The notes beneath the pieces are model-generated. The model did not search any database and had not been told where the DNA came from. It was given only the letters and a program-made list of their open reading frames with translations. From Demequina globuliformis (GTDB taxonomy: Bacteria; Actinomycetota; Actinomycetes; Actinomycetales; Demequinaceae), in assembly GCF_000975155.1 (NCBI RefSeq), contig NZ_BBRG01000001.1, positions 1,264,289-1,328,288 on the forward strand: a stretch of DNA of 64,000 nt, written 5' to 3'. Shown piece after piece: positions 1 through 64,000 of the stretch. Numbering within the stretch: position 1 is the first letter of the stretch; every line of letters begins with the position of its first letter. Made by a program: the position numbers and the translations under genes.

Positions 1-29
1 CCTTCCCCGCCCCCTTCCCCGCCCCCTTT

Positions 30-92
30 CCCGCCAAATGGCTCCATTTCGCTGTTTTAGCGCCCTATAACAGGCGTTTTGTGCCACTTCAG
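30..92 (+). repeat. Left 63-bp inverted repeat of element 1
   Basis: It begins CCCGCCAAATGGCTCCATTT and ends GTGCCACTTCAG. It holds nested palindromes: AAATGG-CT-CCATTT, then CTGTT...AACAG around TTAGCGCCCTAT. It is identical, inverted, to 1188-1250, and differs by one base from the solo copy at 46595-46657. Confidence 0.95.
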
Positions 93-249
93 TGGCGCTA
101 GAGGCGCTCACCGGGCCGATGCCGTGGTCACCGCCCGCTCTCGGCGAGGGCTGCCGCTGGCGTCCCCAGGGCTGATGAGCGTGCCCGGTCATCCACGGAT
201 CGTGTCCGCGTGCTGGGCGGGCCAGCGCAGCGTACCTAGCGTCTGTGCC

Positions 250-1182
250 ATGACACCGCGTTCCAGGTTTGCCGTCTTCTCGCTCGTCGCCGCGTTCCAA
301 GACTCTGGGCTGGCTCATCACCGGCGTGAGGTGGAACAACGCTGGTCCACTGCAACCCTGACGGAGGCGTTGCGCTCCGGCGACGTGGTGCGGGTGGGCC
401 CGGCCTTGTATGCGCATCGCGATGCCGCGCACACGCTCGGGTGCAAGCTGTCGGTCGCCGCGCAGTGGCTGCCGGCCAGTGGAGCAGTGGCCGGCCGCGC
501 GGCACTGTGGTGCGCTGGCTGGCGCGATTCCGAGCCTGCCGCGCTCCACGCCGTCGTGCCACGCGTGGTGCGGGCGCCCGCACCACGCGTCCTGACCCTC
601 CGCCGCACTGACGTTCCGATGGATACCGACGTCATTGATGGTGTGCGCGTGGTCAACCCCGCAGATGCCCTGATCCTCGCGTGGCAATGGACGGCTTCAC
701 GTGATCGCATGGGTTTCGCGCTCGATGCCTTCCGGTCAGGGATCGTGGAGCCTCGCGATGTGGCGCGCCGGTCCGCGTTCCATCCGCGGGTGCCCCAACG
801 CGCCCTCCTCGAGGAGGCCTGCTTGCTCGCGAGCCGCGGCGTCACGTCCATGCTGGAGTACCGGGCGCGGACAGAGGTCTTCACCGGCGACGAATGGAGC
901 GACTGGGAGATGCAGGGTGAGGTCCGTGCGGCCGGCCGTACCTTCATCGTCGACTTGCTGCTCCGAGAAGCAAAGGTGGCCGTGGAGTTCGACGGCTCTC
1001 GCTACCACTCCGACGATGCCCGCCGGCGTCGCGACCTTGAGCGCGATGCGTTGCTCGCGAGTGAGGGGTTTGTGACCATCCGCCTCACGTGGGAGGACAT
1101 CGTGGGCCGCCCAGAGTGGTGCCGCGAACAGGTGCGCAAGGTCGTGGCGCAGCGGACTGCGCAGGTGGGGTTTGGTGTCTGA
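250..1182 (+). CDS. DUF559 (VSR-like endonuclease fold) protein with AbiEi-like N-terminus
   Basis: A protein of 310 aa from the ATG at 250. The N-terminal part (roughly residues 20-60) resembles the winged-helix region found in AbiEi-type antitoxins. The C-terminus carries the DUF559 pattern of the PD-(D/E)XK superfamily: FIVDLLL (D235), VEFDGSRYH (E246, D248), then an Arg-rich R-D-x-E-R-D stretch and GFVTIRLTW. This fold includes the VSR mismatch endonuclease; nuclease activity here is inferred. In-frame ATGs at 79 (inside the left repeat) and 175 would lengthen it, but the added residues look like translated repeat and intergenic DNA. No good ribosome binding site precedes 250. It is the only gene between the perfect inverted repeats, so it is the candidate enzyme acting on the repeat family. 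It could also be an ordinary chromosomal DUF559 protein. Confidence 0.8.
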   Translation: MTPRSRFAVFSLVAAFQDSGLAHHRREVEQRWSTATLTEALRSGDVVRVGPALYAHRDAAHTLGCKLSVAAQWLPASGAVAGRAALWCAGWRDSEPAALHAVVPRVVRAPAPRVLTLRRTDVPMDTDVIDGVRVVNPADALILAWQWTASRDRMGFALDAFRSGIVEPRDVARRSAFHPRVPQRALLEEACLLASRGVTSMLEYRARTEVFTGDEWSDWEMQGEVRAAGRTFIVDLLLREAKVAVEFDGSRYHSDDARRRRDLERDALLASEGFVTIRLTWEDIVGRPEWCREQVRKVVAQRTAQVGFGV

Positions 1183-1187
1183 GCGCC

Positions 1188-1250
1188 CTGAAGTGGCACA
1201 AAACGCCTGTTATAGGGCGCTAAAACAGCGAAATGGAGCCATTTGGCGGG
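1188..1250 (-). repeat. Right 63-bp inverted repeat of element 1
   Basis: Exact reverse complement of 30-92. It starts 5 bp after the DUF559 stop codon and lies between that gene and the convergent lipid kinase gene, so it may also act as a transcription terminator. Confidence 0.95.
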
Positions 1251-1310
1251 AGGGGGCGAAGAGGGAAGGGGCGCGGCGGGACGGGGCGGAGCGCGGAAAG
1301 AGCGGCGAAG

Positions 1311-2459
1311 TCAGTCGACCGGGATGCGCACCGTGAGGGCCGCGGGCTCGATGTGGCCGCGCAAGCGGATCGCCCTGCCCAACGACTCTCCGTCCACCTG
1401 GACGCGCTGCGGGCTCTCCATCTCGATCGACACCGACTTGGCGCGCGCATGGTCAATCCGCGAGGTCCGCCAGGCGCGCAGTACTTCTGATTGCTTGATG
1501 CCCGCACCCTGAGCGACGACTGAGCCAAACAGCTCCGTCCACCCGACCAGCCCGCCGCGAGCGTCGAGCGTCGCGATGTCGAGCTCGCCATCAGTGATCG
1601 AGGCATCGGGGATGAGCTGCAGACCGCCGGGAAGGCGCCCCGCATTGGCCAGCAGCACGGTGCGCATCTCCGTGGTGGTGGATGGCCCGTCGTCCACGGC
1701 TACGGTCACCTTCATGCGCTTGTCGCCCAAGTGCTCGATGGCTGCGAAGAAGTAAGCGAGCCAGCCCACACGCTTCTTGAGTGTGGCGTCCGCGCTCGCG
1801 ACCATCTCTGCGTCCATCCCTGCGCCAGCCATCACGAGGAACAGGTGTCGACCGTCCTCGCCATGGCCAGGGAACGCGCGCTCGACGTCCATGTATCCGA
1901 CGTCGACGCGCTGGTCGGCGCCCTCGAGCACGGTGCGGAGCAGCGCGGTCGTGTCCGTCAACGGCAGGTCGAGATTGCGTGCGAACAAGTTTCCGGTCCC
2001 CATGGGGATGATGCCCATGGCGACGTCGGTGCCTGCGAGTGCATCGGCCACCGCACGAACGGTGCCGTCGCCGCCAATGGCGACCACGACATCGGCCCCC
2101 TGCGCGATGGCGGCCGCCGCCTGCCCAGTCCCCGGGTCCTCGACGGTGGTGTGCAGCCACAACGGCTCCGGCAAGTAGCGCTCCGAGCACGCGCGCATGG
2201 CGCGCTCACGCAGTTCCGCGACGCCATTCTTTGACGGGTTGGCGACGAACGCAATGAGTTGCCGCTCGCGTCCGGCGAGGGCGCCCGTGTGTTCGGCGGT
2301 GGCGGCGGAGATGGGCTTGATGCGGAGCATGCGGCGCCAAAACGGCGGCACCGACAAGGGGTCACGCGATCCGATGCGCCGTACGACCGTGATCGCCAGC
2401 GTCAACGCGATCACCGCGATGACAAGGGCGGATACCCCGAGCGTGATGGGCCAGATCAT
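1311..2459 (-). CDS. Diacylglycerol kinase family lipid kinase
   Basis: A protein of 382 aa with one N-terminal membrane segment (about residues 4-27) followed by a DAGK catalytic domain. The family signature GGDGT is at 129-133, and the PMGTGNLFARNL substrate/nucleotide loop is near 150-161. The C-terminal part has the beta-sandwich fold residues typical of YegS/DgkB-like kinases (GGLQLIPDASITDGELD). The family phosphorylates diacylglycerol or related lipids at the membrane with ATP; the exact lipid cannot be told from sequence. It is divergent from serS, with about 40 bp between the two starts, and its 3' end faces the right repeat of element 1. Confidence 0.88.
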   Translation of the reverse strand: MIWPITLGVSALVIAVIALTLAITVVRRIGSRDPLSVPPFWRRMLRIKPISAATAEHTGALAGRERQLIAFVANPSKNGVAELRERAMRACSERYLPEPLWLHTTVEDPGTGQAAAAIAQGADVVVAIGGDGTVRAVADALAGTDVAMGIIPMGTGNLFARNLDLPLTDTTALLRTVLEGADQRVDVGYMDVERAFPGHGEDGRHLFLVMAGAGMDAEMVASADATLKKRVGWLAYFFAAIEHLGDKRMKVTVAVDDGPSTTTEMRTVLLANAGRLPGGLQLIPDASITDGELDIATLDARGGLVGWTELFGSVVAQGAGIKQSEVLRAWRTSRIDHARAKSVSIEMESPQRVQVDGESLGRAIRLRGHIEPAALTVRIPVD

Positions 2460-2500
2460 GACAGGAGCCTACCGAGCCTGCGCCCGTTAGACTCGCGCAC

Positions 2501-3772
2501 ATGATTGACCTCAAGCTTCTGCGTGCTGAGCCCGAGATTGTTCGCGAGAGCCAGCGCTCCCGCGGCGACGACCCTGCGGTGGTGGATCAGGTGCTGGCGG
2601 CGGACGCTGAACAGCGTGCGGCCTTGACGGAGTTCGAGGTCAAGCGCGCTGAGCAAAAGGCGATGGGGAAGCAGGTGGCGCAGGCCCAGGGTGACGAGAA
2701 GCAGGCGCTGCTTGCGCACACCAAGGAGCTGGCAGCTGAGGTCAAGGAGCTGCAGGCGAAGGCCGACGCCGCGGCGACCCGCGCGGTTGAGCTCGCCCGG
2801 TCGCTAGGCAACATTCCTGAGCCGGGCGTGCCGTCCGGTGGCGAAGACGACTTTGCGGTCCTGCGTCACGAGGGCACGGTGCGCGACTTTGCTGCCGAAG
2901 GCATTGAGGTGCAGGACCACCTGGCCATTGGCGAGGGCCTGCAGGCGATCGACATGGAGCGCGGTGCCAAGGTGTCTGGCGCGCGCTTTTACTTCCTCAC
3001 GGGCGTGGGAGCTCAGCTGGAGTTGGCGGTGCTCAACGCCGCGATGAACCTCGCGAGCGAGCGCGGCTTTAGCCCCATGATCACGCCCACGTTGGTGCGC
3101 CCGGAGACCATGGCTGGCACGGGCTTCTTGGGCAAGCACGCCGACGAGATCTACTTCCTTGAGCGCGACGAGCTGTACCTGGTGGGCACCTCCGAGGTTG
3201 CGCTGGCGGGGTATCACTCCGACGAGATCATCGACCTGAGCGATGGCCCCAAGCGCTACGCCGGGTGGAGCGCGTGCTACCGCCGCGAGGCCGGATCGGC
3301 GGGCCGGGACACGCGCGGCATCATTCGCGTCCACCAGTTTCACAAGGTGGAGATGTTTGCCTACACGCGCGCCGAGGATGCCGCTGCGGAGCACGCGCGC
3401 TTCCTGGCCGTCGAGGAGGAGATGCTGAAGGCGCTCGAGTTGCCGTACCGCGTGATTGATACGGCGGCCGGCGACCTGGGCTCGAGCGCTGCCCGCAAGT
3501 TCGACTGCGAAGCGTGGCTGCCGAGCCAGGAGCGGTGGATGGAGGTCACGTCCACCTCAAACTGCACCACCTACCAGGCGCGACGCCTCGCGATTCGCGA
3601 GCGCGTTGACAAGGGCACCACTCCCGTCGCGACCATCAACGGCACCATCGGCACCACGCGGTGGATTGTCGCGTTGCTCGAGAACCACCAGCAGGCGGAC
3701 GGTTCCGTCTATGTCCCCGAGGTGCTGCGCCCGTACCTGGGCGGCCGCGAGGTCCTGACCCCCGTCATTTAG
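2501..3772 (+). CDS. serS: Seryl-tRNA synthetase
   Basis: A protein of 423 aa, the usual bacterial length. It charges tRNA-Ser with serine using ATP in the cytoplasm. Residues about 1-110 form the long antiparallel coiled-coil arm that binds the tRNA variable arm (rich in Glu, Lys, Ala and Gln). The class II aminoacyl-tRNA synthetase motifs follow: motif 2 near 260-285 ([20 protein letters not shown]) and motif 3 near 383-395 ([14 protein letters not shown]). The ATG at 2501 gives the canonical start MIDLKLLR. Two tRNA-Ser genes lie 11 kb downstream. After the stop is a copy of GGGCCGATGCC (3772-3782) followed by GC-rich dyads. Confidence 0.97.
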
Positions 3773-3782
3773 GGCCGATGCC
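3772..3782 (+). repeat. Solo GGGCCGATGCC core word
   Basis: The 11-bp core of the dispersed elements occurs alone, directly after the serS stop codon. It is followed by CCGGGGCC, which gives weak dyad symmetry. No 60-bp inverted repeats are present around it. Confidence 0.7.
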
Positions 3783-3874
3783 CCGGGGCCGCACCCTGGC
3801 ACCTCACCTGTGGTGCGGGTCGGGCGGCGTGGGGGCGTCACTGGCGTGTCACCTGGCCGTCGTAGGCTCGTGTC

Positions 3875-4735
3875 ATGAGCCCGGCCCTGGAAGACATGAA
3901 TCCTCCGCTCGGTCCCGACACGTGGAGGCTGCTGGGCCTCGACATTGACGGCACCCTGATGCACTGGGGCGGTGAGATCTCGCCCGCGATTGCGCGGGCC
4001 GTCGAACAGGTGCGGATGTGTCGCAACCACGTCATCCTTGCGACGGGGCGCAACATTGTCGCCACGCTGCCCGTCGCCGAACAGCTCGGGATTCGCCGTG
4101 GCTGGGCCGTGTGTTCCAACGGCGCGGTCACGATTCGCCTGAACCCCGCGACGCCCGGCGGCTACGACATCGTGGAGACCGTGACGTTCAACCCGCGCGC
4201 CGCGCTCGAACTCATCCGGTCGGAGATCCCTGACGCGTTCTTCGCGGTCGAGGACCTGGGCGTGGGTTTCCGCGTCAGCCGCGAGTTCCCGATGGGCGAG
4301 TTGGTGGGGCGCCAGCGGGTAGTCGAGGACTTCGACGAACTGTCCCATGAGGAAGCCACTCGCGTCGTGATCCGCGCTCCGGGCGCGGACGTGAGCCACT
4401 TCGACGACCTCGTCCACCGGATTGGCCTCAACGACGTCACCTATGCCGTCGGGTACTCCGCATGGCTGGACCTCACCCCTCCAGGGGTGACCAAGGCATC
4501 GGCTCTCGAGGCGTTGCGACGCAAACTGGGGGTCTACCCCGACCACACGGTGGCCGTGGGCGACGGCAACAACGACACCGAGATGCTGCGCTGGGCCGGC
4601 CAGTCCGCGGCGATGGGCAGCGCTCCTCGAGAAGTGATGGAGGCGGCCGACGAGGTCGTGGGTTCCGTGGATGAGGACGGCCTGCTCACGGTGCTGGAGC
4701 GCCTGATCGATCCCGAGCGGCTGGCGGTTCTCTAG
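3875..4735 (+). CDS. HAD-superfamily (Cof-type) phosphatase
   Basis: A 286-aa cytoplasmic phosphohydrolase. Haloacid dehalogenase motifs are complete: motif I LDIDGTL (nucleophile D23, acid D25), motif II LATGRN near 54-59, a motif III Lys in VTKASAL near 206, and the motif IV acidic cluster VGDGNNDTEM near 226-236. The large insertion between motifs II and III is a type IIB (Cof) cap. Such enzymes dephosphorylate sugar phosphates, nucleotides or flavin precursors; the substrate is not evident. It lies about 100 bp after serS and just before an AGE-family isomerase, so a sugar-phosphate role would fit but is not demonstrated. Confidence 0.9.
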   Translation: MSPALEDMNPPLGPDTWRLLGLDIDGTLMHWGGEISPAIARAVEQVRMCRNHVILATGRNIVATLPVAEQLGIRRGWAVCSNGAVTIRLNPATPGGYDIVETVTFNPRAALELIRSEIPDAFFAVEDLGVGFRVSREFPMGELVGRQRVVEDFDELSHEEATRVVIRAPGADVSHFDDLVHRIGLNDVTYAVGYSAWLDLTPPGVTKASALEALRRKLGVYPDHTVAVGDGNNDTEMLRWAGQSAAMGSAPREVMEAADEVVGSVDEDGLLTVLERLIDPERLAVL

Positions 4736-4768
4736 GCGCGGGTCGCCGGGCCTCGCTAGGGTGGCGCC

Positions 4769-6001
4769 ATGACGTGGCTGACCACCCCTGCACATCACCG
4801 TTGGCTCGAGTCGGAGAGCGCGCGCCTCCTGGACTTTGGGCGGGGTAGTCGCCACCCGCGCGGCGGGTTTGGCGGCGTCGATGCGCAGGGAACGCTCGCG
4901 GAGGACGCGGACGCCGAACTGTGGATTACCTGCCGCATGACCCACTGCTACGCGCTGGCGACGCTCATGGGCCGGCCGGGTTCGGCTGCGCTCGTCGACC
5001 ACGGCATCGACGCCCTGCGCTCGCGGCTACGGGACGACGAGCACGGTGGCTGGTTCGCCGCGGTAGGTGCCGAGGGCCCCACTGACGACTCCAAGCAGGC
5101 CTACGCGCATGCCTTTGTGGTGCTTGCCGCGTCCTCCGCGGCCGCTGCGGGCAGGCCAGAGGCGCGCGACTTGCTTGACGAGGCGCTCGAGGTGATCGAG
5201 AAGCACTTCTGGGATGACGATGCGCAGACCACGCGCGAGGACTTCAGCCGCGATTGGGAGGCGCTCGAGGACTATCGAGGCTTGAACTCCACGATGCACA
5301 TGGTGGAGGCCTTTATCGCGGCAGCTGACGTCACCGGTGAGCGGGTGTGGCTCGACCGCGCCACGCGGATCGTGGAGCGGGTCATGTATGACCTCGCTCC
5401 GCGCCACGACTGGCGGTTGCCGGAACACTTCGACTCCGCTGGCACGGTCCAGCTCGACTACAACGCAGACGATCCCAAGCATCCGTTCCGGCCCTTTGGC
5501 GCCACCATTGGCCACGGCTTCGAGTGGGCTCGGCTCACCGTGCAGTTGGCGGTGTCCCTGCAGCAGCGAGGGCTAGGGGCACCCGAATGGATGGTGGATT
5601 CGGCGCGTGCGCTCTACGACGCGTCCGCGCGTGACGGTTGGACGGTTGACGGCCAGCGTGGGTTCGTCTACACAGTGGATTGGGAGGGCCAGCCGGTGGT
5701 CCGCGAACGGATGCACTGGGTGAGTGCTGAGGCCATCGCGGCCGCGGCGGTCCTGTGGCGCGCCACCAAGGTGCCGATGTACGCGGAGAATTACCAAGAG
5801 TGGTGGGACTTCGTGGGGGACCACCACCTGGACCTGAAGGACGGGTCGTGGTGGCATGAGCTGGATCCGCACTTGCAGGTAGCGGGCACGGTCTGGCCCG
5901 GCAAGGTGGATCTGTATCACGCGCTCCAGGCGACGCTCATTCCGCGCCTGCCGGTGACGCCTTCGCTGGCCTCGTCGCTGGCGGCGGGCAACCTCCCCTA
6001 A
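4769..6001 (+). CDS. AGE-family sugar epimerase/isomerase (mannose/sulfoquinovose isomerase-like)
   Basis: A 410-aa protein of the N-acylglucosamine 2-epimerase family, an (alpha/alpha)6 barrel. Conserved barrel segments are visible: RMTHCYALATLMG near 51-63, the STMHMVEAF segment near 172, GHGFEWARL near 248, the HWVSAEA segment near 318, and GTVWPGKVDLYHALQ near 375-390. The arrangement resembles the YihS/mannose isomerase branch that interconverts aldoses and ketoses, rather than the nucleotide-dependent GlcNAc epimerases; this sub-family choice is inference. The gene starts at ATG 4769, about 30 bp after the HAD gene, so the two may be co-transcribed. Its stop lies about 15 bp before repeat element 2. 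Confidence 0.8.
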   Translation: MTWLTTPAHHRWLESESARLLDFGRGSRHPRGGFGGVDAQGTLAEDADAELWITCRMTHCYALATLMGRPGSAALVDHGIDALRSRLRDDEHGGWFAAVGAEGPTDDSKQAYAHAFVVLAASSAAAAGRPEARDLLDEALEVIEKHFWDDDAQTTREDFSRDWEALEDYRGLNSTMHMVEAFIAAADVTGERVWLDRATRIVERVMYDLAPRHDWRLPEHFDSAGTVQLDYNADDPKHPFRPFGATIGHGFEWARLTVQLAVSLQQRGLGAPEWMVDSARALYDASARDGWTVDGQRGFVYTVDWEGQPVVRERMHWVSAEAIAAAAVLWRATKVPMYAENYQEWWDFVGDHHLDLKDGSWWHELDPHLQVAGTVWPGKVDLYHALQATLIPRLPVTPSLASSLAAGNLP

Positions 6002-6016
6002 CCCCCGCCCCCCCTT

Positions 6017-6261
6017 CGCCAAATGGCTCCATTTCGTTGTTTTACGGGGCTATAACCGCGGTTTTTTGCCATTTCACAAGGTGGGACCTGTGCGCGGGGT
6101 GCGGCGGCATCGGCCGCACAGCGATGACAGGGACGGGCCGATGCCGTGGTCACGGTGAGTGGGCGTTGTCGCGTGCGCGAGGGGTCGCCGCGCGCCGGCG
6201 CTGAAGCGGCACAAAGTGCGCGTTTTAGGGGGCTATAACAGCCAAATGGAGCCATTTGGCG
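6017..6261. repeat. Dispersed inverted-repeat element 2 (gene-less)
   Basis: The left half 6017-6077 begins CGCCAAATGGCTCCATTT, and the right half 6201-6261 is its inverted, diverged copy ending GAGCCATTTGGCG. The interior carries GGCATCGGCC (about 6108) and GGGCCGATGCCGTGGTCAC (6135-6153); the latter string also follows the left repeat of element 1. No gene is seen between the halves. The element fills almost all of the gap between two convergent genes, so it may act as a bidirectional terminator. Confidence 0.9.
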
Positions 6262-6286
6262 AAAAGCGGGGTGGGGCGCTAGGGCG

Positions 6287-7255
6287 CTAGGACGCCGGGG
6301 TGAGGACCAGCTTGCCGAAGACGCCTCCGGCCCTGAGCGCGTCGTGGGCGGCCTGCGCCTCACTCAACGGATAGGTCGCGTGAATCACCGGCGCCACCTG
6401 CTCCGGAATCCACGGCCACACATGTGCGCGCACCGACGCCACAATCGCGGCCCGTTCGTCGAGCGGCCGCGATCGCAAGGTGGTGCCCACCACCCGCGCG
6501 CGCTTGGCCAACAGCCGCCCCAGGTCGAGTTCGCCGCGCGCACCGCGCTGCAGGCCAATGACGACAAGCGCACCGCCTGTGGTGAGGCACCGGAGGTTGG
6601 CGTCCAGCGCGCCTGCGCCAAGGACGTCGAGGATGACGTCCGCCCCGCCCGCCTCTCTCACCCGTGCGACCACGTCCTCGCTACGGTGGTCGATCGCGAC
6701 GTCCGCGCCAAGGTCGAGGCACCGCTGCACCCGCTCGGGCCCACCGGCAGTGGTCAGCACCCGCATCCCGGCCGCGCGTGCGATCTGGATCGCGAGACTT
6801 CCAACCCCGCCGGAGCCGCCGTGGATCAGGACCGTCTGGCCTGCACGGGCGCCGGCGGCCTCGAAGTTTGACCAGGCCGTGCACGCCGCTTCCATGAGCC
6901 CGCCGGCCGCCACGAGGTCCACGCCGCCGGGTACTGGCAGCACCAGGTCGTGGTGAACGGCAACGCGGTCGGCGTAGCCGCCGCCTGGCAGGAGCGCCAT
7001 GACGGCGTCGCCTGGCCGATGCCCGCTCACCTCAGCGCCCGTCCTCACCACGGTCCCGCTCACTTCAAGACCCGGCCACTCGGGCGCGCCGGGGGGAGGG
7101 GGATAGTGGCCCTCGACCTGGAGTAAGTCGGCCCGATTGACGCCGGCGCCGGCCACATCGATGAGCACGTCGTGCGGCCCTGGTTCAGGTTCGGGCGCCT
7201 GGGCCGGTGCCAGGAATGCCCCAGAAGTTCCCGTCTGGGAAGTGGAAATGATCAC
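6287..7255 (-). CDS. NAD(P)H-quinone oxidoreductase, PIG3 family
   Basis: A 322-aa medium-chain dehydrogenase/reductase with a GroES-like N-terminal domain and a Rossmann domain. The nucleotide-binding loop is GGSGGVGSLA near 146-155. The stretch GGLMEAACTAWSNFE near 118-132 matches the PIG3/zeta-crystallin-like branch. No zinc-ligand cysteines are seen, as expected for quinone reductases. The likely role is NADPH-dependent reduction of quinones or reactive carbonyls in the cytoplasm. It is convergent with the AGE isomerase across repeat element 2, and divergent from the conservon. Confidence 0.85.
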   Translation of the reverse strand: MIISTSQTGTSGAFLAPAQAPEPEPGPHDVLIDVAGAGVNRADLLQVEGHYPPPPGAPEWPGLEVSGTVVRTGAEVSGHRPGDAVMALLPGGGYADRVAVHHDLVLPVPGGVDLVAAGGLMEAACTAWSNFEAAGARAGQTVLIHGGSGGVGSLAIQIARAAGMRVLTTAGGPERVQRCLDLGADVAIDHRSEDVVARVREAGGADVILDVLGAGALDANLRCLTTGGALVVIGLQRGARGELDLGRLLAKRARVVGTTLRSRPLDERAAIVASVRAHVWPWIPEQVAPVIHATYPLSEAQAAHDALRAGGVFGKLVLTPAS

Positions 7256-7437
7256 ACCGCACCCCTAAGGTTTCGCGTCGTCACCGCCACGTTATAGCGT
7301 GTCCACTCAAAGATGGGCTCACATCTCTTCAAGGTTGTTGGTGGACGCGCCGATAACCCGAGGAGCCGGGACGGCAGTGACGTCGCCCCGGTGATTCGTG
7401 TGTGGCGGATCATGATGGCTCGTGAGGGTGAGGGTAA

Positions 7438-10400
7438 ATGCTCGACAGACTGGGTATCCGGGGCAAGGTGCTGGCGGTTGTCGCCGTGCCAATTCTGGTC
7501 CTCATCCTTGCCGCAGGCTTCATTGTCGCGCAGGCCGCTCAGTCGCTGGGCCAGGCCCGCGACGCCGAGCGAGTCCTTGGCGTCCTAACGTCGATCCAGG
7601 ACGTCCAAGGCGACTTCCAAAACGAACGCTGGGCCGCGACCAACTTTGTGCACGCCATTCAGGACGGCGGGAGCAAGTTGGACGACTCCTACGACTCCAC
7701 TGACGCCGCGCTGGCCGACATCCAGGAACAACTCGACGTGCTCGCCGCGGACTCCGAGATCACCGCAGAGGGGCCGTCGGTCGAGGAGATTCAGACCGAG
7801 CTCGACTCCGCAATCTCGCGCACCGCCTCGGGCGCGTACCTTGCTGACCCTCGCTCAGTGACCATTGGCGTGCCGACCGAGGAATCCGGCGGCTGGGTCG
7901 TGTTCCCCACCGAGGACGCCATTGCCGGAATGCAGAGCGGGTATGAGTCTGCTGCGGATGCCGTTGACGCGCTCGCGGACTCGCTGCCGGATGAGTACGA
8001 CCTTGACGTGCCGCTCGCCGCGCTCGCCTTCCGTATCGGAAACGAGTCTTCCTTCGCCACCAACCTTTTCACCGAGCCGCAGGAGTACCGCTCGGAGCTC
8101 GAGCAGGCGGCCAACGCCGTGAACAGCTCGGTGCAGCAACTCGGTGTCGACTCTTCGCTGCTGCAGGTTAACGCTGAGAACGAGCAGGCGATCGCGGTCC
8201 TGAACGAGGCAGAGGAAGCACTCGCCTCGCTGCCGCAGATCCGTCAGTCGACCATGGACGCCAGCGTCAACGTGTCCTTCCTGACGAACTTCTACTCCGC
8301 GGTGATTGACGCGACCGTGCGGTCCTCGAACGTCGTGGGCGTGACGATGGGCAACTCGGACATCGTGTCGAACCTGCAGGCATTCGCCGACCTTGACCTC
8401 CTCGTCGAGTCCATGCTCTTCGAGGAAGCCGTGACGCAGCGCCTGATCCGTGCGGGTGAGTACCTCCCCGGTGAAGAGGCGCAGGTTCGTACGATGACCA
8501 CGCGCACGGACATCGCATTGTCTTCCTCGCAGCAGGCGAACGCTGGTATCGACGGTGCTCCCGAGGTGCCCGGCTATGGCGCCTCTGCGGCTGACGTCGA
8601 CGGCGACGCCGACTCGTTTGTCTCCGTGCGAACCCAGGTGCTGTCCGGCCTGAACGCGGCCCTGGTGGGTGAGCGCGAGTCCAACTGGCCCGCTCAGGTT
8701 GAGGCCGAAGTCGCGGTTTACCAGGATATTCGCACCGAGATGTGGGACCGCGTCGAGAGCGCCGCGTCGTCGGCTCGCTCGTCTGCGCTTCTCCAGACCA
8801 TCCTGACCGCCGTCGCGGCCGTCGTGATTATTGGGTTCTCGCTCGTGGTGGCGCTCCTGATCGCTCGCCGCATCGTTGGTCCTATGCGCCGCCTGACCAC
8901 GACGGCTACCGCCGTGCGTACCGAGCTTCCGCGTCTCGTGGAGCGTGTCGCGGTCCCCGGTGAAGACGTGGACGTGTCCGAGGTGCAGATCCCCGTGGAG
9001 TCGCAGGATGAGGTGGGCCGTCTGGCCGATGCCTTTAACGCGATTAATGCCACGACGCTGGGCATTGCGGCTGAGCAGGCCGCTCTGCGTGGATCGATCT
9101 CTGAGATGTTCGTCAACGTCGCGCGTCGCGACCAGGTGCTGCTGAACCGCCAGCTCGCGTCGATTGATGACATGGAGCGCACTGAGGACGACCCGGACAC
9201 GCTGACCAAGCTGTTCGCGCTGGACCACCTCGCTACCCGAATGCGTCGTAACTCGGAGTCGCTGCTGGTGCTCGCAGGCATCGACACCGGCCGCCGTCTG
9301 CGCCGGCCCATGCCGCTGTCCGACGTGATCCGTACGGCATCGTCCGAGATCGAGTTGTACGAGCGGGTCGAGCTCGACCTGCACGACGACCCCGCGATGC
9401 TCGGTCACGCCGCGTTGACGACCGCCCACCTGTTCGCGGAGCTGCTCGAGAACGCGACGGTGTTCTCTGACCCGGGCTCGCCGGTCACCGTGACGACGTC
9501 GCGTACCGATGCGGGCTACATCGTGACCGTGTCCGATGATGGCATCGGCATGACCGAGTCCGAGGTCGGTGACGCAAATGCGCGTGTGGCCTCGACGGCT
9601 GCGTCCGAGATTCTGGGTGCGCAGCGACTGGGCCTGTTCGTGGTCGGTCGTATTGCCCGCCGTGTGGGTGCGACCGTGTCCATCGAATCCCGCGAGGGTG
9701 AAGGCACCGTCGCGACGGTCACGCTGCCGTCGGCACTGTTCGCCACGGATGCCCCCGACGCGTTCGCTCCGCAGACCACGTCGCCTGCTGCGTCCGCGCC
9801 GGCTGCTCCCGACCACAACCGTCCGGCTGCCGCCCCCGCAGCCTTGGCGGGAGCGGCGTACGCGCCCGCTGCCGTCGAAGAGGGCGCGATCCTCGCTGGG
9901 CGCGGTGGCGACGCACTGCCCGCTCGCGGCGGCGACGCGCTCCCGGCACGCGGTGACTCGCTGCCCGCCCGGGGTGGCTTGCCCGCTCGCGGACAGGCGC
10001 CGGCAACTGACGGCAACTCCATCGATGAGCTCATTGCTGCGGATGCCGCTGCGGCCCCTGAGGCTGAGCCGACCAACCCCGAGTCGCTGACAGACGGCTC
10101 CAGCGCGGCGGGCCTCCCTGCACGCCGTCGCCGGACGGCGCCCACCGCAGCGGACGAGGACCACGAGCGCAAGTCCGTCGTGGGCCTTCCTGCCCGCGCC
10201 ACGGACGCACAGCTGAGCGCCTTGGCTGCCGAGGCGGACTCGGGCTTCATGCCTGCCGTTCCCGCTGGGGAGATCGCGCCACAGTCGGCCGAGGAGCGCG
10301 CGTCGATGTTCCGTGGCTTCCGGTCGCGCCGCGAGACCGAACAGGAAGTGGGCGGCGCTGCGCCGCTGCCCTCGCGCCGCCGCCCCGAGCAGGAGGCCGA

Positions 10401-12405
10401 TGCTCTTGGCTCCGACGAGGCCGACGCCGCTCCAGTAGTGCCCGGTTTGGAGCCGGACGACGATGCTTCCGGCGACGACTCCTCGGGCGTGGCGACGGCT
10501 GCTGGTGCCGCCGCCGCTGGCGCGGCCGCGTTCTCTGCGGCCGCATTCTTTGGCGGGCGCGACCGCTCCGCTCAGTCGGTGCCTGGCGGTGTCGACGAGC
10601 ACGCCGGTGCCACGGCAGCCGAGCCGTGGGACGCGCAGGATGCCTTCGCGGCGCCCGCAGCCACAGACAGCGCACCCGCAGCGGCACCCGAGCCCGAGCC
10701 CGAGCCCGAACCGGAGCCGGAGCCCGAACCCATCCCCACGTACGAGCTTGAGCCCGACGCCGACGCTGGCGTCGCAGGCTTCCGCATGCCGAAGTTCGAC
10801 GCCGCGACGACGGGCCAGTTCGCCGCGATCCGTGACGACGAGCAGCCTGCGGGCAGTGACGACAATGCCGCCGACGAGGCGCCAGCAACCGAGGCGGGCG
10901 ACATGCCCGCGCCTCAGGTCAACGAGCAGCCGTCCCTCGCGCCGGAAATCCTGCACGACGATGCGCGCGCCGCGGAGACTCCGCAGCCTGCGCACGAGCC
11001 GTCCTTGCCCGGAGCCCAGGAACCCGCGTTCGATCCCGCCGCTGCGTTCGTGATCCCCTCGCTTGAGGATGACGAGCCGGCAGCCGAGGAAGCGTACGAA
11101 GACGCGGAAGAAGCGAGCCCTCAAGCCGCTCCGCCGGTCAATCCGTTCGCGCCCGTCTTTGGTGCCGCCGCCAGCGCGCCCGAGCAGCCCTCGGTCGTGG
11201 ATGACGAGCCCGAAGCGATCGCACCCGCCCCATGGTCCGTGCCCGAGCAGCCCAGCGAGCAGACGCAAGATGAGCCCGGCTACGGTCAGCCGTTCTCCTC
11301 GAGCGCCCCAGAGCCCGCCGCTCCAGAGCCATGGGTGGGAATCGACCCGTCGGCCCCTCAGACCCCGGTCGTCGCCCCGCAGCCGTGGACCCGGACCCCA
11401 TCACCTGTGTCGGCAGCATCCGCGGCTCCCGTCGCGGCTGCCTCCGCGGACTCGCCGCAGCTGGACGCACTGATCCAGAGCGCGGTCGAGGACGACCACA
11501 AGCCCGGCTTCTTCTCCCGCCTGTTTGGGCGTGGCAAGTCGGAGTCCCCGGCACCGGTCCAGGAGAGCCCCGTGTCTGCGCAGTCGGCAGCACCCGCCTC
11601 CGCGCCATCGGCTGCCACCTTCGAACCGGCACCCGAGCCCGCGCCTCAGGCGGATGCCCCCGCGCAGCCGGATTCGGCGCCTCAGCGGGCATCGTTCATG
11701 CCCGTCGCGACCCCCGCACCCGAGCCCGAGCCCGCCCCAGCGGAACCGGAGCCCTGGGCGCCGCCGGCGTACGCCGGATCGCAGGCATCGGCCGCAGAAG
11801 CCTGGGCACCACCGGTCCCCGAACCGTCCGCGGACCAGCCCCGTGCGTACGAGCCTGCACCGCAGGCATTCGCGCCTGAGCCCCAGGCCCAGCCGCAGTC
11901 CTTCCAGCCTGCCCAGTCGTTTGAGCCCGAGCCTCAAGCACCTCAGGCCGAACAGTGGCCCGAGCCCACGCCGACCGACAGCCCCACGTCGTTCACGCCC
12001 GACGACCTGGCACGTGCGACCGGGTGGGAGGCCGCCGGCCAGAGTGCGTTGCAGGCCGCCGAGCCCGAGAACGCTGCGGGCGGCTACCAGCCGATCATTC
12101 AGCCCGAGCCGCTCGAGCACGATGAGCCCGACGTCACCTCTGCGGTGTTCTCGGAACTGTCGTCGCTGGCTTCTGAACGGCCCAAGATCGAGAAGACCCG
12201 TGCGGGCCTGCAAAAGCGCCGTCCGTCCGACGCCCCCAAGGTCGAGGTGAAGCCTCTGGAGGCCGAAGCCGAGGTCAAGCCGGCAGAACGTGACGCCGAC
12301 GCAGTGCGCCAACGGTTCAGTTCCTTCTACTCTGGCACTCAGCGGGCCCGCTCGGACGTTGAGTCGATGGACAATATCCCGAGCAACCCCGGATCGCAGC
12401 AGTAG
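7438..12405 (+). CDS. Conservon histidine kinase-like sensor (CvnA type) with very long Pro/Ala/Glu tail
   Basis: A 1655-aa membrane sensor. It has a TM segment near 12-33, an extracytoplasmic region near 36-445 of the nitrate/nitrite-sensing (NIT) type, and a second TM near 451-478. A HAMP domain (DEVGRLADAFNAI near 523) and the conserved FVNVARRDQVLLNRQ helix follow. The ATPase domain has an N box ELLENATVFSD near 672 and a G box DDGIGM near 699. From about residue 768 to the end, some 890 residues are low complexity: repeats of LPARGGDA and (EP)n near 1082-1097, plus many Pro-Ala-Glu segments. Streptomyces CvnA proteins are usually about 800-1100 aa, so this tail is unusually long. It heads a four-gene operon; the proposed role is a membrane signalling complex controlling a GTPase-like protein. 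The start is ATG 7438, after GAGGGTGAGGG. Confidence 0.9.
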   Translation: MLDRLGIRGKVLAVVAVPILVLILAAGFIVAQAAQSLGQARDAERVLGVLTSIQDVQGDFQNERWAATNFVHAIQDGGSKLDDSYDSTDAALADIQEQLDVLAADSEITAEGPSVEEIQTELDSAISRTASGAYLADPRSVTIGVPTEESGGWVVFPTEDAIAGMQSGYESAADAVDALADSLPDEYDLDVPLAALAFRIGNESSFATNLFTEPQEYRSELEQAANAVNSSVQQLGVDSSLLQVNAENEQAIAVLNEAEEALASLPQIRQSTMDASVNVSFLTNFYSAVIDATVRSSNVVGVTMGNSDIVSNLQAFADLDLLVESMLFEEAVTQRLIRAGEYLPGEEAQVRTMTTRTDIALSSSQQANAGIDGAPEVPGYGASAADVDGDADSFVSVRTQVLSGLNAALVGERESNWPAQVEAEVAVYQDIRTEMWDRVESAASSARSSALLQTILTAVAAVVIIGFSLVVALLIARRIVGPMRRLTTTATAVRTELPRLVERVAVPGEDVDVSEVQIPVESQDEVGRLADAFNAINATTLGIAAEQAALRGSISEMFVNVARRDQVLLNRQLASIDDMERTEDDPDTLTKLFALDHLATRMRRNSESLLVLAGIDTGRRLRRPMPLSDVIRTASSEIELYERVELDLHDDPAMLGHAALTTAHLFAELLENATVFSDPGSPVTVTTSRTDAGYIVTVSDDGIGMTESEVGDANARVASTAASEILGAQRLGLFVVGRIARRVGATVSIESREGEGTVATVTLPSALFATDAPDAFAPQTTSPAASAPAAPDHNRPAAAPAALAGAAYAPAAVEEGAILAGRGGDALPARGGDALPARGDSLPARGGLPARGQAPATDGNSIDELIAADAAAAPEAEPTNPESLTDGSSAAGLPARRRRTAPTAADEDHERKSVVGLPARATDAQLSALAAEADSGFMPAVPAGEIAPQSAEERASMFRGFRSRRETEQEVGGAAPLPSRRRPEQEADALGSDEADAAPVVPGLEPDDDASGDDSSGVATAAGAAAAGAAAFSAAAFFGGRDRSAQSVPGGVDEHAGATAAEPWDAQDAFAAPAATDSAPAAAPEPEPEPEPEPEPEPIPTYELEPDADAGVAGFRMPKFDAATTGQFAAIRDDEQPAGSDDNAADEAPATEAGDMPAPQVNEQPSLAPEILHDDARAAETPQPAHEPSLPGAQEPAFDPAAAFVIPSLEDDEPAAEEAYEDAEEASPQAAPPVNPFAPVFGAAASAPEQPSVVDDEPEAIAPAPWSVPEQPSEQTQDEPGYGQPFSSSAPEPAAPEPWVGIDPSAPQTPVVAPQPWTRTPSPVSAASAAPVAAASADSPQLDALIQSAVEDDHKPGFFSRLFGRGKSESPAPVQESPVSAQSAAPASAPSAATFEPAPEPAPQADAPAQPDSAPQRASFMPVATPAPEPEPAPAEPEPWAPPAYAGSQASAAEAWAPPVPEPSADQPRAYEPAPQAFAPEPQAQPQSFQPAQSFEPEPQAPQAEQWPEPTPTDSPTSFTPDDLARATGWEAAGQSALQAAEPENAAGGYQPIIQPEPLEHDEPDVTSAVFSELSSLASERPKIEKTRAGLQKRRPSDAPKVEVKPLEAEAEVKPAERDADAVRQRFSSFYSGTQRARSDVESMDNIPSNPGSQQ

Positions 12406-12473
12406 CCGCTGATGATGATCTTCAACCACCTACACGCGCTCCCTACAGGGAGCAGCAACCTCAAGGAGGACCA

Positions 12474-12914
12474 GTGACCGAGCTGAGTACGGAGGCCACC
12501 AACTTCGGATGGCTCCTGGACAACTTCGTCCAGACGGTGCCCGGCACCCGCCACACGCTCGTCGTCAGTGCCGACGGCCTACTGATGGCGATGTCGAAGA
12601 ACCTGGACCGCACGGGCGGCGACACGCTCGCCGCAGTGGTCTCGGGTATGGCAAGCCTGACGCGTGGCGCCGCGCGCCAGCTCCAGGCAGGTGAGGTGCG
12701 TCAGTCCATCATCGAGATGGACGAGCTCTTCCTGTTCCTGATGAGCGTGTCCAACGGTTCGGTTCTGGCCGTGGCCGCCGACTCCACGTGCGATGTGGGT
12801 CTGGTGGGCTACGAGATGACGCTGCTCGTGTCGCGTACGGAAAACGCGCTCACGCCGCAGCTGATCACCGAGATGCGCCAGAACCTGCCGACCGACGGTG
12901 AAATTCGCGCCTAG
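12474..12914 (+). CDS. Roadblock/LC7 domain protein (CvnB type)
   Basis: A 146-aa protein made almost wholly of one roadblock/LC7 domain, recognised by LVVSADGLLMAMSKNLDR near 24-41, then GMASLTRGAARQLQ and VLAVAADSTCDVGLVGYEM. Roadblock proteins such as MglB regulate small Ras-like GTPases, and in conservons CvnB interacts with CvnD and CvnA. The start is GTG 12474, preceded closely by AAGGAGGA (12463-12470). It lies 68 bp after the sensor gene and 9 bp before the DUF742 gene, so it is clearly in the operon. Confidence 0.93.
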   Translation: MTELSTEATNFGWLLDNFVQTVPGTRHTLVVSADGLLMAMSKNLDRTGGDTLAAVVSGMASLTRGAARQLQAGEVRQSIIEMDELFLFLMSVSNGSVLAVAADSTCDVGLVGYEMTLLVSRTENALTPQLITEMRQNLPTDGEIRA

Positions 12915-12923
12915 GGGCAGACC

Positions 12924-13310
12924 ATGAGTGATCAGGCTTACGACGACGAGGCCTACACAGTCCGGCCCTATGCCGTGACCGGTGGGCGCGTGAGTGCCGC
13001 CAGCAAGGACCTTCCCATGGAGGCCCTGGTGGAAGCGCGCCCCGACGCACAGAATTCCCGGGGTCTGACCCCGGAGAAGAAAAAGATCCTTCAGCTCGCT
13101 GAGGGTCAATATCAATCCATCGCCGAGCTCTCGGCCCACACCCGGCTGCCGCTGGGAGTGGTCCGTGTCTTGGTGACGGACCTTGCTACTGAACAACACC
13201 TGGTGATTCATACCGGCGGCACCGTCAACGACAAGTCAACGCATGACGAGTCCGGCGAATTGTCGCTCAGTCTTCTGGAGAGTGTCCTTGATGGCATCGC
13301 AGCCCTCTGA
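12924..13310 (+). CDS. DUF742 protein (CvnC type)
   Basis: A 128-aa protein of the DUF742 family, the third conservon component. Near the N-terminus is VRPYAVTGGRV, the family hallmark, and the C-terminal half is a winged-helix-like region (EKKKILQLAEGQYQSIAELS, LPLGVVRVLVTDL). Its biochemical role is not established; a DNA-binding or adaptor role has been suggested for the family. ATG 12924 follows a GGGGCAG stretch. The 3' end overlaps the start of the GTPase-like gene by 20 bp, as expected for translational coupling. Confidence 0.93.
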   Translation: MSDQAYDDEAYTVRPYAVTGGRVSAASKDLPMEALVEARPDAQNSRGLTPEKKKILQLAEGQYQSIAELSAHTRLPLGVVRVLVTDLATEQHLVIHTGGTVNDKSTHDESGELSLSLLESVLDGIAAL

Positions 13311-13893
13311 CGCCGCGGTCGCGCCCAGCGCCCCGCACGTCGCTCCTACCGTCGTCAAGATCGTGATTGCTGGCGGCTTTGCCGTGGGCAAGACGACCTT
13401 TATCGGCTCCATCTCCGACATTGATCCCCTCAACACTGAGGCGGCGATGACGGAGAAGTCCCTTGGCGTCGACGACGCAGGCGGCGTGACGGACCGCAAG
13501 ACCACGACCACGGTGGCGATGGACTTCGGTCGCATCGCCCTTCCCGGCTCGCTGTGGCTGTACCTGTTCGGCACGCCTGGACAGGATCGCTTCCTGTTTA
13601 TGTGGGACGACCTGGTGCGCGGCGCTATTGGCGCCGTGGTCCTCGTGGACACGGAACGTCTTGAGCAGTGCTTCCCCGCCGTGGACTACTTCGAGGGACG
13701 CGGCGTGCCGTTCATTGTCTGCGTGAACTGCTTCGATGGCGTGGCGCGTCACAAGCTCGAGGATGTGCGCGAGGCGCTCGGCATTCCCGACGAGGTGCCC
13801 ATGATGTACACGGACGCCCGCGAGAAGTCCGCCACCAAGCAAGCCCTGATCGCGGTCGTTCAGCTCGCGATGCGCCAGCTCCAGGGGAGCTGA
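13291..13893 (+). CDS. Conservon GTP/ATP-binding protein (CvnD type)
   Basis: A 200-aa Ras-like P-loop protein. The Walker A/G1 loop GGFAVGKTTF is at about 28-37, the G3-like FGTPGQDRF near 92, and a degenerate G4 VCVNCFDG near 146 where NKxD would be expected. That degenerate G4 is typical of CvnD proteins and leaves the nucleotide preference open. It probably cycles between nucleotide states under the control of the roadblock and sensor proteins at the membrane. The start ATG 13291 overlaps the DUF742 gene, with AGTCTTCTGGAGAG upstream; an upstream ATG at 13243 would overlap by 68 bp and add non-family residues. Confidence 0.92.
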   Translation: MASQPSDAAVAPSAPHVAPTVVKIVIAGGFAVGKTTFIGSISDIDPLNTEAAMTEKSLGVDDAGGVTDRKTTTTVAMDFGRIALPGSLWLYLFGTPGQDRFLFMWDDLVRGAIGAVVLVDTERLEQCFPAVDYFEGRGVPFIVCVNCFDGVARHKLEDVREALGIPDEVPMMYTDAREKSATKQALIAVVQLAMRQLQGS

Positions 13894-13901
13894 CCATAGA
13901 C

Positions 13902-13937
13902 GGCCGATGCGTGCGCAACGGCGCGTACGCATCGGCT
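13902..13937 (+). terminator. Putative hairpin terminator after the conservon
   Basis: GCCGATGCGT...GCGC pairs with GCGC...ACGCATCGGC, a long GC-rich stem with a 2-nt bulge, 10 bp after the last conservon stop. No U-tract follows, as is common in actinobacteria. The stem arm again contains the GGCCGATGC word. Confidence 0.5.
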
Positions 13938-13963
13938 GGCCCGCGCGGGCTATCCTGTCTCGC

Positions 13964-14395
13964 GTGATCTACCTCGACGGCTCCGCACTGTGCAGGTTTC
14001 TGCCTGGCGTGCGGTACTTCGACGAGTTCAGTGCGTGGGTCCTGCCACGGCTCGATCAGGTGGCGACCACCCAGTTGGGCCTCACTGAGGTGCGGCAGAC
14101 GGCGGAACTGTATCCCCGTGAAGAGAAGTCGCGCGCGTTTGGTGTGGTCGAGCAGATTCGTACCAAGGTGCCGGTGATCCGGTTTTCCGACCAAAACGTC
14201 GGCATCTCGACGCATGCGTCTGCGGTGTTGCGTCCGTTCGCGGCGTTGCACCTGGGCGCGGCGGTCGCTCACCCCCATATCGACACCGTGTGCACCTATG
14301 ATGCGGACCTCGCCAAGGTGGCGGAGATCTACGAACTCCGCGTCGTTTCGCCAGGGATGCCAGAAGGCTGGCACAATGGCACGGCCAGGGCGTGA
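13964..14395 (+). CDS. PIN-domain protein (VapC-like)
   Basis: A 143-aa protein with the PIN fold. The first acidic residue is in VIYLDGSAL (D5), a conserved acidic residue is in GLTEVRQTAEL near 39-42, and the C-terminal acidic pair is in VCTYDADLAKVAE near 113-120. PIN domains are Mg-dependent RNases, often toxins. No VapB-like antitoxin gene is seen next to it, so a toxin role is unproven. I chose GTG 13964 because it gives the family-typical N-terminus; the ATG at 13907 lies inside the hairpin that follows the conservon. A TATCCT sequence at 13951-13956 is a possible -10 box very close to the start, which would mean a nearly leaderless mRNA. It is followed 9 bp later by tRNA-Ser. Confidence 0.8.
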   Translation: MIYLDGSALCRFLPGVRYFDEFSAWVLPRLDQVATTQLGLTEVRQTAELYPREEKSRAFGVVEQIRTKVPVIRFSDQNVGISTHASAVLRPFAALHLGAAVAHPHIDTVCTYDADLAKVAEIYELRVVSPGMPEGWHNGTARA

Positions 14396-14404
14396 GTCCT
14401 GACG

Positions 14405-14493
14405 GGAGAGTTGACCGAGTGGCCGAAGGTGACGGTCTTGAAAACCGTTGAGGCGTTTTAGCGTCTCCGTGGGTTCGAATCCCACACTCTCCG
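14405..14493 (+). tRNA. tRNA-Ser(TGA)
   Basis: The acceptor stem GGAGAGT pairs with ACTCTCC, with discriminator G. The anticodon loop is CTTGAAA with anticodon TGA. There is a long variable arm (class II) and a T-arm GTGGGTTCGAATCCCAC. CCA is not encoded. A GC-rich hairpin follows at 14514-14537 (GGGCCGC/GCGGCCC), a likely terminator. Confidence 0.97.
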
Positions 14494-14513
14494 CTCATGC
14501 CCCTCCGGGGGCC

Positions 14514-14537
14514 GGGCCGCTTTGCTCAGCGCGGCCC
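14514..14537 (+). terminator. Hairpin after tRNA-Ser(TGA)
   Basis: GGGCCGC (14514-14520) pairs with GCGGCCC (14531-14537) around a 10-nt loop, between the two serine tRNA genes. No T-run follows. Confidence 0.5.
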
Positions 14538-14568
14538 GCGACCGGTACCCTGTGGGGGCACCACTCAT

Positions 14569-14655
14569 GGAGACGTGACTGAGCGGCCGAAAGTGCATCC
14601 CTGCTAAGGATGTGATGGGGTAACCCATCCGTGGGTTCGAATCCCACCGTCTCCG
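14569..14655 (+). tRNA. tRNA-Ser(GCT)
   Basis: The acceptor stem GGAGACG pairs with CGTCTCC, with discriminator G. The anticodon loop is CTGCTAA with anticodon GCT. It has a long variable arm and an intact T-arm. CCA is not encoded. Confidence 0.97.
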
Positions 14656-14704
14656 CTGCCGCGAGAGGGGCTGGCCGGTGTTCTTCGGGACATCGAAAAG
14701 CCTG

Positions 14705-14710
14705 TATACT
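14705..14710 (+). promoter_or_regulatory. Likely -10 box for tRNA-Arg
   Basis: TATACT lies 25 bp before the tRNA-Arg 5' end, a close match to the actinobacterial -10 consensus. No clear -35 hexamer is visible at the expected distance. Confidence 0.5.
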
Positions 14711-14734
14711 CGTGTCTCGGCCCTGATGGGCCAC

Positions 14735-14807
14735 GCGCCCGTAGCTCAACGGATAGAGCATCTGACTACGGATCAGAAGGTTGGGGGTTCGAATCCCTCC
14801 GGGCGCG
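14735..14807 (+). tRNA. tRNA-Arg(ACG)
   Basis: The acceptor stem GCGCCCG pairs with CGGGCGC, with discriminator G. The D-arm is TAGCTCAACGGATAGAGCA. The anticodon stem TCTGA/TCAGA has loop CTACGGA, anticodon ACG. The T-loop TTCGAAT is intact. CCA is not encoded. Confidence 0.97.
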
Positions 14808-14820
14808 CTTTTGATGGTTA

Positions 14821-14846
14821 AGGCCCTCACCTCGCGGTGGGGGCCT
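14821..14846 (+). terminator. Rho-independent-like terminator after tRNA-Arg
   Basis: AGGCCCTCAC pairs with GTGGGGGCCT around CTCGCG, starting 13 bp after the tRNA. It is followed by TCGCCGTTT, a weak T tail. Confidence 0.65.
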
Positions 14847-14982
14847 TCGCCGTTTCCGGGGAAGCATGGTGGCCTCGCTTGCGTTACTCCTGAAGCCGAC
14901 CTGCCGGTAGCGGCGGCTCGGTATGGAGCACGCGACCGGGAGGAAGCATGATGCAACGCAACGAAGCGCTGGGGGCTGACCA

Positions 14983-16206
14983 ATGCGCGCATTGACGTGG
15001 CAAGGACGTGAGAACCTGCGAGTCGAGACCGTCCCTGATCCCACCATCGTCGACCCAACCGATGCCATCATTCGGGTGACCTCGACCGCCATATGTGGCT
15101 CGGACTTGCACCTGTATTCGATGCTGGGTGCCTACCTGTCGCCAGGCGACATCCTGGGCCACGAGGCCATGGGCGTGGTGGAAGAGGTGGGCTCGCAAGC
15201 CTCACGGCTGTCCCCGGGCGACCGCGTGGTGGTGCCGTTCGGGATCGCGTGCGGGAGTTGCTTCATGTGCCGGCGCGGCCTGCAGTCTCAGTGCGAGACC
15301 ACCCAGGTCACGGAAGAAGGCAAGGGCGCGGCGTTGTTTGGCTACACGCGCATGTACGGTTCCGTTCCGGGCGGCCAGGCCGAGTACGTGCGTGTTCCGC
15401 AGGCACACGTGGGCCCGGTGGTGGTCCCCGATGATGGCGAACCGGACGAGCGTTACCTGTATTTGTCTGACGTACTCCCGACCGCATGGCAGGCGGTCGA
15501 GTACGCGAACGTGCCGCATGGTGGCACGGTCGCTGTGGTGGGACTGGGACCCATTGGGCAGATGGCGGCGCGCGTGGCGCGGCTGCGAGGGGCGAGCACG
15601 GTCATTGGACTCGACTCGGTTCCCGAACGCCTCGCGATGGCGCGCCGGCACGGCATTGACGTTATTGACCTGAACGACGTCGACGATGTGGTGGCGGCCG
15701 TGCGGGAACGCACGGGCGGCAGGGGCGTCGATGGCTCGATCGACGCTGTCGGCATGGAAGCGCACGGCTCACCGGTCGCGCACATGGGTCACAGCGTGGT
15801 GAGTCGCCTGCCCGATGCACTGGCGGAGCCACTCATGGAGCACGCCGCCGTCGACCGGCTCGATGCCCTGCACACCGCGATTGCGCTGGCTCGTCGCGGT
15901 GGCACGGTGTCGGTGGTGGGCGTGTACGGCGGCGCGATTGATCCGATGCCGATGATGGAGATCTTTGACCGGCAACTGACGCTGAGGTTCGGGCAGGCGA
16001 ATGTGCTGCGATGGATCCCGGACATTTTGCCGCATGTCTCCGACCCTGCTGACCCCCTGGGGGTGCTCGACCTGCGCACTCACAGGGTTGCGCTCGAGGA
16101 CGCCGTTGGCGCATACGACATGTTCCAAAAGAAGCATGACGGGTGCATCAAGGTCGTGCTCGACCCGAACGCGAGCGCCACCGCCGCGGCGAGCGTCGAC
16201 TCATGA
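14983..16206 (+). CDS. Zinc-dependent alcohol dehydrogenase family protein
   Basis: A 407-aa medium-chain dehydrogenase. Catalytic zinc ligands are C38 (ICGSD) and H60-E61 (GHEAMG). Structural zinc cysteines C90, C93, C96 and C104 are all present (CGSCFMCRRGLQSQC). The Rossmann loop VGLGPIGQMAARV is near 186. An extended region between the nucleotide domain and the C-terminus matches the glutathione-independent formaldehyde dehydrogenase-like/FdhA-type branch. It oxidises an alcohol or aldehyde with NAD(P) in the cytoplasm; the substrate is unknown. The next gene overlaps its stop codon (ATGA at 16203-16206), so the two are translationally coupled. Confidence 0.88.
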   Translation: MRALTWQGRENLRVETVPDPTIVDPTDAIIRVTSTAICGSDLHLYSMLGAYLSPGDILGHEAMGVVEEVGSQASRLSPGDRVVVPFGIACGSCFMCRRGLQSQCETTQVTEEGKGAALFGYTRMYGSVPGGQAEYVRVPQAHVGPVVVPDDGEPDERYLYLSDVLPTAWQAVEYANVPHGGTVAVVGLGPIGQMAARVARLRGASTVIGLDSVPERLAMARRHGIDVIDLNDVDDVVAAVRERTGGRGVDGSIDAVGMEAHGSPVAHMGHSVVSRLPDALAEPLMEHAAVDRLDALHTAIALARRGGTVSVVGVYGGAIDPMPMMEIFDRQLTLRFGQANVLRWIPDILPHVSDPADPLGVLDLRTHRVALEDAVGAYDMFQKKHDGCIKVVLDPNASATAAASVDS

Positions 16207-17231
16207 AGGTGGCGGTGATAGGGGCCAGCGGCAACGCTGGCACGGGCCTGTTGCGGGCTTTGCGTGGGGCCGCAGAAGTGACCGAGGTGGTCGCCGTGGC
16301 GCGCCGCACACCGCGGTCAACGCCCCCGGCGCCCTACGACGTGGCCCGGTGGGTCAGCGCTGATGTCGCGGCAGACGACGGTGAGGCGGTCGAGGCCGCG
16401 TTGGTCGCCGCCATGCAGGGCGCTAGCGCGGTAGTGCAGTTGGCATGGGCGATTCAGCCCAACCATGACCGCGAGCTCCTGCGCCGCACCAACGTTGACG
16501 GCACTCGCCGCGTGCTCGCTGCAGCGGCGCGCGCCGGGGTGGGGCACGTCGTCGTCGCCTCGTCGGTGGGCGCCTACTCGCCGGCGCACGACGACGCACT
16601 GCATGACGAGACCTGGCCTGTGCGGGGGATTCCCGCCTCCGAGTACAGCGTCGACAAGGCAGATGTCGAGCTGCTGCTGAACGCCTTCGAACGGGACCAC
16701 CCCGAGGTGGTGCTGACACGCCTGCGACCCGCGCTGATTTTCCAGCGCGACGCGGGCTCACAGATGACGAGGTACTTCCTGGGGAAGTGGATGCCCGGCG
16801 TTGCTTTCTCCGGTCATCTCCCCGTATTGCCGTGGCCGACGGGCTTGCGGCTGCAGGCAGTGCACGCGGACGACATCGGCGAGGCCTATCTGGCTGCGAT
16901 TCGTCACAGTACGGGCGGAGCCTTCAACGTTGCTGCTGACGGCGTGTTGGGGGGCGAGGAAGTCGCGAGCGTGCTGTCCGGCGGCCGTTGGAGGGACGTG
17001 CCGGTCCCTGCGGCGCGCGCCGCGGTCTCGGCGGGCTGGAATGCTCGGGCGCTTCCTGTGAGTCCCGGCTGGATCGACATGGGTAGCGGTGCGCCCCTCA
17101 TGGACACCTCGCGAGTGAGGGATGAGTGGGGGTGGGCTCCGTCGTACACGGCGCTTGAGGCGCTGCGGGAGGTGGTTCGCGGGATCAGGGACTCAGCGGG
17201 CGCAGCGAGCCCGCCATTGCGCCCTCGATAG
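16203..17231 (+). CDS. NAD-dependent epimerase/dehydratase family protein
   Basis: A 342-aa extended short-chain dehydrogenase. The glycine-rich loop VIGASGNAGTGLLRAL is near 4-19. The catalytic-type motif YSVDK is near 148-152, with SSVGAYSP upstream supplying the serine. The ATG at 16203 overlaps the TGA of the preceding dehydrogenase gene; the in-frame ATG 60 bp upstream would read that gene's tail and is not used. The pair probably acts in one oxidation/reduction route, but no pathway is indicated. Confidence 0.85.
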   Translation: MKVAVIGASGNAGTGLLRALRGAAEVTEVVAVARRTPRSTPPAPYDVARWVSADVAADDGEAVEAALVAAMQGASAVVQLAWAIQPNHDRELLRRTNVDGTRRVLAAAARAGVGHVVVASSVGAYSPAHDDALHDETWPVRGIPASEYSVDKADVELLLNAFERDHPEVVLTRLRPALIFQRDAGSQMTRYFLGKWMPGVAFSGHLPVLPWPTGLRLQAVHADDIGEAYLAAIRHSTGGAFNVAADGVLGGEEVASVLSGGRWRDVPVPAARAAVSAGWNARALPVSPGWIDMGSGAPLMDTSRVRDEWGWAPSYTALEALREVVRGIRDSAGAASPPLRPR

Positions 17232-17420
17232 CCGCAGAGCCATCGGTGGCTGCGCGCAGAGAGTGGGACCACAGTCCCAAGTGTGAGCGAGATCACACAG
17301 GGATGATGGAACTGGTCACAACGATATGACCAGCCGGTGTCACCGCCTCGAGGCGAACACCAAGATTGATCTTCACACTCCAGGCGAGTCCGGTCCCCAC
17401 CTCGCTTATAGGAGTTCGCC

Positions 17421-19982
17421 ATGTGGTCCCCACTGTCCACCGTTCACCCCCTGTCATTGCCACGGGTTCTTGCCCGTGCCATCGCGGTGCTCGCCATCGC
17501 AGTCGTAGCAATGGTCGTCGGCTTCGCCGGCGCCACCCCAGCGCTCGCCGCGAGCGCAGACTCGGCCGCCGTTGCAGCGGTTGACGACGCCGCCACTCCC
17601 GCACCCGTCACGAGCCCCGACGCCACTGTGCCCACCCCCACCCCGGCTGAGCCCTCGACGGCCGACGTGCCGGCATCGGCCCTTCCAGAGCCCTCGCCCC
17701 AGCCGACTGCGGCAGCAACGGCTGCCACGCGCGCCAGTACCGAGAACGACGCCGGCGCCCGCGCACCCACGCCCGTCGCCACCCCCGAGCCTTCAGCCAC
17801 CCCCGTCGCCGACGTCGACTCGCTTGACGTGCCGAACCCCGCGCCTCCCGCCGCAGTGGACGCGATCACCCAGGTGTCCACGGATGCAGCCCGTGCAACC
17901 GACGGCTCACCCCTCACCCTTAAAGCCCAATGGGCCCTGCCGACCGGCACCGTCGCCGGCCAGCACTTCGGACTCGACCTCCCGCCGGCCCTCACCGGCC
18001 ACGACATTGCCCCATTCCCCCTCCTGGACTCCGCGGGCGACGAGGTCGGCACCTGCACCGTCACGCCTCGCGCCATCGACTGCGTGACCGGCGACTACGT
18101 CGAACACCACAGCAACGTCCACGGCGACGTGTGGATCACCGTCACGGCCCACGCCACCACCCATCAGCAGGAAGTCGCCCTCACCGACCTCGCCGGTGTC
18201 CGCCACACTGTCGCACTCGACCTCACCCCTCGGACGCCATCACCCACCCGTCCGACCGTGCACCACGCTTACGTCCCGCGTACTGACGTCACCAAGCGCG
18301 CCGTCGGTTCATCCGCGGACGCGCACCGCATCGACTGGGAAGTCACGTTGCCGGCGCACCCTGGGCGTGTGGACCTGGCCGATGCCTGGACTGCGTCAGG
18401 AGTGGACGCTTCAGACATCTCGCTTCACCGCACACCCTCCGTGACCTGCAAGGCTGCCGACAGCGGCCACACTTCCGCGGTGGGCAGCCAGCACCTCAAG
18501 GTGACAGAGACCAGCGACGGATTCGAGCTGGGTATCACCGGCAACTGCACCGGCACCTACATCGTGAAGTACTCGACCGACGTGCCTGCCACGGCTACGC
18601 ACGCCTCCGTGAGGAACGAAGCGAGCGTGCAGGGGATCGGCACTGCCACCGCGCACAAGGACTGGAGCGCTCCCAGCAGCCTGCGCAAGAGCGTGAAGGC
18701 AGACAACAACGCCCGTTCAGCCGCGTGGACCGTACGCGTCGACGCCACCCTGCCCCGCAGCGGCGCGCTGACGGTGCGGGACACCTACTCCGACCGCCTG
18801 ACGGTGGACATGAGTTCCATCAAGGTCGCGTGCCAGGTACTCGGCACCAACCGGCACATGGATGCACACTCATGGACCTCAGCGTCCTCTGACGCCAGCA
18901 AGCACGTCCTGCAAGTCGACATCACGGACACCGCGTGCGCGGTCGACGGGGGCGTATACCTGTTGAACTACACCACGGCTTACCCGCGCGACGCATTCAA
19001 CGGCGAGGTGTACGACAACGCTGTCCAGGTCGCCACCCAGCACACCACCCGCTCGGTGACCTACGAAGCCGCCGCGGGCGGTGCTGCAGCGGGAACACCC
19101 ATGTGGGCGCTGAAGATCACCAAGGACGTCACCGGGCCCGGTTCCGACATGGTCGGCGGTGCGTCGTTCCCCGTGCAGTGGTCCTGGAGTGCCGGTGGCC
19201 GGAGCGATCACGGCACCGTGAATGTCTCGGATGGTGAGAGCGCCACCGTGGCTCGCATCCCTGCGGGCGCCACCGTCACCCTCACCGAGGGCGTTACCGC
19301 CGTTGACGGCGTGTGGTTCGCCGCCCCCGAGTTCTCCGGCGACCACGTCACCGCCACCGGATCTCGGTCGGCCACAGTGACAGCAGATTCCGGCACCGCC
19401 GCGGTGTCGTTGGAAAACCCGACCTCACTGGTCCCCGTCGCCACGCCGCACGCGGCACCTCACCAGGTGCCTAGCTTGGTGCCGACGCCGACTCCGGTTG
19501 CGACGCCTGGTTTGGTGCCGTCGCCGGTGGTGGCTCCGTCGCTGGTGCCGAGCTTGGTGCCGACGCCGACTCCGGTTGCGACGCCTGGTTTGGTGCCGTC
19601 GCCGGTCGTAGCCCCGCACCGGGTGCCGACCCTGACTCCCACCCCGACCCCCATCGCGACACCCCCGCTGGTACCGGCGAAGCTCACTCCGCTGAACCCT
19701 GGCGAGGTGACCCCGCCCACGCAGGTGACCCCGCCCACGCAGGTGACCCCGCCCACGCAGGTGACGCCGACCACGCGCGTGACGACCACGGAGACTCCTG
19801 CCACTCCGCACCGGCCCGTGCCCGTGCCGGAGCCCGCGGCACACACTCCTCACGTGCCCCAGTCGCTCGCGCACACCGGCCCCAACCCCATGCCATACGT
19901 GGGCGTTGCCATCGCCTTGCTCGGGCTGGGCGCTGGCCTTGTCGTCGCGGACCGTCGGCGAAAGGTTAGGGTCGAAGGGTGA
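17421..19982 (+). CDS. LAHTG-anchored cell-surface protein
   Basis: An 853-aa secreted protein. A signal peptide spans about residues 1-43 (a hydrophobic core ending ATPALAAS). A Thr/Pro/Ala-rich linker of about 100 residues is followed by several beta-sandwich, adhesin-like modules between about 155 and 670; the last (near 580-670, with PVQWSWSAGG and VTLTEGV) resembles the DUF5979/collagen-binding repeat type. A Pro-Thr-Val stalk with near-perfect repeats spans about 670-800. The sorting signal LAHTG is at 816-820, then a hydrophobic segment and an RRRK tail. LAxTG is the class E sortase type, so covalent attachment to peptidoglycan is expected; no sortase gene is in this window. The start is ATG 17421 with AGGAG upstream. 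Its stop overlaps the next gene by 4 bp. Confidence 0.85.
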   Translation: MWSPLSTVHPLSLPRVLARAIAVLAIAVVAMVVGFAGATPALAASADSAAVAAVDDAATPAPVTSPDATVPTPTPAEPSTADVPASALPEPSPQPTAAATAATRASTENDAGARAPTPVATPEPSATPVADVDSLDVPNPAPPAAVDAITQVSTDAARATDGSPLTLKAQWALPTGTVAGQHFGLDLPPALTGHDIAPFPLLDSAGDEVGTCTVTPRAIDCVTGDYVEHHSNVHGDVWITVTAHATTHQQEVALTDLAGVRHTVALDLTPRTPSPTRPTVHHAYVPRTDVTKRAVGSSADAHRIDWEVTLPAHPGRVDLADAWTASGVDASDISLHRTPSVTCKAADSGHTSAVGSQHLKVTETSDGFELGITGNCTGTYIVKYSTDVPATATHASVRNEASVQGIGTATAHKDWSAPSSLRKSVKADNNARSAAWTVRVDATLPRSGALTVRDTYSDRLTVDMSSIKVACQVLGTNRHMDAHSWTSASSDASKHVLQVDITDTACAVDGGVYLLNYTTAYPRDAFNGEVYDNAVQVATQHTTRSVTYEAAAGGAAAGTPMWALKITKDVTGPGSDMVGGASFPVQWSWSAGGRSDHGTVNVSDGESATVARIPAGATVTLTEGVTAVDGVWFAAPEFSGDHVTATGSRSATVTADSGTAAVSLENPTSLVPVATPHAAPHQVPSLVPTPTPVATPGLVPSPVVAPSLVPSLVPTPTPVATPGLVPSPVVAPHRVPTLTPTPTPIATPPLVPAKLTPLNPGEVTPPTQVTPPTQVTPPTQVTPTTRVTTTETPATPHRPVPVPEPAAHTPHVPQSLAHTGPNPMPYVGVAIALLGLGAGLVVADRRRKVRVEG
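19478..19616 (+). repeat. Tandem ~69-bp coding repeat in the surface-protein stalk
   Basis: Two nearly identical units encode the LVPTPTPVATPGLVPSPVVAP peptide with small changes. A diverged third unit follows to about 19680, then an 18-bp unit (CCGCCCACGCAGGTGACC) repeated about three times near 19711-19765. Such arrays can change stalk length by slippage or recombination. Confidence 0.85.
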
Positions 19983-21613
19983 GCACACTGACTGATCTGG
20001 CCGACGACTACTACGCCTATCGACAGAGCACGGACATCAACCGGCTCATGTGGGACGGCTCGCTCGAGCGGCTCGCCGAGTGGGAGGACGTGTCTCCCGA
20101 AGGTGTCGCTGAGCGGCAGCGTGTGCTTCACGAGTTCGCCGACCAGGCGGAGTCCTGCGAGATCGACCAGACCGATCCGCACGCCGTGGCCCTTCGCGAC
20201 GCAGTGATCCACACCGCTCGCGCTGAGGCCGTGCAGTTGCAGTGGTCGGTGGAACTGGGAGACGTCAACCCGCACATGGGCGTACTTGCCCTCGCACAGG
20301 TGTTCTTGGCACGGTTCCCGCTGGCAAGCGACGAGGACGGCGAGGCCTACATCGCCAAGCTGCGAGCGCTGCCCACCATGCTCGACGACATGGTGGCGGT
20401 GGTGCAGGCGGCGGCGCTTGAAGGACGGGTCGCGTTGGCGCTGCACCTGCGCCGCACCGCTGAGTCCTTGCGTGCGCTCGCGGCTGAGCCCGCGCCGCTG
20501 ATGGCCCAGGCCGCCCCCACGCGCGCCACCGACGCTGGCCACTGGGCTCAGGAGCGGGACATGACGGTGCGCGAGCACGTGGTGCCGGCGTTGGAACGGT
20601 GCGCAGAGGCGCTGGACGCGGCCGCGCGCCGTGGCCGTCAGGAGGAGCAGCCGGGTCTGGTCCACCTTGAGGGCGGCGCGGAACTGTACGAGCGCCTTGT
20701 CCACGCGTACACCACGGTGCCTATGAGCGCCGCCGAGGTTCACGAGCTTGGCCTCCAGGTCATCGACGCCCTGGAGGTCGAGTACCGGGAGGTGGCTGGA
20801 CCGCTTCTTGGTACGGACGACAACGCGGAGATCTACGCACGGCTGCGCGACGACTCGTCTATGCATTACACCTCGGGAGAGGACATCGTTGCGGATGCAA
20901 CGGCGGCGCTCGAGCGCGCCACTGCGGCTGCGCCCCAGTGGTTTGCAACCATCCCGCAGTCGCCGTGTGTTGCGCACGCCACCCAGGCGGGACCGGTCGC
21001 GTTTTACTCGCCGCCGTCACCGGCCGCAGGCAAGCCCGGCGAGTTCTTCTTCAACGCAGCGGATCCGGCGGTGTGGTCTACCTATGAGCTTGAGGCCATC
21101 GCCTTTCACGAGGCCATTCCCGGCCACCACTTGCAATTCGCCCTACACGCGGAAGCCGACAACCTCCACCCCGTCCTCAAGCACCTCAACGTGACGGCTT
21201 ACCTCGAGGGGTGGGGCCTGTACACGGAGCGGCTGGCGGATGAGATGGGGCTGTATTCGTCCGACATGGCCCGCATGGGTATCCTCGCCGCCGACTCGCT
21301 CCGCGCCTGCCGCCTCGTGGTTGACACGGGCATGCACGCGCTGGGGTGGTCTCGCGGCGAGGCCATCGACTACATGGTTGCCCACTGTCCGCTGAGCCGG
21401 GACCAGATCACGCAGGAAGTGGACCGCTACATCGGCCTGCCAGGGCAGGCGCTGGCATACATGGTGGGCCGGCGAGAGATCGAGTCAATCCGTGCTGAGG
21501 CCCAGTCGCGAGAGAACTTCGACATTCGCCTCTTCCACGACGCAGTCCTGCGCTACGGCATGGTTCCCCTTCCCACGCTGCGCCGCCTCGTTTTGGGTGC
21601 GCAGAGCCGCTAG
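19979..21613 (+). CDS. DUF885 metallopeptidase-like protein
   Basis: A 544-aa protein of the DUF885 family. The zinc-peptidase-like motif HEAIPGHH is at 377-384 (an HExxH variant with an extra conserved His), followed by the conserved EGWGLYTERLADE near 410-422 that supplies a further acidic ligand. The family is a predicted gluzincin-type metallopeptidase; substrates are unknown. No signal peptide is present, so it should be cytoplasmic. GTG 19979 overlaps the surface-protein stop (GTGA) and is preceded by GGTTAGGG and GAAGGG, so it is probably co-transcribed, at least in part, with that gene. Confidence 0.87.
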   Translation: MSTLTDLADDYYAYRQSTDINRLMWDGSLERLAEWEDVSPEGVAERQRVLHEFADQAESCEIDQTDPHAVALRDAVIHTARAEAVQLQWSVELGDVNPHMGVLALAQVFLARFPLASDEDGEAYIAKLRALPTMLDDMVAVVQAAALEGRVALALHLRRTAESLRALAAEPAPLMAQAAPTRATDAGHWAQERDMTVREHVVPALERCAEALDAAARRGRQEEQPGLVHLEGGAELYERLVHAYTTVPMSAAEVHELGLQVIDALEVEYREVAGPLLGTDDNAEIYARLRDDSSMHYTSGEDIVADATAALERATAAAPQWFATIPQSPCVAHATQAGPVAFYSPPSPAAGKPGEFFFNAADPAVWSTYELEAIAFHEAIPGHHLQFALHAEADNLHPVLKHLNVTAYLEGWGLYTERLADEMGLYSSDMARMGILAADSLRACRLVVDTGMHALGWSRGEAIDYMVAHCPLSRDQITQEVDRYIGLPGQALAYMVGRREIESIRAEAQSRENFDIRLFHDAVLRYGMVPLPTLRRLVLGAQSR

Positions 21614-21676
21614 GCTAACAACGTCGCCGCTTGAGCGCGGAGACCGCAACATTTCCGTTTCTCAAGGAGCAACCCC

Positions 21677-22069
21677 GTGGACTTCTTCGCCAGCATTCTC
21701 GACATTCTGTTCCTGACGCTGTGGATCTTCGTCATGGTCGCGTTCTTCGTGGTCATCATCCGCATCATCATGGACATCTTCCGTGACCAGGAGCTTGGGG
21801 GTCTGGGCAAGACGCTCTGGACCATCTTCGTCATCCTGCTGCCCGTCCTGGGCGCCCTGATTTACCTGATCGCTCGTGGCCGTGGCATGTCCCGCCGCGA
21901 CGCTCAGCAGGCGGCCTCTGTGCACGCCGCACAGGTGGAGTACACCAAGAACCTCATGTCGGAGGCTGGTCCCGCCGGTGAGATCAAGGCTGCCAAGGAG
22001 CTCCTCGACTCCGGCGCCATCTCGCAGGAAGAGTTCGAGGCTCTCAAGGCCAAGGCTCTCAGCAAGTAA
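21677..22069 (+). CDS. Membrane protein with PLDc_N and SHOCT domains
   Basis: A 130-aa protein with two N-terminal TM segments (about 6-30 and 45-66). The first part matches the phospholipase D N-terminal (PLDc_N) membrane module, with LPVLGALIYLIARGRGM. The C-terminus is a SHOCT motif, IKAAKELLDSGAISQEEFEALKAKAL near 101-126, a short helical module common at protein ends. Its function is unknown; likely a small inner-membrane protein. GTG 21677 is preceded by CAAGGAG at a proper distance. A strong hairpin follows the stop. Confidence 0.85.
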   Translation: MDFFASILDILFLTLWIFVMVAFFVVIIRIIMDIFRDQELGGLGKTLWTIFVILLPVLGALIYLIARGRGMSRRDAQQAASVHAAQVEYTKNLMSEAGPAGEIKAAKELLDSGAISQEEFEALKAKALSK

Positions 22070-22085
22070 CGCGTCTACTCGCGCG

Positions 22086-22122
22086 ACGGCGCTCGGACCC
22101 CTTCGGTCCGGGCGCCGTTCTT
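22086..22122 (+). terminator. Rho-independent-like terminator
   Basis: ACGGCGCtcGGACC pairs with GGTCCggGCGCCGT around a CCTTC loop, followed by TCTT. It lies 17 bp after the stop of the SHOCT membrane protein and faces a convergent operon. Confidence 0.8.
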
Positions 22123-22188
22123 GTGTGCGGGCACGGAACGCTCCGCTCGCAGCGCGCCGACCCAGCCACTGCGGTCTGCCCCGCGCCG

Positions 22189-23295
22189 CTAGTGAGTGCG
22201 TTCGCGGGGAAGCCCTCGCTCGTCGAGAGAGACCCGGGTGACGTCGTCGCCGGAAGACGTGCGGATCGTCAGTGCCACCGGGCGCCCCTCGGGGTGCAGG
22301 CGCACCGTGACGTCACCGGTGCAGGTCGCGTCCAATGCGGCGACGATCGCGTTCACCATGCGCGCGACCGCATGCCCATCCGCGACCTGAGACCCGCGGT
22401 CGTCCAGCAAAGTCACGGCCACCCCGCGTTCACGCGCGCGGTTGGTCGCCTCCACGACGCTGGGCAGCGCGATCGCATGCCCACGTACGCCGTCGCGCAG
22501 TTGTGCCTCCGCGCGCGCCATGGCGCCGCGCTCGGCGTCGCTGAGGTCGTCGCCTGAAGCAATGCGTTCGAGTAGCGGGGTGACCAACTGAGCCAGCTCG
22601 TCGGCCCTGGTGCGCCTGATCTGCGCACTCGCCGCTGCGGCCGCCGCCTCTGAGGCGCCATCGACGGTGCGGTGGTTCAGGTCCGTGATCTGCTGCGCGG
22701 TGCGGCGCAGTGACAGGGCGAACAGTGACCCGACGGCGAGGATCCCAATGTGGGTGTCCAGCATCGACAGGCCCGTGAGCGCGCCGCGATCAGTGCGGAT
22801 CGCCCACTCTGTGCACTGGGCGAGCATGACGGCCATGCCAAGCCAGGCAATGCCGATGCGGCCGCGCATCGCCACAAAGAACAGCGCCCACGTGGCTGAG
22901 CCAAGATTCCACGTCGCACGCCCCAGGTCGTCGTGGTCTAGCAGGTTCGTGAACACCATCGCATTGCCCGCTGTGAGGCAGGCGAGGATCACAAAGCAGT
23001 CGCTGAGCGGGAACGGGGAGGGGCGGTGCCGGACCACCAAGAGACCTGCAGCGGAGATAAGGACCACGGCGGCCAACGCCTGCCATGACCGCGCCACGTG
23101 TTCGAGGTTGCCGAGCGCGAACAGCGTGTTCGTGATGACGAACAGGCCCACGATGACACGCGCCGGGGGCCCGGACAGCGGGAGAAGGTCGGCGGCACGC
23201 ACGTCGCCGTGAAGCGTCTCACTGGCGGTGGGTTCTGGTGGCGTGGGCGACGCGGGTGGCATCGATGCGGCGGGCGCGGTCACTGCTGCCTCCAC
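22189..23295 (-). CDS. Membrane protein, degenerate histidine kinase-like partner
   Basis: A 368-aa protein with a Pro-rich cytoplasmic N-terminus, about five or six TM helices between 45 and 200, and a cytoplasmic C-terminal region. That region (about 215-368) has a helical part followed by a sequence arranged like a kinase ATPase domain (a late CTGDVTVRLHPEGRPVALTIR), but no G box (DxGxG) is seen, so it is probably inactive. It is the last gene of a three-gene operon, and its start overlaps the end of the true kinase gene by 16 bp. It may be a regulatory partner of that kinase. It may also be a diverged sensor with an unusual catalytic site. Confidence 0.65.
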   Translation of the reverse strand: MEAAVTAPAASMPPASPTPPEPTASETLHGDVRAADLLPLSGPPARVIVGLFVITNTLFALGNLEHVARSWQALAAVVLISAAGLLVVRHRPSPFPLSDCFVILACLTAGNAMVFTNLLDHDDLGRATWNLGSATWALFFVAMRGRIGIAWLGMAVMLAQCTEWAIRTDRGALTGLSMLDTHIGILAVGSLFALSLRRTAQQITDLNHRTVDGASEAAAAAASAQIRRTRADELAQLVTPLLERIASGDDLSDAERGAMARAEAQLRDGVRGHAIALPSVVEATNRARERGVAVTLLDDRGSQVADGHAVARMVNAIVAALDATCTGDVTVRLHPEGRPVALTIRTSSGDDVTRVSLDERGLPRERTH

Positions 23296-24455
23296 GAGAC
23301 GGTGACGCTTGTCCCCTCGCCGGGCCGCGACGTGATCATCGAACTGCCGCCACGGACCGAGTGCATGCGTTCCGCGATGGATACCGCGATTCCGAGGCGA
23401 CGGGGGTCCACGTCCTGGGGGTCAAATCCGGGGCCGTCGTCATGAATCGTGATGGACGCCCCGGTGGCGGATACTTCGACGTCGAGCTGGATCGTTGCCT
23501 GCGGCCCCGCGTGTTGGGCGCAGTTGCGCAGCGCCTCGGAGGCTGCTTCCGTGAGCGCGGCGACGGCTGCGCCAGGGAGGACTGCTGACGGGCCGATGCT
23601 GTCGTGGACCTGGGCGGTCACTCCGGCGTCCGCTGGGAGGCCGCGAACGGCGGCGACAAACTCGGCGCCTTCGTAGGTGCGGTGGGTGGTGTCGGGCGCT
23701 TCGGTGAGGCTAGCGATGGCTACTTGTGCGCGCGCGGCTTGTTCTTTCACGGCGGCTGTCGCGCCCACGCGGCTGGCCGCGAGCAGCACGGACATCACGT
23801 CGTCGTGCACAATCGCGTTGATGCGGGTGAGTTCGCGCGCCCGGCCGCGTTCCATGGACCGGCGAGCGGCCACGCGCCGCGCCTTGCTCGAGGCCGCGTC
23901 CAGGGTGTCGCCTGATTCCACGACAGCCAGCGCCATTCCGGTGAGGATGGAGCAGAAGATCACCGCTCCGCATCCGTCCAGGATGGCGTCGCCCACGGTG
24001 GTGTCGGACGAGGACAACTGGACCAGGGGGACCAGGAACAGTTGCGAGGCAGGGAAGACCCAGACCACACGGTTGGCGAACAGCACACCGGCGAGGGTGG
24101 ACGGCAGCGCGTTAATACCCTGCAGCCACGGTGTGGCGCCGTTGTGCAAAGTGAGTTCGTGCATGGCCGGCACCCACAGCAGCTGAACCACCACGAAGCC
24201 GACCACGGTGACGAGCGCAATCGCGTGCAGGTACCGCAGCGGGACGGTGAAGGCCGTGACGAGGTAGGTGGAGGGCAGTGCCACACCAATGATGAGCGCG
24301 GTCCACCAGTACCAGTCGTCGAGCTGGCCGCGTGCCGCAAGGATCCCCGAGTCCCCAAACGCCATGAGCAGTCCGAACACCACAGCGCCAATGCCGCACG
24401 CGAAGTACAGGACGCGCTGCAGCCTGTGCCGCGCTGCGTGGTGGCTGGGACTCAT
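23280..24455 (-). CDS. Sensor histidine kinase (NarL/DesK-type)
   Basis: A 391-aa sensor with about five TM helices in the first 180 residues. A dimerisation helix carries the likely phospho-acceptor in NAIVHDDVMSVLL near 220, and a HATPase domain has an N box EALRNCAQHAGP near 305 and a G box DDGPGFDP near 337, then RPGEGTSVTVSW. It probably phosphorylates the LuxR-type regulator encoded just upstream (ATGA overlap at 24452-24455). The signal is unknown; no periplasmic domain is seen, so sensing may be within the membrane. Confidence 0.88.
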   Translation of the reverse strand: MSPSHHAARHRLQRVLYFACGIGAVVFGLLMAFGDSGILAARGQLDDWYWWTALIIGVALPSTYLVTAFTVPLRYLHAIALVTVVGFVVVQLLWVPAMHELTLHNGATPWLQGINALPSTLAGVLFANRVVWVFPASQLFLVPLVQLSSSDTTVGDAILDGCGAVIFCSILTGMALAVVESGDTLDAASSKARRVAARRSMERGRARELTRINAIVHDDVMSVLLAASRVGATAAVKEQAARAQVAIASLTEAPDTTHRTYEGAEFVAAVRGLPADAGVTAQVHDSIGPSAVLPGAAVAALTEAASEALRNCAQHAGPQATIQLDVEVSATGASITIHDDGPGFDPQDVDPRRLGIAVSIAERMHSVRGGSSMITSRPGEGTSVTVSWRQQ

Positions 24456-25078
24456 CCGAGCAAGCCATCCTCCATAGCGCGCCGGTACAGGTCGACGCGG
24501 GATGCTGCGGGCCGGCCGGCCTCGAAGTACTTGCGCCGGATGCGAATGACGTAGTCCGCGACGGTGGCCTTGGAGATGCCCAACTCGGAGGCGACTGACT
24601 GGGCGGTCTCGCCCGCGGCATACATGGCGAGCACTTCCATCTCGCGCTCGCTCAGGCCGGCATCGACGAGGTCAGCGGCGGCATCGATGGCCGCCGCCCA
24701 TTCCGTGGTGAAGACGGCACCTCCTGCGGCTGCGACGCGAATAGCCTCAAGCAGTTCTTCTGGTGCGGCGGACTTGCGGACCAGGCCGGAGGCGCCGGAG
24801 CGTGCGGCGGACTGGATGAGCGTGCGGTCCTCTGCGCCGGTGTAGATCAGCACCGGGGTACGTGTCGCCAGCACTGTTGCGACGTTGTCTGCGGGCGCGG
24901 AACCGTCCGCGAGCCTGAGGTCGAGCACGACCAGGTCGAGCGGAGTGGCGGGGAGGTCGCGCACAGTCGTGACGGCGGCGACGAGCTCGATGTCCGGGGC
25001 AGAGGCCACCAGATCCGTGAAGCCCATGGAGATCAGCGCATGGTCTTCCACGAGAGCGATCCGTTTGCACTGCTCCAT
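24452..25078 (-). CDS. LuxR/NarL-family response regulator
   Basis: A 208-aa regulator. The receiver domain has the acidic pocket E11-D12 and phospho-acceptor D53 (VVLDLRL). The C-terminal LuxR helix-turn-helix is at about 140-190 (LSEREMEVLAMYAAGETAQS, ISKATVADY). I chose ATG 25078 because AGGAGAACCTCC precedes it and the receiver begins there; a longer frame would add unrelated residues. First gene of the operon with the kinase and the kinase-like membrane protein. Confidence 0.92.
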   Translation of the reverse strand: MEQCKRIALVEDHALISMGFTDLVASAPDIELVAAVTTVRDLPATPLDLVVLDLRLADGSAPADNVATVLATRTPVLIYTGAEDRTLIQSAARSGASGLVRKSAAPEELLEAIRVAAAGGAVFTTEWAAAIDAAADLVDAGLSEREMEVLAMYAAGETAQSVASELGISKATVADYVIRIRRKYFEAGRPAASRVDLYRRAMEDGLLG

Positions 25079-25223
25079 GGAGGTTCTCCTGCGCCAAGAA
25101 AATGATGTCCTCAGCACACGATAGCGCTGGTGGCAGCGCATGTGGCGCGCGCGTGGCGGTGCTCGCACGGTGTGGCGCACGGCGGTGGGGCCGATGCCCG
25201 GGAACAGTCGACCGGCGCAGGCT

Positions 25224-25321
25224 CCACAGTGCCCACTTCACAGTGCCTACTCCAAGGGGCCCTCTCCGCGGTGCCTACTTCACAGTGCCCTCTCCACAGT
25301 TCCCTCTCCGCAGTGCCCACA
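25224..25321 (+). repeat. Short tandem repeat region upstream of the LRV membrane protein
   Basis: About six degenerate copies of a 13-17 bp unit resembling CTCCRCAGTGCCYACT occur in the roughly 375-bp gap between divergent genes (25079-25453). The units are imperfect and not spaced by unique sequence, so this is a minisatellite, not a CRISPR. A lone GGGCCGATGCC lies just before it (25188-25198). Nothing else is recognised in the gap apart from the ribosome binding site of the response regulator. Confidence 0.7.
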
Positions 25322-25453
25322 TAAATGTGGGCTTTACGGGTCTAGAGGGCGGTGGGATTCTTGAGTCATCGAGGGGTGGCCTGATGCCATCGCAGGCCAC
25401 CCCTCGTCCTTAATAGGGGGGACCCGAACAGGCGGGGGCAAGGGGGGGCGCGC

Positions 25454-26038
25454 ATGTCGTGGATCAGTGGGGAGCTGGTCCTCATCGTGACAGGCGTGCT
25501 GTTCGCCATAGGGGCCGCGCTCGGCGGAAAGCCGGGCGCGGCCCACCACGGCACCACCCGGGTGACCTACCTCGCCGTTGCGATGACGTCCCTGGCAGCC
25601 GGTCTCTATGTCGCCAGGAGCGACGTCACGACGCCGCCATGGTTCGGCCTTGTGGCGCTCATCCCGCTCACGCTCCTTGCGATCGTGCTGCGCGACCGGT
25701 CCCGTGCCGCCCGCGACCACGCGCTTACTGCCCCTGCCGCTGCCAGGCCGCGTGAGGCATCGGCCCCATCCCAAGGTGCGGCCCTGCGAGACCTCCACCG
25801 TGGTCAGTGCACGTGCGCGCCCACCCGGCACGCGTCGGTGACTGACCCCGTTGCCCGCGCCGCTGATCCCACAACGCCGGCGGGCGAACTCGCCACCATC
25901 GCCTTCGTATGCCCGCAAGCGCGCGTCGCGATCGCGGGCAACCCTGCGACGCCCGCGAACCTGCTGGAGTGGCTGGTGGCCGTGGGGGATGAGGCCGTCG
26001 TCGCATCGGTCGCCCAGCGCGCACACGCCGCTCCGTAG
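25454..26038 (+). CDS. Membrane protein with leucine-rich-repeat-variant (LRV)-like tail
   Basis: A 194-aa protein. Three TM helices occur near 5-23, 36-54 and 63-80. After a linker, the C-terminal 65 residues contain one or two LRV-like repeats: ADPTTPAGELATIAF, ARVAIAGNPATPANLLEWL, then VVASVAQ. A CTC motif lies near 119. LRV repeats are alpha/3-10 solenoids often seen in actinobacterial proteins of unknown role. The start ATG 25454 follows a G-rich stretch (GCAAGGGGGGGCG). Function not known. Confidence 0.65.
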   Translation: MSWISGELVLIVTGVLFAIGAALGGKPGAAHHGTTRVTYLAVAMTSLAAGLYVARSDVTTPPWFGLVALIPLTLLAIVLRDRSRAARDHALTAPAAARPREASAPSQGAALRDLHRGQCTCAPTRHASVTDPVARAADPTTPAGELATIAFVCPQARVAIAGNPATPANLLEWLVAVGDEAVVASVAQRAHAAP

Positions 26039-26069
26039 CGGTGACGAAGCGGCGGCAGCGTCGCGGCGG

Positions 26070-26705
26070 TTAGGCGTCCTGCGTCTGCGTGGTCTCGGTC
26101 TCGCTCGTCGACTCGAGGAAAGAGCCCGTGATGGGGGAGTCGCTCACCACCACGCACGTGACAGTGCGGTCCCCGCGCTGCCACGAGTCCTCGCTCGGAA
26201 TCCACGTGGTCCACGTTGCGTCCTCGGGGATGTCAATGGGGATGCGCGGCTTACACGCCTGCTCCGCCTCATCCAGCAGCGCGTCGTTGCCGGGGTAGAC
26301 CTCGATGCGCAGGTCCTGCGTCGCGACCACTTGGGCGCGGTGACTTTCTTGGCAGTTCACGACGGTGACCTCACCCACCGCCCCATCGTCGCCAATCGTG
26401 ACGAGGCACATGCCCTCCACCACGCGGGTGGCGTGCATGGATCCGGTGTCGCCGGCGTCTGCGGGTCCCTGGAGGCCATCGAGCACCGTCAGCATCACGG
26501 CCCACACGATGCCGAGCGCGATCGCGACGCCAGCCACCACGGTGACCCACAGTGCCCAGCGGGGGGCTTTGCGTGTTCGTCCCGTTCCGGTGCGTCCCGT
26601 ACTCGGGCCGCGCGGGCCGGGCCCTGGGCCCCCCGGCCCGCCAGACGTCGGCGTGGACGCTGGGGGGCGAGGCGGCCCTGGTGGGGCGAACTCGGGGCCC
26701 GTCAT
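26070..26705 (-). CDS. Septum-formation-domain membrane protein
   Basis: A 211-aa protein. The first 45 residues are Pro/Gly-rich and cytoplasmic, a single TM lies near 49-72, and the rest is extracytoplasmic. The outer domain matches the Septum_form/DUF4190-associated pattern: EGMCLVTI...VVNCQESHRAQVV near 97-125, EQACKPRI near 148 and DRTVTCVVV near 177, four cysteines likely forming two disulfides. It is named after mycobacterial septum-formation proteins; a role in division is only inferred. Its start overlaps the exonuclease III stop by 1 bp (TGATG), so the genes are coupled. A related lipoprotein is encoded at 45171-45614. Confidence 0.72.
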   Translation of the reverse strand: MTGPEFAPPGPPRPPASTPTSGGPGGPGPGPRGPSTGRTGTGRTRKAPRWALWVTVVAGVAIALGIVWAVMLTVLDGLQGPADAGDTGSMHATRVVEGMCLVTIGDDGAVGEVTVVNCQESHRAQVVATQDLRIEVYPGNDALLDEAEQACKPRIPIDIPEDATWTTWIPSEDSWQRGDRTVTCVVVSDSPITGSFLESTSETETTQTQDA

Positions 26706-27493
26706 CAGGACTCGATGTCCAGCACGACTGGCACGTGGTCGGAGGCGCCCTTGCCTTTGCGCTCATTGCGGTCGATGGTGACCGCAGTGGCGCGCTGTGC
26801 GAGCGGCGCGGAGCCGTAGATGAAGTCGATGCGCATGCCCTCGTTCTTGGGGAAGCGCAGCTGCTTGTAGTCCCAGAACGTGTAGGTGTTGTCCGCAGGG
26901 ATGAACCGCCGCGACAGTTCCTCGTAGCCGGCGGCCTCGAACGCGTGGAAGGCCGCGCGGGCCTCGTCCGTCACGTGCGTCTCAGCCTCCGAGTCTTCCT
27001 CGGACCAGATGTCTGCCGTTCTGGGCGCCACGTTGAAGTCGCCCACCAGAGCCGTCGGGGCATCGGCCCACCCCAGGGCCTGCTCACGCAACTGCTCCAG
27101 GAACGCCAACTTGTACGCGTAGTGCGGGTCGTTCAGACCGCGTCCATTGGGCACGTACAGGCTCCACACGTTGATCCCGCCACACGTGGCCCCGAGCGCG
27201 CGCGCCTCCACGACGGGGTCCTGCCCCGGCTTGCCGAAGGACGGCTGGTGGGGGAAGGACGTCTGGACGTCCTTGAGGCCCACCCGCGACGCGATCGCGA
27301 CGCCATTCCACTGGTTGAGGCCGTGGATGGCAAGCTCATAGCCAGCCGCCTCGAACGGCTCGCGCGGGAACTGCTCCGGCTTGCACTTGATTTCCTGCAT
27401 CGCGAGCACGTCGGTGTCCGAACGCTCCAGCCAGTCGACAACGCGGTCGCAGCGAGCACGGACAGAGTTCACATTCCAAGTGGCCAATCGCAT
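26705..27493 (-). CDS. xth: Exodeoxyribonuclease III
   Basis: A 262-aa Mg-dependent AP endonuclease/3'-5' exonuclease of the ExoIII family, acting in base-excision repair. Catalytic motifs are present: ATWNVNSVRAR (N7), MQEIKC (E34), VPNGRGLNDPHY near 113, GDFNVAPRTADIW near 150 and SDHVPVVLDI at the C-terminus. The ATG at 27493 gives the canonical MRLATWNVNS; a longer frame would overlap the divergent SDR gene. Only 69 bp separate it from the start of that gene. Confidence 0.95.
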   Translation of the reverse strand: MRLATWNVNSVRARCDRVVDWLERSDTDVLAMQEIKCKPEQFPREPFEAAGYELAIHGLNQWNGVAIASRVGLKDVQTSFPHQPSFGKPGQDPVVEARALGATCGGINVWSLYVPNGRGLNDPHYAYKLAFLEQLREQALGWADAPTALVGDFNVAPRTADIWSEEDSEAETHVTDEARAAFHAFEAAGYEELSRRFIPADNTYTFWDYKQLRFPKNEGMRIDFIYGSAPLAQRATAVTIDRNERKGKGASDHVPVVLDIES

Positions 27494-27562
27494 GGCCCCA
27501 CGGTACCGGTCGCACCGGCCCGGCGTAGGGCATCGCGAGCACCCGTGCGTACGCTGGTGCGC

Positions 27563-28327
27563 ATGGCTACCGCACTGATCACCGGAGCGTCCAAGGGGCT
27601 GGGCGCAGAGTTCGCCTGGCAACTGGCCGCCGCCCGCCACAACCTCGTGCTCGTTGCGCGCAGCGAGGATGCGCTCGACACCCTGGCCGCTCAACTCCGG
27701 GGTGCTGCCGGCGTCGAGGTGGAGGTGCTGGTGGCGGACCTGTCCGACCCACAGGCCCTCGAGAAGGTCGCCGCGCGTGTGGGTGACCCCGAGCGGCCCA
27801 TCAGCCTGCTGGTCAACAACGCGGGCTACGGGATCGGCAAGGACGTCGTGGATACCGACTGGGAGACGGAGAAGGCCGTCCTCGACGTGCTGGTCGCCGC
27901 ACCGCTACGGCTGTCTCAGGTCGCGGCGAAGGCCATGTCGGAGCGCGGCCATGGCGCGATCCTGAACGTGTCGTCAGTGGCCGCACACCTGGCGAACACG
28001 ACGTATGCCGCTCACAAGCGGTGGGTGCTGGACTTCACCCAGGCGCTTGCCTCCCAGTTGCAGGGCACCAACGTGACGGCGACGGCAGTGCTCCCTGGTC
28101 TGGTGACCACCGAGTTCCACTCTCACCCCTCACTCGCGCACATGCGTGACGACTACCCGGACGCCGCGTGGCTCACGCCGGAGCAGGTGGTGTCCTCCGC
28201 GCTCGCGGCGGTGCGTCGCGGGGACGCGGTGGTCACGCCGTCGGCGCGGTACGCGATCGCGGGATCGCTCATGCGGGCGGTGCCCAAGTCCTTGACCCGG
28301 CGCCTGGGGGCCATGCGCTCGCGCTAA
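27563..28327 (+). CDS. Short-chain dehydrogenase/reductase
   Basis: A 254-aa classical SDR. The cofactor loop TGASKGLG is at 7-14, NNAGYG near 89, the catalytic serine in NVSSVAAH near 136-143, and the YxxxK pair is shifted as TYAAHK near 149-154. An NADP-dependent oxidoreductase of unknown substrate, cytoplasmic. The start ATG 27563 is the first that gives the SDR N-terminus. Upstream in-frame codons run antisense through the exonuclease gene and are ignored. Repeat element 3 begins 17 bp after its stop. Confidence 0.88.
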   Translation: MATALITGASKGLGAEFAWQLAAARHNLVLVARSEDALDTLAAQLRGAAGVEVEVLVADLSDPQALEKVAARVGDPERPISLLVNNAGYGIGKDVVDTDWETEKAVLDVLVAAPLRLSQVAAKAMSERGHGAILNVSSVAAHLANTTYAAHKRWVLDFTQALASQLQGTNVTATAVLPGLVTTEFHSHPSLAHMRDDYPDAAWLTPEQVVSSALAAVRRGDAVVTPSARYAIAGSLMRAVPKSLTRRLGAMRSR

Positions 28328-28344
28328 CCCACCCCACCCCTTCT

Positions 28345-28538
28345 CGCCAAATGGCTCCATTTCGTTGTTTTACGGGGTCATAACGGCTGTTTTGTGCCAC
28401 CACGGCAGCGGGCCGATGCCCCGGTGACCACGGCATCGGCCCTTCAGTGGGGTGGACGGGTACCTGGGCCGAGCACGCCGGAGTGGCACAAAACGCCCGT
28501 CTAGGTGAGTTAAAACAGCCAAATGGAGCCATTTGGCG
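28345..28538. repeat. Dispersed inverted-repeat element 3 (gene-less)
   Basis: The left half 28345-28404 begins CGCCAAATGGCTCCATTT and the inverted right half is 28481-28538. The interior has the clearest version of the core palindrome: GGGCCGATGCC (28410-28420), CCGGTGACCAC, GGCATCGGCCC (28432-28442). There is no coding capacity. It sits between the SDR gene and pyrE, which are in tandem. Confidence 0.92.
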
Positions 28539-28591
28539 GAGGGGCGAGGGCAGGGGGCGGCCGCACAGAGCGCGCCGGTAGGCTGGTCCGC

Positions 28592-29158
28592 ATGACCACC
28601 GGTACCCCGCGCGAGCAGCTGCGCGACCTCATCAAGGAACTGGCGGTCGTGCACGGCCGCATCACCCTCGCTTCCGGCAAGGAGGCCGACTACTACGTCG
28701 ACCTGCGCCGCATCACCCTTCACCACCGCGCGGCGCCGCTCGTTGGCCACGTGCTCTTGGACGCCCTCGAGGTCGCTGGCTACGGCACGGCAGACGTCGA
28801 CGCGGTTGGCGGCCTCACCCTCGGGGCCGACCCGGTTGCGACGTCGCTCCTGCACGCCGCCGCCTCCCGCGGCCAGGACCTCGACGCCTTCGTGGTGCGC
28901 AAGGAGAACAAGGCACACGGCCTGCAGCGTCGTATCGAGGGCCCGGACATCGCCGGCCGTACCGTCGTCGCGGTGGAAGACACGTCCACCACCGGTGGCT
29001 CCGTGCTGACCGCAGTCGAGGCCATCCGCGAGGCAGGAGCGACCGTTGCCGCAGTTGCCGTGATCGTCGATCGCGACACCGGCGCGCGCGAGAAGATCGA
29101 GGCCGAGGGCTTGCCGTACATCTCGTTGTTTGGGCTCGAGGACCTCGACCTCAACTAG
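28592..29158 (+). CDS. pyrE: Orotate phosphoribosyltransferase
   Basis: A 188-aa enzyme converting orotate and PRPP to OMP in pyrimidine synthesis. The PRPP-binding signature is VVAVEDTSTTGGSVLTAVEA near 127-146, and the orotate/PRPP lysine loop is VRKENKAHG near 101-109. ATG 28592 is chosen over an in-frame ATG at 28523 that lies inside repeat element 3. It is only 53 bp after that element, so the element may lie in or beside its promoter. Confidence 0.95.
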   Translation: MTTGTPREQLRDLIKELAVVHGRITLASGKEADYYVDLRRITLHHRAAPLVGHVLLDALEVAGYGTADVDAVGGLTLGADPVATSLLHAAASRGQDLDAFVVRKENKAHGLQRRIEGPDIAGRTVVAVEDTSTTGGSVLTAVEAIREAGATVAAVAVIVDRDTGAREKIEAEGLPYISLFGLEDLDLN

Positions 29159-29241
29159 CCTTTACCGCCGCTAAACGGGGGCGTACCAGGGATAGCGGAA
29201 GGGCGTTGTCGAAGTGTGACGAATGTCACTACAGTTACGCC

Positions 29242-30162
29242 ATGACCTCGTCCTTTTCCGCGCGCCGTTGGGGCGCCCCGGCCGTCATGAGTGGCCTGGG
29301 ACTCGCCGGGTTTTTTGGTTTCTCCGGCAGTGCGGTCCTCATGGGAGTGGCCCTTGGGTTGCTCGCCATTGGCCTCATCTGGCTCGCGTTCGACGTGTGG
29401 AGTGCGGCGCGTCACAGCGACGACTACCGCCGCTTCGCTCGCGACCACGGCTGGGACTACACGGCTCAATCCGGTGCCTACACCGCGAGGTTCCGCGGGT
29501 ACCCGTTTGACAGCGGCGCGACCGCGCGCCAGGAGTCCGTGGTGACCGGCACGTTCAACGGCATGCCCTGCGCAACGTTCGTGCACGCCTACGAGCCTCG
29601 CAGGGACGACAACTCCCCGGCGCTCGTGGTGCCGCACCAGGTGACGGCCGCCGAGCTCGACGTGAACCTTCCTCGCATTGACCTCATGCCTGAGGGGATT
29701 GGCCAAGCGGTCGCGAGCGTGGTGGGTGGCGGCGATCTTGACACCGAGTCACACGACTTCAACCGCCTGTGGCGCGTGATCTGTGACGACGACCGCTACG
29801 CGCGCTCGCTCCTGGACCCACGCATGATCGAGCGCCTTACGTGGGCGGACGCCGTGGGCAAAGCCATCCGCATCGAAGGCTCCGCGGTGTACGTGTGGGA
29901 GCCGGGCCGCGTGGCGCCCAAAGACCTCGCCGCCCGCCTGTCGCTGGTGACGGGCATTGCGCGCCGTATCCCCGACCACGTGCTGCGCGAGTTCCGTGAC
30001 CTTGGCTACGGCTCGGGGCGCCACGACGTGGATGGCAGCGGGCCGATGCCCGGGCCGGCCTGGGCGGCCGAAGGCGGCGTGTTGAACGGCCGTAGGTATA
30101 CAGGGGTGGGCGTTGACGCCGACGGTGACGGAATCGAAGACGCGCAAGTGATGCGCGGCTAG
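29242..30162 (+). CDS. Membrane protein of the lemA cassette (paralogue 1)
   Basis: A 306-aa protein with two N-terminal TM helices (about 13-32 and 33-53) and a large soluble domain. The domain has DGDxD-like C-terminal acidic residues (GVDADGDGIED). The soluble part (FARDHGWDYTAQ, MPCATFVHAYE, HDFNRLWRVICDDDRYARSL, IRIEGSAVYVW) corresponds in order to the gene at 30761-31456, so the two are paralogues. Similar proteins accompany LemA in actinobacteria and resemble DUF3137-type membrane proteins. Function unknown. A GGGCCGATGCCC word lies in the coding sequence at 30040 and encodes SGPMPG in a poorly conserved linker. Confidence 0.7.
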   Translation: MTSSFSARRWGAPAVMSGLGLAGFFGFSGSAVLMGVALGLLAIGLIWLAFDVWSAARHSDDYRRFARDHGWDYTAQSGAYTARFRGYPFDSGATARQESVVTGTFNGMPCATFVHAYEPRRDDNSPALVVPHQVTAAELDVNLPRIDLMPEGIGQAVASVVGGGDLDTESHDFNRLWRVICDDDRYARSLLDPRMIERLTWADAVGKAIRIEGSAVYVWEPGRVAPKDLAARLSLVTGIARRIPDHVLREFRDLGYGSGRHDVDGSGPMPGPAWAAEGGVLNGRRYTGVGVDADGDGIEDAQVMRG

Positions 30163-30194
30163 ACTCGGCTTCACATTCGAGGGGGAGGACCGCC

Positions 30195-30755
30195 ATGGAA
30201 GCGTTTTTTGTTGCGCTGGCAATCGTCATTGTGGGGATCGTGTTGTGGGGAATTGCCCTCTACAACTCGCTGGTCCGGCTGCGGAACCTGGTGCAGGAGT
30301 CGTGGCGCCAAATTGACGTGGAGTTGCAGCGCCGTCACGATCTGATCCCCAACCTGGTGGAGACCGTCAAGGGTTACGCCGCACACGAGCGCGAGACTTT
30401 GCAAACCGTCATCGAGGCGCGCGCGACCGCGGTCGAGCCCGGCTCGACCAGGGCGCAGCAGGCGCAGCAGGAGAACGTGCTGTCGGAGGCGCTGGGGCGG
30501 CTGTTCGCTCTTGCGGAGAACTACCCAGACCTCAAGGCCAACCAGAACTTCCTCGAATTGCAGCGGGAACTGGCCAACACCGAGGACCGCATTGCCGCGG
30601 GTCGCCGCATCTTCAACGCCAACGTGCGGGCACTCAACACCAAGATTGAAGTCTTCCCATCCTCGGTCGTAGCTGGCATGTTCGCCTTCACTCGCGAGGA
30701 CTACTTCGAGGTCGTCGATCTCGCAGTGCGACGCGCCCCGAACGTCCAGTTCTAG
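30195..30755 (+). CDS. lemA: LemA family protein
   Basis: A 186-aa protein with one N-terminal TM (about 4-24) and an all-helical LemA domain. Diagnostic stretches are YNSLVRLRNLVQESWRQIDV (24-43), QRRHDLIPNLVETVKGYAAH, LKANQNFLELQRELANTEDR and ARRIFNANVRALNTKIEVFP-like residues near 136-155. LemA proteins are membrane-anchored and of unclear function. The start ATG 30195 follows GAGGGGGAGGACC. Flanked on both sides by the paralogous membrane proteins in one operon. Confidence 0.93.
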   Translation: MEAFFVALAIVIVGIVLWGIALYNSLVRLRNLVQESWRQIDVELQRRHDLIPNLVETVKGYAAHERETLQTVIEARATAVEPGSTRAQQAQQENVLSEALGRLFALAENYPDLKANQNFLELQRELANTEDRIAAGRRIFNANVRALNTKIEVFPSSVVAGMFAFTREDYFEVVDLAVRRAPNVQF

Positions 30756-30760
30756 GCTTG

Positions 30761-31456
30761 GTGTTCGTGGAGAACATCTTCCCCGTCCTCTTTCTGGGGT
30801 CAATCGCTGCCCTGTGGTGGTGGATGCTGAAGCGTCGCTCGGGAAACATGGCGTCCGTGGGTGCGCAGGCGGCTACCCGCGGCTACTCCTATGAGCCTCA
30901 CGACGACGCGGTCCTGACGCAGTTCAGCACCGCAACGTTCCGAACCGACCAACAGGCCGCCCGCGACGTGGTGCGGGGCACCGCGCACGGGGCCAGGTTC
31001 GTGGCGTTCACTCACACAGCATCGGGCGACGACCTCGTGGCAGCACTCGAGCGTGCGCACGGTGCGCCGCTTCCCGAACACGAGCGCTCGATGTTCCAGC
31101 GCAGAGAGACGGCGGTTGTGGCGGTCGAGCTGCCCAGGCACGTCAGAACGCTGGAGTTCGGCTCCCCGCTGAGCGAGCGCGAGGCGCAGATCGTGGGGGA
31201 GCAGCGGCTGAACGTGAGCGATGAGACCTTCTTGCACCGGTGGTCGCTGCGCCATGGCGAGCTGGACGTCGCGCATGGCGAGTTGACTGACGAGGTGATG
31301 GCAGCGATGGCCGCGGTGGATCCCAGCGTCCTCCGCATCGCGTTCAACGGCGAGTACCTCGTTGCTGAAGGCGCCCCAGACTCGGGCCCGTTGGGCCTGG
31401 TGGACTCCGCACTGGACGGACTCGTCCGCGTGCGCGACGCCGTTCGCCACCGCTGA
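30761..31456 (+). CDS. Membrane protein of the lemA cassette (paralogue 2)
   Basis: A 231-aa protein with one N-terminal TM (about 5-22) ending WWWMLKRR. The soluble domain corresponds in order to paralogue 1: ATRGYSYEPHDD, GARFVAFTHT, DETFLHRWSLRHGELDVAHG, LRIAFNGEYLVAEG. GTG 30761 lies 5 bp after the lemA stop; a TTG at 30758 is an alternative one codon earlier. Function unknown, presumably with LemA at the membrane. Confidence 0.68.
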   Translation: MFVENIFPVLFLGSIAALWWWMLKRRSGNMASVGAQAATRGYSYEPHDDAVLTQFSTATFRTDQQAARDVVRGTAHGARFVAFTHTASGDDLVAALERAHGAPLPEHERSMFQRRETAVVAVELPRHVRTLEFGSPLSEREAQIVGEQRLNVSDETFLHRWSLRHGELDVAHGELTDEVMAAMAAVDPSVLRIAFNGEYLVAEGAPDSGPLGLVDSALDGLVRVRDAVRHR

Positions 31457-31519
31457 TCCCACCCACTGGCGGGACCTTGCGCCCCACGGGCGGGCGCACG
31501 TCAGTGGCACACTGTCGCC

Positions 31520-32704
31520 ATGACAATCCTGGGCACCCCGCTCACTCCCCATGCCACCCGCGTGCTCCTGCTGGGCTCCGGTGAGCTGGGCAAGGAAGTA
31601 GCGATTGAACTGATGCGCCTCGGCGTCGAAGTCATCGCGGTGGATCGCTACCCGGACGCTCCCGCACATCAGGTCGCGCACCGCGCTCACGTGATCGACA
31701 TGCTGGATCCGGTGGCCCTGCGGGCCCTCATCGAGCGCGAGCAGCCCCACCTGATTGTTCCTGAGATTGAGGCACTTGCGACGGACGTGCTGCTGGACGT
31801 GGAAGAGGCGGGCCTCGCCACCGTCATCCCCACCGCGCGTGCCGCCCGCCTGACCATGGATCGCGAGGGCATTCGCCGCCTCGCTGCCGAGGAACTCGGG
31901 CTACCTACGTCTCCGTACCGGTTCGTTGACAGTGCGGCAGATTTGGACAAGGCGGTCGCGGAATTGGGGACGCCCTGCGTGGTGAAGCCCGTCATGTCCT
32001 CGTCCGGCAAGGGCCAGTCGGTGGTGCGTGAACCCCATGGCGCTCGGGCCGCATGGGAGTACGCGATGGAGGCTGGCCGCGCCACGCGCACGCGCGTCAT
32101 CGTCGAGGCGTTCGTCGAGTTCGACTACGAGATCACCCAATTGACCGTACGCCACGTGGGCGGCACGGCACTGCTGGAGCCCATCGGGCACGTGCAAGAG
32201 GACGGCGACTACCGCGAGTCTTGGCAGCCCCAGCCAATGTCCCCGGCCGCGCTCGCCCGCGCCCAGGAGATCGCCGGTCAGATTACGGCTGCCCTGGGCG
32301 GCTACGGAGTCTTTGGCGTTGAACTCTTTGTCCGCGGCGACGAGGTCCTGTTCAACGAAGTCTCCCCGCGGCCTCACGACACGGGGCTCGTGACGCTCGC
32401 GTCGCAGCGCCTCAGCGAGTTCGCGCTGCACGCCCGCGCGATTCTAGGTTTGCCGCTGCCGGAGGCCATCACCGCTCACCCCTCTGCCTCATGCGCCGTC
32501 CTTGGCGAAGGCGACGGGATTCCCGTGTTCGGCGCGATCGACCAGGCGCTCGCGGTGCCGGAGACGGACGTGAGGTTCTTCGGTAAGCCGCGCGTGGAAG
32601 GCCGCCGCCGCATTGCCGTGACGGTCGCCCGCGGTGACACCGTGGAGATCGCGCGCGACCGTGCCCGCGCGGCCGCCAACGCCCTGACGGTGAGCCTCGC
32701 GTGA
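31520..32704 (+). CDS. purT: Formate-dependent phosphoribosylglycinamide formyltransferase
   Basis: A 394-aa ATP-grasp enzyme. It formylates GAR using formate and ATP, the folate-independent route for step 3 of purine synthesis. Visible are the N-terminal [20 protein letters not shown], the ATP-grasp residues [16 protein letters not shown] near 154-169, and [15 protein letters not shown] near 278-292, the hallmark of PurT/PurK. The ATG at 31520 precedes [10 protein letters not shown]. The methyltransferase gene overlaps its stop by 4 bp (GTGA). Confidence 0.95.
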
Positions 32705-33456
32705 CCGAAGAAACGCCCCACCCGAACGAGCCCATCGACCGGGGCACCCCACGCGAGTCCCAGCTCGCTCCTGGAGTGGCACCCATGGAAACGGAAGCGG
32801 CCGCCACGGACAGCGAGGGTGATCTGGAACCCAGCCATGGCATCGGCCCGTACCCAGGTGGACGGGAAGCGTGGCCAACGGACGCGCGCTACGACAAGGA
32901 ACTCCTGGAACATGGAGACCGCCGTAACGTTGTCGACCGCTACAGGTACTGGCGGCACGAGGCGATCGTCGCGGACCTGGACACCCGTCGCCACGGCTTT
33001 CACGTTGCGATCGAAAACTGGGCGCACGACTTCAACATTGGGTCCGTGGTGCGCACCGCGAACGCGTTCATGGCGCGTGAAGTGCACATCGTGGGACGCA
33101 AGCGCTGGAACAGGCGTGGGGCGATGGTGACGGACCGCTACCAGCACGTCCGGCACCACCCCACGGTCGAGGAGTTTGTCGCGTGGGCGCATGGCGAGGT
33201 ACTCGCGGTGATCGGCATCGACAACCTGCCTGGGTCCGTGCCGTTGGAGACCTATGCGTTGCCGCGCGAGTGTGTGCTGGTGTTTGGTCAGGAGTCGGTA
33301 GGCCTGACGGACCAGGTGCGTGAAGCGGCGGATGCCACGCTCGCCATCGCGCAGTACGGCTCGACCCGGTCGATCAATGCGGGCGCCGCGGCCGCCATCG
33401 CGATGCACGCGTGGGTGGGCCAACATGGAGACGTCGCGGCGGGACACGAGGGCTAG
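32701..33456 (+). CDS. SpoU/TrmH-family RNA 2'-O-methyltransferase
   Basis: A 251-aa SPOUT methyltransferase. The catalytic and cofactor motifs are [19 protein letters not shown] near 103-121 (motif 1, with N and R), [15 protein letters not shown] near 195-209 (motif 2), and [18 protein letters not shown] near 221-238 (motif 3, the SAM knot). The first ~65 residues form a polar extension of low conservation; it contains the GGCATCGGCCC word (32839-32849) in frame as HGIGPY. The RNA target is not evident. GTG 32701 overlaps the purT stop, so the gene is coupled to purT. Confidence 0.9.
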
Positions 33457-33488
33457 CACCCTTTCCCCACAGTTCTAGGAGGCAACTC

Positions 33489-33722
33489 ATGTCGATAAGC
33501 GACGAGGACCTCGAGCCCTACGAGAAGTTCCACGCGGACGGCTCCATTTGGGCTCGCGGGCAGATGTACCAGGGTGTCGAGCACGGCTACTGGGAGTTCT
33601 TCCGCAAGGACGGCACCCTGATGCGGTCCGGCACGTTTGATCGCGGCCGGCAGGTAGACGAGTGGATCACCTACGACAAGACGGGTGCGCCCTACAAAGT
33701 GACGCAGATGGGCTCGTCGTAG
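33489..33722 (+). CDS. Small MORN/YwqK-like repeat protein
   Basis: A 77-aa protein with two imperfect MORN-like repeats: FHADGSIWARGQMYQGVEHG and WEFFRKDGTLMRSGTFDRG, followed by GRQVDEWITYDKTG. The pattern is that of YwqK-type antitoxin-like proteins, but no toxin neighbour is seen. Function unknown. ATG 33489 follows AGGAGG at a good distance (33478-33483); an in-frame ATG at 33411 lies inside the preceding gene and is rejected. Confidence 0.75.
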   Translation: MSISDEDLEPYEKFHADGSIWARGQMYQGVEHGYWEFFRKDGTLMRSGTFDRGRQVDEWITYDKTGAPYKVTQMGSS

Positions 33723-33770
33723 CCTCCAGCGCCGTGGATTTTTCGGCCCACCGGAGTTAGAGTTTTCGGT

Positions 33771-34733
33771 ATGCCGAAAACTTCCCGCGCGCATCGTCGC
33801 ACCGCCGCGGCGACGCTCGGCGCAGTCGTCGCGGCGGGTGCACTGGTCCTGGCGGCGTGCAGCCCAGAGCCGACGCCGGCGGGCGGTGCTGCCACCGGTG
33901 GCGCGGCGGCGGAGGCGCCCTTGGTCCTCACGACCTTCACGGTGCTTGCAGACATGGCTCGCAACGTGGCTGGTGACGATCTGCGCGTGGAGTCCATCAC
34001 CAAGGTGGGCGCGGAGATTCACGGCTACGAGCCCACCCCAGGGGACATCCGTGCGGCCCAGGACGCGGACCTGATCCTCGACAACGGGCTGGGGTTGGAG
34101 GCGTGGTTCGCGCAGTTCGTGGACGCGGTCGACGCTCCGCACGTGGTCGTCTCCAGCAGCGTAGACCCCATCGACATCGCCTCCGATGCCTACGCCGGCC
34201 TGCCCAATCCCCACGCATGGATGAGCCCCTACGTGGCGCAGGGCTACGTGAGCCAGATGATCAGCGCCTTCGCCGACCTTGACCCCGACAACGCGGAGGC
34301 TTACGCGCGCCGCGGCGCGCAGTACAAGGAGGAGCTCCGCGAGGTGGGCGAAGAGTTGGAGGCAGACCTCGCCGAGGTGCCTGACCCGCAGCGCGTTCTG
34401 GTCACGTGCGAGGGCGCGTTCTCGTATCTGGCGCGCGATGTGGGCTTGGACGAGGTCTACATCTGGCCCGTGAACGCCGAGCAGCAAGCGACTCCGCAGC
34501 AGGTCGCCGCCGTGATCGAAGAGGTCAACGAGCGGCGGGTGCCCGCGGTGTTCTGCGAGTCCACCGTGTCTGACAAGTCCATGCAGCAGATCGTGGACGC
34601 GACGGATGCCGAGTTTGGCGGGACTCTCTACGTTGACTCGTTGTCGGAGGAGGGCGGCCCCGTGCCGACCTACCTTGACCTGATTCGCCATGACGCCGCG
34701 CTCATCGTGGCCGGGTTGACGGGGAACGCATGA
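33771..34733 (+). CDS. Metal ABC transporter substrate-binding lipoprotein (Mn/Zn type)
   Basis: A 320-aa cluster 9-type metal-binding lipoprotein. A signal peptide with lipobox LAAC (Cys about 30) anchors it outside the membrane. Metal ligand regions are present: EIHGYEPTPGD near 83 (His), NPHAWMSP near 145 (His), CEGAFSYLARD near 214 (Glu) and LYVDSLSEEGG near 290 (Asp). No His-rich zinc loop is seen, which favours Mn or Fe over Zn. First gene of a three-gene transporter operon with ATGA overlaps; a DtxR-family regulator lies downstream. ATG 33771 begins MPKTSRAHRRT. Confidence 0.9.
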   Translation: MPKTSRAHRRTAAATLGAVVAAGALVLAACSPEPTPAGGAATGGAAAEAPLVLTTFTVLADMARNVAGDDLRVESITKVGAEIHGYEPTPGDIRAAQDADLILDNGLGLEAWFAQFVDAVDAPHVVVSSSVDPIDIASDAYAGLPNPHAWMSPYVAQGYVSQMISAFADLDPDNAEAYARRGAQYKEELREVGEELEADLAEVPDPQRVLVTCEGAFSYLARDVGLDEVYIWPVNAEQQATPQQVAAVIEEVNERRVPAVFCESTVSDKSMQQIVDATDAEFGGTLYVDSLSEEGGPVPTYLDLIRHDAALIVAGLTGNA

Positions 34734-35479
34734 CCCCTGCGCTAGAAGTGGACGGCGTCAGCGTCGCATACGGCGACGTCGAGGCACTCACCGAGTGCAG
34801 CCTCACGCTCGAGCAGGGGCAGGTGACGGGACTCATCGGCATGAACGGTTCGGGTAAGTCGACGCTGTTCAAGTCGGTGATGGGGGTGGTGACCCCGCAG
34901 GCGGGGCGGGTGCGTGTCGCGGGCGCCCCGGCGCGCGAGGCCAGGCGCGCGCAACGCATCGCGTACGTGCCGCAGAGCGAGGATGTGGATTGGGATTTTC
35001 CGCTGTCGGTCTGGGACGTCGTGATGATGGGGCGCTACGGCCGCATGGGGCCGATGCGCCGTCCACGCAAGGCGGACCGGGCGGCGGTCAGCGAGGCGCT
35101 TGAGAGAGTCGGGTTGGTGGACCTGGCCGGGCGCCAGATCGGCGCGCTCTCTGGTGGGCAGCGCAAGCGCGCCTTTGTAGCCAGGGGCATCGCGCAGGAA
35201 GCGTCGCTCATGCTCCTTGATGAGCCCTTCGCCGGCGTCGACAAGCGTTCCGAGGGGACCATCGTCGCGCTGTTGCGCGAACTCGCCGCCGAAGGCCACA
35301 CGGTGCTGGTCTCGACTCATGACTTGCATGCGTTGCCTGCACTCGCGGACCAGGCGATCTTGCTGTTGCGCCGCGTCCTCTACCAAGGGGATGTCGCGGG
35401 CGCGTTGGAGCCGCAGAACCTCACGCGGGCGTTCGGCCTTGACCTTCCCGACTCGGGAGATGGCGGTGAGAGCGCATGA
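34730..35479 (+). CDS. Metal ABC transporter ATP-binding protein
   Basis: A 249-aa ABC ATPase. Walker A GMNGSGKST is at about 37-45, the signature LSGGQRKR near 141-148, Walker B LMLLDEPFAGVD near 162-173, and the H-loop STHDLHAL near 193. Family-typical residues VPQSEDVDWDFPLSVWDVVM place it with MntB/ZnuC-type ATPases of metal uptake. Starts at ATG 34730, overlapping the lipoprotein stop by 4 bp, and overlaps the permease start by 4 bp. Confidence 0.94.
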   Translation: MTPALEVDGVSVAYGDVEALTECSLTLEQGQVTGLIGMNGSGKSTLFKSVMGVVTPQAGRVRVAGAPAREARRAQRIAYVPQSEDVDWDFPLSVWDVVMMGRYGRMGPMRRPRKADRAAVSEALERVGLVDLAGRQIGALSGGQRKRAFVARGIAQEASLMLLDEPFAGVDKRSEGTIVALLRELAAEGHTVLVSTHDLHALPALADQAILLLRRVLYQGDVAGALEPQNLTRAFGLDLPDSGDGGESA

Positions 35480-36360
35480 GCCTGATCGACATCCTCGTGG
35501 AGCCGCTGCAGTACGACTTCATGGTGCGCGCCCTCCTGGTCACAGTGATGGCGGCAGTGGTGTGTGCGCTGTTGTCGTGTTGGTTGGTCTTGGTCGGGTG
35601 GTCGCTGATGGGGGACGCCGTGTCGCACGCGGTGCTGCCTGGGGTGGTGCTCGCCTACGTCGTGGGCGCGCCGTTTGCGCTGGGGGCGCTGGCGTTCGGC
35701 GTGCTGGCTGTGGTGTTGATCGGGGCGATTCGCGGCACGAGCCGCGTCAAGGAAGACGCCGCGATAGGCATCGTGTTCACGACGCTCTTTGCGCTGGGCC
35801 TGGTGCTGGTGTCCGTGATTCCGTCCCAGACGGACCTGTCTCACATCCTCTTTGGCAACATCTTGGGGGTATCGACGAGCGACCTGTGGCAGATTGGCGC
35901 GCTCGCGCTCGCCGCCCTCGCGGTGCTGCTGTTCAAGAGCCGCGACCTGACCCTCTTCGCGTTCGACCCGGTGCACGCGCACGGGATCGGCCTCAGTCCC
36001 AAGCGCCTGGGATGGCTCCTGCTGGGGCTCTTGGCGATCGTGTCCGTCGTGGCCCTGCAGGTGGTGGGCGTGATCCTGGTGGTCGCGCTGCTGATCATCC
36101 CGGGCGCGACCGCGTACCTGCTGACCGACAAGTTCACGCACATGCTGTGGATCGCGCCGCTGGTGTCGTCGGCGTGCTCGGTCGTCGGGATCTACGTGAG
36201 CTACTGGTTCGATGCGTCGTCTGGCGGCCTCGTCGTCGTCACGCAGGGCGTGTTCTTCGCCCTGGTGTACCTCTTCAGCCCTCGCCACGGCCTGCTGACC
36301 CGCAAGCGCCGCCGCCCCTCCTCGCCAGATGGCACCATTTCGCCGTCTAGGCACGCCTAG
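35476..36360 (+). CDS. Metal ABC transporter permease; C-terminus encoded by a repeat element
   Basis: A 294-aa ABC-3 family permease with about eight TM helices; LVGWSLMGDAVSHAVLPGVVLAY near 37-60 is the family-defining segment. It forms the membrane channel for metal import with the two preceding gene products. The last dozen or so codons (36323-36360) are the left inverted repeat of dispersed element 4, giving a tail PDGTISPSRHA and the stop TAG. The original stop codon has therefore probably been replaced by an insertion, without harm to the TM core. Confidence 0.92.
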   Translation: MSLIDILVEPLQYDFMVRALLVTVMAAVVCALLSCWLVLVGWSLMGDAVSHAVLPGVVLAYVVGAPFALGALAFGVLAVVLIGAIRGTSRVKEDAAIGIVFTTLFALGLVLVSVIPSQTDLSHILFGNILGVSTSDLWQIGALALAALAVLLFKSRDLTLFAFDPVHAHGIGLSPKRLGWLLLGLLAIVSVVALQVVGVILVVALLIIPGATAYLLTDKFTHMLWIAPLVSSACSVVGIYVSYWFDASSGGLVVVTQGVFFALVYLFSPRHGLLTRKRRRPSSPDGTISPSRHA

Positions 36361-36523
36361 ACGGTCATTTCCTGCCATCTCAGATCTTCCGTAGTGAGGG
36401 CCGATGCCTGGGCAGCGCTGCGTACGGCGCGTCACCCCGGCATCGGCCCGCATGGCGGTGCTGAAGTGGCACGAAGTGCTCGGTATGCGTCGCTAAAACA
36501 GCGAAATGGAGCCATTTGGCGGG
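36323..36523. repeat. Dispersed inverted-repeat element 4, fused to the permease 3' end
   Basis: The left half 36323-36383 is a diverged copy (CGCCAGATGGCACCATTTCG) that runs through the last codons of the metal permease. The right half 36461-36523 is closer to the consensus and ends GAAATGGAGCCATTTGGCGG. The interior has GGGCCGATGCC (36398-36408) and GGCATCGGCCC (36439-36449). It ends about 60 bp before the regulator start. Confidence 0.9.
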
Positions 36524-36583
36524 AAGGGCGGAACAATGGGGGGCGCAACGATTGTCGATCCAGCGACCACGGAGGCTGACGCC

Positions 36584-37243
36584 ATGGCCGGACCCACCGT
36601 CACGGAGGACTACCTCAAGGCGATCTTCAACGCCTCAGAGTGGTCCGAGGGCCCCGTCACCGTCACCGCACTGTCGCAGCGCCTCGCGCTCGCACCGTCG
36701 TCCGTGTCTGAGGTCGTGAAGAAACTCACCCAACGCGGATTGATCACCCACGAGCGCTACGGATCCATCGCGCTTACCGCCGACGGCGAACGGATCGCGC
36801 TCGCGACCGTGCGCAAGCACCGGCTCATCGAGACGTTCCTTGTGGACTACCTGGGATACGGCTGGCACGAGGTCCACGACGAGGCCGAGGTTTTGGAACA
36901 CGCGGTCTCCGACACCTTTGTGGAGCGCCTCGCAGAGAAACTGGGCCAGCCCACCCACGATCCCCACGGGGACCCGATCCCCTCTGCGAAGGGGCACCTT
37001 CCTATGGAGGAGCTCACCGCATTGCCGGAGGTCCAGGCCGGCGCGCAGGTGCGGATCGCACGGGTGTGGGACGACGACCCCGACTTGCTACGCCACCTGC
37101 GCACGGTTGGACTGGACATTGGGGCGGTGCTGACGGTGGTGGCGCGTCATCCGGCAGCTGGCACCGTGGAGTTGTCGCTGTCGGGTGCTCCCGTGAGCCT
37201 TGGACTGCCCGCCGCGGGCGCGATTCTGACGGCGCCGGCGTAG
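36584..37243 (+). CDS. DtxR/MntR-family metal-dependent repressor
   Basis: A 219-aa regulator with three parts. The N-terminal winged helix (about 1-70) has TEDYLKAIFNASEW and a recognition helix in LAPSSVSEVVKKL. The dimerisation/metal domain (about 70-135) has HRLIETFLVDYLGYGWHEVHDEAEVLEHAVSD-type residues with His/Glu ligands. A C-terminal FeoA/SH3-like domain follows (about 145-219). With manganese or iron bound it should repress the adjacent ABC transporter. ATG 36584 is chosen because GGAGG sits 8 bp upstream; ATGs at 36506 (inside repeat element 4) and 36536 are also in frame. Confidence 0.9.
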   Translation: MAGPTVTEDYLKAIFNASEWSEGPVTVTALSQRLALAPSSVSEVVKKLTQRGLITHERYGSIALTADGERIALATVRKHRLIETFLVDYLGYGWHEVHDEAEVLEHAVSDTFVERLAEKLGQPTHDPHGDPIPSAKGHLPMEELTALPEVQAGAQVRIARVWDDDPDLLRHLRTVGLDIGAVLTVVARHPAAGTVELSLSGAPVSLGLPAAGAILTAPA

Positions 37244-37352
37244 CGTTCCTCATGTGTTGGCCCTGGACGCGGGACGTCGGGCCCATACCGCCTTCCGTCG
37301 ATATCTGACAGAATGGACGACGGTTCCAACCGCACAACTTCAGGAGAGACAC

Positions 37353-38372
37353 ATGGCTATCGCCACTGTTGAGTCGTATTCCGCGATGCTGGACGCTGCT
37401 AAGGCCGGCGGCTACGCGTTCCCCGCGATCAACATCACTTCGTCGTCGTCCATCACCGCAGCCATCCAGGGCTTCGCTGAGGCCGAGTCCGACGGCATCA
37501 TCCAGGTCTCGGTCGGTGGCGGTCAGTACGCCTCCGGTTCGACCATCAAGGACCAGGTCGTCGGCTCGCTCGCGCTGGCCGCCTACGCTCGCGAGGTTGC
37601 TGACTCCTATGGCGTCACCATCGCGCTGCACACGGACCACTGCCACAAGACCTACCTCGACACGTGGCTTAAGCCGCTGTTGAAGATCGAGGCGGACAAG
37701 GTCGCTAACGGCGGCGCGCCCATCTTCAACTCCCACATGTGGGACGGCTCGACCGTTCCCATGGAGGAGAACCTCCTGATCTCGGAAGAGCTCCTGGAGC
37801 TGTCGCAGGCCGCCAAGACCATCCTCGAGATCGAGATTGGCGTTGTCGGCGGTGAAGAGGACGGACACTCGGCAGAGATCAACGACAAGCTGTACTCGAC
37901 CCCTGAGGACGGCATCGCGACCATCGAGAAGCTGGGTCTGGGCGAGAAGGGCCGCTACCTGACGGCCATGACGTTCGGCAACGTGCACGGTGCGTACAAG
38001 CCCGGCGCCGTGAAGCTGCGTCCCGAGATCCTGGGCGACATCCAGAAGGCTGCTGCCGAGAAGTTCGGCAAGGAAAAGCCCTTCGACCTGGTCTTCCACG
38101 GTGGCTCCGGCTCGACCGCTGAAGAGATCGCGACCGCCGTCTCGCACGGTGTCATCAAGATGAACATCGACACGGACACGCAGTACGCCTACACGCGTCC
38201 CGTGGTCGACCACATGATGAAGAACTACGACGGCGTCCTCAAGGTCGACGGCGAGTGGGGCAACAAGAAGGCCTACGACCCCCGTGCCTGGGGCAAGCTC
38301 GCCGAGGCCGGCATGGCCGCTCGCGTCGTCGAGGCATGCCAGCAGCTCGGTTCCGCGGGCAAGAAGATCTAA
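37353..38372 (+). CDS. fba: Class II fructose-bisphosphate aldolase
   Basis: A 339-aa zinc-dependent aldolase of glycolysis and gluconeogenesis, cleaving fructose-1,6-bisphosphate to DHAP and GAP. Zinc-site and active-site segments are visible: ALHTDHCHK near 88-96, NSHMWDGS near 126, EIGVVGGEEDGH near 164, FGNVHGAYKPG near 208 and FHGGSGST near 248-255. ATG 37353 has AGGAGAG just upstream (37342-37348). A strong hairpin terminator follows the gene. Confidence 0.97.
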   Translation: MAIATVESYSAMLDAAKAGGYAFPAINITSSSSITAAIQGFAEAESDGIIQVSVGGGQYASGSTIKDQVVGSLALAAYAREVADSYGVTIALHTDHCHKTYLDTWLKPLLKIEADKVANGGAPIFNSHMWDGSTVPMEENLLISEELLELSQAAKTILEIEIGVVGGEEDGHSAEINDKLYSTPEDGIATIEKLGLGEKGRYLTAMTFGNVHGAYKPGAVKLRPEILGDIQKAAAEKFGKEKPFDLVFHGGSGSTAEEIATAVSHGVIKMNIDTDTQYAYTRPVVDHMMKNYDGVLKVDGEWGNKKAYDPRAWGKLAEAGMAARVVEACQQLGSAGKKI

Positions 38373-38387
38373 GTCCGATATTCGGCG

Positions 38388-38428
38388 CGTCAGCCCCGGG
38401 GAGTCGGACAGACACCCCGGGGCTGACG
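38388..38428 (+). terminator. Strong hairpin terminator after fba
   Basis: CGTCAGCCCCGGGG (38388-38401) pairs perfectly with CCCCGGGGCTGACG (38415-38428) around a 13-nt loop, 15 bp after the stop codon. No U tract, as is common for actinobacterial terminators. Confidence 0.85.
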
Positions 38429-38551
38429 TACGTCCGGCCTGTGCGCGGAGCGCCTTCCGTATGAAGCGTCGCCGTGTGGTCGGATAAAGACGGTGGGACA
38501 CGCCCGCCGTACCAAGCCCCCGGCACGTTCCGGGGTGAGGGGAGAGGGCAG

Positions 38552-39850
38552 ATGCCCGGAGTAGTGATCGTCGGAGCCCAGTGGGGTGACGAGGGTAAGG
38601 GGAAAGCCACTGACGTGCTCGGTTCGCGCGTCGACTATGTGGTGAAGTTCAACGGGGGCAACAACGCAGGCCACACGGTCGTCATTGGCGACCAGAAGTT
38701 CGCACTTCACCTGCTCCCCTCTGGCATCTTGACGCCGGACGTCACGCCCGTGATCGGCAACGGCGTGGTCGTCGACATCTCCGTGTTGTTCACCGAGATC
38801 GATGCGCTTATTGAGCGCGGCGTGGACCCGTCGAAGCTGTTAATCTCCAACGCTGCACACGTGATCGCTCCGTATGCGCGCACGCTCGACAATGTCACCG
38901 AACGCTTCCTTGGCGCCCGCAAGATTGGCACCACGGGCCGCGGGATTGGTCCCGCCTACGCGGACAAGATCAACCGCCTGGGAATCCGCATGGGCGACCT
39001 GTTTGACGAGCAGCTGCTGCGCGACAAGATCGAGGGTGCGCTCGAGCAGAAGAACCACCTGTTGGTGAAGGTCTACAACCGGCGTGCGATCTCCGTCGAC
39101 GAGGTCGCCGACGAGCTTCTCCAGTACCGCGACCGCCTGGAGCCCATGGTGACGGATACGTCCCTGGTGCTGAACCAGGCGCTTGACCGCGGCGAAACCG
39201 TCCTGTTCGAGGGCGGCCAGGCGACCATGCTTGACGTCGACCACGGCACCTACCCGTTTGTGACGTCGTCGTCTGCCACCGCAGGTGGGGCGTCGACGGG
39301 ATCGGGCGTGGGTCCCACCCGCATCGACTCGGTGATTGGCATCGTGAAGGCGTACACCACCCGCGTGGGTGAGGGGCCGATGCCCACGGAACTGTTCGAC
39401 GAGTACGGCGAGCACCTCGCGAAGGTGGGCCACGAGTACGGCACCACCACCGGTCGGCCGCGCCGCTGCGGCTGGTACGACGCTGTCATTGCTCGTTACG
39501 CCGCGCGCATTAACGGCTTGACGGACCTGGTGCTCACCAAGCTTGACGTGCTTACCGGTCTCAAGGAGATTCCCGTGTGCGTGGCGTACGACGTGGACGG
39601 CGTCCGCTACGAGGAACTGCCGCAGGATCAGGCTGCCTTCGCAGCGGCGACGCCGGTGTACGAGTACTTGCCCGGATGGGACGAGGACATCTCCGCGGCG
39701 CGCGAGTTCTCTGACCTCCCGCAGACGGCGCAGGACTATGTGCTGGCGCTCGAGAAGATCTCGAACTGCCGCATCTCCGCCATTGGAGTGGGTCCTGGCC
39801 GCGACGAGATCATCGTCAACCACGACCTGCTCCACGCCCGCGGCGAGTAG
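38552..39850 (+). CDS. purA: Adenylosuccinate synthetase
   Basis: A 432-aa GTP-dependent enzyme joining IMP and aspartate in AMP synthesis. The N-terminal [11 protein letters not shown] (8-18) is the family P-loop, and NNAGHTVV near 39 holds the catalytic His. [15 protein letters not shown] near 128 and [11 protein letters not shown] near 298 also match. The usual GPFPTEL motif reads GPMPTEL here; the codons for GPMP are exactly the GGGCCGATGCC word (39374-39384). ATG 38552 follows GGGGAGAGGG; upstream in-frame codons would add 26 residues before the canonical start. Confidence 0.97.
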
Positions 39851-39860
39851 TCCGCAGGCG

Positions 39861-40265
39861 TCAGCAGCAACTGCCCCCATCCTCAGGCCGCGCGACAGCG
39901 GCGAGGCGTGGGGGCACATGCTGCAGTGGCCGCCGCCTGCGGGTGCCACTGGCACCTGTGGCGGTGGCCACGACAGTGGTGATCCACGTGGTGACGGGGT
40001 CGAATGCTGGCGCCGCCAGTGTGTAGTGGCGGTGGAGCCCATCGTGCTGGACGGTCACGAGGCCGGCGCGAGCAAGCACCTGCAGGTGGTGCGAGCCGCG
40101 CTGCGAAGAGATGCCAAAGGTGTCGGCGGCAGATGCGGCAAGCGACATCGCGCCCGCACCATCGTTCTCGAGGATCTCGAGCAGAAAGCGTCGAACCGGG
40201 TGCGCGAGCGCGGGGAACGCCTCGTTGAGAGCCGTCTGTGTGGCAATGCTCTCGTATCCGTCCAT
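39861..40265 (-). CDS. ArsR-family transcriptional regulator
   Basis: A 134-aa winged-helix protein. LAHPVRRFLLEILE near 22-35 and ISSQRGSHHLQVLARAGLV near 56-74 are the ArsR DNA-binding core. No classic CxC metal site is seen in the recognition region, but the C-terminus ends GSCC, a possible thiol or metal site. The start at 40265 is supported by GGAGG just upstream on the minus strand. It is convergent with purA and divergent from purD. A 30-bp dyad (40371-40400) in the divergent region could be its operator. Confidence 0.8.
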   Translation of the reverse strand: MDGYESIATQTALNEAFPALAHPVRRFLLEILENDGAGAMSLAASAADTFGISSQRGSHHLQVLARAGLVTVQHDGLHRHYTLAAPAFDPVTTWITTVVATATGASGTRRRRPLQHVPPRLAAVARPEDGGSCC

Positions 40266-40370
40266 GCGCACCCTCCTGGGGGTGGTGCGGTCAGCGCTGG
40301 CCGGTGGTCGCTGGCGTGCGATGTCCGCAGCCCCCGCCCCGCGCGCGGGCAGCACCCACTACACCGTTTT

Positions 40371-40400
40371 TGCCTATTCTCGACTTTCCGAGACTAGGCA
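40371..40400. promoter_or_regulatory. 30-bp imperfect palindrome between the ArsR gene and purD
   Basis: TGCCTATTCTCG and CGAGACTAGGCA form a 12+6+12 dyad with one mismatch. It is AT-richer than its surroundings, about 105 bp from the ArsR start and 143 bp from purD. It is likely an operator, for the ArsR protein or for a purine regulator. A hairpin terminator is less likely because neither gene ends here. Confidence 0.5.
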
Positions 40401-40542
40401 AATCGAGTCCGGTCATGGTCGCGCTCGCCGTATCTGTGGATGACGCCCACGCGGGCCATCTCAGGTGGCTTTACCTGCACCACAGACGCGTCACGAAGAG
40501 TCCCGGGATCCGCTGCGCGCGCTCCTCGCTAGACTCACACGC

Positions 40543-41826
40543 GTGAAGGTACTGATTGTCGGCTCGGGAGCCCGCGAGCACGCTATTGCCCGCTCCCTCC
40601 ACCTCGACCCAGCGGTCACGGAAGTGCACGCCGTTCCCGGCAACCCTGGCATCGGCCAGATTGCTCAGCTGCACACCGCGGACCAGAACGATGGCGCCTC
40701 GGTGGCCGCGCTCGCCACGAACCTTCGCGCTGACTTGGTTGTCGTGGGCCCCGAGGCTCCGCTTGTGGCGGGCGTGGCAGACGCGGTGCGCGAGGTCGGC
40801 ATCCCGTGCTTTGGGCCCACCGCTGCGGCAGCAATGCTCGAAGGCTCCAAGGCGTTCGCGAAGGACGTCATGGCCGCCGCGAAGGTCCCGACAGCGGAGC
40901 CGCGCGTGTGCGCGAACCGCGGGGACCTGGACGCTGCCCTCGCCGAGTTCGGCGCGCCCTACGTAGTGAAGGACGACGGGCTCGCGGCCGGCAAGGGCGT
41001 GGTCGTGACTGACGACCTCGCGGAGGCGACCGCACACGGCCAGGCGATCCTCGATGCGGGCGGCGCCATCGTCATCGAGGAGTACCTCGACGGGCCTGAG
41101 GTCTCCCTGTTCTGCATCTGCGACGGTGCGACGGTGGTTCCTTTGCAGCCCGCGCAGGACTTCAAGCGCGCCTACGACGGTGACGAAGGTCTCAACACCG
41201 GTGGCATGGGCGCGTACACGCCCCTGCCGTGGGCGCCCATTGACCTGGTCGACCAGGTGGTCGCCCACGTCGCTCAGCCCACCCTCGACGAGATGGCCCG
41301 CCGCGGGACCCCCTTCCAGGGCGTTCTCTACTGCGGGCTCGCGCTGACCAGCAAGGGCATGCGGGTCGTCGAATTCAACGCGCGCTTCGGAGATCCGGAG
41401 ACGCAGTCCGTGCTGGCCCGCCTCGAGACCCCGCTGGGCGGTGTTCTCTTGGCCGCTGCGGAGGGCCGCCTCCATGAGCTTGACCCGCTGGAGTGGAGCG
41501 AGGACGCCTTCGTGACCGTGGTGCTCGCCTCCCACGGCTACCCAGAATCCGCGCGCAAGGGCGATCCCATCACGGGCGCTGACGACGCGGATGCTGTGGA
41601 TGGCGCCCACGTCTTGCACGCTGGCACGGCGATGGACGACGGCCAGCTCGTGTCCGCAGGCGGGCGTGTGTTGTCCGTCGTTGGACGCGGCTCCACTCTC
41701 GCTCACGCGCGGGATGTTGCCTACCGGGCGCTCGGCACGATCGACCTGCCTGGCTCGCACCACCGCAGCGACATTGCGCTGAAGGCCGCCGAGGGCGAAG
41801 CCAACGCGCGTGAGGCGCTTGCCTGA
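40543..41826 (+). CDS. purD: Phosphoribosylamine-glycine ligase
   Basis: A 427-aa ATP-grasp enzyme, the second step of purine synthesis. The N-terminus VKVLIVGSGAREHAIARSL is canonical. ATP-grasp features follow: EGSKAFAKDVMAAAKVPTAE near 104, APYVVKDDGLAAGKGVVV near 141-158, LDGPEVSLFCI near 182 and EFNARFGDPETQ near 278-289. GTG 40543 gives this start; an in-frame ATG at 40465 adds non-conserved residues. purC follows with a 1-bp overlap. Confidence 0.97.
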   Translation: MKVLIVGSGAREHAIARSLHLDPAVTEVHAVPGNPGIGQIAQLHTADQNDGASVAALATNLRADLVVVGPEAPLVAGVADAVREVGIPCFGPTAAAAMLEGSKAFAKDVMAAAKVPTAEPRVCANRGDLDAALAEFGAPYVVKDDGLAAGKGVVVTDDLAEATAHGQAILDAGGAIVIEEYLDGPEVSLFCICDGATVVPLQPAQDFKRAYDGDEGLNTGGMGAYTPLPWAPIDLVDQVVAHVAQPTLDEMARRGTPFQGVLYCGLALTSKGMRVVEFNARFGDPETQSVLARLETPLGGVLLAAAEGRLHELDPLEWSEDAFVTVVLASHGYPESARKGDPITGADDADAVDGAHVLHAGTAMDDGQLVSAGGRVLSVVGRGSTLAHARDVAYRALGTIDLPGSHHRSDIALKAAEGEANAREALA

Positions 41827-42722
41827 TGCCCGGCCACGTCGTACCTCCCACCGCCCCGGAACTCGCCGGCTGGCGCCATGTCTACTCGGGCAAGATCCGT
41901 GACCTCTACGAGCCGGTCGAGCCCCACCCCCGCGGCGACGTGGTGCTCGTGGTGGCTTCCGACCGCATCAGCGCCTACGACTGGGTTCTTCCCACCGAAA
42001 TCCCCGGCAAGGGCGGGGTCCTGACGGGGCTCAGCATGTCGTGGTTCGATCAGGTCGCGGACATTGTGCCCAACCATGCGATTGAAGCTCCCGTCCCCGC
42101 GGAGGTTGAGGGTCGCGCGATGGTTTGCCAGCGACTCGACATGTTCCAGGTGGAATGCGTGGCGCGTGGTTACCTCACCGGCTCCGGCCTGGCTGAGTAT
42201 CGCGAGTCCGGCACGGTGTGCGGCATCGAACTGCCCGAGGGGCTTGAGGACGGCTCGCGCCTGCCCGAACCCATCTTCACGCCTGCGACTAAGGCGGAGG
42301 TAGGCGAGCACGACGAAAACGTCAGCTTCGAGGCCGTCGTGGCATTGCTGGGCGCAGATGACGCCGAGGAACTGCGCCGGCTCACCATCGAGGTGTACAA
42401 GCGCGCACACGAGATCGCGGCCGCGAAGGGCATCATCCTCGCGGACACCAAGTTTGAGTTTGGCCGCGACGGTCAGGGCCGCATCATCCTGGGCGACGAG
42501 GTGCTGACCCCTGACTCCAGCCGGTTCTGGCCCGCCGACACCTGGGAGCCCGGCAAGGCGCAGCCCAGTTTCGACAAGCAGTTCGTGCGCGACTGGCTCA
42601 CCGGACCCGAGTCCGGCTGGGACAAGAAGTCAGACGTCCCGCCGCCGGCGCTGCCCGCTCACGTGGTCGACAAGACCCGCCAGCGCTACCTCGAGGCCTA
42701 CGACCGGCTCGCGAAGCACTAG
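41826..42722 (+). CDS. purC: Phosphoribosylaminoimidazole-succinocarboxamide synthase
   Basis: A 298-aa SAICAR synthetase. It joins CAIR and aspartate using ATP. Motifs YSGKIRDLYE near 19-28, ASDRISAYDWVLPTEIPGKG near 45-64, RGYLTGSG near 115-122 and DTKFEFG near 207-214 are diagnostic. The ATG at 41826 overlaps the purD stop by one base (TGATG), so the two are translationally coupled. Confidence 0.97.
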   Translation: MPGHVVPPTAPELAGWRHVYSGKIRDLYEPVEPHPRGDVVLVVASDRISAYDWVLPTEIPGKGGVLTGLSMSWFDQVADIVPNHAIEAPVPAEVEGRAMVCQRLDMFQVECVARGYLTGSGLAEYRESGTVCGIELPEGLEDGSRLPEPIFTPATKAEVGEHDENVSFEAVVALLGADDAEELRRLTIEVYKRAHEIAAAKGIILADTKFEFGRDGQGRIILGDEVLTPDSSRFWPADTWEPGKAQPSFDKQFVRDWLTGPESGWDKKSDVPPPALPAHVVDKTRQRYLEAYDRLAKH

Positions 42723-42727
42723 GCGCG

Positions 42728-44182
42728 CTACCAGTCGATTTGCGCCGACTCGTGGAACGCTAGCCCCGCCCGGCGCCACGCCGCTGCGGCCACTGCCACG
42801 CGCGCGCGGTAGGACTCCCAGTCCTTGCGCTCAGGTGCTGTCCACGCGACCTCAGCGATCGCGGTCAGGCGCGGCAGCAGCATCGTGAAGAGGTGGTCGT
42901 CCGTGGATAGCGTCTCTGTCCAGATCGCGGCCTCGACTCCTCGCACCTGTGAGCCTGGGACTCCGTCGATGACGGTCGCAGGGTCCCATTCGTAGGCGTG
43001 GCGCACATCGATGAGTCCCGCCCAATCCTGGCCCAGCGGGAAGCCCTTCGTGTAGTGCATGTCGAGGTACGCGTGGTTGCCCGGGGACATGATGAACTGC
43101 GCGCCGCGTTCGGCTGCGGCGACAAACGGTGCGGTGTCCGCACGGGTGTCCCAATACTGCACGAGCGTGCCGGGGCGGGTTGGTGCCGAGGCGGCCTCCT
43201 GCCACATGATGACCTGCTTGCCGGTGTCCGCGACCACGTCCTCCAGCAAAGTGATGAACTTCGCGTACTCCTCGGCACCGAGCGTGAGAGCCTCGTCGCC
43301 GCCCACGTGCAGGTACTGGCCGTCGGTGATGCCGGCCATGTCGCCCAGCACGTCACGGATGAACGGCTCCGTCGTGGGCAGGTCGAACGTGAGTTGTGAG
43401 AAGCCCACCTCCATGCCCTCGTACTTGTCGGTCGCCTTGCCGTCGGGGCGGAGGTCGCCGTAGATCGCGGTCGCGGCGTTGGTGTGCCCCGGCATGTCGA
43501 TCTCGGGCACGACCGTGATGAACCGCTCCGCCGCGTAGTCCTGCAGCTGGCGGAAGTCCGCGAGCGTGAGATAGCCGCCCGCCTTCCCGCTGTTCGACGT
43601 GTCGGAGGACAACTTCGCCAGCTCGGGGCGCGAGGGGCTCTCGATGCGCCACCCCTGGTCATCGGTGAGGTGGAGGTGGAGGACGTTGAACTTGTACGAC
43701 GCGAGCACGTCGATAACCCGCTCCAGCGACGCGAGCGGGAAGAAGTTGCGCGCGATGTCGAGGGTGAGCCCGCGCCAGGAATAGCGCGGCGCGTCAGACA
43801 CCTGCGCCGCCTCGACGACCGCTTCTCCCTCGGCGGCGACGATGAGCTGGCGGAGCGTCTGCACCGCAGAAAACAGTCCGGCCGCGCTGGAGCCCGCCAC
43901 ACGCATCGGCCGCACCGACGTGTCCACCTCATACCCGTCGGCAGCGCCCTCCGGGCCCGCAGCAGAGTCCAGCCGCACGTCAATCACGGTGACCCCGGGC
44001 TCGGGGGCGTCGGTCAGCGGCACGGTGACCCCGGCATCGGCCTGCAAGAAGGCCGATGCCTGCAGGGCGATCCGCTGTTCCGTGGCACTGGGGCCGGCGA
44101 CGAGGACAGTGCCAGCGAGCGCCGTGACGGTCGCGTCCGCCGGAACGGAGAGGTGGAGGGGCTGGGGGATGATGGCGGGCAT
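42728..44182 (-). CDS. Beta-N-acetylhexosaminidase (GH20)
   Basis: A 484-aa glycoside hydrolase with the GH20b domain (about 1-120) and the TIM-barrel catalytic domain. The catalytic Asp-Glu pair is in HVGGDEALTLG near 291-301, LHLTDDQGWRIE is near 169-180, and the conserved tryptophans of the substrate pocket (IWTETL) are near 430. It releases terminal N-acetylglucosamine or galactosamine. No signal peptide is seen, so it is probably cytoplasmic and may act on imported chitobiose-like sugars or muropeptide fragments. Facing core words (GGCATCGGCC, then GGCCGATGCC) occur in the coding sequence near 44033-44062. Confidence 0.9.
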   Translation of the reverse strand: MPAIIPQPLHLSVPADATVTALAGTVLVAGPSATEQRIALQASAFLQADAGVTVPLTDAPEPGVTVIDVRLDSAAGPEGAADGYEVDTSVRPMRVAGSSAAGLFSAVQTLRQLIVAAEGEAVVEAAQVSDAPRYSWRGLTLDIARNFFPLASLERVIDVLASYKFNVLHLHLTDDQGWRIESPSRPELAKLSSDTSNSGKAGGYLTLADFRQLQDYAAERFITVVPEIDMPGHTNAATAIYGDLRPDGKATDKYEGMEVGFSQLTFDLPTTEPFIRDVLGDMAGITDGQYLHVGGDEALTLGAEEYAKFITLLEDVVADTGKQVIMWQEAASAPTRPGTLVQYWDTRADTAPFVAAAERGAQFIMSPGNHAYLDMHYTKGFPLGQDWAGLIDVRHAYEWDPATVIDGVPGSQVRGVEAAIWTETLSTDDHLFTMLLPRLTAIAEVAWTAPERKDWESYRARVAVAAAAWRRAGLAFHESAQIDW

Positions 44183-44281
44183 CGCGTACCTCGTTGTGCG
44201 TGGGGTGGCCGGGCTGCCGGTACACGCTGACCGGCGGTGGATAAGCGCGTGAATGGCGAGAATATCTCACCTTCAGCGGTG

Positions 44282-45010
44282 CTACCCGCCGTAGTGGCCC
44301 ACGTTCGGGTGCCCGTGCGGCGCATCGACATCGACCCGCTTGCCGCCGACCGTTGGCACTCCCCAGCCAAACTTGATGGACGCCAGGCGCATCGCGAGGA
44401 TCACGACCATGGGCACCCAGAACACGACGGTGCGGGGGACATCCGCCCACAACAACACCGCATAGACGGCCGCACCGGCAAGCGCCGCCGTCGCATAGAA
44501 CTGGCCGTTGCGCAGCACGTCGGGGACGTCGTTGGCAAGCATGTCGCGAATGATGCCGCCGCCCACGCCTGTGAGCACCCCCATGACCGCCGCGATCAGC
44601 AAGGGTGCGCCAGCGTCGATCGCGACGCCCGTGCCCACGACCACAAAGACCGCGAGGCCAATGGCATCCGAGGCCTGCACAATCCTGAACCGCCCCAAAC
44701 GGTCCGGCGGGTGCCAGCGCGCCAGCAGCGCCACCGCCAGCCCTGTCACGGCACCCACGATCAGGAAGCTCGGGCTCTCAATCCAGAACACAGGAACATC
44801 GAGAATGACGTCGCGGACCGTGCCGCCGCCAATGGCCACCATGCACGCGAGCACCACCGCGCCCACGAGGTCCATGCGCTTGCGGCCCGCGGCGACCGCG
44901 CCGGAGATCGCGAATGCGACCGTGCCGATGTATTCGAGCACGGTGCGCAGCGTGCCCAACGCGGAGTCGATGAGATCCGGGGCGGTGGCGAGATCCAGTA
45001 AAGCGGGCAT
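44282..45010 (-). CDS. Trimeric intracellular cation channel (TRIC, UPF0126) protein
   Basis: A 242-aa integral membrane protein with about seven TM helices in two inverted halves, each with a glycine-rich TRIC signature: VVLACMVAIGGGTVRDVI near 51-68 and VMGVLTGVGGGIIRDML near 137-153. TRIC proteins form potassium-permeable trimers. The start is supported by MPALLDLATAPDLIDSALG and the divergent lipoprotein gene beyond. Confidence 0.92.
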   Translation of the reverse strand: MPALLDLATAPDLIDSALGTLRTVLEYIGTVAFAISGAVAAGRKRMDLVGAVVLACMVAIGGGTVRDVILDVPVFWIESPSFLIVGAVTGLAVALLARWHPPDRLGRFRIVQASDAIGLAVFVVVGTGVAIDAGAPLLIAAVMGVLTGVGGGIIRDMLANDVPDVLRNGQFYATAALAGAAVYAVLLWADVPRTVVFWVPMVVILAMRLASIKFGWGVPTVGGKRVDVDAPHGHPNVGHYGG

Positions 45011-45170
45011 GGCGGAGGCCGTTCGTTGGGCGTCGTTCTGAGTCGAGGGGCGAACCCATGGTAGTCAGCGCGCGCTCCGGCACAGTACTTGCTACGTTGA
45101 GCGTGCTGAGACCGAGCCGCTGAGGGCCCGCAACGGGATGCCGGCTGAGACATGACCCGAGGAACGTGCC

Positions 45171-45614
45171 ATGAAAAAGGTGGGAGTGGTGGTGGCTGCG
45201 CTCGCGGTCGCCGCATTGTCGGGATGCTCGCTGTGGCAGAGCACAGACGTGAGCTCATTCGAGATGGCCGTAGGTGAGTGTGTGATCGCTCCTTCCATCA
45301 CGTCTGACACGGAAACCGAGGTGGGTGCACTACCCGTCGTCGACTGTGCTGAGCCCCACCATGGCGAAGTGTTTTATGCAGAGATACTGAACGCACCCAT
45401 CTATCCGCAGGACACCGCGGAAACCCTCCAAGAGGCATGCCTGGGGGCCTATGCGGACTACGTGGGTGTCGAGTACACGGACTCGCGCTACCGCATCTCT
45501 CTTGTGTACCCATCGGAGCTGACCTGGGACGAGGGCGACCGGCAATCCGCGTGCCTCGTCACGGGCGAGGCCGAGGAGGAACTGACGGGGTCCGTGAGGG
45601 GCTCAGGGGAGTAG
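45171..45614 (+). CDS. Septum-formation-family lipoprotein
   Basis: A 147-aa lipoprotein with lipobox LSGC (Cys 22). The outer domain has the Septum_form pattern: VGECVIAP near 37, VVDCAEPHHGEVFYAE near 58-73, QEACLGAYADYVG near 92 and RQSACLVTGE near 126; the four cysteines probably form two disulfides. It is related in pattern to the membrane protein at 26070-26705. Function unknown. It is followed after 24 bp by purS, perhaps on one transcript. Confidence 0.75.
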   Translation: MKKVGVVVAALAVAALSGCSLWQSTDVSSFEMAVGECVIAPSITSDTETEVGALPVVDCAEPHHGEVFYAEILNAPIYPQDTAETLQEACLGAYADYVGVEYTDSRYRISLVYPSELTWDEGDRQSACLVTGEAEEELTGSVRGSGE

Positions 45615-45638
45615 CCGCCTCGCGGTAGACTTCGGCGC

Positions 45639-45887
45639 ATGGCCACGATTGTCGTTCACGTCATGCCCAAGCCCGAGATTCTTGACCCTCAGGGCAAGGC
45701 AGTGGGAAACGCGCTTCCGCGACTCGGATTCGAAGGCTTTGCCTCCGTGCGCCAGGGCAAGCGCTTTGAGCTCACTGTTGACGGCGACGTGACAGAAGAA
45801 CTGCTCGCGCAGGCGCGGGAAGCTGCGGAGACCATGCTGTCCAACCCGGTCATCGAAGACGTGGTTGCCGTGGAGGTTGTGAACTAA
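45639..45887 (+). CDS. purS: Phosphoribosylformylglycinamidine synthase subunit PurS
   Basis: An 82-aa PurS subunit; it bridges PurQ and PurL in FGAM synthetase. The signature is [22 protein letters not shown] near 9-30, then VRQGKRFEL near 36. Length and sequence match the family. purQ starts in its stop codon (TAATG). Confidence 0.95.
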
Positions 45888-46588
45888 TGGCACGCATCGG
45901 CGTCGTCACCTTCCCCGGGACGCTGGACGATCGCGACGCGGCCCGTGCCGTGCGCCTGGCTGGCGGCGAGCCCGTCAACCTCTTCCACGCCGATCACGAC
46001 CTGCAGGGCGTTGACGCGGTCGTGCTGCCCGGAGGCTTCTCCTATGGCGACTACCTGCGCGCCGGCGCCATCTCCCGCTTCTCTCCGATCATGGAGCAGG
46101 TCGTCGACGCCGCCAACGGCGGCATGCCCGTTCTGGGTATTTGCAACGGCTTCCAGGTGCTGACCGAGGTGCACCTGCTGCCCGGATCGATGATCAAGAA
46201 CAACCACCTGCACTTCATCTGCCGTGACCAGGTGCTGCGTGTCGAAAACAACGACACCGCGTGGACCAACGCCTACGAGCTGGGTGAAGAGATCACCATC
46301 CCGCTCAAGAACCAGGATGGTCAGTACGTCGCGGACGAGCGCACGCTCGACGAGCTCGAGGCCGAGGGCCGCGTGGCGTTCCGCTACGTCGACGTGAACC
46401 CCAACGGGTCGCGCCGCAACATTGCCGGCATCACGAACGAACGCGGCAACGTGGTGGGCCTCATGCCGCACCCCGAGCACGCCGTTGAGGCCGGCTTTGG
46501 CCCCGACTCTCGCGAGGCCGGCCGCGGCGGCACCGATGGCTTGGGCTTCTTCGCCTCGGCGCTGAACGCCCTCCTCGCCTCCGCCTAA
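45887..46588 (+). CDS. purQ: Phosphoribosylformylglycinamidine synthase subunit PurQ
   Basis: A 233-aa class I glutamine amidotransferase supplying ammonia to PurL. The nucleophile is C86 in GICNGFQVL, with the catalytic His-Glu in MPHPEHAVE near 193-201. The oxyanion region [14 protein letters not shown] near 47-60 is intact. It ends 7 bp before a near-perfect solo copy of the dispersed repeat. purL does not follow; the next genes are convergent. Confidence 0.96.
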
Positions 46589-46594
46589 CCCTTT

Positions 46595-46657
46595 CCCGCC
46601 AAATGGCTCCATTTGGCTGTTTTAGCGCCCTATAACAGGCGTTTTGTGCCACTTCAG
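46595..46657 (+). repeat. Solo half-element 5 after purQ
   Basis: 63 bp identical to 30-92 except for one base, 46.5 kb away. No matching right half is found before the convergent ABC operon, but a GGCATCGGCCC core (46682-46692) follows within 25 bp. The high identity contrasts with the diverged copies elsewhere and implies recent copying or gene conversion. Confidence 0.93.
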
Positions 46658-46705
46658 CCGTGGCGCAACTGACCCAGCCCGGGCATCGGCCCTCTGACGT
46701 GTCCG

Positions 46706-47458
46706 TTAGCGGAACCGGCGGCCCTCGTCGCGGCGGTACAGCCATGCCGCCAAAGCCCCAAGCAGGACAGTCCACGCGAGGATCCCCAGGATCGCCCACG
46801 GAGGTATGGCCTCTCCCAAGGCCGTGTTGACGACGATCTCCCGCGCCTGCCGGACGGGGAGGAACGATGACGCGGTGTTGAGCCAGTCGGCAAACATTTG
46901 GGGCGGCAGGAACAGTCCGCCACCGAACGCGAGCAGGAACATGGCGACCTGGGTGACAGCGATCGCGGCCTTGGGTCCGCTCACGGTCCCGATCACGAAG
47001 CCGATGAGCATAGAGGGAACAGCGGTCAGGATGGCCAACCCCATCGCGGCCACCAGGTCCGTGACCGCCGGTGCAGCCGCAGTGAACAGGGCACCCACGA
47101 TGAGCAGCGGGACCATCGCAAGCGTGCCGATCGCCAGGGTTGCGAGGAGCATGCCGCCGATGCGTGCTCCGGGTTGAGCGGGAAGCGTCCGCAAGAACGG
47201 GACCCAGGGCTTCGCACGTTGCTCGGCGAGGTCGATGCCGATCGAAAACAGGCCCGACGCCATGAACGCGAACACCACCATCGATGCGACCGATGCGGTG
47301 GCCATCGCAGGGTCTTGTGTCACGTAGGACTGCGGTAGAACAAACAGGCAGAACGCAAGAGTCGGGAAGACCATCGAGCCGATGACCGCGATGGGCACGC
47401 GGGCCGTCTCGATGAGGTTGTACCGGGCGTGAGTCAGCGCGAGCTGGGCGGTGGACAT
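46706..47458 (-). CDS. ABC-2 type transporter permease
   Basis: A 250-aa membrane protein with six TM helices (about 25-45, 57-78, 105-127, 135-157, 165-188 and 220-240) and a periplasmic loop near 190-220. The fold is typical of ABC-2 exporters that move lipids, polysaccharides or peptides outwards. Start at 47458, overlapping the ATPase stop by 1 bp. Pairs with the ATPase encoded upstream; the cargo is unknown. The 3' end faces purQ across the solo repeat. Confidence 0.85.
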   Translation of the reverse strand: MSTAQLALTHARYNLIETARVPIAVIGSMVFPTLAFCLFVLPQSYVTQDPAMATASVASMVVFAFMASGLFSIGIDLAEQRAKPWVPFLRTLPAQPGARIGGMLLATLAIGTLAMVPLLIVGALFTAAAPAVTDLVAAMGLAILTAVPSMLIGFVIGTVSGPKAAIAVTQVAMFLLAFGGGLFLPPQMFADWLNTASSFLPVRQAREIVVNTALGEAIPPWAILGILAWTVLLGALAAWLYRRDEGRRFR

Positions 47459-48339
47459 CAGACTGCCTCCTTGGTGAGCGCGAGGAAAGCCTCCTCGAGC
47501 GTGGCTCCACGCACGGTGAGTTGTGAGAACGGTTCGCCTGCCTGAACGAGGCTTCGCACGAGGGAATCGGCGTCGGCGACGACGGCCTCGACAGTGCCAC
47601 CGTCCTCGGTGACGGCGGCCGTGGGGTCGAGCTCCGCGATGCGCTGGGCGGGCACTCCGCTGAGAGTGACCCGGCGACGTGCCACCGAGGCGACAATGCT
47701 GCTCAGGGTGCCGTCTGCGCGTACGGCCCCCTGGTCGATGACCACCACCCGCTGAGCCAACTGCTCGATCTCCTCCAAGTGGTGGCTCGTGACGACGACC
47801 GCGCATCCTGCTGCGTGGCGTGCGCGAACCGCGTCCCACAGAGCGCGCCGCGCATCGACGTCCAGGCCGGTCGTGGGCTCGTCAAGGAGGACAAGCTCGG
47901 GGTTTCCAATGAAGGCGAGTGCGACCGCCACGCGCCGCTGCTGTCCTCCGGACAAGGCGCCACATTGCTTGCGCAGCAGCGGCTCCAGGCCGAACTCGTC
48001 GATGATCTGGTCGCGTGGCGACGGCTCGTCGTAGTGCGCGGCTACGAACTCAAGGACCTCTCCCACTCGCAATGCCTCTGGTAAGCCAGTGGTTTGCGGA
48101 GTGGAACCGAGCCTTTGCCGATTGGCGGCGTCGAGCGGGTCGCCGCCAAAGATCTGGACCGAGCCGGTCGTGGGGCGGCGAAGTCCTTGCGCTAGGCTGA
48201 GCAGGGTGGTCTTGCCGGCGCCGTTGGGGCCGAGAAGTCCCACGCATTCACCTGCGTCGATGTCGAGGGTGACGGAGTCGAGCGCCGTCACGTCGCCGAA
48301 GACCTTGGTCAGGTCCCGGGCACTGAGCAGGGTAGTCAT
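47458..48339 (-). CDS. ABC transporter ATP-binding protein
   Basis: A 293-aa ATPase. Walker A GPNGAGKTT is at 37-45, the Q-loop in STPQTTGLPE near 78, the signature LSGGQQRRVAVA near 129, Walker B ELVLLDEPTTGLD near 150-162 and the H-loop TSHHLEEIEQL near 184. The C-terminal region resembles the accessory domain of daunorubicin-resistance and Na-export type ABC ATPases. It overlaps the regulator gene upstream by 4 bp. Confidence 0.94.
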   Translation of the reverse strand: MTTLLSARDLTKVFGDVTALDSVTLDIDAGECVGLLGPNGAGKTTLLSLAQGLRRPTTGSVQIFGGDPLDAANRQRLGSTPQTTGLPEALRVGEVLEFVAAHYDEPSPRDQIIDEFGLEPLLRKQCGALSGGQQRRVAVALAFIGNPELVLLDEPTTGLDVDARRALWDAVRARHAAGCAVVVTSHHLEEIEQLAQRVVVIDQGAVRADGTLSSIVASVARRRVTLSGVPAQRIAELDPTAAVTEDGGTVEAVVADADSLVRSLVQAGEPFSQLTVRGATLEEAFLALTKEAV

Positions 48340-48635
48340 GAGGCTCCTCCCAAGAGGTCGAGTAGGTCCTTGCGGTAGGTGTGAAAGGCGTCGCGTCCCG
48401 CATGGGTGAGGGCGATGTAGGTGACGGGCTTGCGTCCAGCAAAGGCCTTGGTGACTTCGACATAGCCGGCCGCTTCGAGCTTTGCCAAGTGGGTGGTGAG
48501 GTTTCCGGCGGTCATCCCTAGGAGCTTCTGCACGCTGGGAAAGGTGACTTGGTCGCCGTCCGCGAGGCTCTCATCGAGGGTGGTCATGATCCTGAGCCGT
48601 GCCGGGGCGTGGATCACCGGGTTGAGGTCGCTCAC
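48336..48635 (-). CDS. Winged-helix (HTH_34-type) transcriptional regulator
   Basis: A 99-aa winged-helix protein. The layout IHAPARLRIMTTL, QKLLGMTAGNLTTHLAKLEAAGYVEV, GRKPVTYIALTHAGRDAFHTY fits the short regulators that commonly accompany ABC-2 exporters. It probably represses its own operon by binding the perfect palindrome at 49304-49322. Overlaps the membrane-protein gene upstream and the ATPase gene downstream by 4 bp each. Confidence 0.88.
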   Translation of the reverse strand: MSDLNPVIHAPARLRIMTTLDESLADGDQVTFPSVQKLLGMTAGNLTTHLAKLEAAGYVEVTKAFAGRKPVTYIALTHAGRDAFHTYRKDLLDLLGGAS

Positions 48636-49297
48636 TGTGACTCCTCAACTAGCGCCGGAAGGACACCGCGAAGCTGGAGCGCTGCGACAGCGAGCATCGC
48701 GACGGGGCCTGCCGTTGCGTAGATTAGATAATGCGTGGGAGTTCCCACGTAGGTCGCGATGACGACGATGAGGATCATGACGCATCCCAACGCGAACTGT
48801 GCGGGGGAGCGCTGCAGTGCCGCACCCGTGAGATACAGCACCCCCACGAGGGTCACAAAGAGCCCCGGGTAGAGCAGCGCAGCGAGTTCGTCGCTCATGC
48901 CCTCGCGCTGGAGGCCGGCTGTGAAGAGGCCAGCCCCCATCATTGAGACGGACCACGACCATCCGTACAGCGCGCCCGACAGCCGCGAGACCCCACGGAA
49001 CCCGCGCCCGCTCAGGATGCCAGTGACGATTGACCATACGATGCCGGCCACCATCACGCTGCCGAAAATCAGCCAGGCGGTCAGTTCCGGGATCCGGAAC
49101 AGGGGATTGCCCCCAATGCGCTCACCGCTCCACAGCGCGAAGAAGCCGATGGCCCACGCTGCGGCCCACACCACGAGGAGCACGCTGAAGCGGCGGTCGA
49201 GTTTGGCTCGGACGGACCGGCGCTGGCCCTCCATGAGGGCGAGCATGTCTGCCGCGGAGGCCTGGGAGTCGTCGGCGGAGCGGGATTCTACGTTCAT
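48632..49297 (-). CDS. Hypothetical six-TM membrane protein, first gene of the ABC operon
   Basis: A 221-aa protein. The polar N-terminus (RSADDSQASAADMLALMEGQ) is followed by six TM helices between about 35 and 205. No known family beyond the membrane proteins often found with this kind of regulator and exporter. The start at 49297 sits 7 bp from the palindromic operator; a start further upstream would run through that operator. Confidence 0.7.
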   Translation of the reverse strand: MNVESRSADDSQASAADMLALMEGQRRSVRAKLDRRFSVLLVVWAAAWAIGFFALWSGERIGGNPLFRIPELTAWLIFGSVMVAGIVWSIVTGILSGRGFRGVSRLSGALYGWSWSVSMMGAGLFTAGLQREGMSDELAALLYPGLFVTLVGVLYLTGAALQRSPAQFALGCVMILIVVIATYVGTPTHYLIYATAGPVAMLAVAALQLRGVLPALVEESQ

Positions 49298-49303
49298 GCA
49301 AAG

Positions 49304-49322
49304 TAGTTTGCATTGCAAACTA
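49304..49322. promoter_or_regulatory. Perfect 19-bp palindromic operator
   Basis: TAGTTTGCATTGCAAACTA is a perfect 9+1+9 dyad, very AT-rich for this genome. It lies between the divergent membrane-protein/regulator/ABC operon and the ASCH gene, 6 bp from the operon's start codon. It is the likely binding site of the winged-helix regulator at 48336-48635. Confidence 0.8.
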
Positions 49323-49366
49323 GATGCTGTCAACAGATGCGGAGGTTTCCGTGGCACCATGCCCCC

Positions 49367-49837
49367 ATGACAGATGAAGGAGTGTCACGCTTCTGGGCCG
49401 CGCGGCGCGCTGCCGACCCTTCCCTGCCCGAGCGGGTGCCGGAGGCCTGGGCCTTCGGCGCCACCGAAGCCCACGCCGACGAGCTTCTCTCCCTGGTGAC
49501 TCAGGGAGTCAAAACTGCCACGGCATCGGCCCTATGGGACCACGAGGAAACGGGAGAGCCGGTACCCAAACCGGGCAACTTCAGCATCATCCTTGACGGC
49601 CGTGGAGTGCCACGCGCCGTCATCGAGACCACCCACGTGACCGTGGTGCCGTTCAACCAGGTGAGCGCCGACCACGCAGCCGCGGAGGGCGAAGGTGACC
49701 GCAGCCTCGCCGCATGGCGCGACATCCACGAGCGCTACTGGCGCGAGCACTCGGAGAACCCTCGTGGTTACGCGCCGGATATGCCAGTCGTATGCGAGCG
49801 GTTCCGCCTGGTGTATTCACAGGACGCGGACCGCTAA
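49367..49837 (+). CDS. ASCH-domain protein
   Basis: A 156-aa protein of the ASCH fold (an RNA-binding-like beta barrel). The core lies at about 30-145: LLSLVTQGVKTATASALWDH near 41-60, PGNFSIILDGRGVPRAVIETTHVTVVPF-type strands near 67-95, and CERFRLV near 143. Such proteins are thought to bind RNA or modified nucleosides; some are amidohydrolases on N4-acetylcytidine. The GGCATCGGCCC word falls in the coding sequence (49522-49532). ATG 49367 is chosen over an earlier start that would overlap the operator. Confidence 0.85.
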   Translation: MTDEGVSRFWAARRAADPSLPERVPEAWAFGATEAHADELLSLVTQGVKTATASALWDHEETGEPVPKPGNFSIILDGRGVPRAVIETTHVTVVPFNQVSADHAAAEGEGDRSLAAWRDIHERYWREHSENPRGYAPDMPVVCERFRLVYSQDADR

Positions 49838-50490
49838 CTGCCGTCCTCACGCTCGAACGTGAAGTGAGTGACGCCGCTGTCCGCAGACTCGGCGGTCACG
49901 CGGTAGCCGGACTCGAGCCCCCGGAGGTCGTCCCACAGGTTGATGCCGCGGCCTAGGACGACGGGCACCACGGCCACATGCAGGCTGTCGACAAGTCCCG
50001 CCCGCAGGTAGTGACGCACCGTGGTCGGGCCGCCGCCGATCCGCACGTCTGCGCCGCCCGCAGATTCGCGCGCGAGCAGCAGGGCCTCCTCAGGGCTGGC
50101 GTTGAGAAACTCGAAGCGCGTGCCGTTGGCGAACTCAAGCGGCTCGCGTTCGCTGTGGGTGAGGACGTAGACCGTGAACCCGAACGGCGGAGTGTCGCCC
50201 CACCAGCCGCGCCAATCCGGGTCATCACGGTGGTCCGTGAGCCCGAACATTCCCGCGCCCATGACCTCCGCGCCCACACCCTCGAAGTACTGGGCTGCGT
50301 AGTTGTCATCGACACCGGTCGTGCCGGAGCCATCGGCCTTGCCCAGCACGCGCTCGCGGAAGGTGCGGGTGCCGACGTAGGCCGCCGTGAGCCGGGCCCA
50401 GTCCTCTCCGAACGGGTCGTGGGGCCCGTCTCCGACGGTGCTGGCGTAGCCGTCGAGCGAGATGTTCAGATCAACGCGGACACGAGTCAT
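49834..50490 (-). CDS. Dihydrofolate reductase (RibD C-terminal) family protein, copy 1
   Basis: A 218-aa NADPH-dependent reductase-like protein. The start VRVDLNISLDGYASTVGDGP, the YVGTRTFRERV segment near 38, a middle TVYVLTHSERE near 104-114 and the nucleotide loop VRIGGGPTTVRHYLRAGLVD near 148-167 match the RibD-C/DHFR-like family. It lacks the folate-site pattern of true FolA. The 3' end overlaps the ASCH gene by 4 bp (convergent). Substrate unknown. Confidence 0.85.
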   Translation of the reverse strand: MTRVRVDLNISLDGYASTVGDGPHDPFGEDWARLTAAYVGTRTFRERVLGKADGSGTTGVDDNYAAQYFEGVGAEVMGAGMFGLTDHRDDPDWRGWWGDTPPFGFTVYVLTHSEREPLEFANGTRFEFLNASPEEALLLARESAGGADVRIGGGPTTVRHYLRAGLVDSLHVAVVPVVLGRGINLWDDLRGLESGYRVTAESADSGVTHFTFEREDGS

Positions 50491-50534
50491 GGATCCTCCC
50501 TGGGACGTGAGGGTGCCAGGCTCTCACCTTTAGC

Positions 50535-50545
50535 GGGCCGATGCC
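50535..50545 (+). repeat. Solo GGGCCGATGCC core word
   Basis: A lone core word in the 139-bp gap between the two divergent DHFR-like genes. GGCATCCGC follows 17 bp later, a weak partner. The gap otherwise shows only the ribosome binding sites of the two genes. Confidence 0.6.
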
Positions 50546-50629
50546 CGGGGAACGTGGGCGGCATCCGCTGACCGGGCGGCGGGGCCTGGCCGGGCATACG
50601 ATCGGCCAAAGGGAAAAAGGGAGGGCGCC

Positions 50630-51193
50630 ATGCGTCGTGTCACCTATTCGATGGGCCTGTCTGTTGACGGTTATGTGATGGACGCGCAAGGCAATTTCGA
50701 CTGGGCGGAACCTTCGCCAGAGGTGTTCGCGTTCCACATCGAGCGAGTTCGCGAGGCGGACGTGCAGGTGATGGGCCGGCGGCTCTACGAGGCGATGGTC
50801 TACTGGGATGACCCTGCCAACGCCGAGTCCTTCGACGCCGCCGAGCGCGAATGGGCTGACCTATGGAACGCATTGCCCAAGGTGGTGTTCTCGAGGACCC
50901 TGACCGAGGTCGACGCGAGTGCCCGGCTGGCACAGGGGAGCCTTGCGGAGGAGATTGCGCGCCTGCGGGCCGAGCCGGGCGACGGCGAGATCGCGATCGG
51001 CGGAGCACAGCTCGCTCACCAGGCAGCGACCCTGGATCTCATCGACGAGTATCAACTGTTCGTCGACCCGGTGCTGTTGGGCGCGGGCACCACGTTTTTT
51101 GCGCACGACGAGCGCCGGCACAACATGGAACTGCTCGAAAGCCGAACGTTCGCATCGGGAACGGTCTTCTTGCGCTACGGGGTTCGGCGCTAG
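50630..51193 (+). CDS. Dihydrofolate reductase (RibD C-terminal) family protein, copy 2
   Basis: A 187-aa protein of the same fold as copy 1 but only distantly similar: SMGLSVDGYVMDAQGNFDW near 7-25, VMGRRLYEAMVYW near 47-59, KVVFSRTLTEVD near 84 and IAIGGAQLAHQAATLDLIDE near 123-142. A predicted NADPH-dependent reductase. ATG 50630 follows AAAAAGGGAGGG. Repeat element 6 begins 21 bp after its stop. Confidence 0.87.
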   Translation: MRRVTYSMGLSVDGYVMDAQGNFDWAEPSPEVFAFHIERVREADVQVMGRRLYEAMVYWDDPANAESFDAAEREWADLWNALPKVVFSRTLTEVDASARLAQGSLAEEIARLRAEPGDGEIAIGGAQLAHQAATLDLIDEYQLFVDPVLLGAGTTFFAHDERRHNMELLESRTFASGTVFLRYGVRR

Positions 51194-51214
51194 CCCACCG
51201 CACCCCCGCGTTTG

Positions 51215-51419
51215 CGCCAAATGGCTCCATTTGACTGTCATGGCGGCCTATAAAGGGCATTCTGTGCCACTCCAGGCCGGCTCCTCCTGTACGGGTGGGT
51301 GCTGCAACGCGGAACTGGAGCGCGCCGATGCCAGGGTCACCCGGGCATCGGCCCTCGCGAAGTGGCACTTTCTGGCTGTTACGCGTGGCTATAACGGCGA
51401 AATGGAGCCACTTGGCGGG
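51215..51419. repeat. Dispersed inverted-repeat element 6 (gene-less)
   Basis: The left half is 51215-51275 (CGCCAAATGGCTCCATTTGA) and the inverted right half 51359-51419 ends GAAATGGAGCCACTTGGCGG. The interior has GCCGATGCCAGGGTCACCC followed by GGCATCGGCCC (51344-51354), an almost symmetrical core. It lies between two convergent genes and fills nearly the whole gap. Confidence 0.9.
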
Positions 51420-51424
51420 AGGGG

Positions 51425-52483
51425 TTAGGTGGTGGTGGGGCGGGGGCCCGTGTGATGTGGAGCCAGGCGGTTCCGGAGCTCGACAAGGGCGTCAAAGGTG
51501 GTGCGATTGAAGTCCGCTCCGAGCTGGTTGGGGATCGTCACGAGCACGGTGTCGGCGCTCATCACGGCCTCGTCATCGCGCAGTTCCGCCTCAATCTTGT
51601 CCAGGTCGCCCACGTAGGTCTTGCCGAACGTCGCGATGAAGTTGTCGATCTTGCCCACCTGGTCCCGGTTCGCGCCCATGCGATCGCGCTCAAGGGTGGT
51701 GCCAAAGTAGGTGCGCGTCGCGGCGTCGAAGATAGGCATGATCGAGCGCGAGACGGACACACGCGGCGTGCCCTCGTGCCCGGCCGCGTCCCACGCGCTG
51801 CGGTAGGCGTCAATCTGACGTTGTTGGACGACCCCGAGCGGCTCGCCCGACCCACCCTCGACAAGGGTCGAGGACATCAGGTGCATGCCTAGTGAGCCAA
51901 CTCGCTTTGCGGACTCCTCGCCGCCGGCGCCGTACCAAATGCGGTCGCTCAACCCGGGCGACTGGGGCTGTATCGCAAGCTTCTGCCCCGCTCTCACATG
52001 CGCATTCGCGCCTGGCGTGGCGATCTCGGCACCGGAGATGGCCTCGCGAAACTGAGCGATGCGCTGAGCCGCGTCCTCCGCAGGCGTCATACCCACGGGC
52101 AGTGGGTAGCCGAACTCACCGGGGCCGTCGGCCGCCGGCTCAGGTGACCCGCGGCTCACGCCCAACTGCAAGCGCCCACCAGAGATCAGGTCCGCAGTCG
52201 CAGCCGCCTCCGCCATATACAGCGGGTTCTCGTACCGCATGTTGATGACGCCGGTGCCCAGTTCCACGCGGGACGTGCGAGCGCCCATGGCGGCAAGGAG
52301 CGGAAACGGCGACGACGTGTTCTGTTCGAAGTGGTGGATGCGGATCCACGCGCCGTCCATGCCGGCGTCTTCTGCGCCCTCGGCGAGCGCGATGGTGTCG
52401 TGCATCAGGTCGCTCGCCGTCCGCACGTGCGAGCCGGGTGCGCCGGAGAACCAGCCAAAGGAGAGGAAGCCGATGTTGAGCAT
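51425..52483 (-). CDS. LLM-class flavin-dependent oxidoreductase
   Basis: A 352-aa luciferase-like monooxygenase, a TIM barrel. Family segments are AEGAEDAGMDGAWIRIHHFE near 34-53, PFPLLAAMGARTSRVELGTGVI near 59-80, LISGGRLQLGVSRGSPEP near 98-115 and IWYGAGGEESAKRVGSLGMHL near 180-200. It probably uses reduced FMN or F420 on an unknown substrate. ATG 52483 is chosen; a TTG two codons upstream is possible. Confidence 0.9.
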   Translation of the reverse strand: MLNIGFLSFGWFSGAPGSHVRTASDLMHDTIALAEGAEDAGMDGAWIRIHHFEQNTSSPFPLLAAMGARTSRVELGTGVINMRYENPLYMAEAAATADLISGGRLQLGVSRGSPEPAADGPGEFGYPLPVGMTPAEDAAQRIAQFREAISGAEIATPGANAHVRAGQKLAIQPQSPGLSDRIWYGAGGEESAKRVGSLGMHLMSSTLVEGGSGEPLGVVQQRQIDAYRSAWDAAGHEGTPRVSVSRSIMPIFDAATRTYFGTTLERDRMGANRDQVGKIDNFIATFGKTYVGDLDKIEAELRDDEAVMSADTVLVTIPNQLGADFNRTTFDALVELRNRLAPHHTGPRPTTT

Positions 52484-52495
52484 GCTCAAGGAACA

Positions 52496-52786
52496 CTAGG
52501 GAGCAGGCGAAGATTCCTCCGCCAGGGCCTCCGTGGGACGCGTGACGCGATACGCGCGGACGTACATGTCGACCCAGCTAGCGGCGACCAAGGCAAACAA
52601 GGCGTACCCCAGCGGCATCATCGCCTGCTCTGCCCAGGAGGGCGGGTCCTCCAGGCTGAACCAGATGGCGGCCAACGCGACAACCACGCAGGCTATTAGC
52701 GGTAGCGCGACAAACCAGTACCACCGCCGCGGGCGCTCCCTCAGCCAGAACTGCCCCTGGGCCCGCTTGTGCCGGTTCCAATCCAT
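52496..52786 (-). CDS. Small two-TM membrane protein
   Basis: A 96-aa protein. A basic N-terminus (RHKRAQGQFWLRERPRRWYW) precedes two TM helices near 25-46 and 57-77. No family recognised. The start at 52786 follows an AGGGGGG stretch on the minus strand. It is upstream of and co-directional with the LLM gene, 12 bp away, so the two could be co-transcribed. Confidence 0.6.
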   Translation of the reverse strand: MDWNRHKRAQGQFWLRERPRRWYWFVALPLIACVVVALAAIWFSLEDPPSWAEQAMMPLGYALFALVAASWVDMYVRAYRVTRPTEALAEESSPAP

Positions 52787-52867
52787 GACGACCCCCCTGT
52801 CGCACGTGCGTTCGTGATTCCACGTGCGCCCACCATAGCGAGCCGGGGGACGCGGCGGCGAGGCGTA

Positions 52868-52887
52868 CGCCAGGATGGGGGGATGAG
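52868..52887 (+). repeat. Left copy of 20-bp direct repeat flanking an islet
   Basis: CGCCAGGATGGGGGGATGAG, identical to 55781-55800 where it spans the dgt start codon. Upstream flanks also match in part (GACGCGG...GCGAGG). The 395-bp gap 52787-53181 that holds it otherwise contains only the promoter at 53079-53107. Confidence 0.85.
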
Positions 52888-53078
52888 GGAGGACGGGCTG
52901 CCTCGCGGCTCGTGGTCCGGTCATGCGATCCGGCCGCGCTCGAGAACCACCCGCGGCTGACGAAGCCGATCCTCTCCGCGGGCTCGAAGCGCGCTGGGCA
53001 CGGGTGACATTCCACAGGGCCAGCGATTCCGCGAGAGCTTCTCGCCTGCATGACGATGACCTGGCGCCACGAGAAGTA

Positions 53079-53107
53079 TTGACGTGGGTCCAGGCGCGCC
53101 CTACGAT
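53079..53107 (+). promoter_or_regulatory. Sigma-70-type promoter for the exported-protein islet
   Basis: TTGACG (53079-53084), a 17-bp spacer, then TACGAT (53102-53107). Transcription would start near 53114, giving a ~68-nt leader before the gene at 53182. Confidence 0.7.
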
Positions 53108-53181
53108 TCGAGCCAGCCGAGCGCGGAGTCCCGCATTCCTGGACAGACCTCGGGGACGTTTGAGTTCACAGGGGGAATGCC

Positions 53182-54393
53182 ATGGAGGCACGCGCTAGTA
53201 CTGCTCGTCGAGTCGCATCAGCGGTTCTCATTGCTGCCATTGTCGAGGTCGCTCTCGCCGGCAGCGGCGCGGCACTTTCCGAGTCGGATGATGCGGCCCA
53301 CACCGCTGCTCCGCGTGCCGATGCGGTCGGAACGGTCGGAGAGGGCGAGATCGAGGCTCGGGCCACTGCCGGGGGTGAGGTCGAGCTGTCATTCGTGAGC
53401 GACGTGGACCAGGAACTGGCGTCGGAGCGCGCAGTCGCCGCATCGGCTGGCGACACAGTGTCTGCGGATGACGTGTGGTTCGAGTGGAACGTGTCCTCGA
53501 CCGGCGCCGTTGAGCTCACCTGGAGTGAGGTGGCAGGTGCGATCAGCCAGCAGGTCTTCCGTGACGGCGTTCTGCAAGGCCACGTTCGTGACGAGAGCTG
53601 GGCCGATGACACGGCAGTTCCCGGTGCTGTTCACGAGTACAGAGTGGAGATGGAGGTCGACGGCGGCAGTGAGCTGGTCCGCGACCCCTTCACGGGTGAG
53701 GAGGTGCTCGCGCCGCAGCGCTCCAGCGTCACGATCGTGACCTCGGTGCCCGTGCCTGCACCGCACCGCGCGTCGCGCTCCGGCCTCGCGCAGGTCGAAC
53801 TCGCGGCGGAGGCGACCGCGGCAGCTCGAGTGGCAGCGACGGGCAACTCGAAGTTTCGGTATCTGACGTTCATCGCCCCCGCCACAGCGCCCGGGTTCCC
53901 CTGCGTCGCGTTCCCCACCAACACGTACTTCGGCGGCGACAACAGGAGTTACTCGGCGACGTCGACGAAGTACCGGACTCGAGCGACGATCACCATGAAC
54001 TGGTCTACCGGCAAGCTCACGCAGTCCCGCGGTATCGGCACCACCATCAACTACAACAACAACGGTACGGAGCGCAGTCGAAAGAGGGCGTCCGCCTCGG
54101 AGATGGTCATGTCGAACACGTCCGTCTCGTCGACGCGCGCCTCGTTCCGCCTTAACCACCGCGCGTCGAACCCCTACTGCTCAGGCGCGCAGGCGATTCG
54201 CTACGACGTCTCGGTCTCGCTCTACAAGTCCGGCAGCTACATCATCTCGGGCTATCGCCGTCCTGTGCCGAACCACGAGGCATACGTGCAGTCCGACTCA
54301 GGGGCGTGGCGAACGGTCTTCCGGCTTCCGAACGAGGGCTTTCACTGCCTGACGGGCGTGTGCGGCACAGACTCACTGTCCTACTCCAACTGA
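53182..54393 (+). CDS. Secreted protein with C-terminal DUF3238-like domain
   Basis: A 403-aa exported protein with a signal peptide of about 1-32 (AVLIAAIVEVALAGSGAALS). Residues 90-200 look like a fibronectin type III-like beta domain (VWFEWNVSSTGAVELTWSE, VPGAVHEYRVEME). The C-terminal 170 residues (KFRYLTFIAPATAPG, FGGDNRSYSATSTKYRTRA, NPYCSGAQAIRYDVSVSL, PNHEAYVQ) resemble the DUF3238 pattern, with likely disulfides from paired Cys. Function unknown. ATG 53182 follows CAGGGGGAATGCC. First of three islet genes. Confidence 0.6.
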   Translation: MEARASTARRVASAVLIAAIVEVALAGSGAALSESDDAAHTAAPRADAVGTVGEGEIEARATAGGEVELSFVSDVDQELASERAVAASAGDTVSADDVWFEWNVSSTGAVELTWSEVAGAISQQVFRDGVLQGHVRDESWADDTAVPGAVHEYRVEMEVDGGSELVRDPFTGEEVLAPQRSSVTIVTSVPVPAPHRASRSGLAQVELAAEATAAARVAATGNSKFRYLTFIAPATAPGFPCVAFPTNTYFGGDNRSYSATSTKYRTRATITMNWSTGKLTQSRGIGTTINYNNNGTERSRKRASASEMVMSNTSVSSTRASFRLNHRASNPYCSGAQAIRYDVSVSLYKSGSYIISGYRRPVPNHEAYVQSDSGAWRTVFRLPNEGFHCLTGVCGTDSLSYSN

Positions 54394-54411
54394 CAGAGAC
54401 GGGGTCCCAAC

Positions 54412-54927
54412 ATGACAGAGAACGAGGGCGTCGCGGGTCCGAGTCGCATTGCAACAGCGGCGGAGCGGCCGAGCGAGGTGCGCGGTGCAGGCCTCACAAA
54501 CCCCGTGCACGTGCTCCATCTCCTCGCCGTGGGAATGCTGCTGGCACTCGTGGTCGGACTGGCGCTCATGCCGATCGCCGGGCAGGCGTGGGCGCTTCCC
54601 GTGATCGCCGCCGTGCCGATCCTGTGCGGCGTTGGTCTCGTCGGCTTGCTGTACCGGGTGCATCCGTGGTGGGCGCGTCACCGCGTCGTCGCGGCCGTTC
54701 TGGTCGCGACGGTGGTCGGGCTGATTGCGGGCCTCGTCATCTTTCCTCCGTGGAACTTCGGCGCATTCGGCGTCCTCATCTGCGTACCGATCGCCATCGT
54801 CGCCGCGCTTCTCGGAGCGCTTGCGAGTGCGTTGATCTCCAGGTTGCCGGCAGTCGGCGCCATTGCCATTGTCGCAGGCTCGCTCTTCCTTTCTGCCTGC
54901 ATCGTTCTCTCGTTCATCCTGTATTAG
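54412..54927 (+). CDS. Hypothetical membrane protein of the islet
   Basis: A 171-aa protein with an N-terminal cytoplasmic 30 residues, then five TM helices near 35-55, 58-80, 87-107, 113-138 and 145-168. No family recognised. It starts 18 bp after the secreted protein's stop. It may serve as an immunity or export partner of its neighbours, but nothing in the sequence shows this. Confidence 0.6.
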   Translation: MTENEGVAGPSRIATAAERPSEVRGAGLTNPVHVLHLLAVGMLLALVVGLALMPIAGQAWALPVIAAVPILCGVGLVGLLYRVHPWWARHRVVAAVLVATVVGLIAGLVIFPPWNFGAFGVLICVPIAIVAALLGALASALISRLPAVGAIAIVAGSLFLSACIVLSFILY

Positions 54928-54978
54928 CAAGAGCTCTTTCCGCGAACAGCAACAACCACCTCTGAAGACGGGTCGACA

Positions 54979-55662
54979 ATGCACAGGAATGTGATCTCCC
55001 GGCAGTTCGACATCGCTGTTGCGCCGCGCCGTGCCGTGGTGGTGACGGCGATGGTGCTGGCGCTGTGCCTCATCGTGGCCGAGCCTGCCTCCGCTGCCGA
55101 CGGGCCCGGTTCCGAAGGAGCGTCGCCATCCGAGGTGCAGTCCGTCCTTGCGACGCTTGCGAGCGGTGAATCGGGTGACGCCCTCTCCGACCGGGAGCAG
55201 TACGTGCTCGAGAATCACATGCTCGTCGAGCACGTCGAGATCGTCGACCTGGCGCCCTTCGAGGCTCCAGCGACTCTGCGTCTGGCACCCCAGGCTGCCG
55301 TGGCCGCCGCCGCGAGCTCAGGATGCGAGACCAAGCGCGTCCTCGCGAGGTTCCGAGCTGCAGCGGGCAACGTTCTCGGTACGGCGTTCACGGAGGGAAC
55401 GTGGTGCTACAGCGGAGGTCGCATCACGAGCAGGAACTTTGAGTGGGACGGTGGCGAGACTGGTACGCCTGGATGGTCCTACGAGGGGCGCACGCTCCGG
55501 AGGATGGACACCAAAAACAATGTTGCGAGGTTCCAGACACGTCACAAGTTCGTCCTCAAGGCCGGCCCCGTGACGGTTCAGACCGTGAACCTCTGTCCCA
55601 CGCTCCTCGGGCGCGCCAACGGCACGCACACGTCGAGCGCCAGCTGCTCGTACGCGTGGTGA
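54979..55662 (+). CDS. Hypothetical secreted protein of the islet
   Basis: A 227-aa exported protein with a signal peptide up to about residue 40 (VTAMVLALCLIVAEPASAAD). A polar helical region at 45-95 is followed by a C-terminal beta-rich domain (about 110-227) with four cysteines: SSGCETKR, TWCYSGG, NLCPTLL and SASCSYAW. No known family. Third gene of the islet, 51 bp after the membrane protein. Confidence 0.6.
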   Translation: MHRNVISRQFDIAVAPRRAVVVTAMVLALCLIVAEPASAADGPGSEGASPSEVQSVLATLASGESGDALSDREQYVLENHMLVEHVEIVDLAPFEAPATLRLAPQAAVAAAASSGCETKRVLARFRAAAGNVLGTAFTEGTWCYSGGRITSRNFEWDGGETGTPGWSYEGRTLRRMDTKNNVARFQTRHKFVLKAGPVTVQTVNLCPTLLGRANGTHTSSASCSYAW

Positions 55663-55715
55663 GCTGCCGACTCACTCGGGGACGTCGCTCGTGACGCGGG
55701 GGTGACGGCCCCGGC

Positions 55716-55730
55716 GGACCGGTGCGGTCC
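55716..55730 (+). terminator. Short hairpin after the islet
   Basis: GGACCG-GTG-CGGTCC, 53 bp after the third islet gene and before dgt, followed by TCCTGCTTC. A plausible but weak terminator. Confidence 0.4.
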
Positions 55731-55780
55731 TCCTGCTTCAGTCCGGGCACGGTTGCTCGACGCGGTCTGCGAGGTCCATG

Positions 55781-55800
55781 CGCCAGGATGGGGGGATGAG
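55781..55800 (+). repeat. Right copy of the 20-bp direct repeat, spanning the dgt start
   Basis: Identical to 52868-52887; it includes the dgt ATG at 55796 and its ribosome binding region. It suggests that the DNA between the copies was inserted, or that the dgt 5' region was duplicated. Confidence 0.85.
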
Positions 55801-57301
55801 TGAGTCCGACCCCGTGCCTGACCCTAGGACCGCGCGCCGTGCGCCGGAGGACCTCGACGAGTTCCAACTGGCGGAGTCGCAACCGGACTTCCGGGTGGAC
55901 ATTGAGCGCATTCGTTTCTCCCCGTACTTCTCCCGCCTGTCTGCGGTCACGCAAGTGATTTCGCAGTCGGGCGCGGGACTAGCGGTGCACAACCGGCTCA
56001 CGCACTCGGTCAAGGTGGCGGCCGTCGCACGAGCGATCGCGATGCATCTGCACCGGGACACCGGCCCCACCGGCGCGCTCGTCGCGGAGCTGGGAGGCTG
56101 CGATCCGGTCGTGGTGCAGGCCGCCGCCAGTGCCCACGACGTGGGCCACCCGCCGTTTGGCCACCTGGGCGAGCGCGCGCTGGACCGCCTCGCGCGCGAC
56201 CGCTTCCGCCTGCGCGAGGGATTCGAGGGCAACGCCCAGACCTTCCGCATCCTCACCCGCCTGGACGAGCACGACACCCAAGGGGTGGGGCTGAACCTCA
56301 CCCGCGCCGTTCGTGCCGGTGTCCTCAAGTACCCGTGGCTACGGGGGGACGGCGGCGACCGCAGGGGGGCGACGAGCCACAAGTTCTCGATGTACGTGGT
56401 GGATGTGGACGATGCCCGTGACACCCTGGCGGCCTACCCCCAGATTGAGCGGGGTCAGCAGACTCTCGAGTGTTCCGTGATGGACATTGCGGATGACATC
56501 GCGTATTCGCTCCACGACCTGGACGACTTCTACCGGGCGGGTCTGCTCAATCAAGCCACGATCGCGGGCGAGTTCCGCGAGTGGCGACGGGACCTGGCCG
56601 AGCTGCGCTCCCTGGATGTGGAGGCGCTCGCGGAGACGAGCCGCTCACCGGGGCACTCGCTCGAGTTGCTGTGGCGGCGCCTCGCTGAGCGTGACCCGTG
56701 GATCGCGGACTCCGACGCCTTCGACGCTGCGGTCGCGCTCGTCACGGAAGAGGTTGTCGAGGGCCTGCTGACGGTTCCATTCGACGGCTCGCTCGCCGCC
56801 GACCGGTCGCTAGCGCGTTTCACGACCGACTGGATCCGCCATCTGCAGTCGTCGGTGGAGGTGCACCGCAACCCGGCTCACCGCTCGGGGCATGTGGCTC
56901 TCAACCGCAAGGCCTGGCACGAGGTTGCCGTGCTGAAGTTCCTGCATGAGCGCTTCATTCTGGACCGCCCGGACTTGGCCGTTTACCAGCGGGGACAGGC
57001 CAGCCTCATCGAACGACTGGTGGATGGCTTCGCCGACTGGCTCGACGACCCGCACGACGCTCGCCGTGCCCCGCGCCGACTCATCGACCTCGTGGACATG
57101 GCCACCGAGGACTACATGCGTGTCCTCCACGAGGAGCCTCAGTTGCTTCCCACGGTCGACGAGACGGAACTGCGCCGCCGCGCCGCCGGGCGCGGCATCA
57201 TCGACTATGTGGCGGCGCTGACCGATGCCCAGGCAACCCACCTCGATGCCATGCTCGCCGGCCGCACCGAGCGGCTCTGGGACGCGGGGCAGGGACTGTA
57301 G
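55796..57301 (+). CDS. dgt: Deoxyguanosinetriphosphate triphosphohydrolase-like protein
   Basis: A 501-aa HD-domain dNTPase that hydrolyses dNTPs to deoxynucleoside and triphosphate. HD-site residues are visible: SGAGLAVHNRLTHSVKVAAV (His in NRLTHS near 71), AASAHDVGHPPFGHLGERAL near 109-128 (HD pair), and SVMDIADDIAYSLHDLDD near 227-244 with the last Asp ligand. Length fits the longer actinobacterial Dgt type. It may balance nucleotide pools or defend against phage, but the family is usually housekeeping. The ATG lies inside a direct repeat shared with 52868-52887. Confidence 0.93.
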   Translation: MSESDPVPDPRTARRAPEDLDEFQLAESQPDFRVDIERIRFSPYFSRLSAVTQVISQSGAGLAVHNRLTHSVKVAAVARAIAMHLHRDTGPTGALVAELGGCDPVVVQAAASAHDVGHPPFGHLGERALDRLARDRFRLREGFEGNAQTFRILTRLDEHDTQGVGLNLTRAVRAGVLKYPWLRGDGGDRRGATSHKFSMYVVDVDDARDTLAAYPQIERGQQTLECSVMDIADDIAYSLHDLDDFYRAGLLNQATIAGEFREWRRDLAELRSLDVEALAETSRSPGHSLELLWRRLAERDPWIADSDAFDAAVALVTEEVVEGLLTVPFDGSLAADRSLARFTTDWIRHLQSSVEVHRNPAHRSGHVALNRKAWHEVAVLKFLHERFILDRPDLAVYQRGQASLIERLVDGFADWLDDPHDARRAPRRLIDLVDMATEDYMRVLHEEPQLLPTVDETELRRRAAGRGIIDYVAALTDAQATHLDAMLAGRTERLWDAGQGL

Positions 57302-57341
57302 TGAGCATCGGCCCGCTCCACGCGTGACCGATACTGGCAGA

Positions 57342-58361
57342 GTGAACGCCAGTCCCACCCCACCCCCTGCTCCTGTCACGGTCCACCGCCTCGATGCGCC
57401 CGACGACGAGGTGCGCAGGTTGTGGCGCGACCAGGAACGTGATTTGGGGCGCCGCTACGGCGACCCCACGCTCACGCTCGAGGATGACTTCCCGACCGGG
57501 GTCGGTGTCTGGGTGGCGCGCAATCGCGACCACATGGCCGTGGGTGCCATCGCTGCTCGGTGGCCTACGCGGCACGAACTTTTGCCGGGGGACATGGAAC
57601 TCAAGCGCCTATGGGTCTCCGAGTCCGCGCGGGGAGTGGGCGCGGCGAAGGCACTCATGCGGGCGGGTGAAGCCGCCGCGCGGCGGGCTGGCGCCACGCG
57701 CCTTGTTCTTGAGACTGGACACCAGCAGCCAGAGGCGATTGGGCTCTACCAGCAGCTCGGGTATCACCGGATGGACAATTACGGCGACTGGGCAGACGAC
57801 CCACAAACCGTCTGCATGGCCCTCGATCTCGCCACGCGGGTGCTTGTCGTCAACGGCACTATGGGCGCCGGCAAGACCACGACCGCCGCGGCCGTTCACG
57901 ACCTGTGGCGTGAGCGCGGTGCCCGGTCAGCCTTCATCGACGCCGATAGCCTCTGCCAGGCCTCGCCCGCACCCGCCGACGACCCATTCCGCCAGCGCCT
58001 CCTCTTCGACGCTCTCAGCGGAGCCGCCCCCGCCTACCGTCACCACGGCATCGGCCTGATTGTGGTGGCCCGGGTCGTCGAGGACCCTGCGGACCGTGAG
58101 CGCTACGCAAGTGCCTTCGGGACGGCCGATGCTGGCCCGGCTTCCGTAGTGATCGTGCGGGTGACGGCGAGTGAGGCCGAGCGCATGGGCCGGCTCGCTG
58201 CGCGCGAACCGGAGGGGTATTGGCGGGACTTCGCGCACGCGCGAACGGTCGAGTTGGAGGCGTCGCTGGACGCGCTGGCGCTGGACGATGCTGTGGTGCG
58301 CACAGACGATGCCGACCGGTTGGCCGTCGCTGCTGAGGTGCTTGACGCAGCGGCTTGGTAG
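57342..58361 (+). CDS. Fusion: GNAT acetyltransferase plus P-loop kinase-like domain
   Basis: A 339-aa two-domain protein. Residues 1-160 form a GNAT domain: LWVSESARGVGAAKALMRAGE near 88-108 contains the acetyl-CoA loop RGVGxA, then LVLETGHQQPEAIGLYQQLGYHRM. Residues 165-339 form a P-loop nucleotide-binding domain: Walker A VVNGTMGAGKTTTAAAV near 170-186, FIDADSL near 204, and a conserved REPEGYWRDF near 286. It resembles adenylyl-sulfate/gluconate-type small-molecule kinases. GTG 57342 is chosen; GTG 57324 is an alternative six codons earlier. The substrates of both halves are unknown. Confidence 0.82.
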   Translation: MNASPTPPPAPVTVHRLDAPDDEVRRLWRDQERDLGRRYGDPTLTLEDDFPTGVGVWVARNRDHMAVGAIAARWPTRHELLPGDMELKRLWVSESARGVGAAKALMRAGEAAARRAGATRLVLETGHQQPEAIGLYQQLGYHRMDNYGDWADDPQTVCMALDLATRVLVVNGTMGAGKTTTAAAVHDLWRERGARSAFIDADSLCQASPAPADDPFRQRLLFDALSGAAPAYRHHGIGLIVVARVVEDPADRERYASAFGTADAGPASVVIVRVTASEAERMGRLAAREPEGYWRDFAHARTVELEASLDALALDDAVVRTDDADRLAVAAEVLDAAAW

Positions 58362-58390
58362 GCGGTGTGAGGCCCGTCCGGGCTACGAGA

Positions 58391-58446
58391 AACGACGGCC
58401 AGGACGAATGTGAACGCTCAGGCCCGCCGAGTATGTTCGGCCAGGG
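58391..58446 (+). repeat. Left copy of a 56-bp split direct repeat
   Basis: GACGGCCA-GACG near its start and the exact 24-mer at 58423-58446 (CCCGCCGAGTATGTTCGGCC plus AGGG) match 59352-59407 with the same internal spacing. The middle 17-19 bp differ. The 24-mer includes GCCGA-GTATGT-TCGGC, an operator-like dyad. It abuts the racemase stop codon. Confidence 0.85.
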
Positions 58447-59166
58447 CTAGTTGAGGGCGAAACGTAGTGCCGCGTCGACGTGCAGCGCCATCGAGTCAAA
58501 GTACGGCTCGTCCACGTCGGCCGCTGTCAACACCATGGGGATCTCTGTGCAGCCGGAGATGACCCCCTGCGCGCCGCGCTCCTTGAGCCCCTCGTAAATG
58601 CCGCGGGTCCAAGCCGGCGCGTGCTCGGGGACCAATCCTCGGGCGAGCGAGCCATAAATGAGGTCGTGGACCTCCTGCAGGTAGGGCTCCTGCGGAACGA
58701 TCGTGGTAATGCCGCGAGCCGCCATGTGATCGCAGTAGAACGGGTCGCGCATGGTGTAGCCGGTCCCGAGCAAAGCGACGGTGTCGAGCCCCGCCGCGAG
58801 GATGGCGTCCGCCGTTGCGTCCAGCATGTGAATGACGGGGATGTCGATGGCCTCGGCGACCGCGGGCGCGACCTTGTGCATGGTGTTGGCGCAAATGAGG
58901 ATCGCCTCCGCGCCCGCGTCTTGGAGTCGCCGTGCATCCTGCCCGAACGTGAACCCCAAACCGTCCCAGTCCCCGGCGGCCTGTGCATCCGCGATCTGCT
59001 GGAAGTTGTAGCTGCGGACCAGGAGGTCGGCAGCGCTCGAACCGCCGAGTGCGGCGTTGACGCCCTCGTTGAGGAGGCGCTCGAACTCCAGCGAACTGTG
59101 CCAGGTGATGCCGCCCAACAGTCCAAGCCGGCGGGGTGTAGAACGAGTGGCGGCAATCGCGGTCAT
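58447..59166 (-). CDS. Aspartate/glutamate racemase family protein
   Basis: A 239-aa cofactor-independent racemase. The two catalytic cysteines are present: C92 in ICANTMH and C206 in ISGCTEIPMVL; the start LGLLGGITWHSSLEF near 14-28 is typical of the aspartate racemase/RacX branch. A cytoplasmic enzyme that inverts an acidic amino acid. The start at 59166 is chosen; a longer frame would translate repeat element 7. The gene and that element lie between copies of a 56-bp split direct repeat. Confidence 0.9.
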   Translation of the reverse strand: MTAIAATRSTPRRLGLLGGITWHSSLEFERLLNEGVNAALGGSSAADLLVRSYNFQQIADAQAAGDWDGLGFTFGQDARRLQDAGAEAILICANTMHKVAPAVAEAIDIPVIHMLDATADAILAAGLDTVALLGTGYTMRDPFYCDHMAARGITTIVPQEPYLQEVHDLIYGSLARGLVPEHAPAWTRGIYEGLKERGAQGVISGCTEIPMVLTAADVDEPYFDSMALHVDAALRFALN

Positions 59167-59216
59167 GCCTCCGACTGTACGGCCCGGCGCCTGGCCGGCG
59201 TCCACCGCCACCTCCC

Positions 59217-59306
59217 CGCCAAGTGGCTCCATTTCATTGTTATGGCCCGTCAAGGCAGCGAAATGGTTCCATTTGGCACAGGGGTTGGCGGCGGTGGGCC
59301 GATGCC
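59217..59306. repeat. Compact inverted-repeat element 7
   Basis: CGCCAAGTGGCTCCATTT (from 59217) and its inverted partner GAAATGGTTCCATTTGGC (to 59277) are only about 20 bp apart, so just the outer 25 bp of each half remain. GGGCCGATGCC follows at 59296-59306. It lies between divergent genes, unlike the other copies. Confidence 0.8.
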
Positions 59307-59351
59307 GGGGTTACAGTGGAATGGAAGGTTGCGCCTGGGCGGCCGCCGGGA

Positions 59352-59407
59352 AGTGACGGCCACGACGGGGCCGGCGGCGAATCCCCGCCGAGTATGTTCG
59401 GCCAGGG
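59352..59407 (+). repeat. Right copy of the 56-bp split direct repeat
   Basis: Matches 58391-58446 at both ends; the exact 24-mer is at 59384-59407. Located 23-78 bp before the MerR gene, so it could hold that gene's promoter or operator. Confidence 0.85.
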
Positions 59408-59429
59408 GACAAGGGAGTGGAGCGGACAG

Positions 59430-59837
59430 ATGCGAATTGGCGAGCTTGCGGATAAGGCCGGTGTGACCGCCAAGACGGTCAGGTACTACGAGTCGATCGG
59501 TCTGCTCGCTGACCCGGGGCGCACTGCATCGGGCTACCGCGAGTACGACGACGAGGTGCTCAAGCGCCTCACCTTCGTCCGGGACGCTCAAGCCGCCGGC
59601 CTGACGCTCAAGGAGTCCGGCCAGATTCTCGACATGAAGTCCGCTGGGCACGGCACCTGCGAACATACGAGCGCCATGCTCGATAGGCACCTGGCGGACA
59701 TCGAGCAGCAGATCGCGTCCCTCGAGGCTGCCCGAGCAGAACTCCAGACCCTGCGCGCGCGGGCAGACGTCTTGGATCCAGCGTCCTGTACTGACCCCCA
59801 CCGGTGCCAAGTCGTGGGAGACCACGCCCCGGCCTAA
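59430..59837 (+). CDS. MerR-family heavy-metal-responsive regulator
   Basis: A 135-aa regulator. The N-terminal winged helix MRIGELADKAGVTAKTVRYY and YESIGLLADPGRTASGYREY are canonical. A dimer helix (about 78-112) is followed by the metal loop. Cysteines C77, C120 and C126 (GTCEH, ASCTDPHRC) match the metal-binding positions of CueR/ZntR/CadR-type members, so a heavy metal such as copper, zinc or cadmium is the likely effector. ATG 59430 is the canonical start. The best target promoter in the window is upstream of the copper genes at 62988-63019. Confidence 0.9.
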   Translation: MRIGELADKAGVTAKTVRYYESIGLLADPGRTASGYREYDDEVLKRLTFVRDAQAAGLTLKESGQILDMKSAGHGTCEHTSAMLDRHLADIEQQIASLEAARAELQTLRARADVLDPASCTDPHRCQVVGDHAPA

Positions 59838-59972
59838 ACCGTCCGCTACCAGGGGGTCCGCTCCCGTGTCCCGGGACCCTCGTCCCGCCGCCAGGGACCG
59901 CATCCGCACTAGAGTCAGCCTCAGAGGCCGCGCCCGCGCACCAGCGGGCCGCGAGGGCGAGAGGCACTGCAC

Positions 59973-61556
59973 ATGAAGATCGGCATTCCGCACCAGAGCG
60001 TGGACGGCTCCACCCTGGTCGCCGCGACCCCCAAGACGGTCGAGGCGCTCACCGCACTTGGCTACGACGTTCTGGTCGAGACGGGCGCCGGTCAGGCCGC
60101 CACGCTAGGGGACGAGGCCTACCTCGTGGCGGGTGCCGCGATTACGGACGCCGCCAGCGTGTGGGGTGCCGACATCGTGGCGGCGTACCAAGCGCCCACG
60201 GCGTCCCAGCGCGACCTGCTCGCGCCCGGCGCCGTGCTGATCTGCACCTTGGCGCCGCACACCAGCGGCGCACTCATCGCGGACCTTGCCGCCCGAGGCG
60301 TCACGGCGATGGCCCTGGACGCTGTGCCCCGCATCTCGCGCGCACAGTCCATGGATGTGCTGTCGACCATGTCGAACGTGTCCGGCTACCGCGCGGTCAT
60401 CGAGGCCGCGCAGGCCTACGGGGCGATGTTCGCCGGCCAGGTGACGGCCGCCGGCAAGACCAACCCTGCGACGGTGTTCGTGATCGGCGCCGGTGTGGCA
60501 GGACTAGCCTCTTTGGGGGCGGCGGTGTCGCTGGGAGCCCAGGTGCGCGCCTTTGACGTGCGGCCAGAGGTCGCTGAGCAGATCGAGTCCATGGGAGCGC
60601 GCTTTGTGCATGCGCCGGCCGCGCAGCAGGAAGTCTCGGCGGACGGGTACGCGAAGCCCCTCACTGAGGCGCAGCTCGCCGCCGCGCTCGACGTGTACGC
60701 GCAGGAGTCCGCCCGGGCAGACGTGGTGATCACCACGGCGCTGGTACGGGGGAGCGCCCCGACGACGATCACCGCACAGATGGTGGCCGCAATGAAGCCA
60801 GGCTCCGTGATCGTGGACCTCGCGGCAAGCGGTGGCGGCAACTGTGAACTGACTGTTCCCGGCGAGGCCGTCCTCACCGACAACGGCGTGCACATCATCG
60901 GCTACACCGACCTTCCGAGCCGCATGCCGCAACACACGTCGCAACTGCTCGGCACCAATATTGTCAATCTGGTCAAGTTGCTGACCCCCGCGAAGGACGG
61001 CGCCGCCGTGCTCGACATGGAGGATCCGATTGTGCGCGGAATGACCGTCGCGCACGCCGGCGAGGTGACGTGGCCGCCACCTCCGGTGTCGGTGTCAGCC
61101 GACGCGGGCTCGGGTGCCGTAGGCAACCCCTCGGAGACCGAGGGGCCCCAGGAGCGCGAGGCGCGCCTGGCCGCGGAAGCCGAGCGGGCATCGGCCCTCG
61201 AAGCTGCACGCAAGAAGCGCAACGCGTGGTCCATCGGGATCGCCGGTGGCGCACTCGCGATCGCGCTGTGCTTCGCCAACCCGGCGTTCCTGATGATGAT
61301 GACGGTGTTCATCCTCGCGGTGTTCATTGGCTACTACGTGATCTCCAGCGTGTCTCACTCGCTCCACACGCCGCTCATGAGCCAGACCAACGCGATCAGC
61401 GGGATCATCCTCATTGGCGCACTCTTGCAGCTGGGGTCGTCATCCCTTGTGGTGACCGTCCTGGCGTTCATTGCCGCCGCGGTCGCCTCGATCAACGTGT
61501 TCGGTGGCTTCCTCGTGACCTACCGCATGCTCGGCATGTTCCAGAAGGGGGCGTGA
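59973..61556 (+). CDS. pntA: NAD(P) transhydrogenase subunit alpha
   Basis: A 527-aa Re/Si-specific transhydrogenase alpha subunit with both parts fused. Domain I is at about 1-375 with the NAD loop [20 protein letters not shown] near 170-189 and [12 protein letters not shown] variable linker (about 375-405) encodes the GGCATCGGCCC word (61187-61197). Four membrane helices of domain II lie near 413-520. It couples proton import to hydride transfer from NADH to NADP, supplying NADPH. ATG 59973 follows GAGAGGCACTGCAC. pntB follows after 5 bp. Confidence 0.95.
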
Positions 61557-61561
61557 CCGCC

Positions 61562-62953
61562 ATGACTCTCACCAGTGTTGCCCAGGTGGCCTACCTCGTG
61601 GCCGCCGTGTTGTTCATTTTGTCTCTCGCGGGACTGTCCAAGCAGACCACCGCCCGTCGCGGCAATCTGCTCGGTATGGTGGGGATGGGAATCGCGATCG
61701 CCGCGACCATCGCCCTCGCGCTCGACCAATCGGAGCGCGCATGGGGCGCCACCGCGCTGCTGATCGCGTGCGTGCTCCTCATTGGCGCCGGCGTGGGAAT
61801 CTACCGCGCCCGGACCGTCGAGATGACCCAGATGCCGGAGCTCATTGCGCTCCTGCACTCGTTCGTGGGACTTGCCGCGGTGCTGATTGGCTACAACTCC
61901 TTCCTCACCGAAGGCCACGATGCCATGCACCTCGTGGAGGTCTTCCTGGGCGTCCTGATTGGAGCGGTCACCTTCACCGGCTCCATCGTCGCGTTCCTCA
62001 AACTGTCCGCGCGGATGCCGTCAGCGCCGCTCACCCTGCCGGGCAGGCACGCGCTCAACGCCGGCATCTTGGTCGCCTCGGCCGGCCTCATGGTGTGGTT
62101 CCTCGCGGCGCCCTCGGTGTGGCCGCTCATCCTCATGACCGTTCTGGCGCTCGCCTTGGGGTACCACCTGGTCGCCGCGATCGGAGGCGGGGACATGCCG
62201 GTGGTCGTGTCGATGCTCAACTCGTACTCCGGGTGGGCGGCAGCGGCGGCGGGCTTCATGCTCGGTAACGACCTATTGATCGTCACCGGTGCCCTCGTGG
62301 GAGCCTCGGGCGCCATCTTGTCTTACCTCATGTGCAAGGCCATGAACCGGAAGTTCCTCGCGGTGATCTTGGGCGGCTTTGGTGGTGAGACGGCATCCTC
62401 GGGCGCCGAGGTCACGGGATCGCACCAAGAGGTCACCGCCGCAGCGACGGCGCAGATGCTCGTCGATGCGCGCTCCGTGGTCATCGCTCCCGGGTACGGC
62501 ATGGCGGTGGCCAAAGCGCAGTACCCCGTGGCAGACCTCGTGTCCCGGCTCCGCGACCAGGGAGTCCAGGTGCGCTTCGCCGTGCACCCCGTAGCGGGCC
62601 GCCTCCCAGGGCACATGAACGTGCTGCTAGCGGAGGCGCGGGTGCCCTATGACATCGTGCTCGAGCTTGACGAGATCAACAGCGACTTCGCCGACACCGA
62701 CGTGGTCCTCGTCATTGGTGCGAACGACACCGTCAACCCGGCGGCGCTGGACGACCCTGGTTCGCCCATCGCCGGAATGCCCGTGCTCGAGGTATGGAAT
62801 GCCGGCCAGGTCGTGGTCTTCAAGCGGTCGATGGCTACCGGCTACGCAGGGGTGCAAAACCCCCTGTTCTTCAAGGACAACACCGCCATGCTGTTCGGTG
62901 ACGCGAAGGCGCAGGTCGAGGCGATCCTCGCCGCGCTTCCCGCCCGCGTCTGA
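61562..62953 (+). CDS. pntB: NAD(P) transhydrogenase subunit beta
   Basis: A 463-aa beta subunit. About nine TM helices (domain II) occupy residues 5-265, with the conserved [20 protein letters not shown] near 208-227. Domain III (about 290-463) binds NADP(H): [20 protein letters not shown] near 308-327, [20 protein letters not shown] near 342-361 and [16 protein letters not shown] near 380-395. ATG 61562 gives the canonical start; an upstream in-frame reading through pntA is rejected. Confidence 0.96.
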
Positions 62954-62987
62954 CGGTGACGCCTCGCACGGCTGCGTCTGCATCGGG

Positions 62988-63019
62988 ACTTGACCTTCCA
63001 CCTGGGTGGAAGGTTTACG
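62988..63019 (+). promoter_or_regulatory. MerR-type copper/heavy-metal promoter and operator
   Basis: ACCTTCCACC (62991-63000) and GGTGGAAGGT (63003-63012) form a perfect 10+2+10 palindrome inside the spacer of a promoter with -35 TTGACC (62988-62993) and -10 TACGGT (63014-63019). The 20-bp spacer is longer than the usual 17, which is the hallmark of MerR/CueR-controlled promoters. It drives the copper chaperone and ATPase genes. Confidence 0.85.
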
Positions 63020-63052
63020 GTGAAGTCATGGTTCCTACACCGGAGGTTTCTC

Positions 63053-63280
63053 ATGACTGATCAACCCATCATTACCGTGACCGTCACCGGCATGACCTGC
63101 GGCGGATGCGCCGCGAACGTCCGCACCGCTCTAGAGCAGGCGGACGGCATCGCCGCAGCACACGTCGATCACGAGTCCGGGCGCGTGGATGTCACCCCTG
63201 ACGGGACCGTGCCCGCAGACGACCTCGAGTTCACGATTGACGAGGCCGTGGCTGGCGCCGGCTACGCGGTGAAGTCATGA
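63053..63280 (+). CDS. copZ: Heavy-metal-associated (CopZ-like) copper chaperone
   Basis: A 75-aa HMA-domain protein. The metal-binding GMTCGGCAANV has C16 and C19. The ferredoxin-like fold pattern (HVDHESGRVDV, then FTIDEAVAGAGYAV) is complete. It probably binds Cu(I) and passes it to the ATPase encoded next. ATG 63053 follows GGAGGTTTC. The ATPase start overlaps its stop by 4 bp (ATGA). Confidence 0.92.
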   Translation: MTDQPIITVTVTGMTCGGCAANVRTALEQADGIAAAHVDHESGRVDVTPDGTVPADDLEFTIDEAVAGAGYAVKS

Positions 63281-64000
63281 CCGAGGCCATCCGCACCGAG
63301 TCCATTTCGCTCGCCGTCGATGGCATGACGTGCTCGAGCTGCGCGGCGACCATTCAGGGAGGCCTAGAAAAGCTCCCTGGTGTGGGAGACGCGGTCGTGA
63401 ACTACGCGACGCGGCGCGCCACGGTGCGCACCGACGGCACGATCGACCCTGACGACCTGGATGCGGCAATGCGCCAGACCATCGAGGGGTTCGGGTACGC
63501 CGTCCTGACCAAGCCGCGACACACGTCCGCCGGCGTCACTGGTCGCGCTGCGGGCGGCCGGGACGCCGGCGGCGCCGACGAGCCCCACGGAGACCACAGC
63601 GGCCATGATCGCGACCACGACGGTCACGGTGATGACCACACCGGTCATGACGAGGACGAGCACGCCGCTCACATGAAGGCGGACGCGTCCCGCATCGCCG
63701 ACTACAAGAAGCGCTTCCTTGTCGCGGCTGCCCTCACCCTGCCGCTCACCCTCATCTCCATGATCCCCGCCTGGCAGTTCTCCGGCTGGGAGTGGGTGGC
63801 GGCGGCACTGGCGACGCCAGTCGTGTGGTGGTCGGCGTGGCCCTTCCACCGCTCGGCGCTGATGAGTGCGCGTCACCGCAGCACCAACATGGACACGCTG
63901 GTCACGCTGGGCACCGTAGCGGCGTGGACCTGGTCCACGGTCGTGGTCGTTGCCCACGCATTCGACGCGATGCCCGGCGCCCACGTGTACTACGAGACCG
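63277..64000 (+). CDS. copA: Copper-translocating P-type ATPase, 5' part (cut by window end)
   Basis: The first 241 residues of a P1B-type ATPase. An N-terminal HMA domain has GMTCSSCAATI (C19, C22). Residues about 103-132 form a His/Asp-rich linker with many HxH-like repeats, a probable extra metal-binding site. Three TM helices follow: LVAAALTLPLTLISMI near 147, WVAAALATPVVWW near 171 and NMDTLVTLGTVAAWTW near 205, the last being the family-typical segment. It should export Cu(I) from the cell. The phosphorylation and metal-channel (CPC) motifs lie beyond 64000, so metal specificity is inferred from the chaperone and promoter. Confidence 0.9.
   Translation, partial: MTEAIRTESISLAVDGMTCSSCAATIQGGLEKLPGVGDAVVNYATRRATVRTDGTIDPDDLDAAMRQTIEGFGYAVLTKPRHTSAGVTGRAAGGRDAGGADEPHGDHSGHDRDHDGHGDDHTGHDEDEHAAHMKADASRIADYKKRFLVAAALTLPLTLISMIPAWQFSGWEWVAAALATPVVWWSAWPFHRSALMSARHRSTNMDTLVTLGTVAAWTWSTVVVVAHAFDAMPGAHVYYET

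Follow-up and report, generated by a model that had tools for sequence, protein, structure and literature searches.

According to excerpts of two publications (PMC2817692, PMC8049555), a REP/RAYT system consists of a single enzyme gene placed between two inverted palindromic repeats, and of scattered repeats, many of which are arranged as inverted pairs forming hairpins. The same excerpts describe a separate repeat for each enzyme, vertical inheritance and a reduced number of repeats when the enzyme is lacking. Proteins of the AbiEi family are reported, in an excerpt of PMC7319586, to bind inverted repeats and to autoregulate through them, and a DUF559 protein of Caulobacter is presented in an excerpt of PMC12907096 as Vsr-like and as a predicted repair endonuclease. 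Nothing in the excerpted open-licence literature on DUF559 points to repeats, and no report tying DUF559 to inverted repeats was found in open-licence literature, an earlier report elsewhere being possible.

The locus considered here lies at the beginning of a 64,000-nucleotide stretch of the Demequina globuliformis genome (the window; Table 1). Its arms form an extended pair of 69 nt with 97% identity, the 63-nt cores being exact reverse complements of each other, and the sole gene between them is a DUF559 gene encoding 310 amino acids (the reading frame is likewise open from position 79). Family members without a gene occupy six further places in the window; in both points the initial annotation, which had described a DUF559 gene alone between perfect 63-nt inverted repeats with gene-less relatives at six loci, proved accurate. 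The gene has prephenate dehydratase on its left and a diacylglycerol-kinase-like gene, followed by seryl-tRNA synthetase, on its right.

Table 1. Features of the DUF559 locus and gene-less members of its repeat family in the window
Feature	Position	Strand	Remarks
Left inverted-repeat arm	24..92	+	63-nt perfect core 30-92
GGGCCGATGC motif adjoining left arm; recurs in long elements as their inner hairpin motif	113..122	+	
DUF559 gene; AbiEi-like N-terminal part joined to Vsr/I-Bth0305I-like nuclease domain	250..1182	+	profile matches, predicted model
Codons of residues 7-195, AbiEi-antitoxin-like region	268..834	+	6y8q Z 11.6, rmsd 6.3 over 182 residues
Codons of residues 197-304, predicted nuclease domain	838..1161	+	invariant residues, structural alignment of model
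Right inverted-repeat arm	1188..1256	-	63-nt perfect core 1188-1250
Long gene-less element of 270 nt, inner motif between two arms	6009..6276	.	same intergenic site: 62-nt short form in D. sediminicola (L119 13738-13797), none in G010
Long gene-less element	28338..28540	.	site common to D. sediminicola and NBRC 110057
Long gene-less element	36320..36531	.	site common to D. sediminicola
Single arm 3' of a stop codon	46594..46657	+	site common to D. sediminicola and NBRC 110057
Long gene-less element	51211..51421	.	
Short hairpin element	59215..59277	.	NBRC 110057: short element of own sequence in same gap

Several traits of REP/REPIN-RAYT systems recur in Demequina: the DUF559 gene is flanked by two inverted palindromic repeats, the window family is scattered in its own genome, often as inverted pairs, the gene is inherited vertically, and the repeats are specific to their own gene and fewer after loss of the ortholog. 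The enzymes differ, since RAYTs are Y1 (HUH) tyrosine enzymes, which bind and cut their repeat as a single strand, whereas the Demequina enzyme is Vsr/homing-like with an AbiEi-like part; furthermore, the Demequina arms are longer and, by eye and against the published description as excerpted, bear no visible GT(A/G)G head. A RAYT acting in trans was ruled out, as the Y1 transposase profile PF01797 matched in none of the 44 Demequina genomes; among 14 control genomes, 5 were positive.

The protein matches Pfam DUF559 above the curated cut-off (1.1e-7), MTES_1575 below its own cut-off (5.9e-8) and the AbiEi models of PADLOC at up to 3.2e-10. Its AlphaFold2 model has a mean pLDDT of 95.7 and, among the matches listed by Foldseek and VIA-align, residues 7-195 resemble the AbiEi antitoxin 6y8q (an antitoxin of type IV toxin-antitoxin systems), residues 200-304 the I-Bth0305I homing endonuclease domain 3r3p (Z 12.8), residues 197-304 the structure 3hrl (Z 12.7) and the C-terminal part Vsr 1cw0 (Z 9.5). 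The predicted model thus supports an AbiEi-like region joined to a Vsr/homing-endonuclease-like putative nuclease, much as the initial annotation had it when it spoke of a PD-(D/E)XK-type protein with an AbiEi-like part. Seven residues, E203, D235, E246, D248, H253, R265 and G273, are invariant in 93 aligned proteins; family-wide, Pfam DUF559 matches 75, MTES_1575 87 and one PADLOC AbiEi model 66 of the 93. Sequence family, modelled fold and the invariant acidic and histidine residues agree with DUF559/Vsr-like PD-(D/E)XK nucleases. The catalytic domain would have the fold of Vsr and of EDxHD homing endonucleases such as I-Bth0305I, but the Demequina gene is without a visible intron, is tied to dispersed palindromes and encodes an extra AbiEi-like region. 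A homing endonuclease cuts alleles that lack its gene, which is then copied into them; in Demequina the one empty locus examined closely, that of G010, looks like a loss. From AbiEi antitoxins the protein differs by its fusion to the predicted nuclease and by its surroundings: at the window locus, no AbiEii nucleotidyltransferase toxin gene was detected among the nearest neighbours by Pfam or PADLOC.

Profile matches also bear on a quite improbable explanation, in which the protein would serve defence or act as a restriction-type nuclease, with the repeats either labelling the cell's own DNA or acting as decoys that hold the enzyme. Besides the AbiEi models, PADLOC's PDC-S37 matches 28 of the 93 members, DpdF 21 and Hhe 6, and each of two NCBIfam anti-phage models matches 6. 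These matches are however at the level of domains, the three nearest neighbours of the window gene have no PADLOC match, and self-marking leaves the joint change of the two arms, described below, unexplained.

DUF559 genes and repeats of their own

DUF559-family matches number 2-10 per genome in 37 Demequina genomes. A test of 93 DUF559 genes, drawn from 35 Demequina genomes, found inverted repeats at the borders (score at least 32) of 63, and of 4 among the 140 neighbouring genes that served as controls (Fisher 1e-28; Mann-Whitney 3e-25); at a score of at least 40 the figures are 52/93 and 2/140, the two strongly flanked control genes scoring 72 and 58. The remaining 30 DUF559 genes, including two of the four tested in the window's genome, are without such repeats at the lower threshold. 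The set began with 94 loci, of which L035 was dropped (no tblastn hit); two contig-edge matches, G020:C31:156181, about 50 weaker matches among those listed and any matches beyond the listing were left out, G002 and G004 are absent, and L063 (G030), at a contig end, was counted as negative with a score of 29. Elsewhere in the order, a score of at least 32 was reached by 18 of 26 DUF559 genes and by 2 of 46 controls; this test comprised 27 loci, one of them unusable at a contig edge, and 20 of the 27 had been chosen, among the matches listed, for their length and their distance from contig ends. The pairing of DUF559 genes with flanking repeats is thus real, in the genus as in other genera of the order. 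Many of the arms are palindromic by eye and, in Demequina as in the other genera, the arm sequence differs from gene to gene.

Each family of repeats largely belongs to its own gene. When the arms of 16 genes from 16 genomes were compared with all 16 genomes, 144 of the 150 matches listed were to the genome of the arm itself; because a palindromic arm matches on either strand, there are more rows than places, and the 144 include the flanking arms. The other six matches listed comprise five of G003 to the G013 family and one of G028 to the G001 family, and G003 bears a G013-family arm beside a DUF559 gene of its own (L185). Copies away from the gene occur, among the matches listed, in 13 of the 16 families, as scattered copies do in REP/REPIN-RAYT systems, and the flanking arms alone were listed for the second family of the window's genome, for G010 and for G034.

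In the labels of this study the window's genome is G000, D. sediminicola NBRC 105855 is G008, NBRC 110057 is G015, D. activiva NBRC 110675 is G016, NBRC 110053 is G032, NBRC 110056 is G034 and Demequina sp. B12 is G094. Three genomes possess a close ortholog (73-77% identity), and in these the window family's core is present in 59, 39 and 37 copies. Among the 41 of 44 genomes without a known close ortholog (the search covering 37 of them, 35 with the protein, at a best identity of 48%, and two with the family alignment), it occurs twice in G010, once in G316 (50% complete) and not at all in 39 others. Abundance of the repeats in genomes lacking any DUF559 gene, which the initial annotation had named as evidence against it, was in those literal terms not encountered, the core having 0-2 copies in the 41 genomes; other DUF559 genes do occur in these genomes, accompanied by different repeats. 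In G024 a single arm match, a weak one (1.8e-4), was noticed.

A reading in which another enzyme or slippage of host replication spreads the repeats, the DUF559 gene merely tending to adjoin them, is given a similarly small chance as the defence reading. It would accommodate ordinary genes that are sometimes bracketed by repeats as well, and the short and long forms found at one site in different species. It is opposed by the disproportion between 63/93 DUF559 genes and 4/140 neighbours, by the separate repeat family of each searched DUF559 gene, by the near disappearance of the family where the ortholog is lost and by the failure to find a Y1 transposase in the genus (44 genomes, the transposase search covering Y1 only). 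It can be said that pairing, specificity and core counts bear out a bond between gene and repeat family in the manner of REP/RAYT, and that a functional gene-repeat pair is very probable.

Gene-less copies and their placement

The window's genome (2.62 Mb) contains 51 arm matches and 59 copies of the exact 15-nt core CAAATGGCTCCATTT, the reversed pattern having no occurrence, which excludes a chance origin of the repeats. The copies take three forms: long elements, where two arms enclose an inner hairpin motif; arms standing singly; and a hairpin of 62 nt in which the starts of the two cores lie 41 bp apart. Core pairs of the 62-nt type number 11 in the window's genome, 5 in D. sediminicola and 11 in Demequina sp. 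B12. When folded, one of the 62-nt copies gives an almost perfect stem (-37.2 kcal/mol as DNA, z -14.6), and the folding of a single arm is unremarkable (z -1.2).

Repeat clusters in this genome lie between convergent genes in 19 of 35 cases, against 13 of 65 gene pairs in the window (p 7e-4, simple gene-calling script), and between divergent genes in one of 35; the copies are thus found mostly behind genes and not in promoters. This placement touches on an unlikely account, though a less improbable one than the two above, in which the protein is a repressor-like binder that autoregulates through its flanking repeats as AbiEi proteins do (see above), the scattered copies are selected operators or terminators and the nuclease domain is otherwise employed. 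The precedent of AbiEi, the convergent excess and the stability of the short hairpin are all in keeping with it. A repressor would nevertheless hardly be expected to have its copies mostly behind genes with a single cluster between divergent ones, nor its nuclease residues invariant, and terminators need no common sequence, yet the sequence is family-specific and tracks the gene.

The motif GGGCCGATGC occurs 23 times in the window (at 113, 3772, 6135, 28410, 28433, 36398, 46683 and 16 more positions) where 0.8 occurrences would be expected; in the relatives G008, G010, G015 and G016 there are 7-24 per 80 kb. As it is frequent even in G010, which is nearly without the arm family, it is a separate frequent word. 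Inverted arms about 0.6-1.3 kb apart also bracket ordinary genes (L008 1500-2800, L289 1068-1998, L291 1794-2423). A DUF4349 gene is among the bracketed genes; its role as cargo between two arms was ruled out, the gene being matched in 39 of 41 genomes.

Inheritance, loss and turnover

The DUF559 gene stands beside the kinase gene at 6 of 30 loci examined and, in addition, in B12 and D. litorisediminis, and all eight loci with the gene at this position have flanking inverted repeats. Presence of the gene at this locus in all relatives regardless of repeats, the other outcome that was to speak against the initial annotation, was accordingly not observed. The same neighbours surround the ortholog in eight species, so that a hopping element is ruled out and the gene, judged by its genomic surroundings, is inherited in place and vertically; insertion sequences differ in this respect, the gene-bearing copy of this ortholog not being found at different sites. 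Of the earlier reading as a whole, the REP/RAYT-like bond of gene and repeat stands and the autonomous hopping element does not. In NBRC 110057 (L061/L092) and in D. litorisediminis (L234) the repeat-bounded segment has the opposite orientation with respect to its neighbours, which is what recombination between the arms would yield.

Left and right arms of one locus are more alike than arms of the same side in different species. For the 52-nt arms of the eight orthologous loci, to which the comparison was confined, identity within a locus is 0.79-1.00 (mean 0.90), against means of 0.58 and 0.57 for same-side arms between species and 0.43 for shuffled ones. All eight loci have both arms, which suggests that the arms are older than the species splits; if so, the two have changed together. 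Their likeness could also stem from ordinary gene conversion along with selection for a binding site.

In G010, which shares 85.8% identity with the window over 23 proteins, the stop codons of the two neighbours lie about 10 bp apart where gene and arms would sit. One of its two cores is part of a mutated hairpin at a site common to the window's genome, D. sediminicola and B12 (in the last seen in part); because this hairpin survives at a common site, the ancestor of G010 most likely had the repeat family, and the empty locus looks like a loss of the gene. This interpretation draws on the surviving hairpin, since the unrooted tree of five genomes, in which G008 and G010 stand apart from G000, G015 and G016 (support 0.944), does not itself show a loss. 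The window gap 59190-59440 (251 bp) has its orthologous flanks about 10.6 kb apart in G010.

Positions of the scattered copies are largely shared. Of the seven non-flanking sites of D. sediminicola six were mappable, each to an interval that contains an element in the window's genome too (one interval being wide); three of four sites of NBRC 110057 do likewise, though their sequence is that of its own family, with AT at the core centre in 4/4 cores (80-kb region, two of them flanking arms) against CT in 43 of 46 cores of the window's genome. The filled or empty state was checked at seven sites. Site 57458 is filled in G000 only; 553789 and 650220 are filled in G000 and G008 and empty in B12 and G010; 550911 and 1371568 are filled in G000 and B12 and empty in G010 and G008; 492419 is filled in all, in a decayed state in G010; and 616092 is empty in B12 (poor alignment). 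Filled and empty sites, which the initial annotation had suggested comparing in close strains, thus exist for the small copies only, the DUF559 gene keeping its neighbours. No target-site duplication was visible at the filled and empty sites compared, whose flanks are much diverged. MITEs mobilised by DDE transposases are likewise short inverted-repeat elements that resemble the termini of a unit with a gene, but the gene in the Demequina unit is that of a DUF559 nuclease and no such duplication was seen. As most positions are common between species, spread is slow or old.

A putative mechanism and its meaning

At the level of sequence, the comparison shows pairing, specificity, likeness of arms within a locus, near-absence of the family after loss, filled and empty sites, slow turnover and conserved nuclease residues. 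We favour, with a probability of roughly 0.6, a widespread partnership of nuclease and repeat that resembles REPIN/RAYT, is built on an unrelated enzyme and involves repair-based copying after cleavage. With the same degree of confidence, the nuclease itself would act as maintainer or spreader of the repeats. In such a partnership the DUF559 protein would read its own palindromic repeat through the AbiEi-like winged-helix part, and the Vsr/homing-endonuclease-like domain would nick or cut there. Repair of the cut from another copy would keep flanking arms and scattered copies alike, and would occasionally give rise to further intergenic hairpins, for the most part located behind genes. The gene itself would stay at its locus and be inherited vertically, and once it is lost the repeat population would decay. 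Several observations speak against this reading: 30 of the 93 DUF559 genes fall below the score threshold, three of the 16 families have flanking arms alone among the matches listed, ordinary genes and two controls are bracketed as well, no target-site duplication was visible, and the copies mostly occupy sites common to several species. A more specific form of this reading, to which we give an even chance, holds that actinobacteria have evolved a class of repeat-keeping AbiEi-Vsr fusions independently of RAYTs, in which cutting of a private palindrome and templated repair maintain, homogenise and slowly spread hairpins over speciation times, the specificity drifting with the repeat.

The arrangement is held to be new because its layout is REPIN/RAYT-like, although the enzyme that defines RAYT systems was not found, and because none of the other families compared fits; as far as open-licence literature shows, the findings suggest an enzyme-repeat partnership not described before. 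A stricter reader may count it as a variant of REPIN/RAYT, which is the one case known to us of a domesticated enzyme with a private repeat population. If the proposed partnership is true, it would be a second, non-homologous case, and an enzyme with private repeats would be a general evolutionary solution. Dozens of natural enzyme-repeat pairs would then be at hand for studying the co-evolution of DNA specificity and its targets, and a role would be suggested for DUF559, a common family of “unknown function”. Orphan hairpins in the intergenic DNA of actinobacteria may have their explanation here as well.
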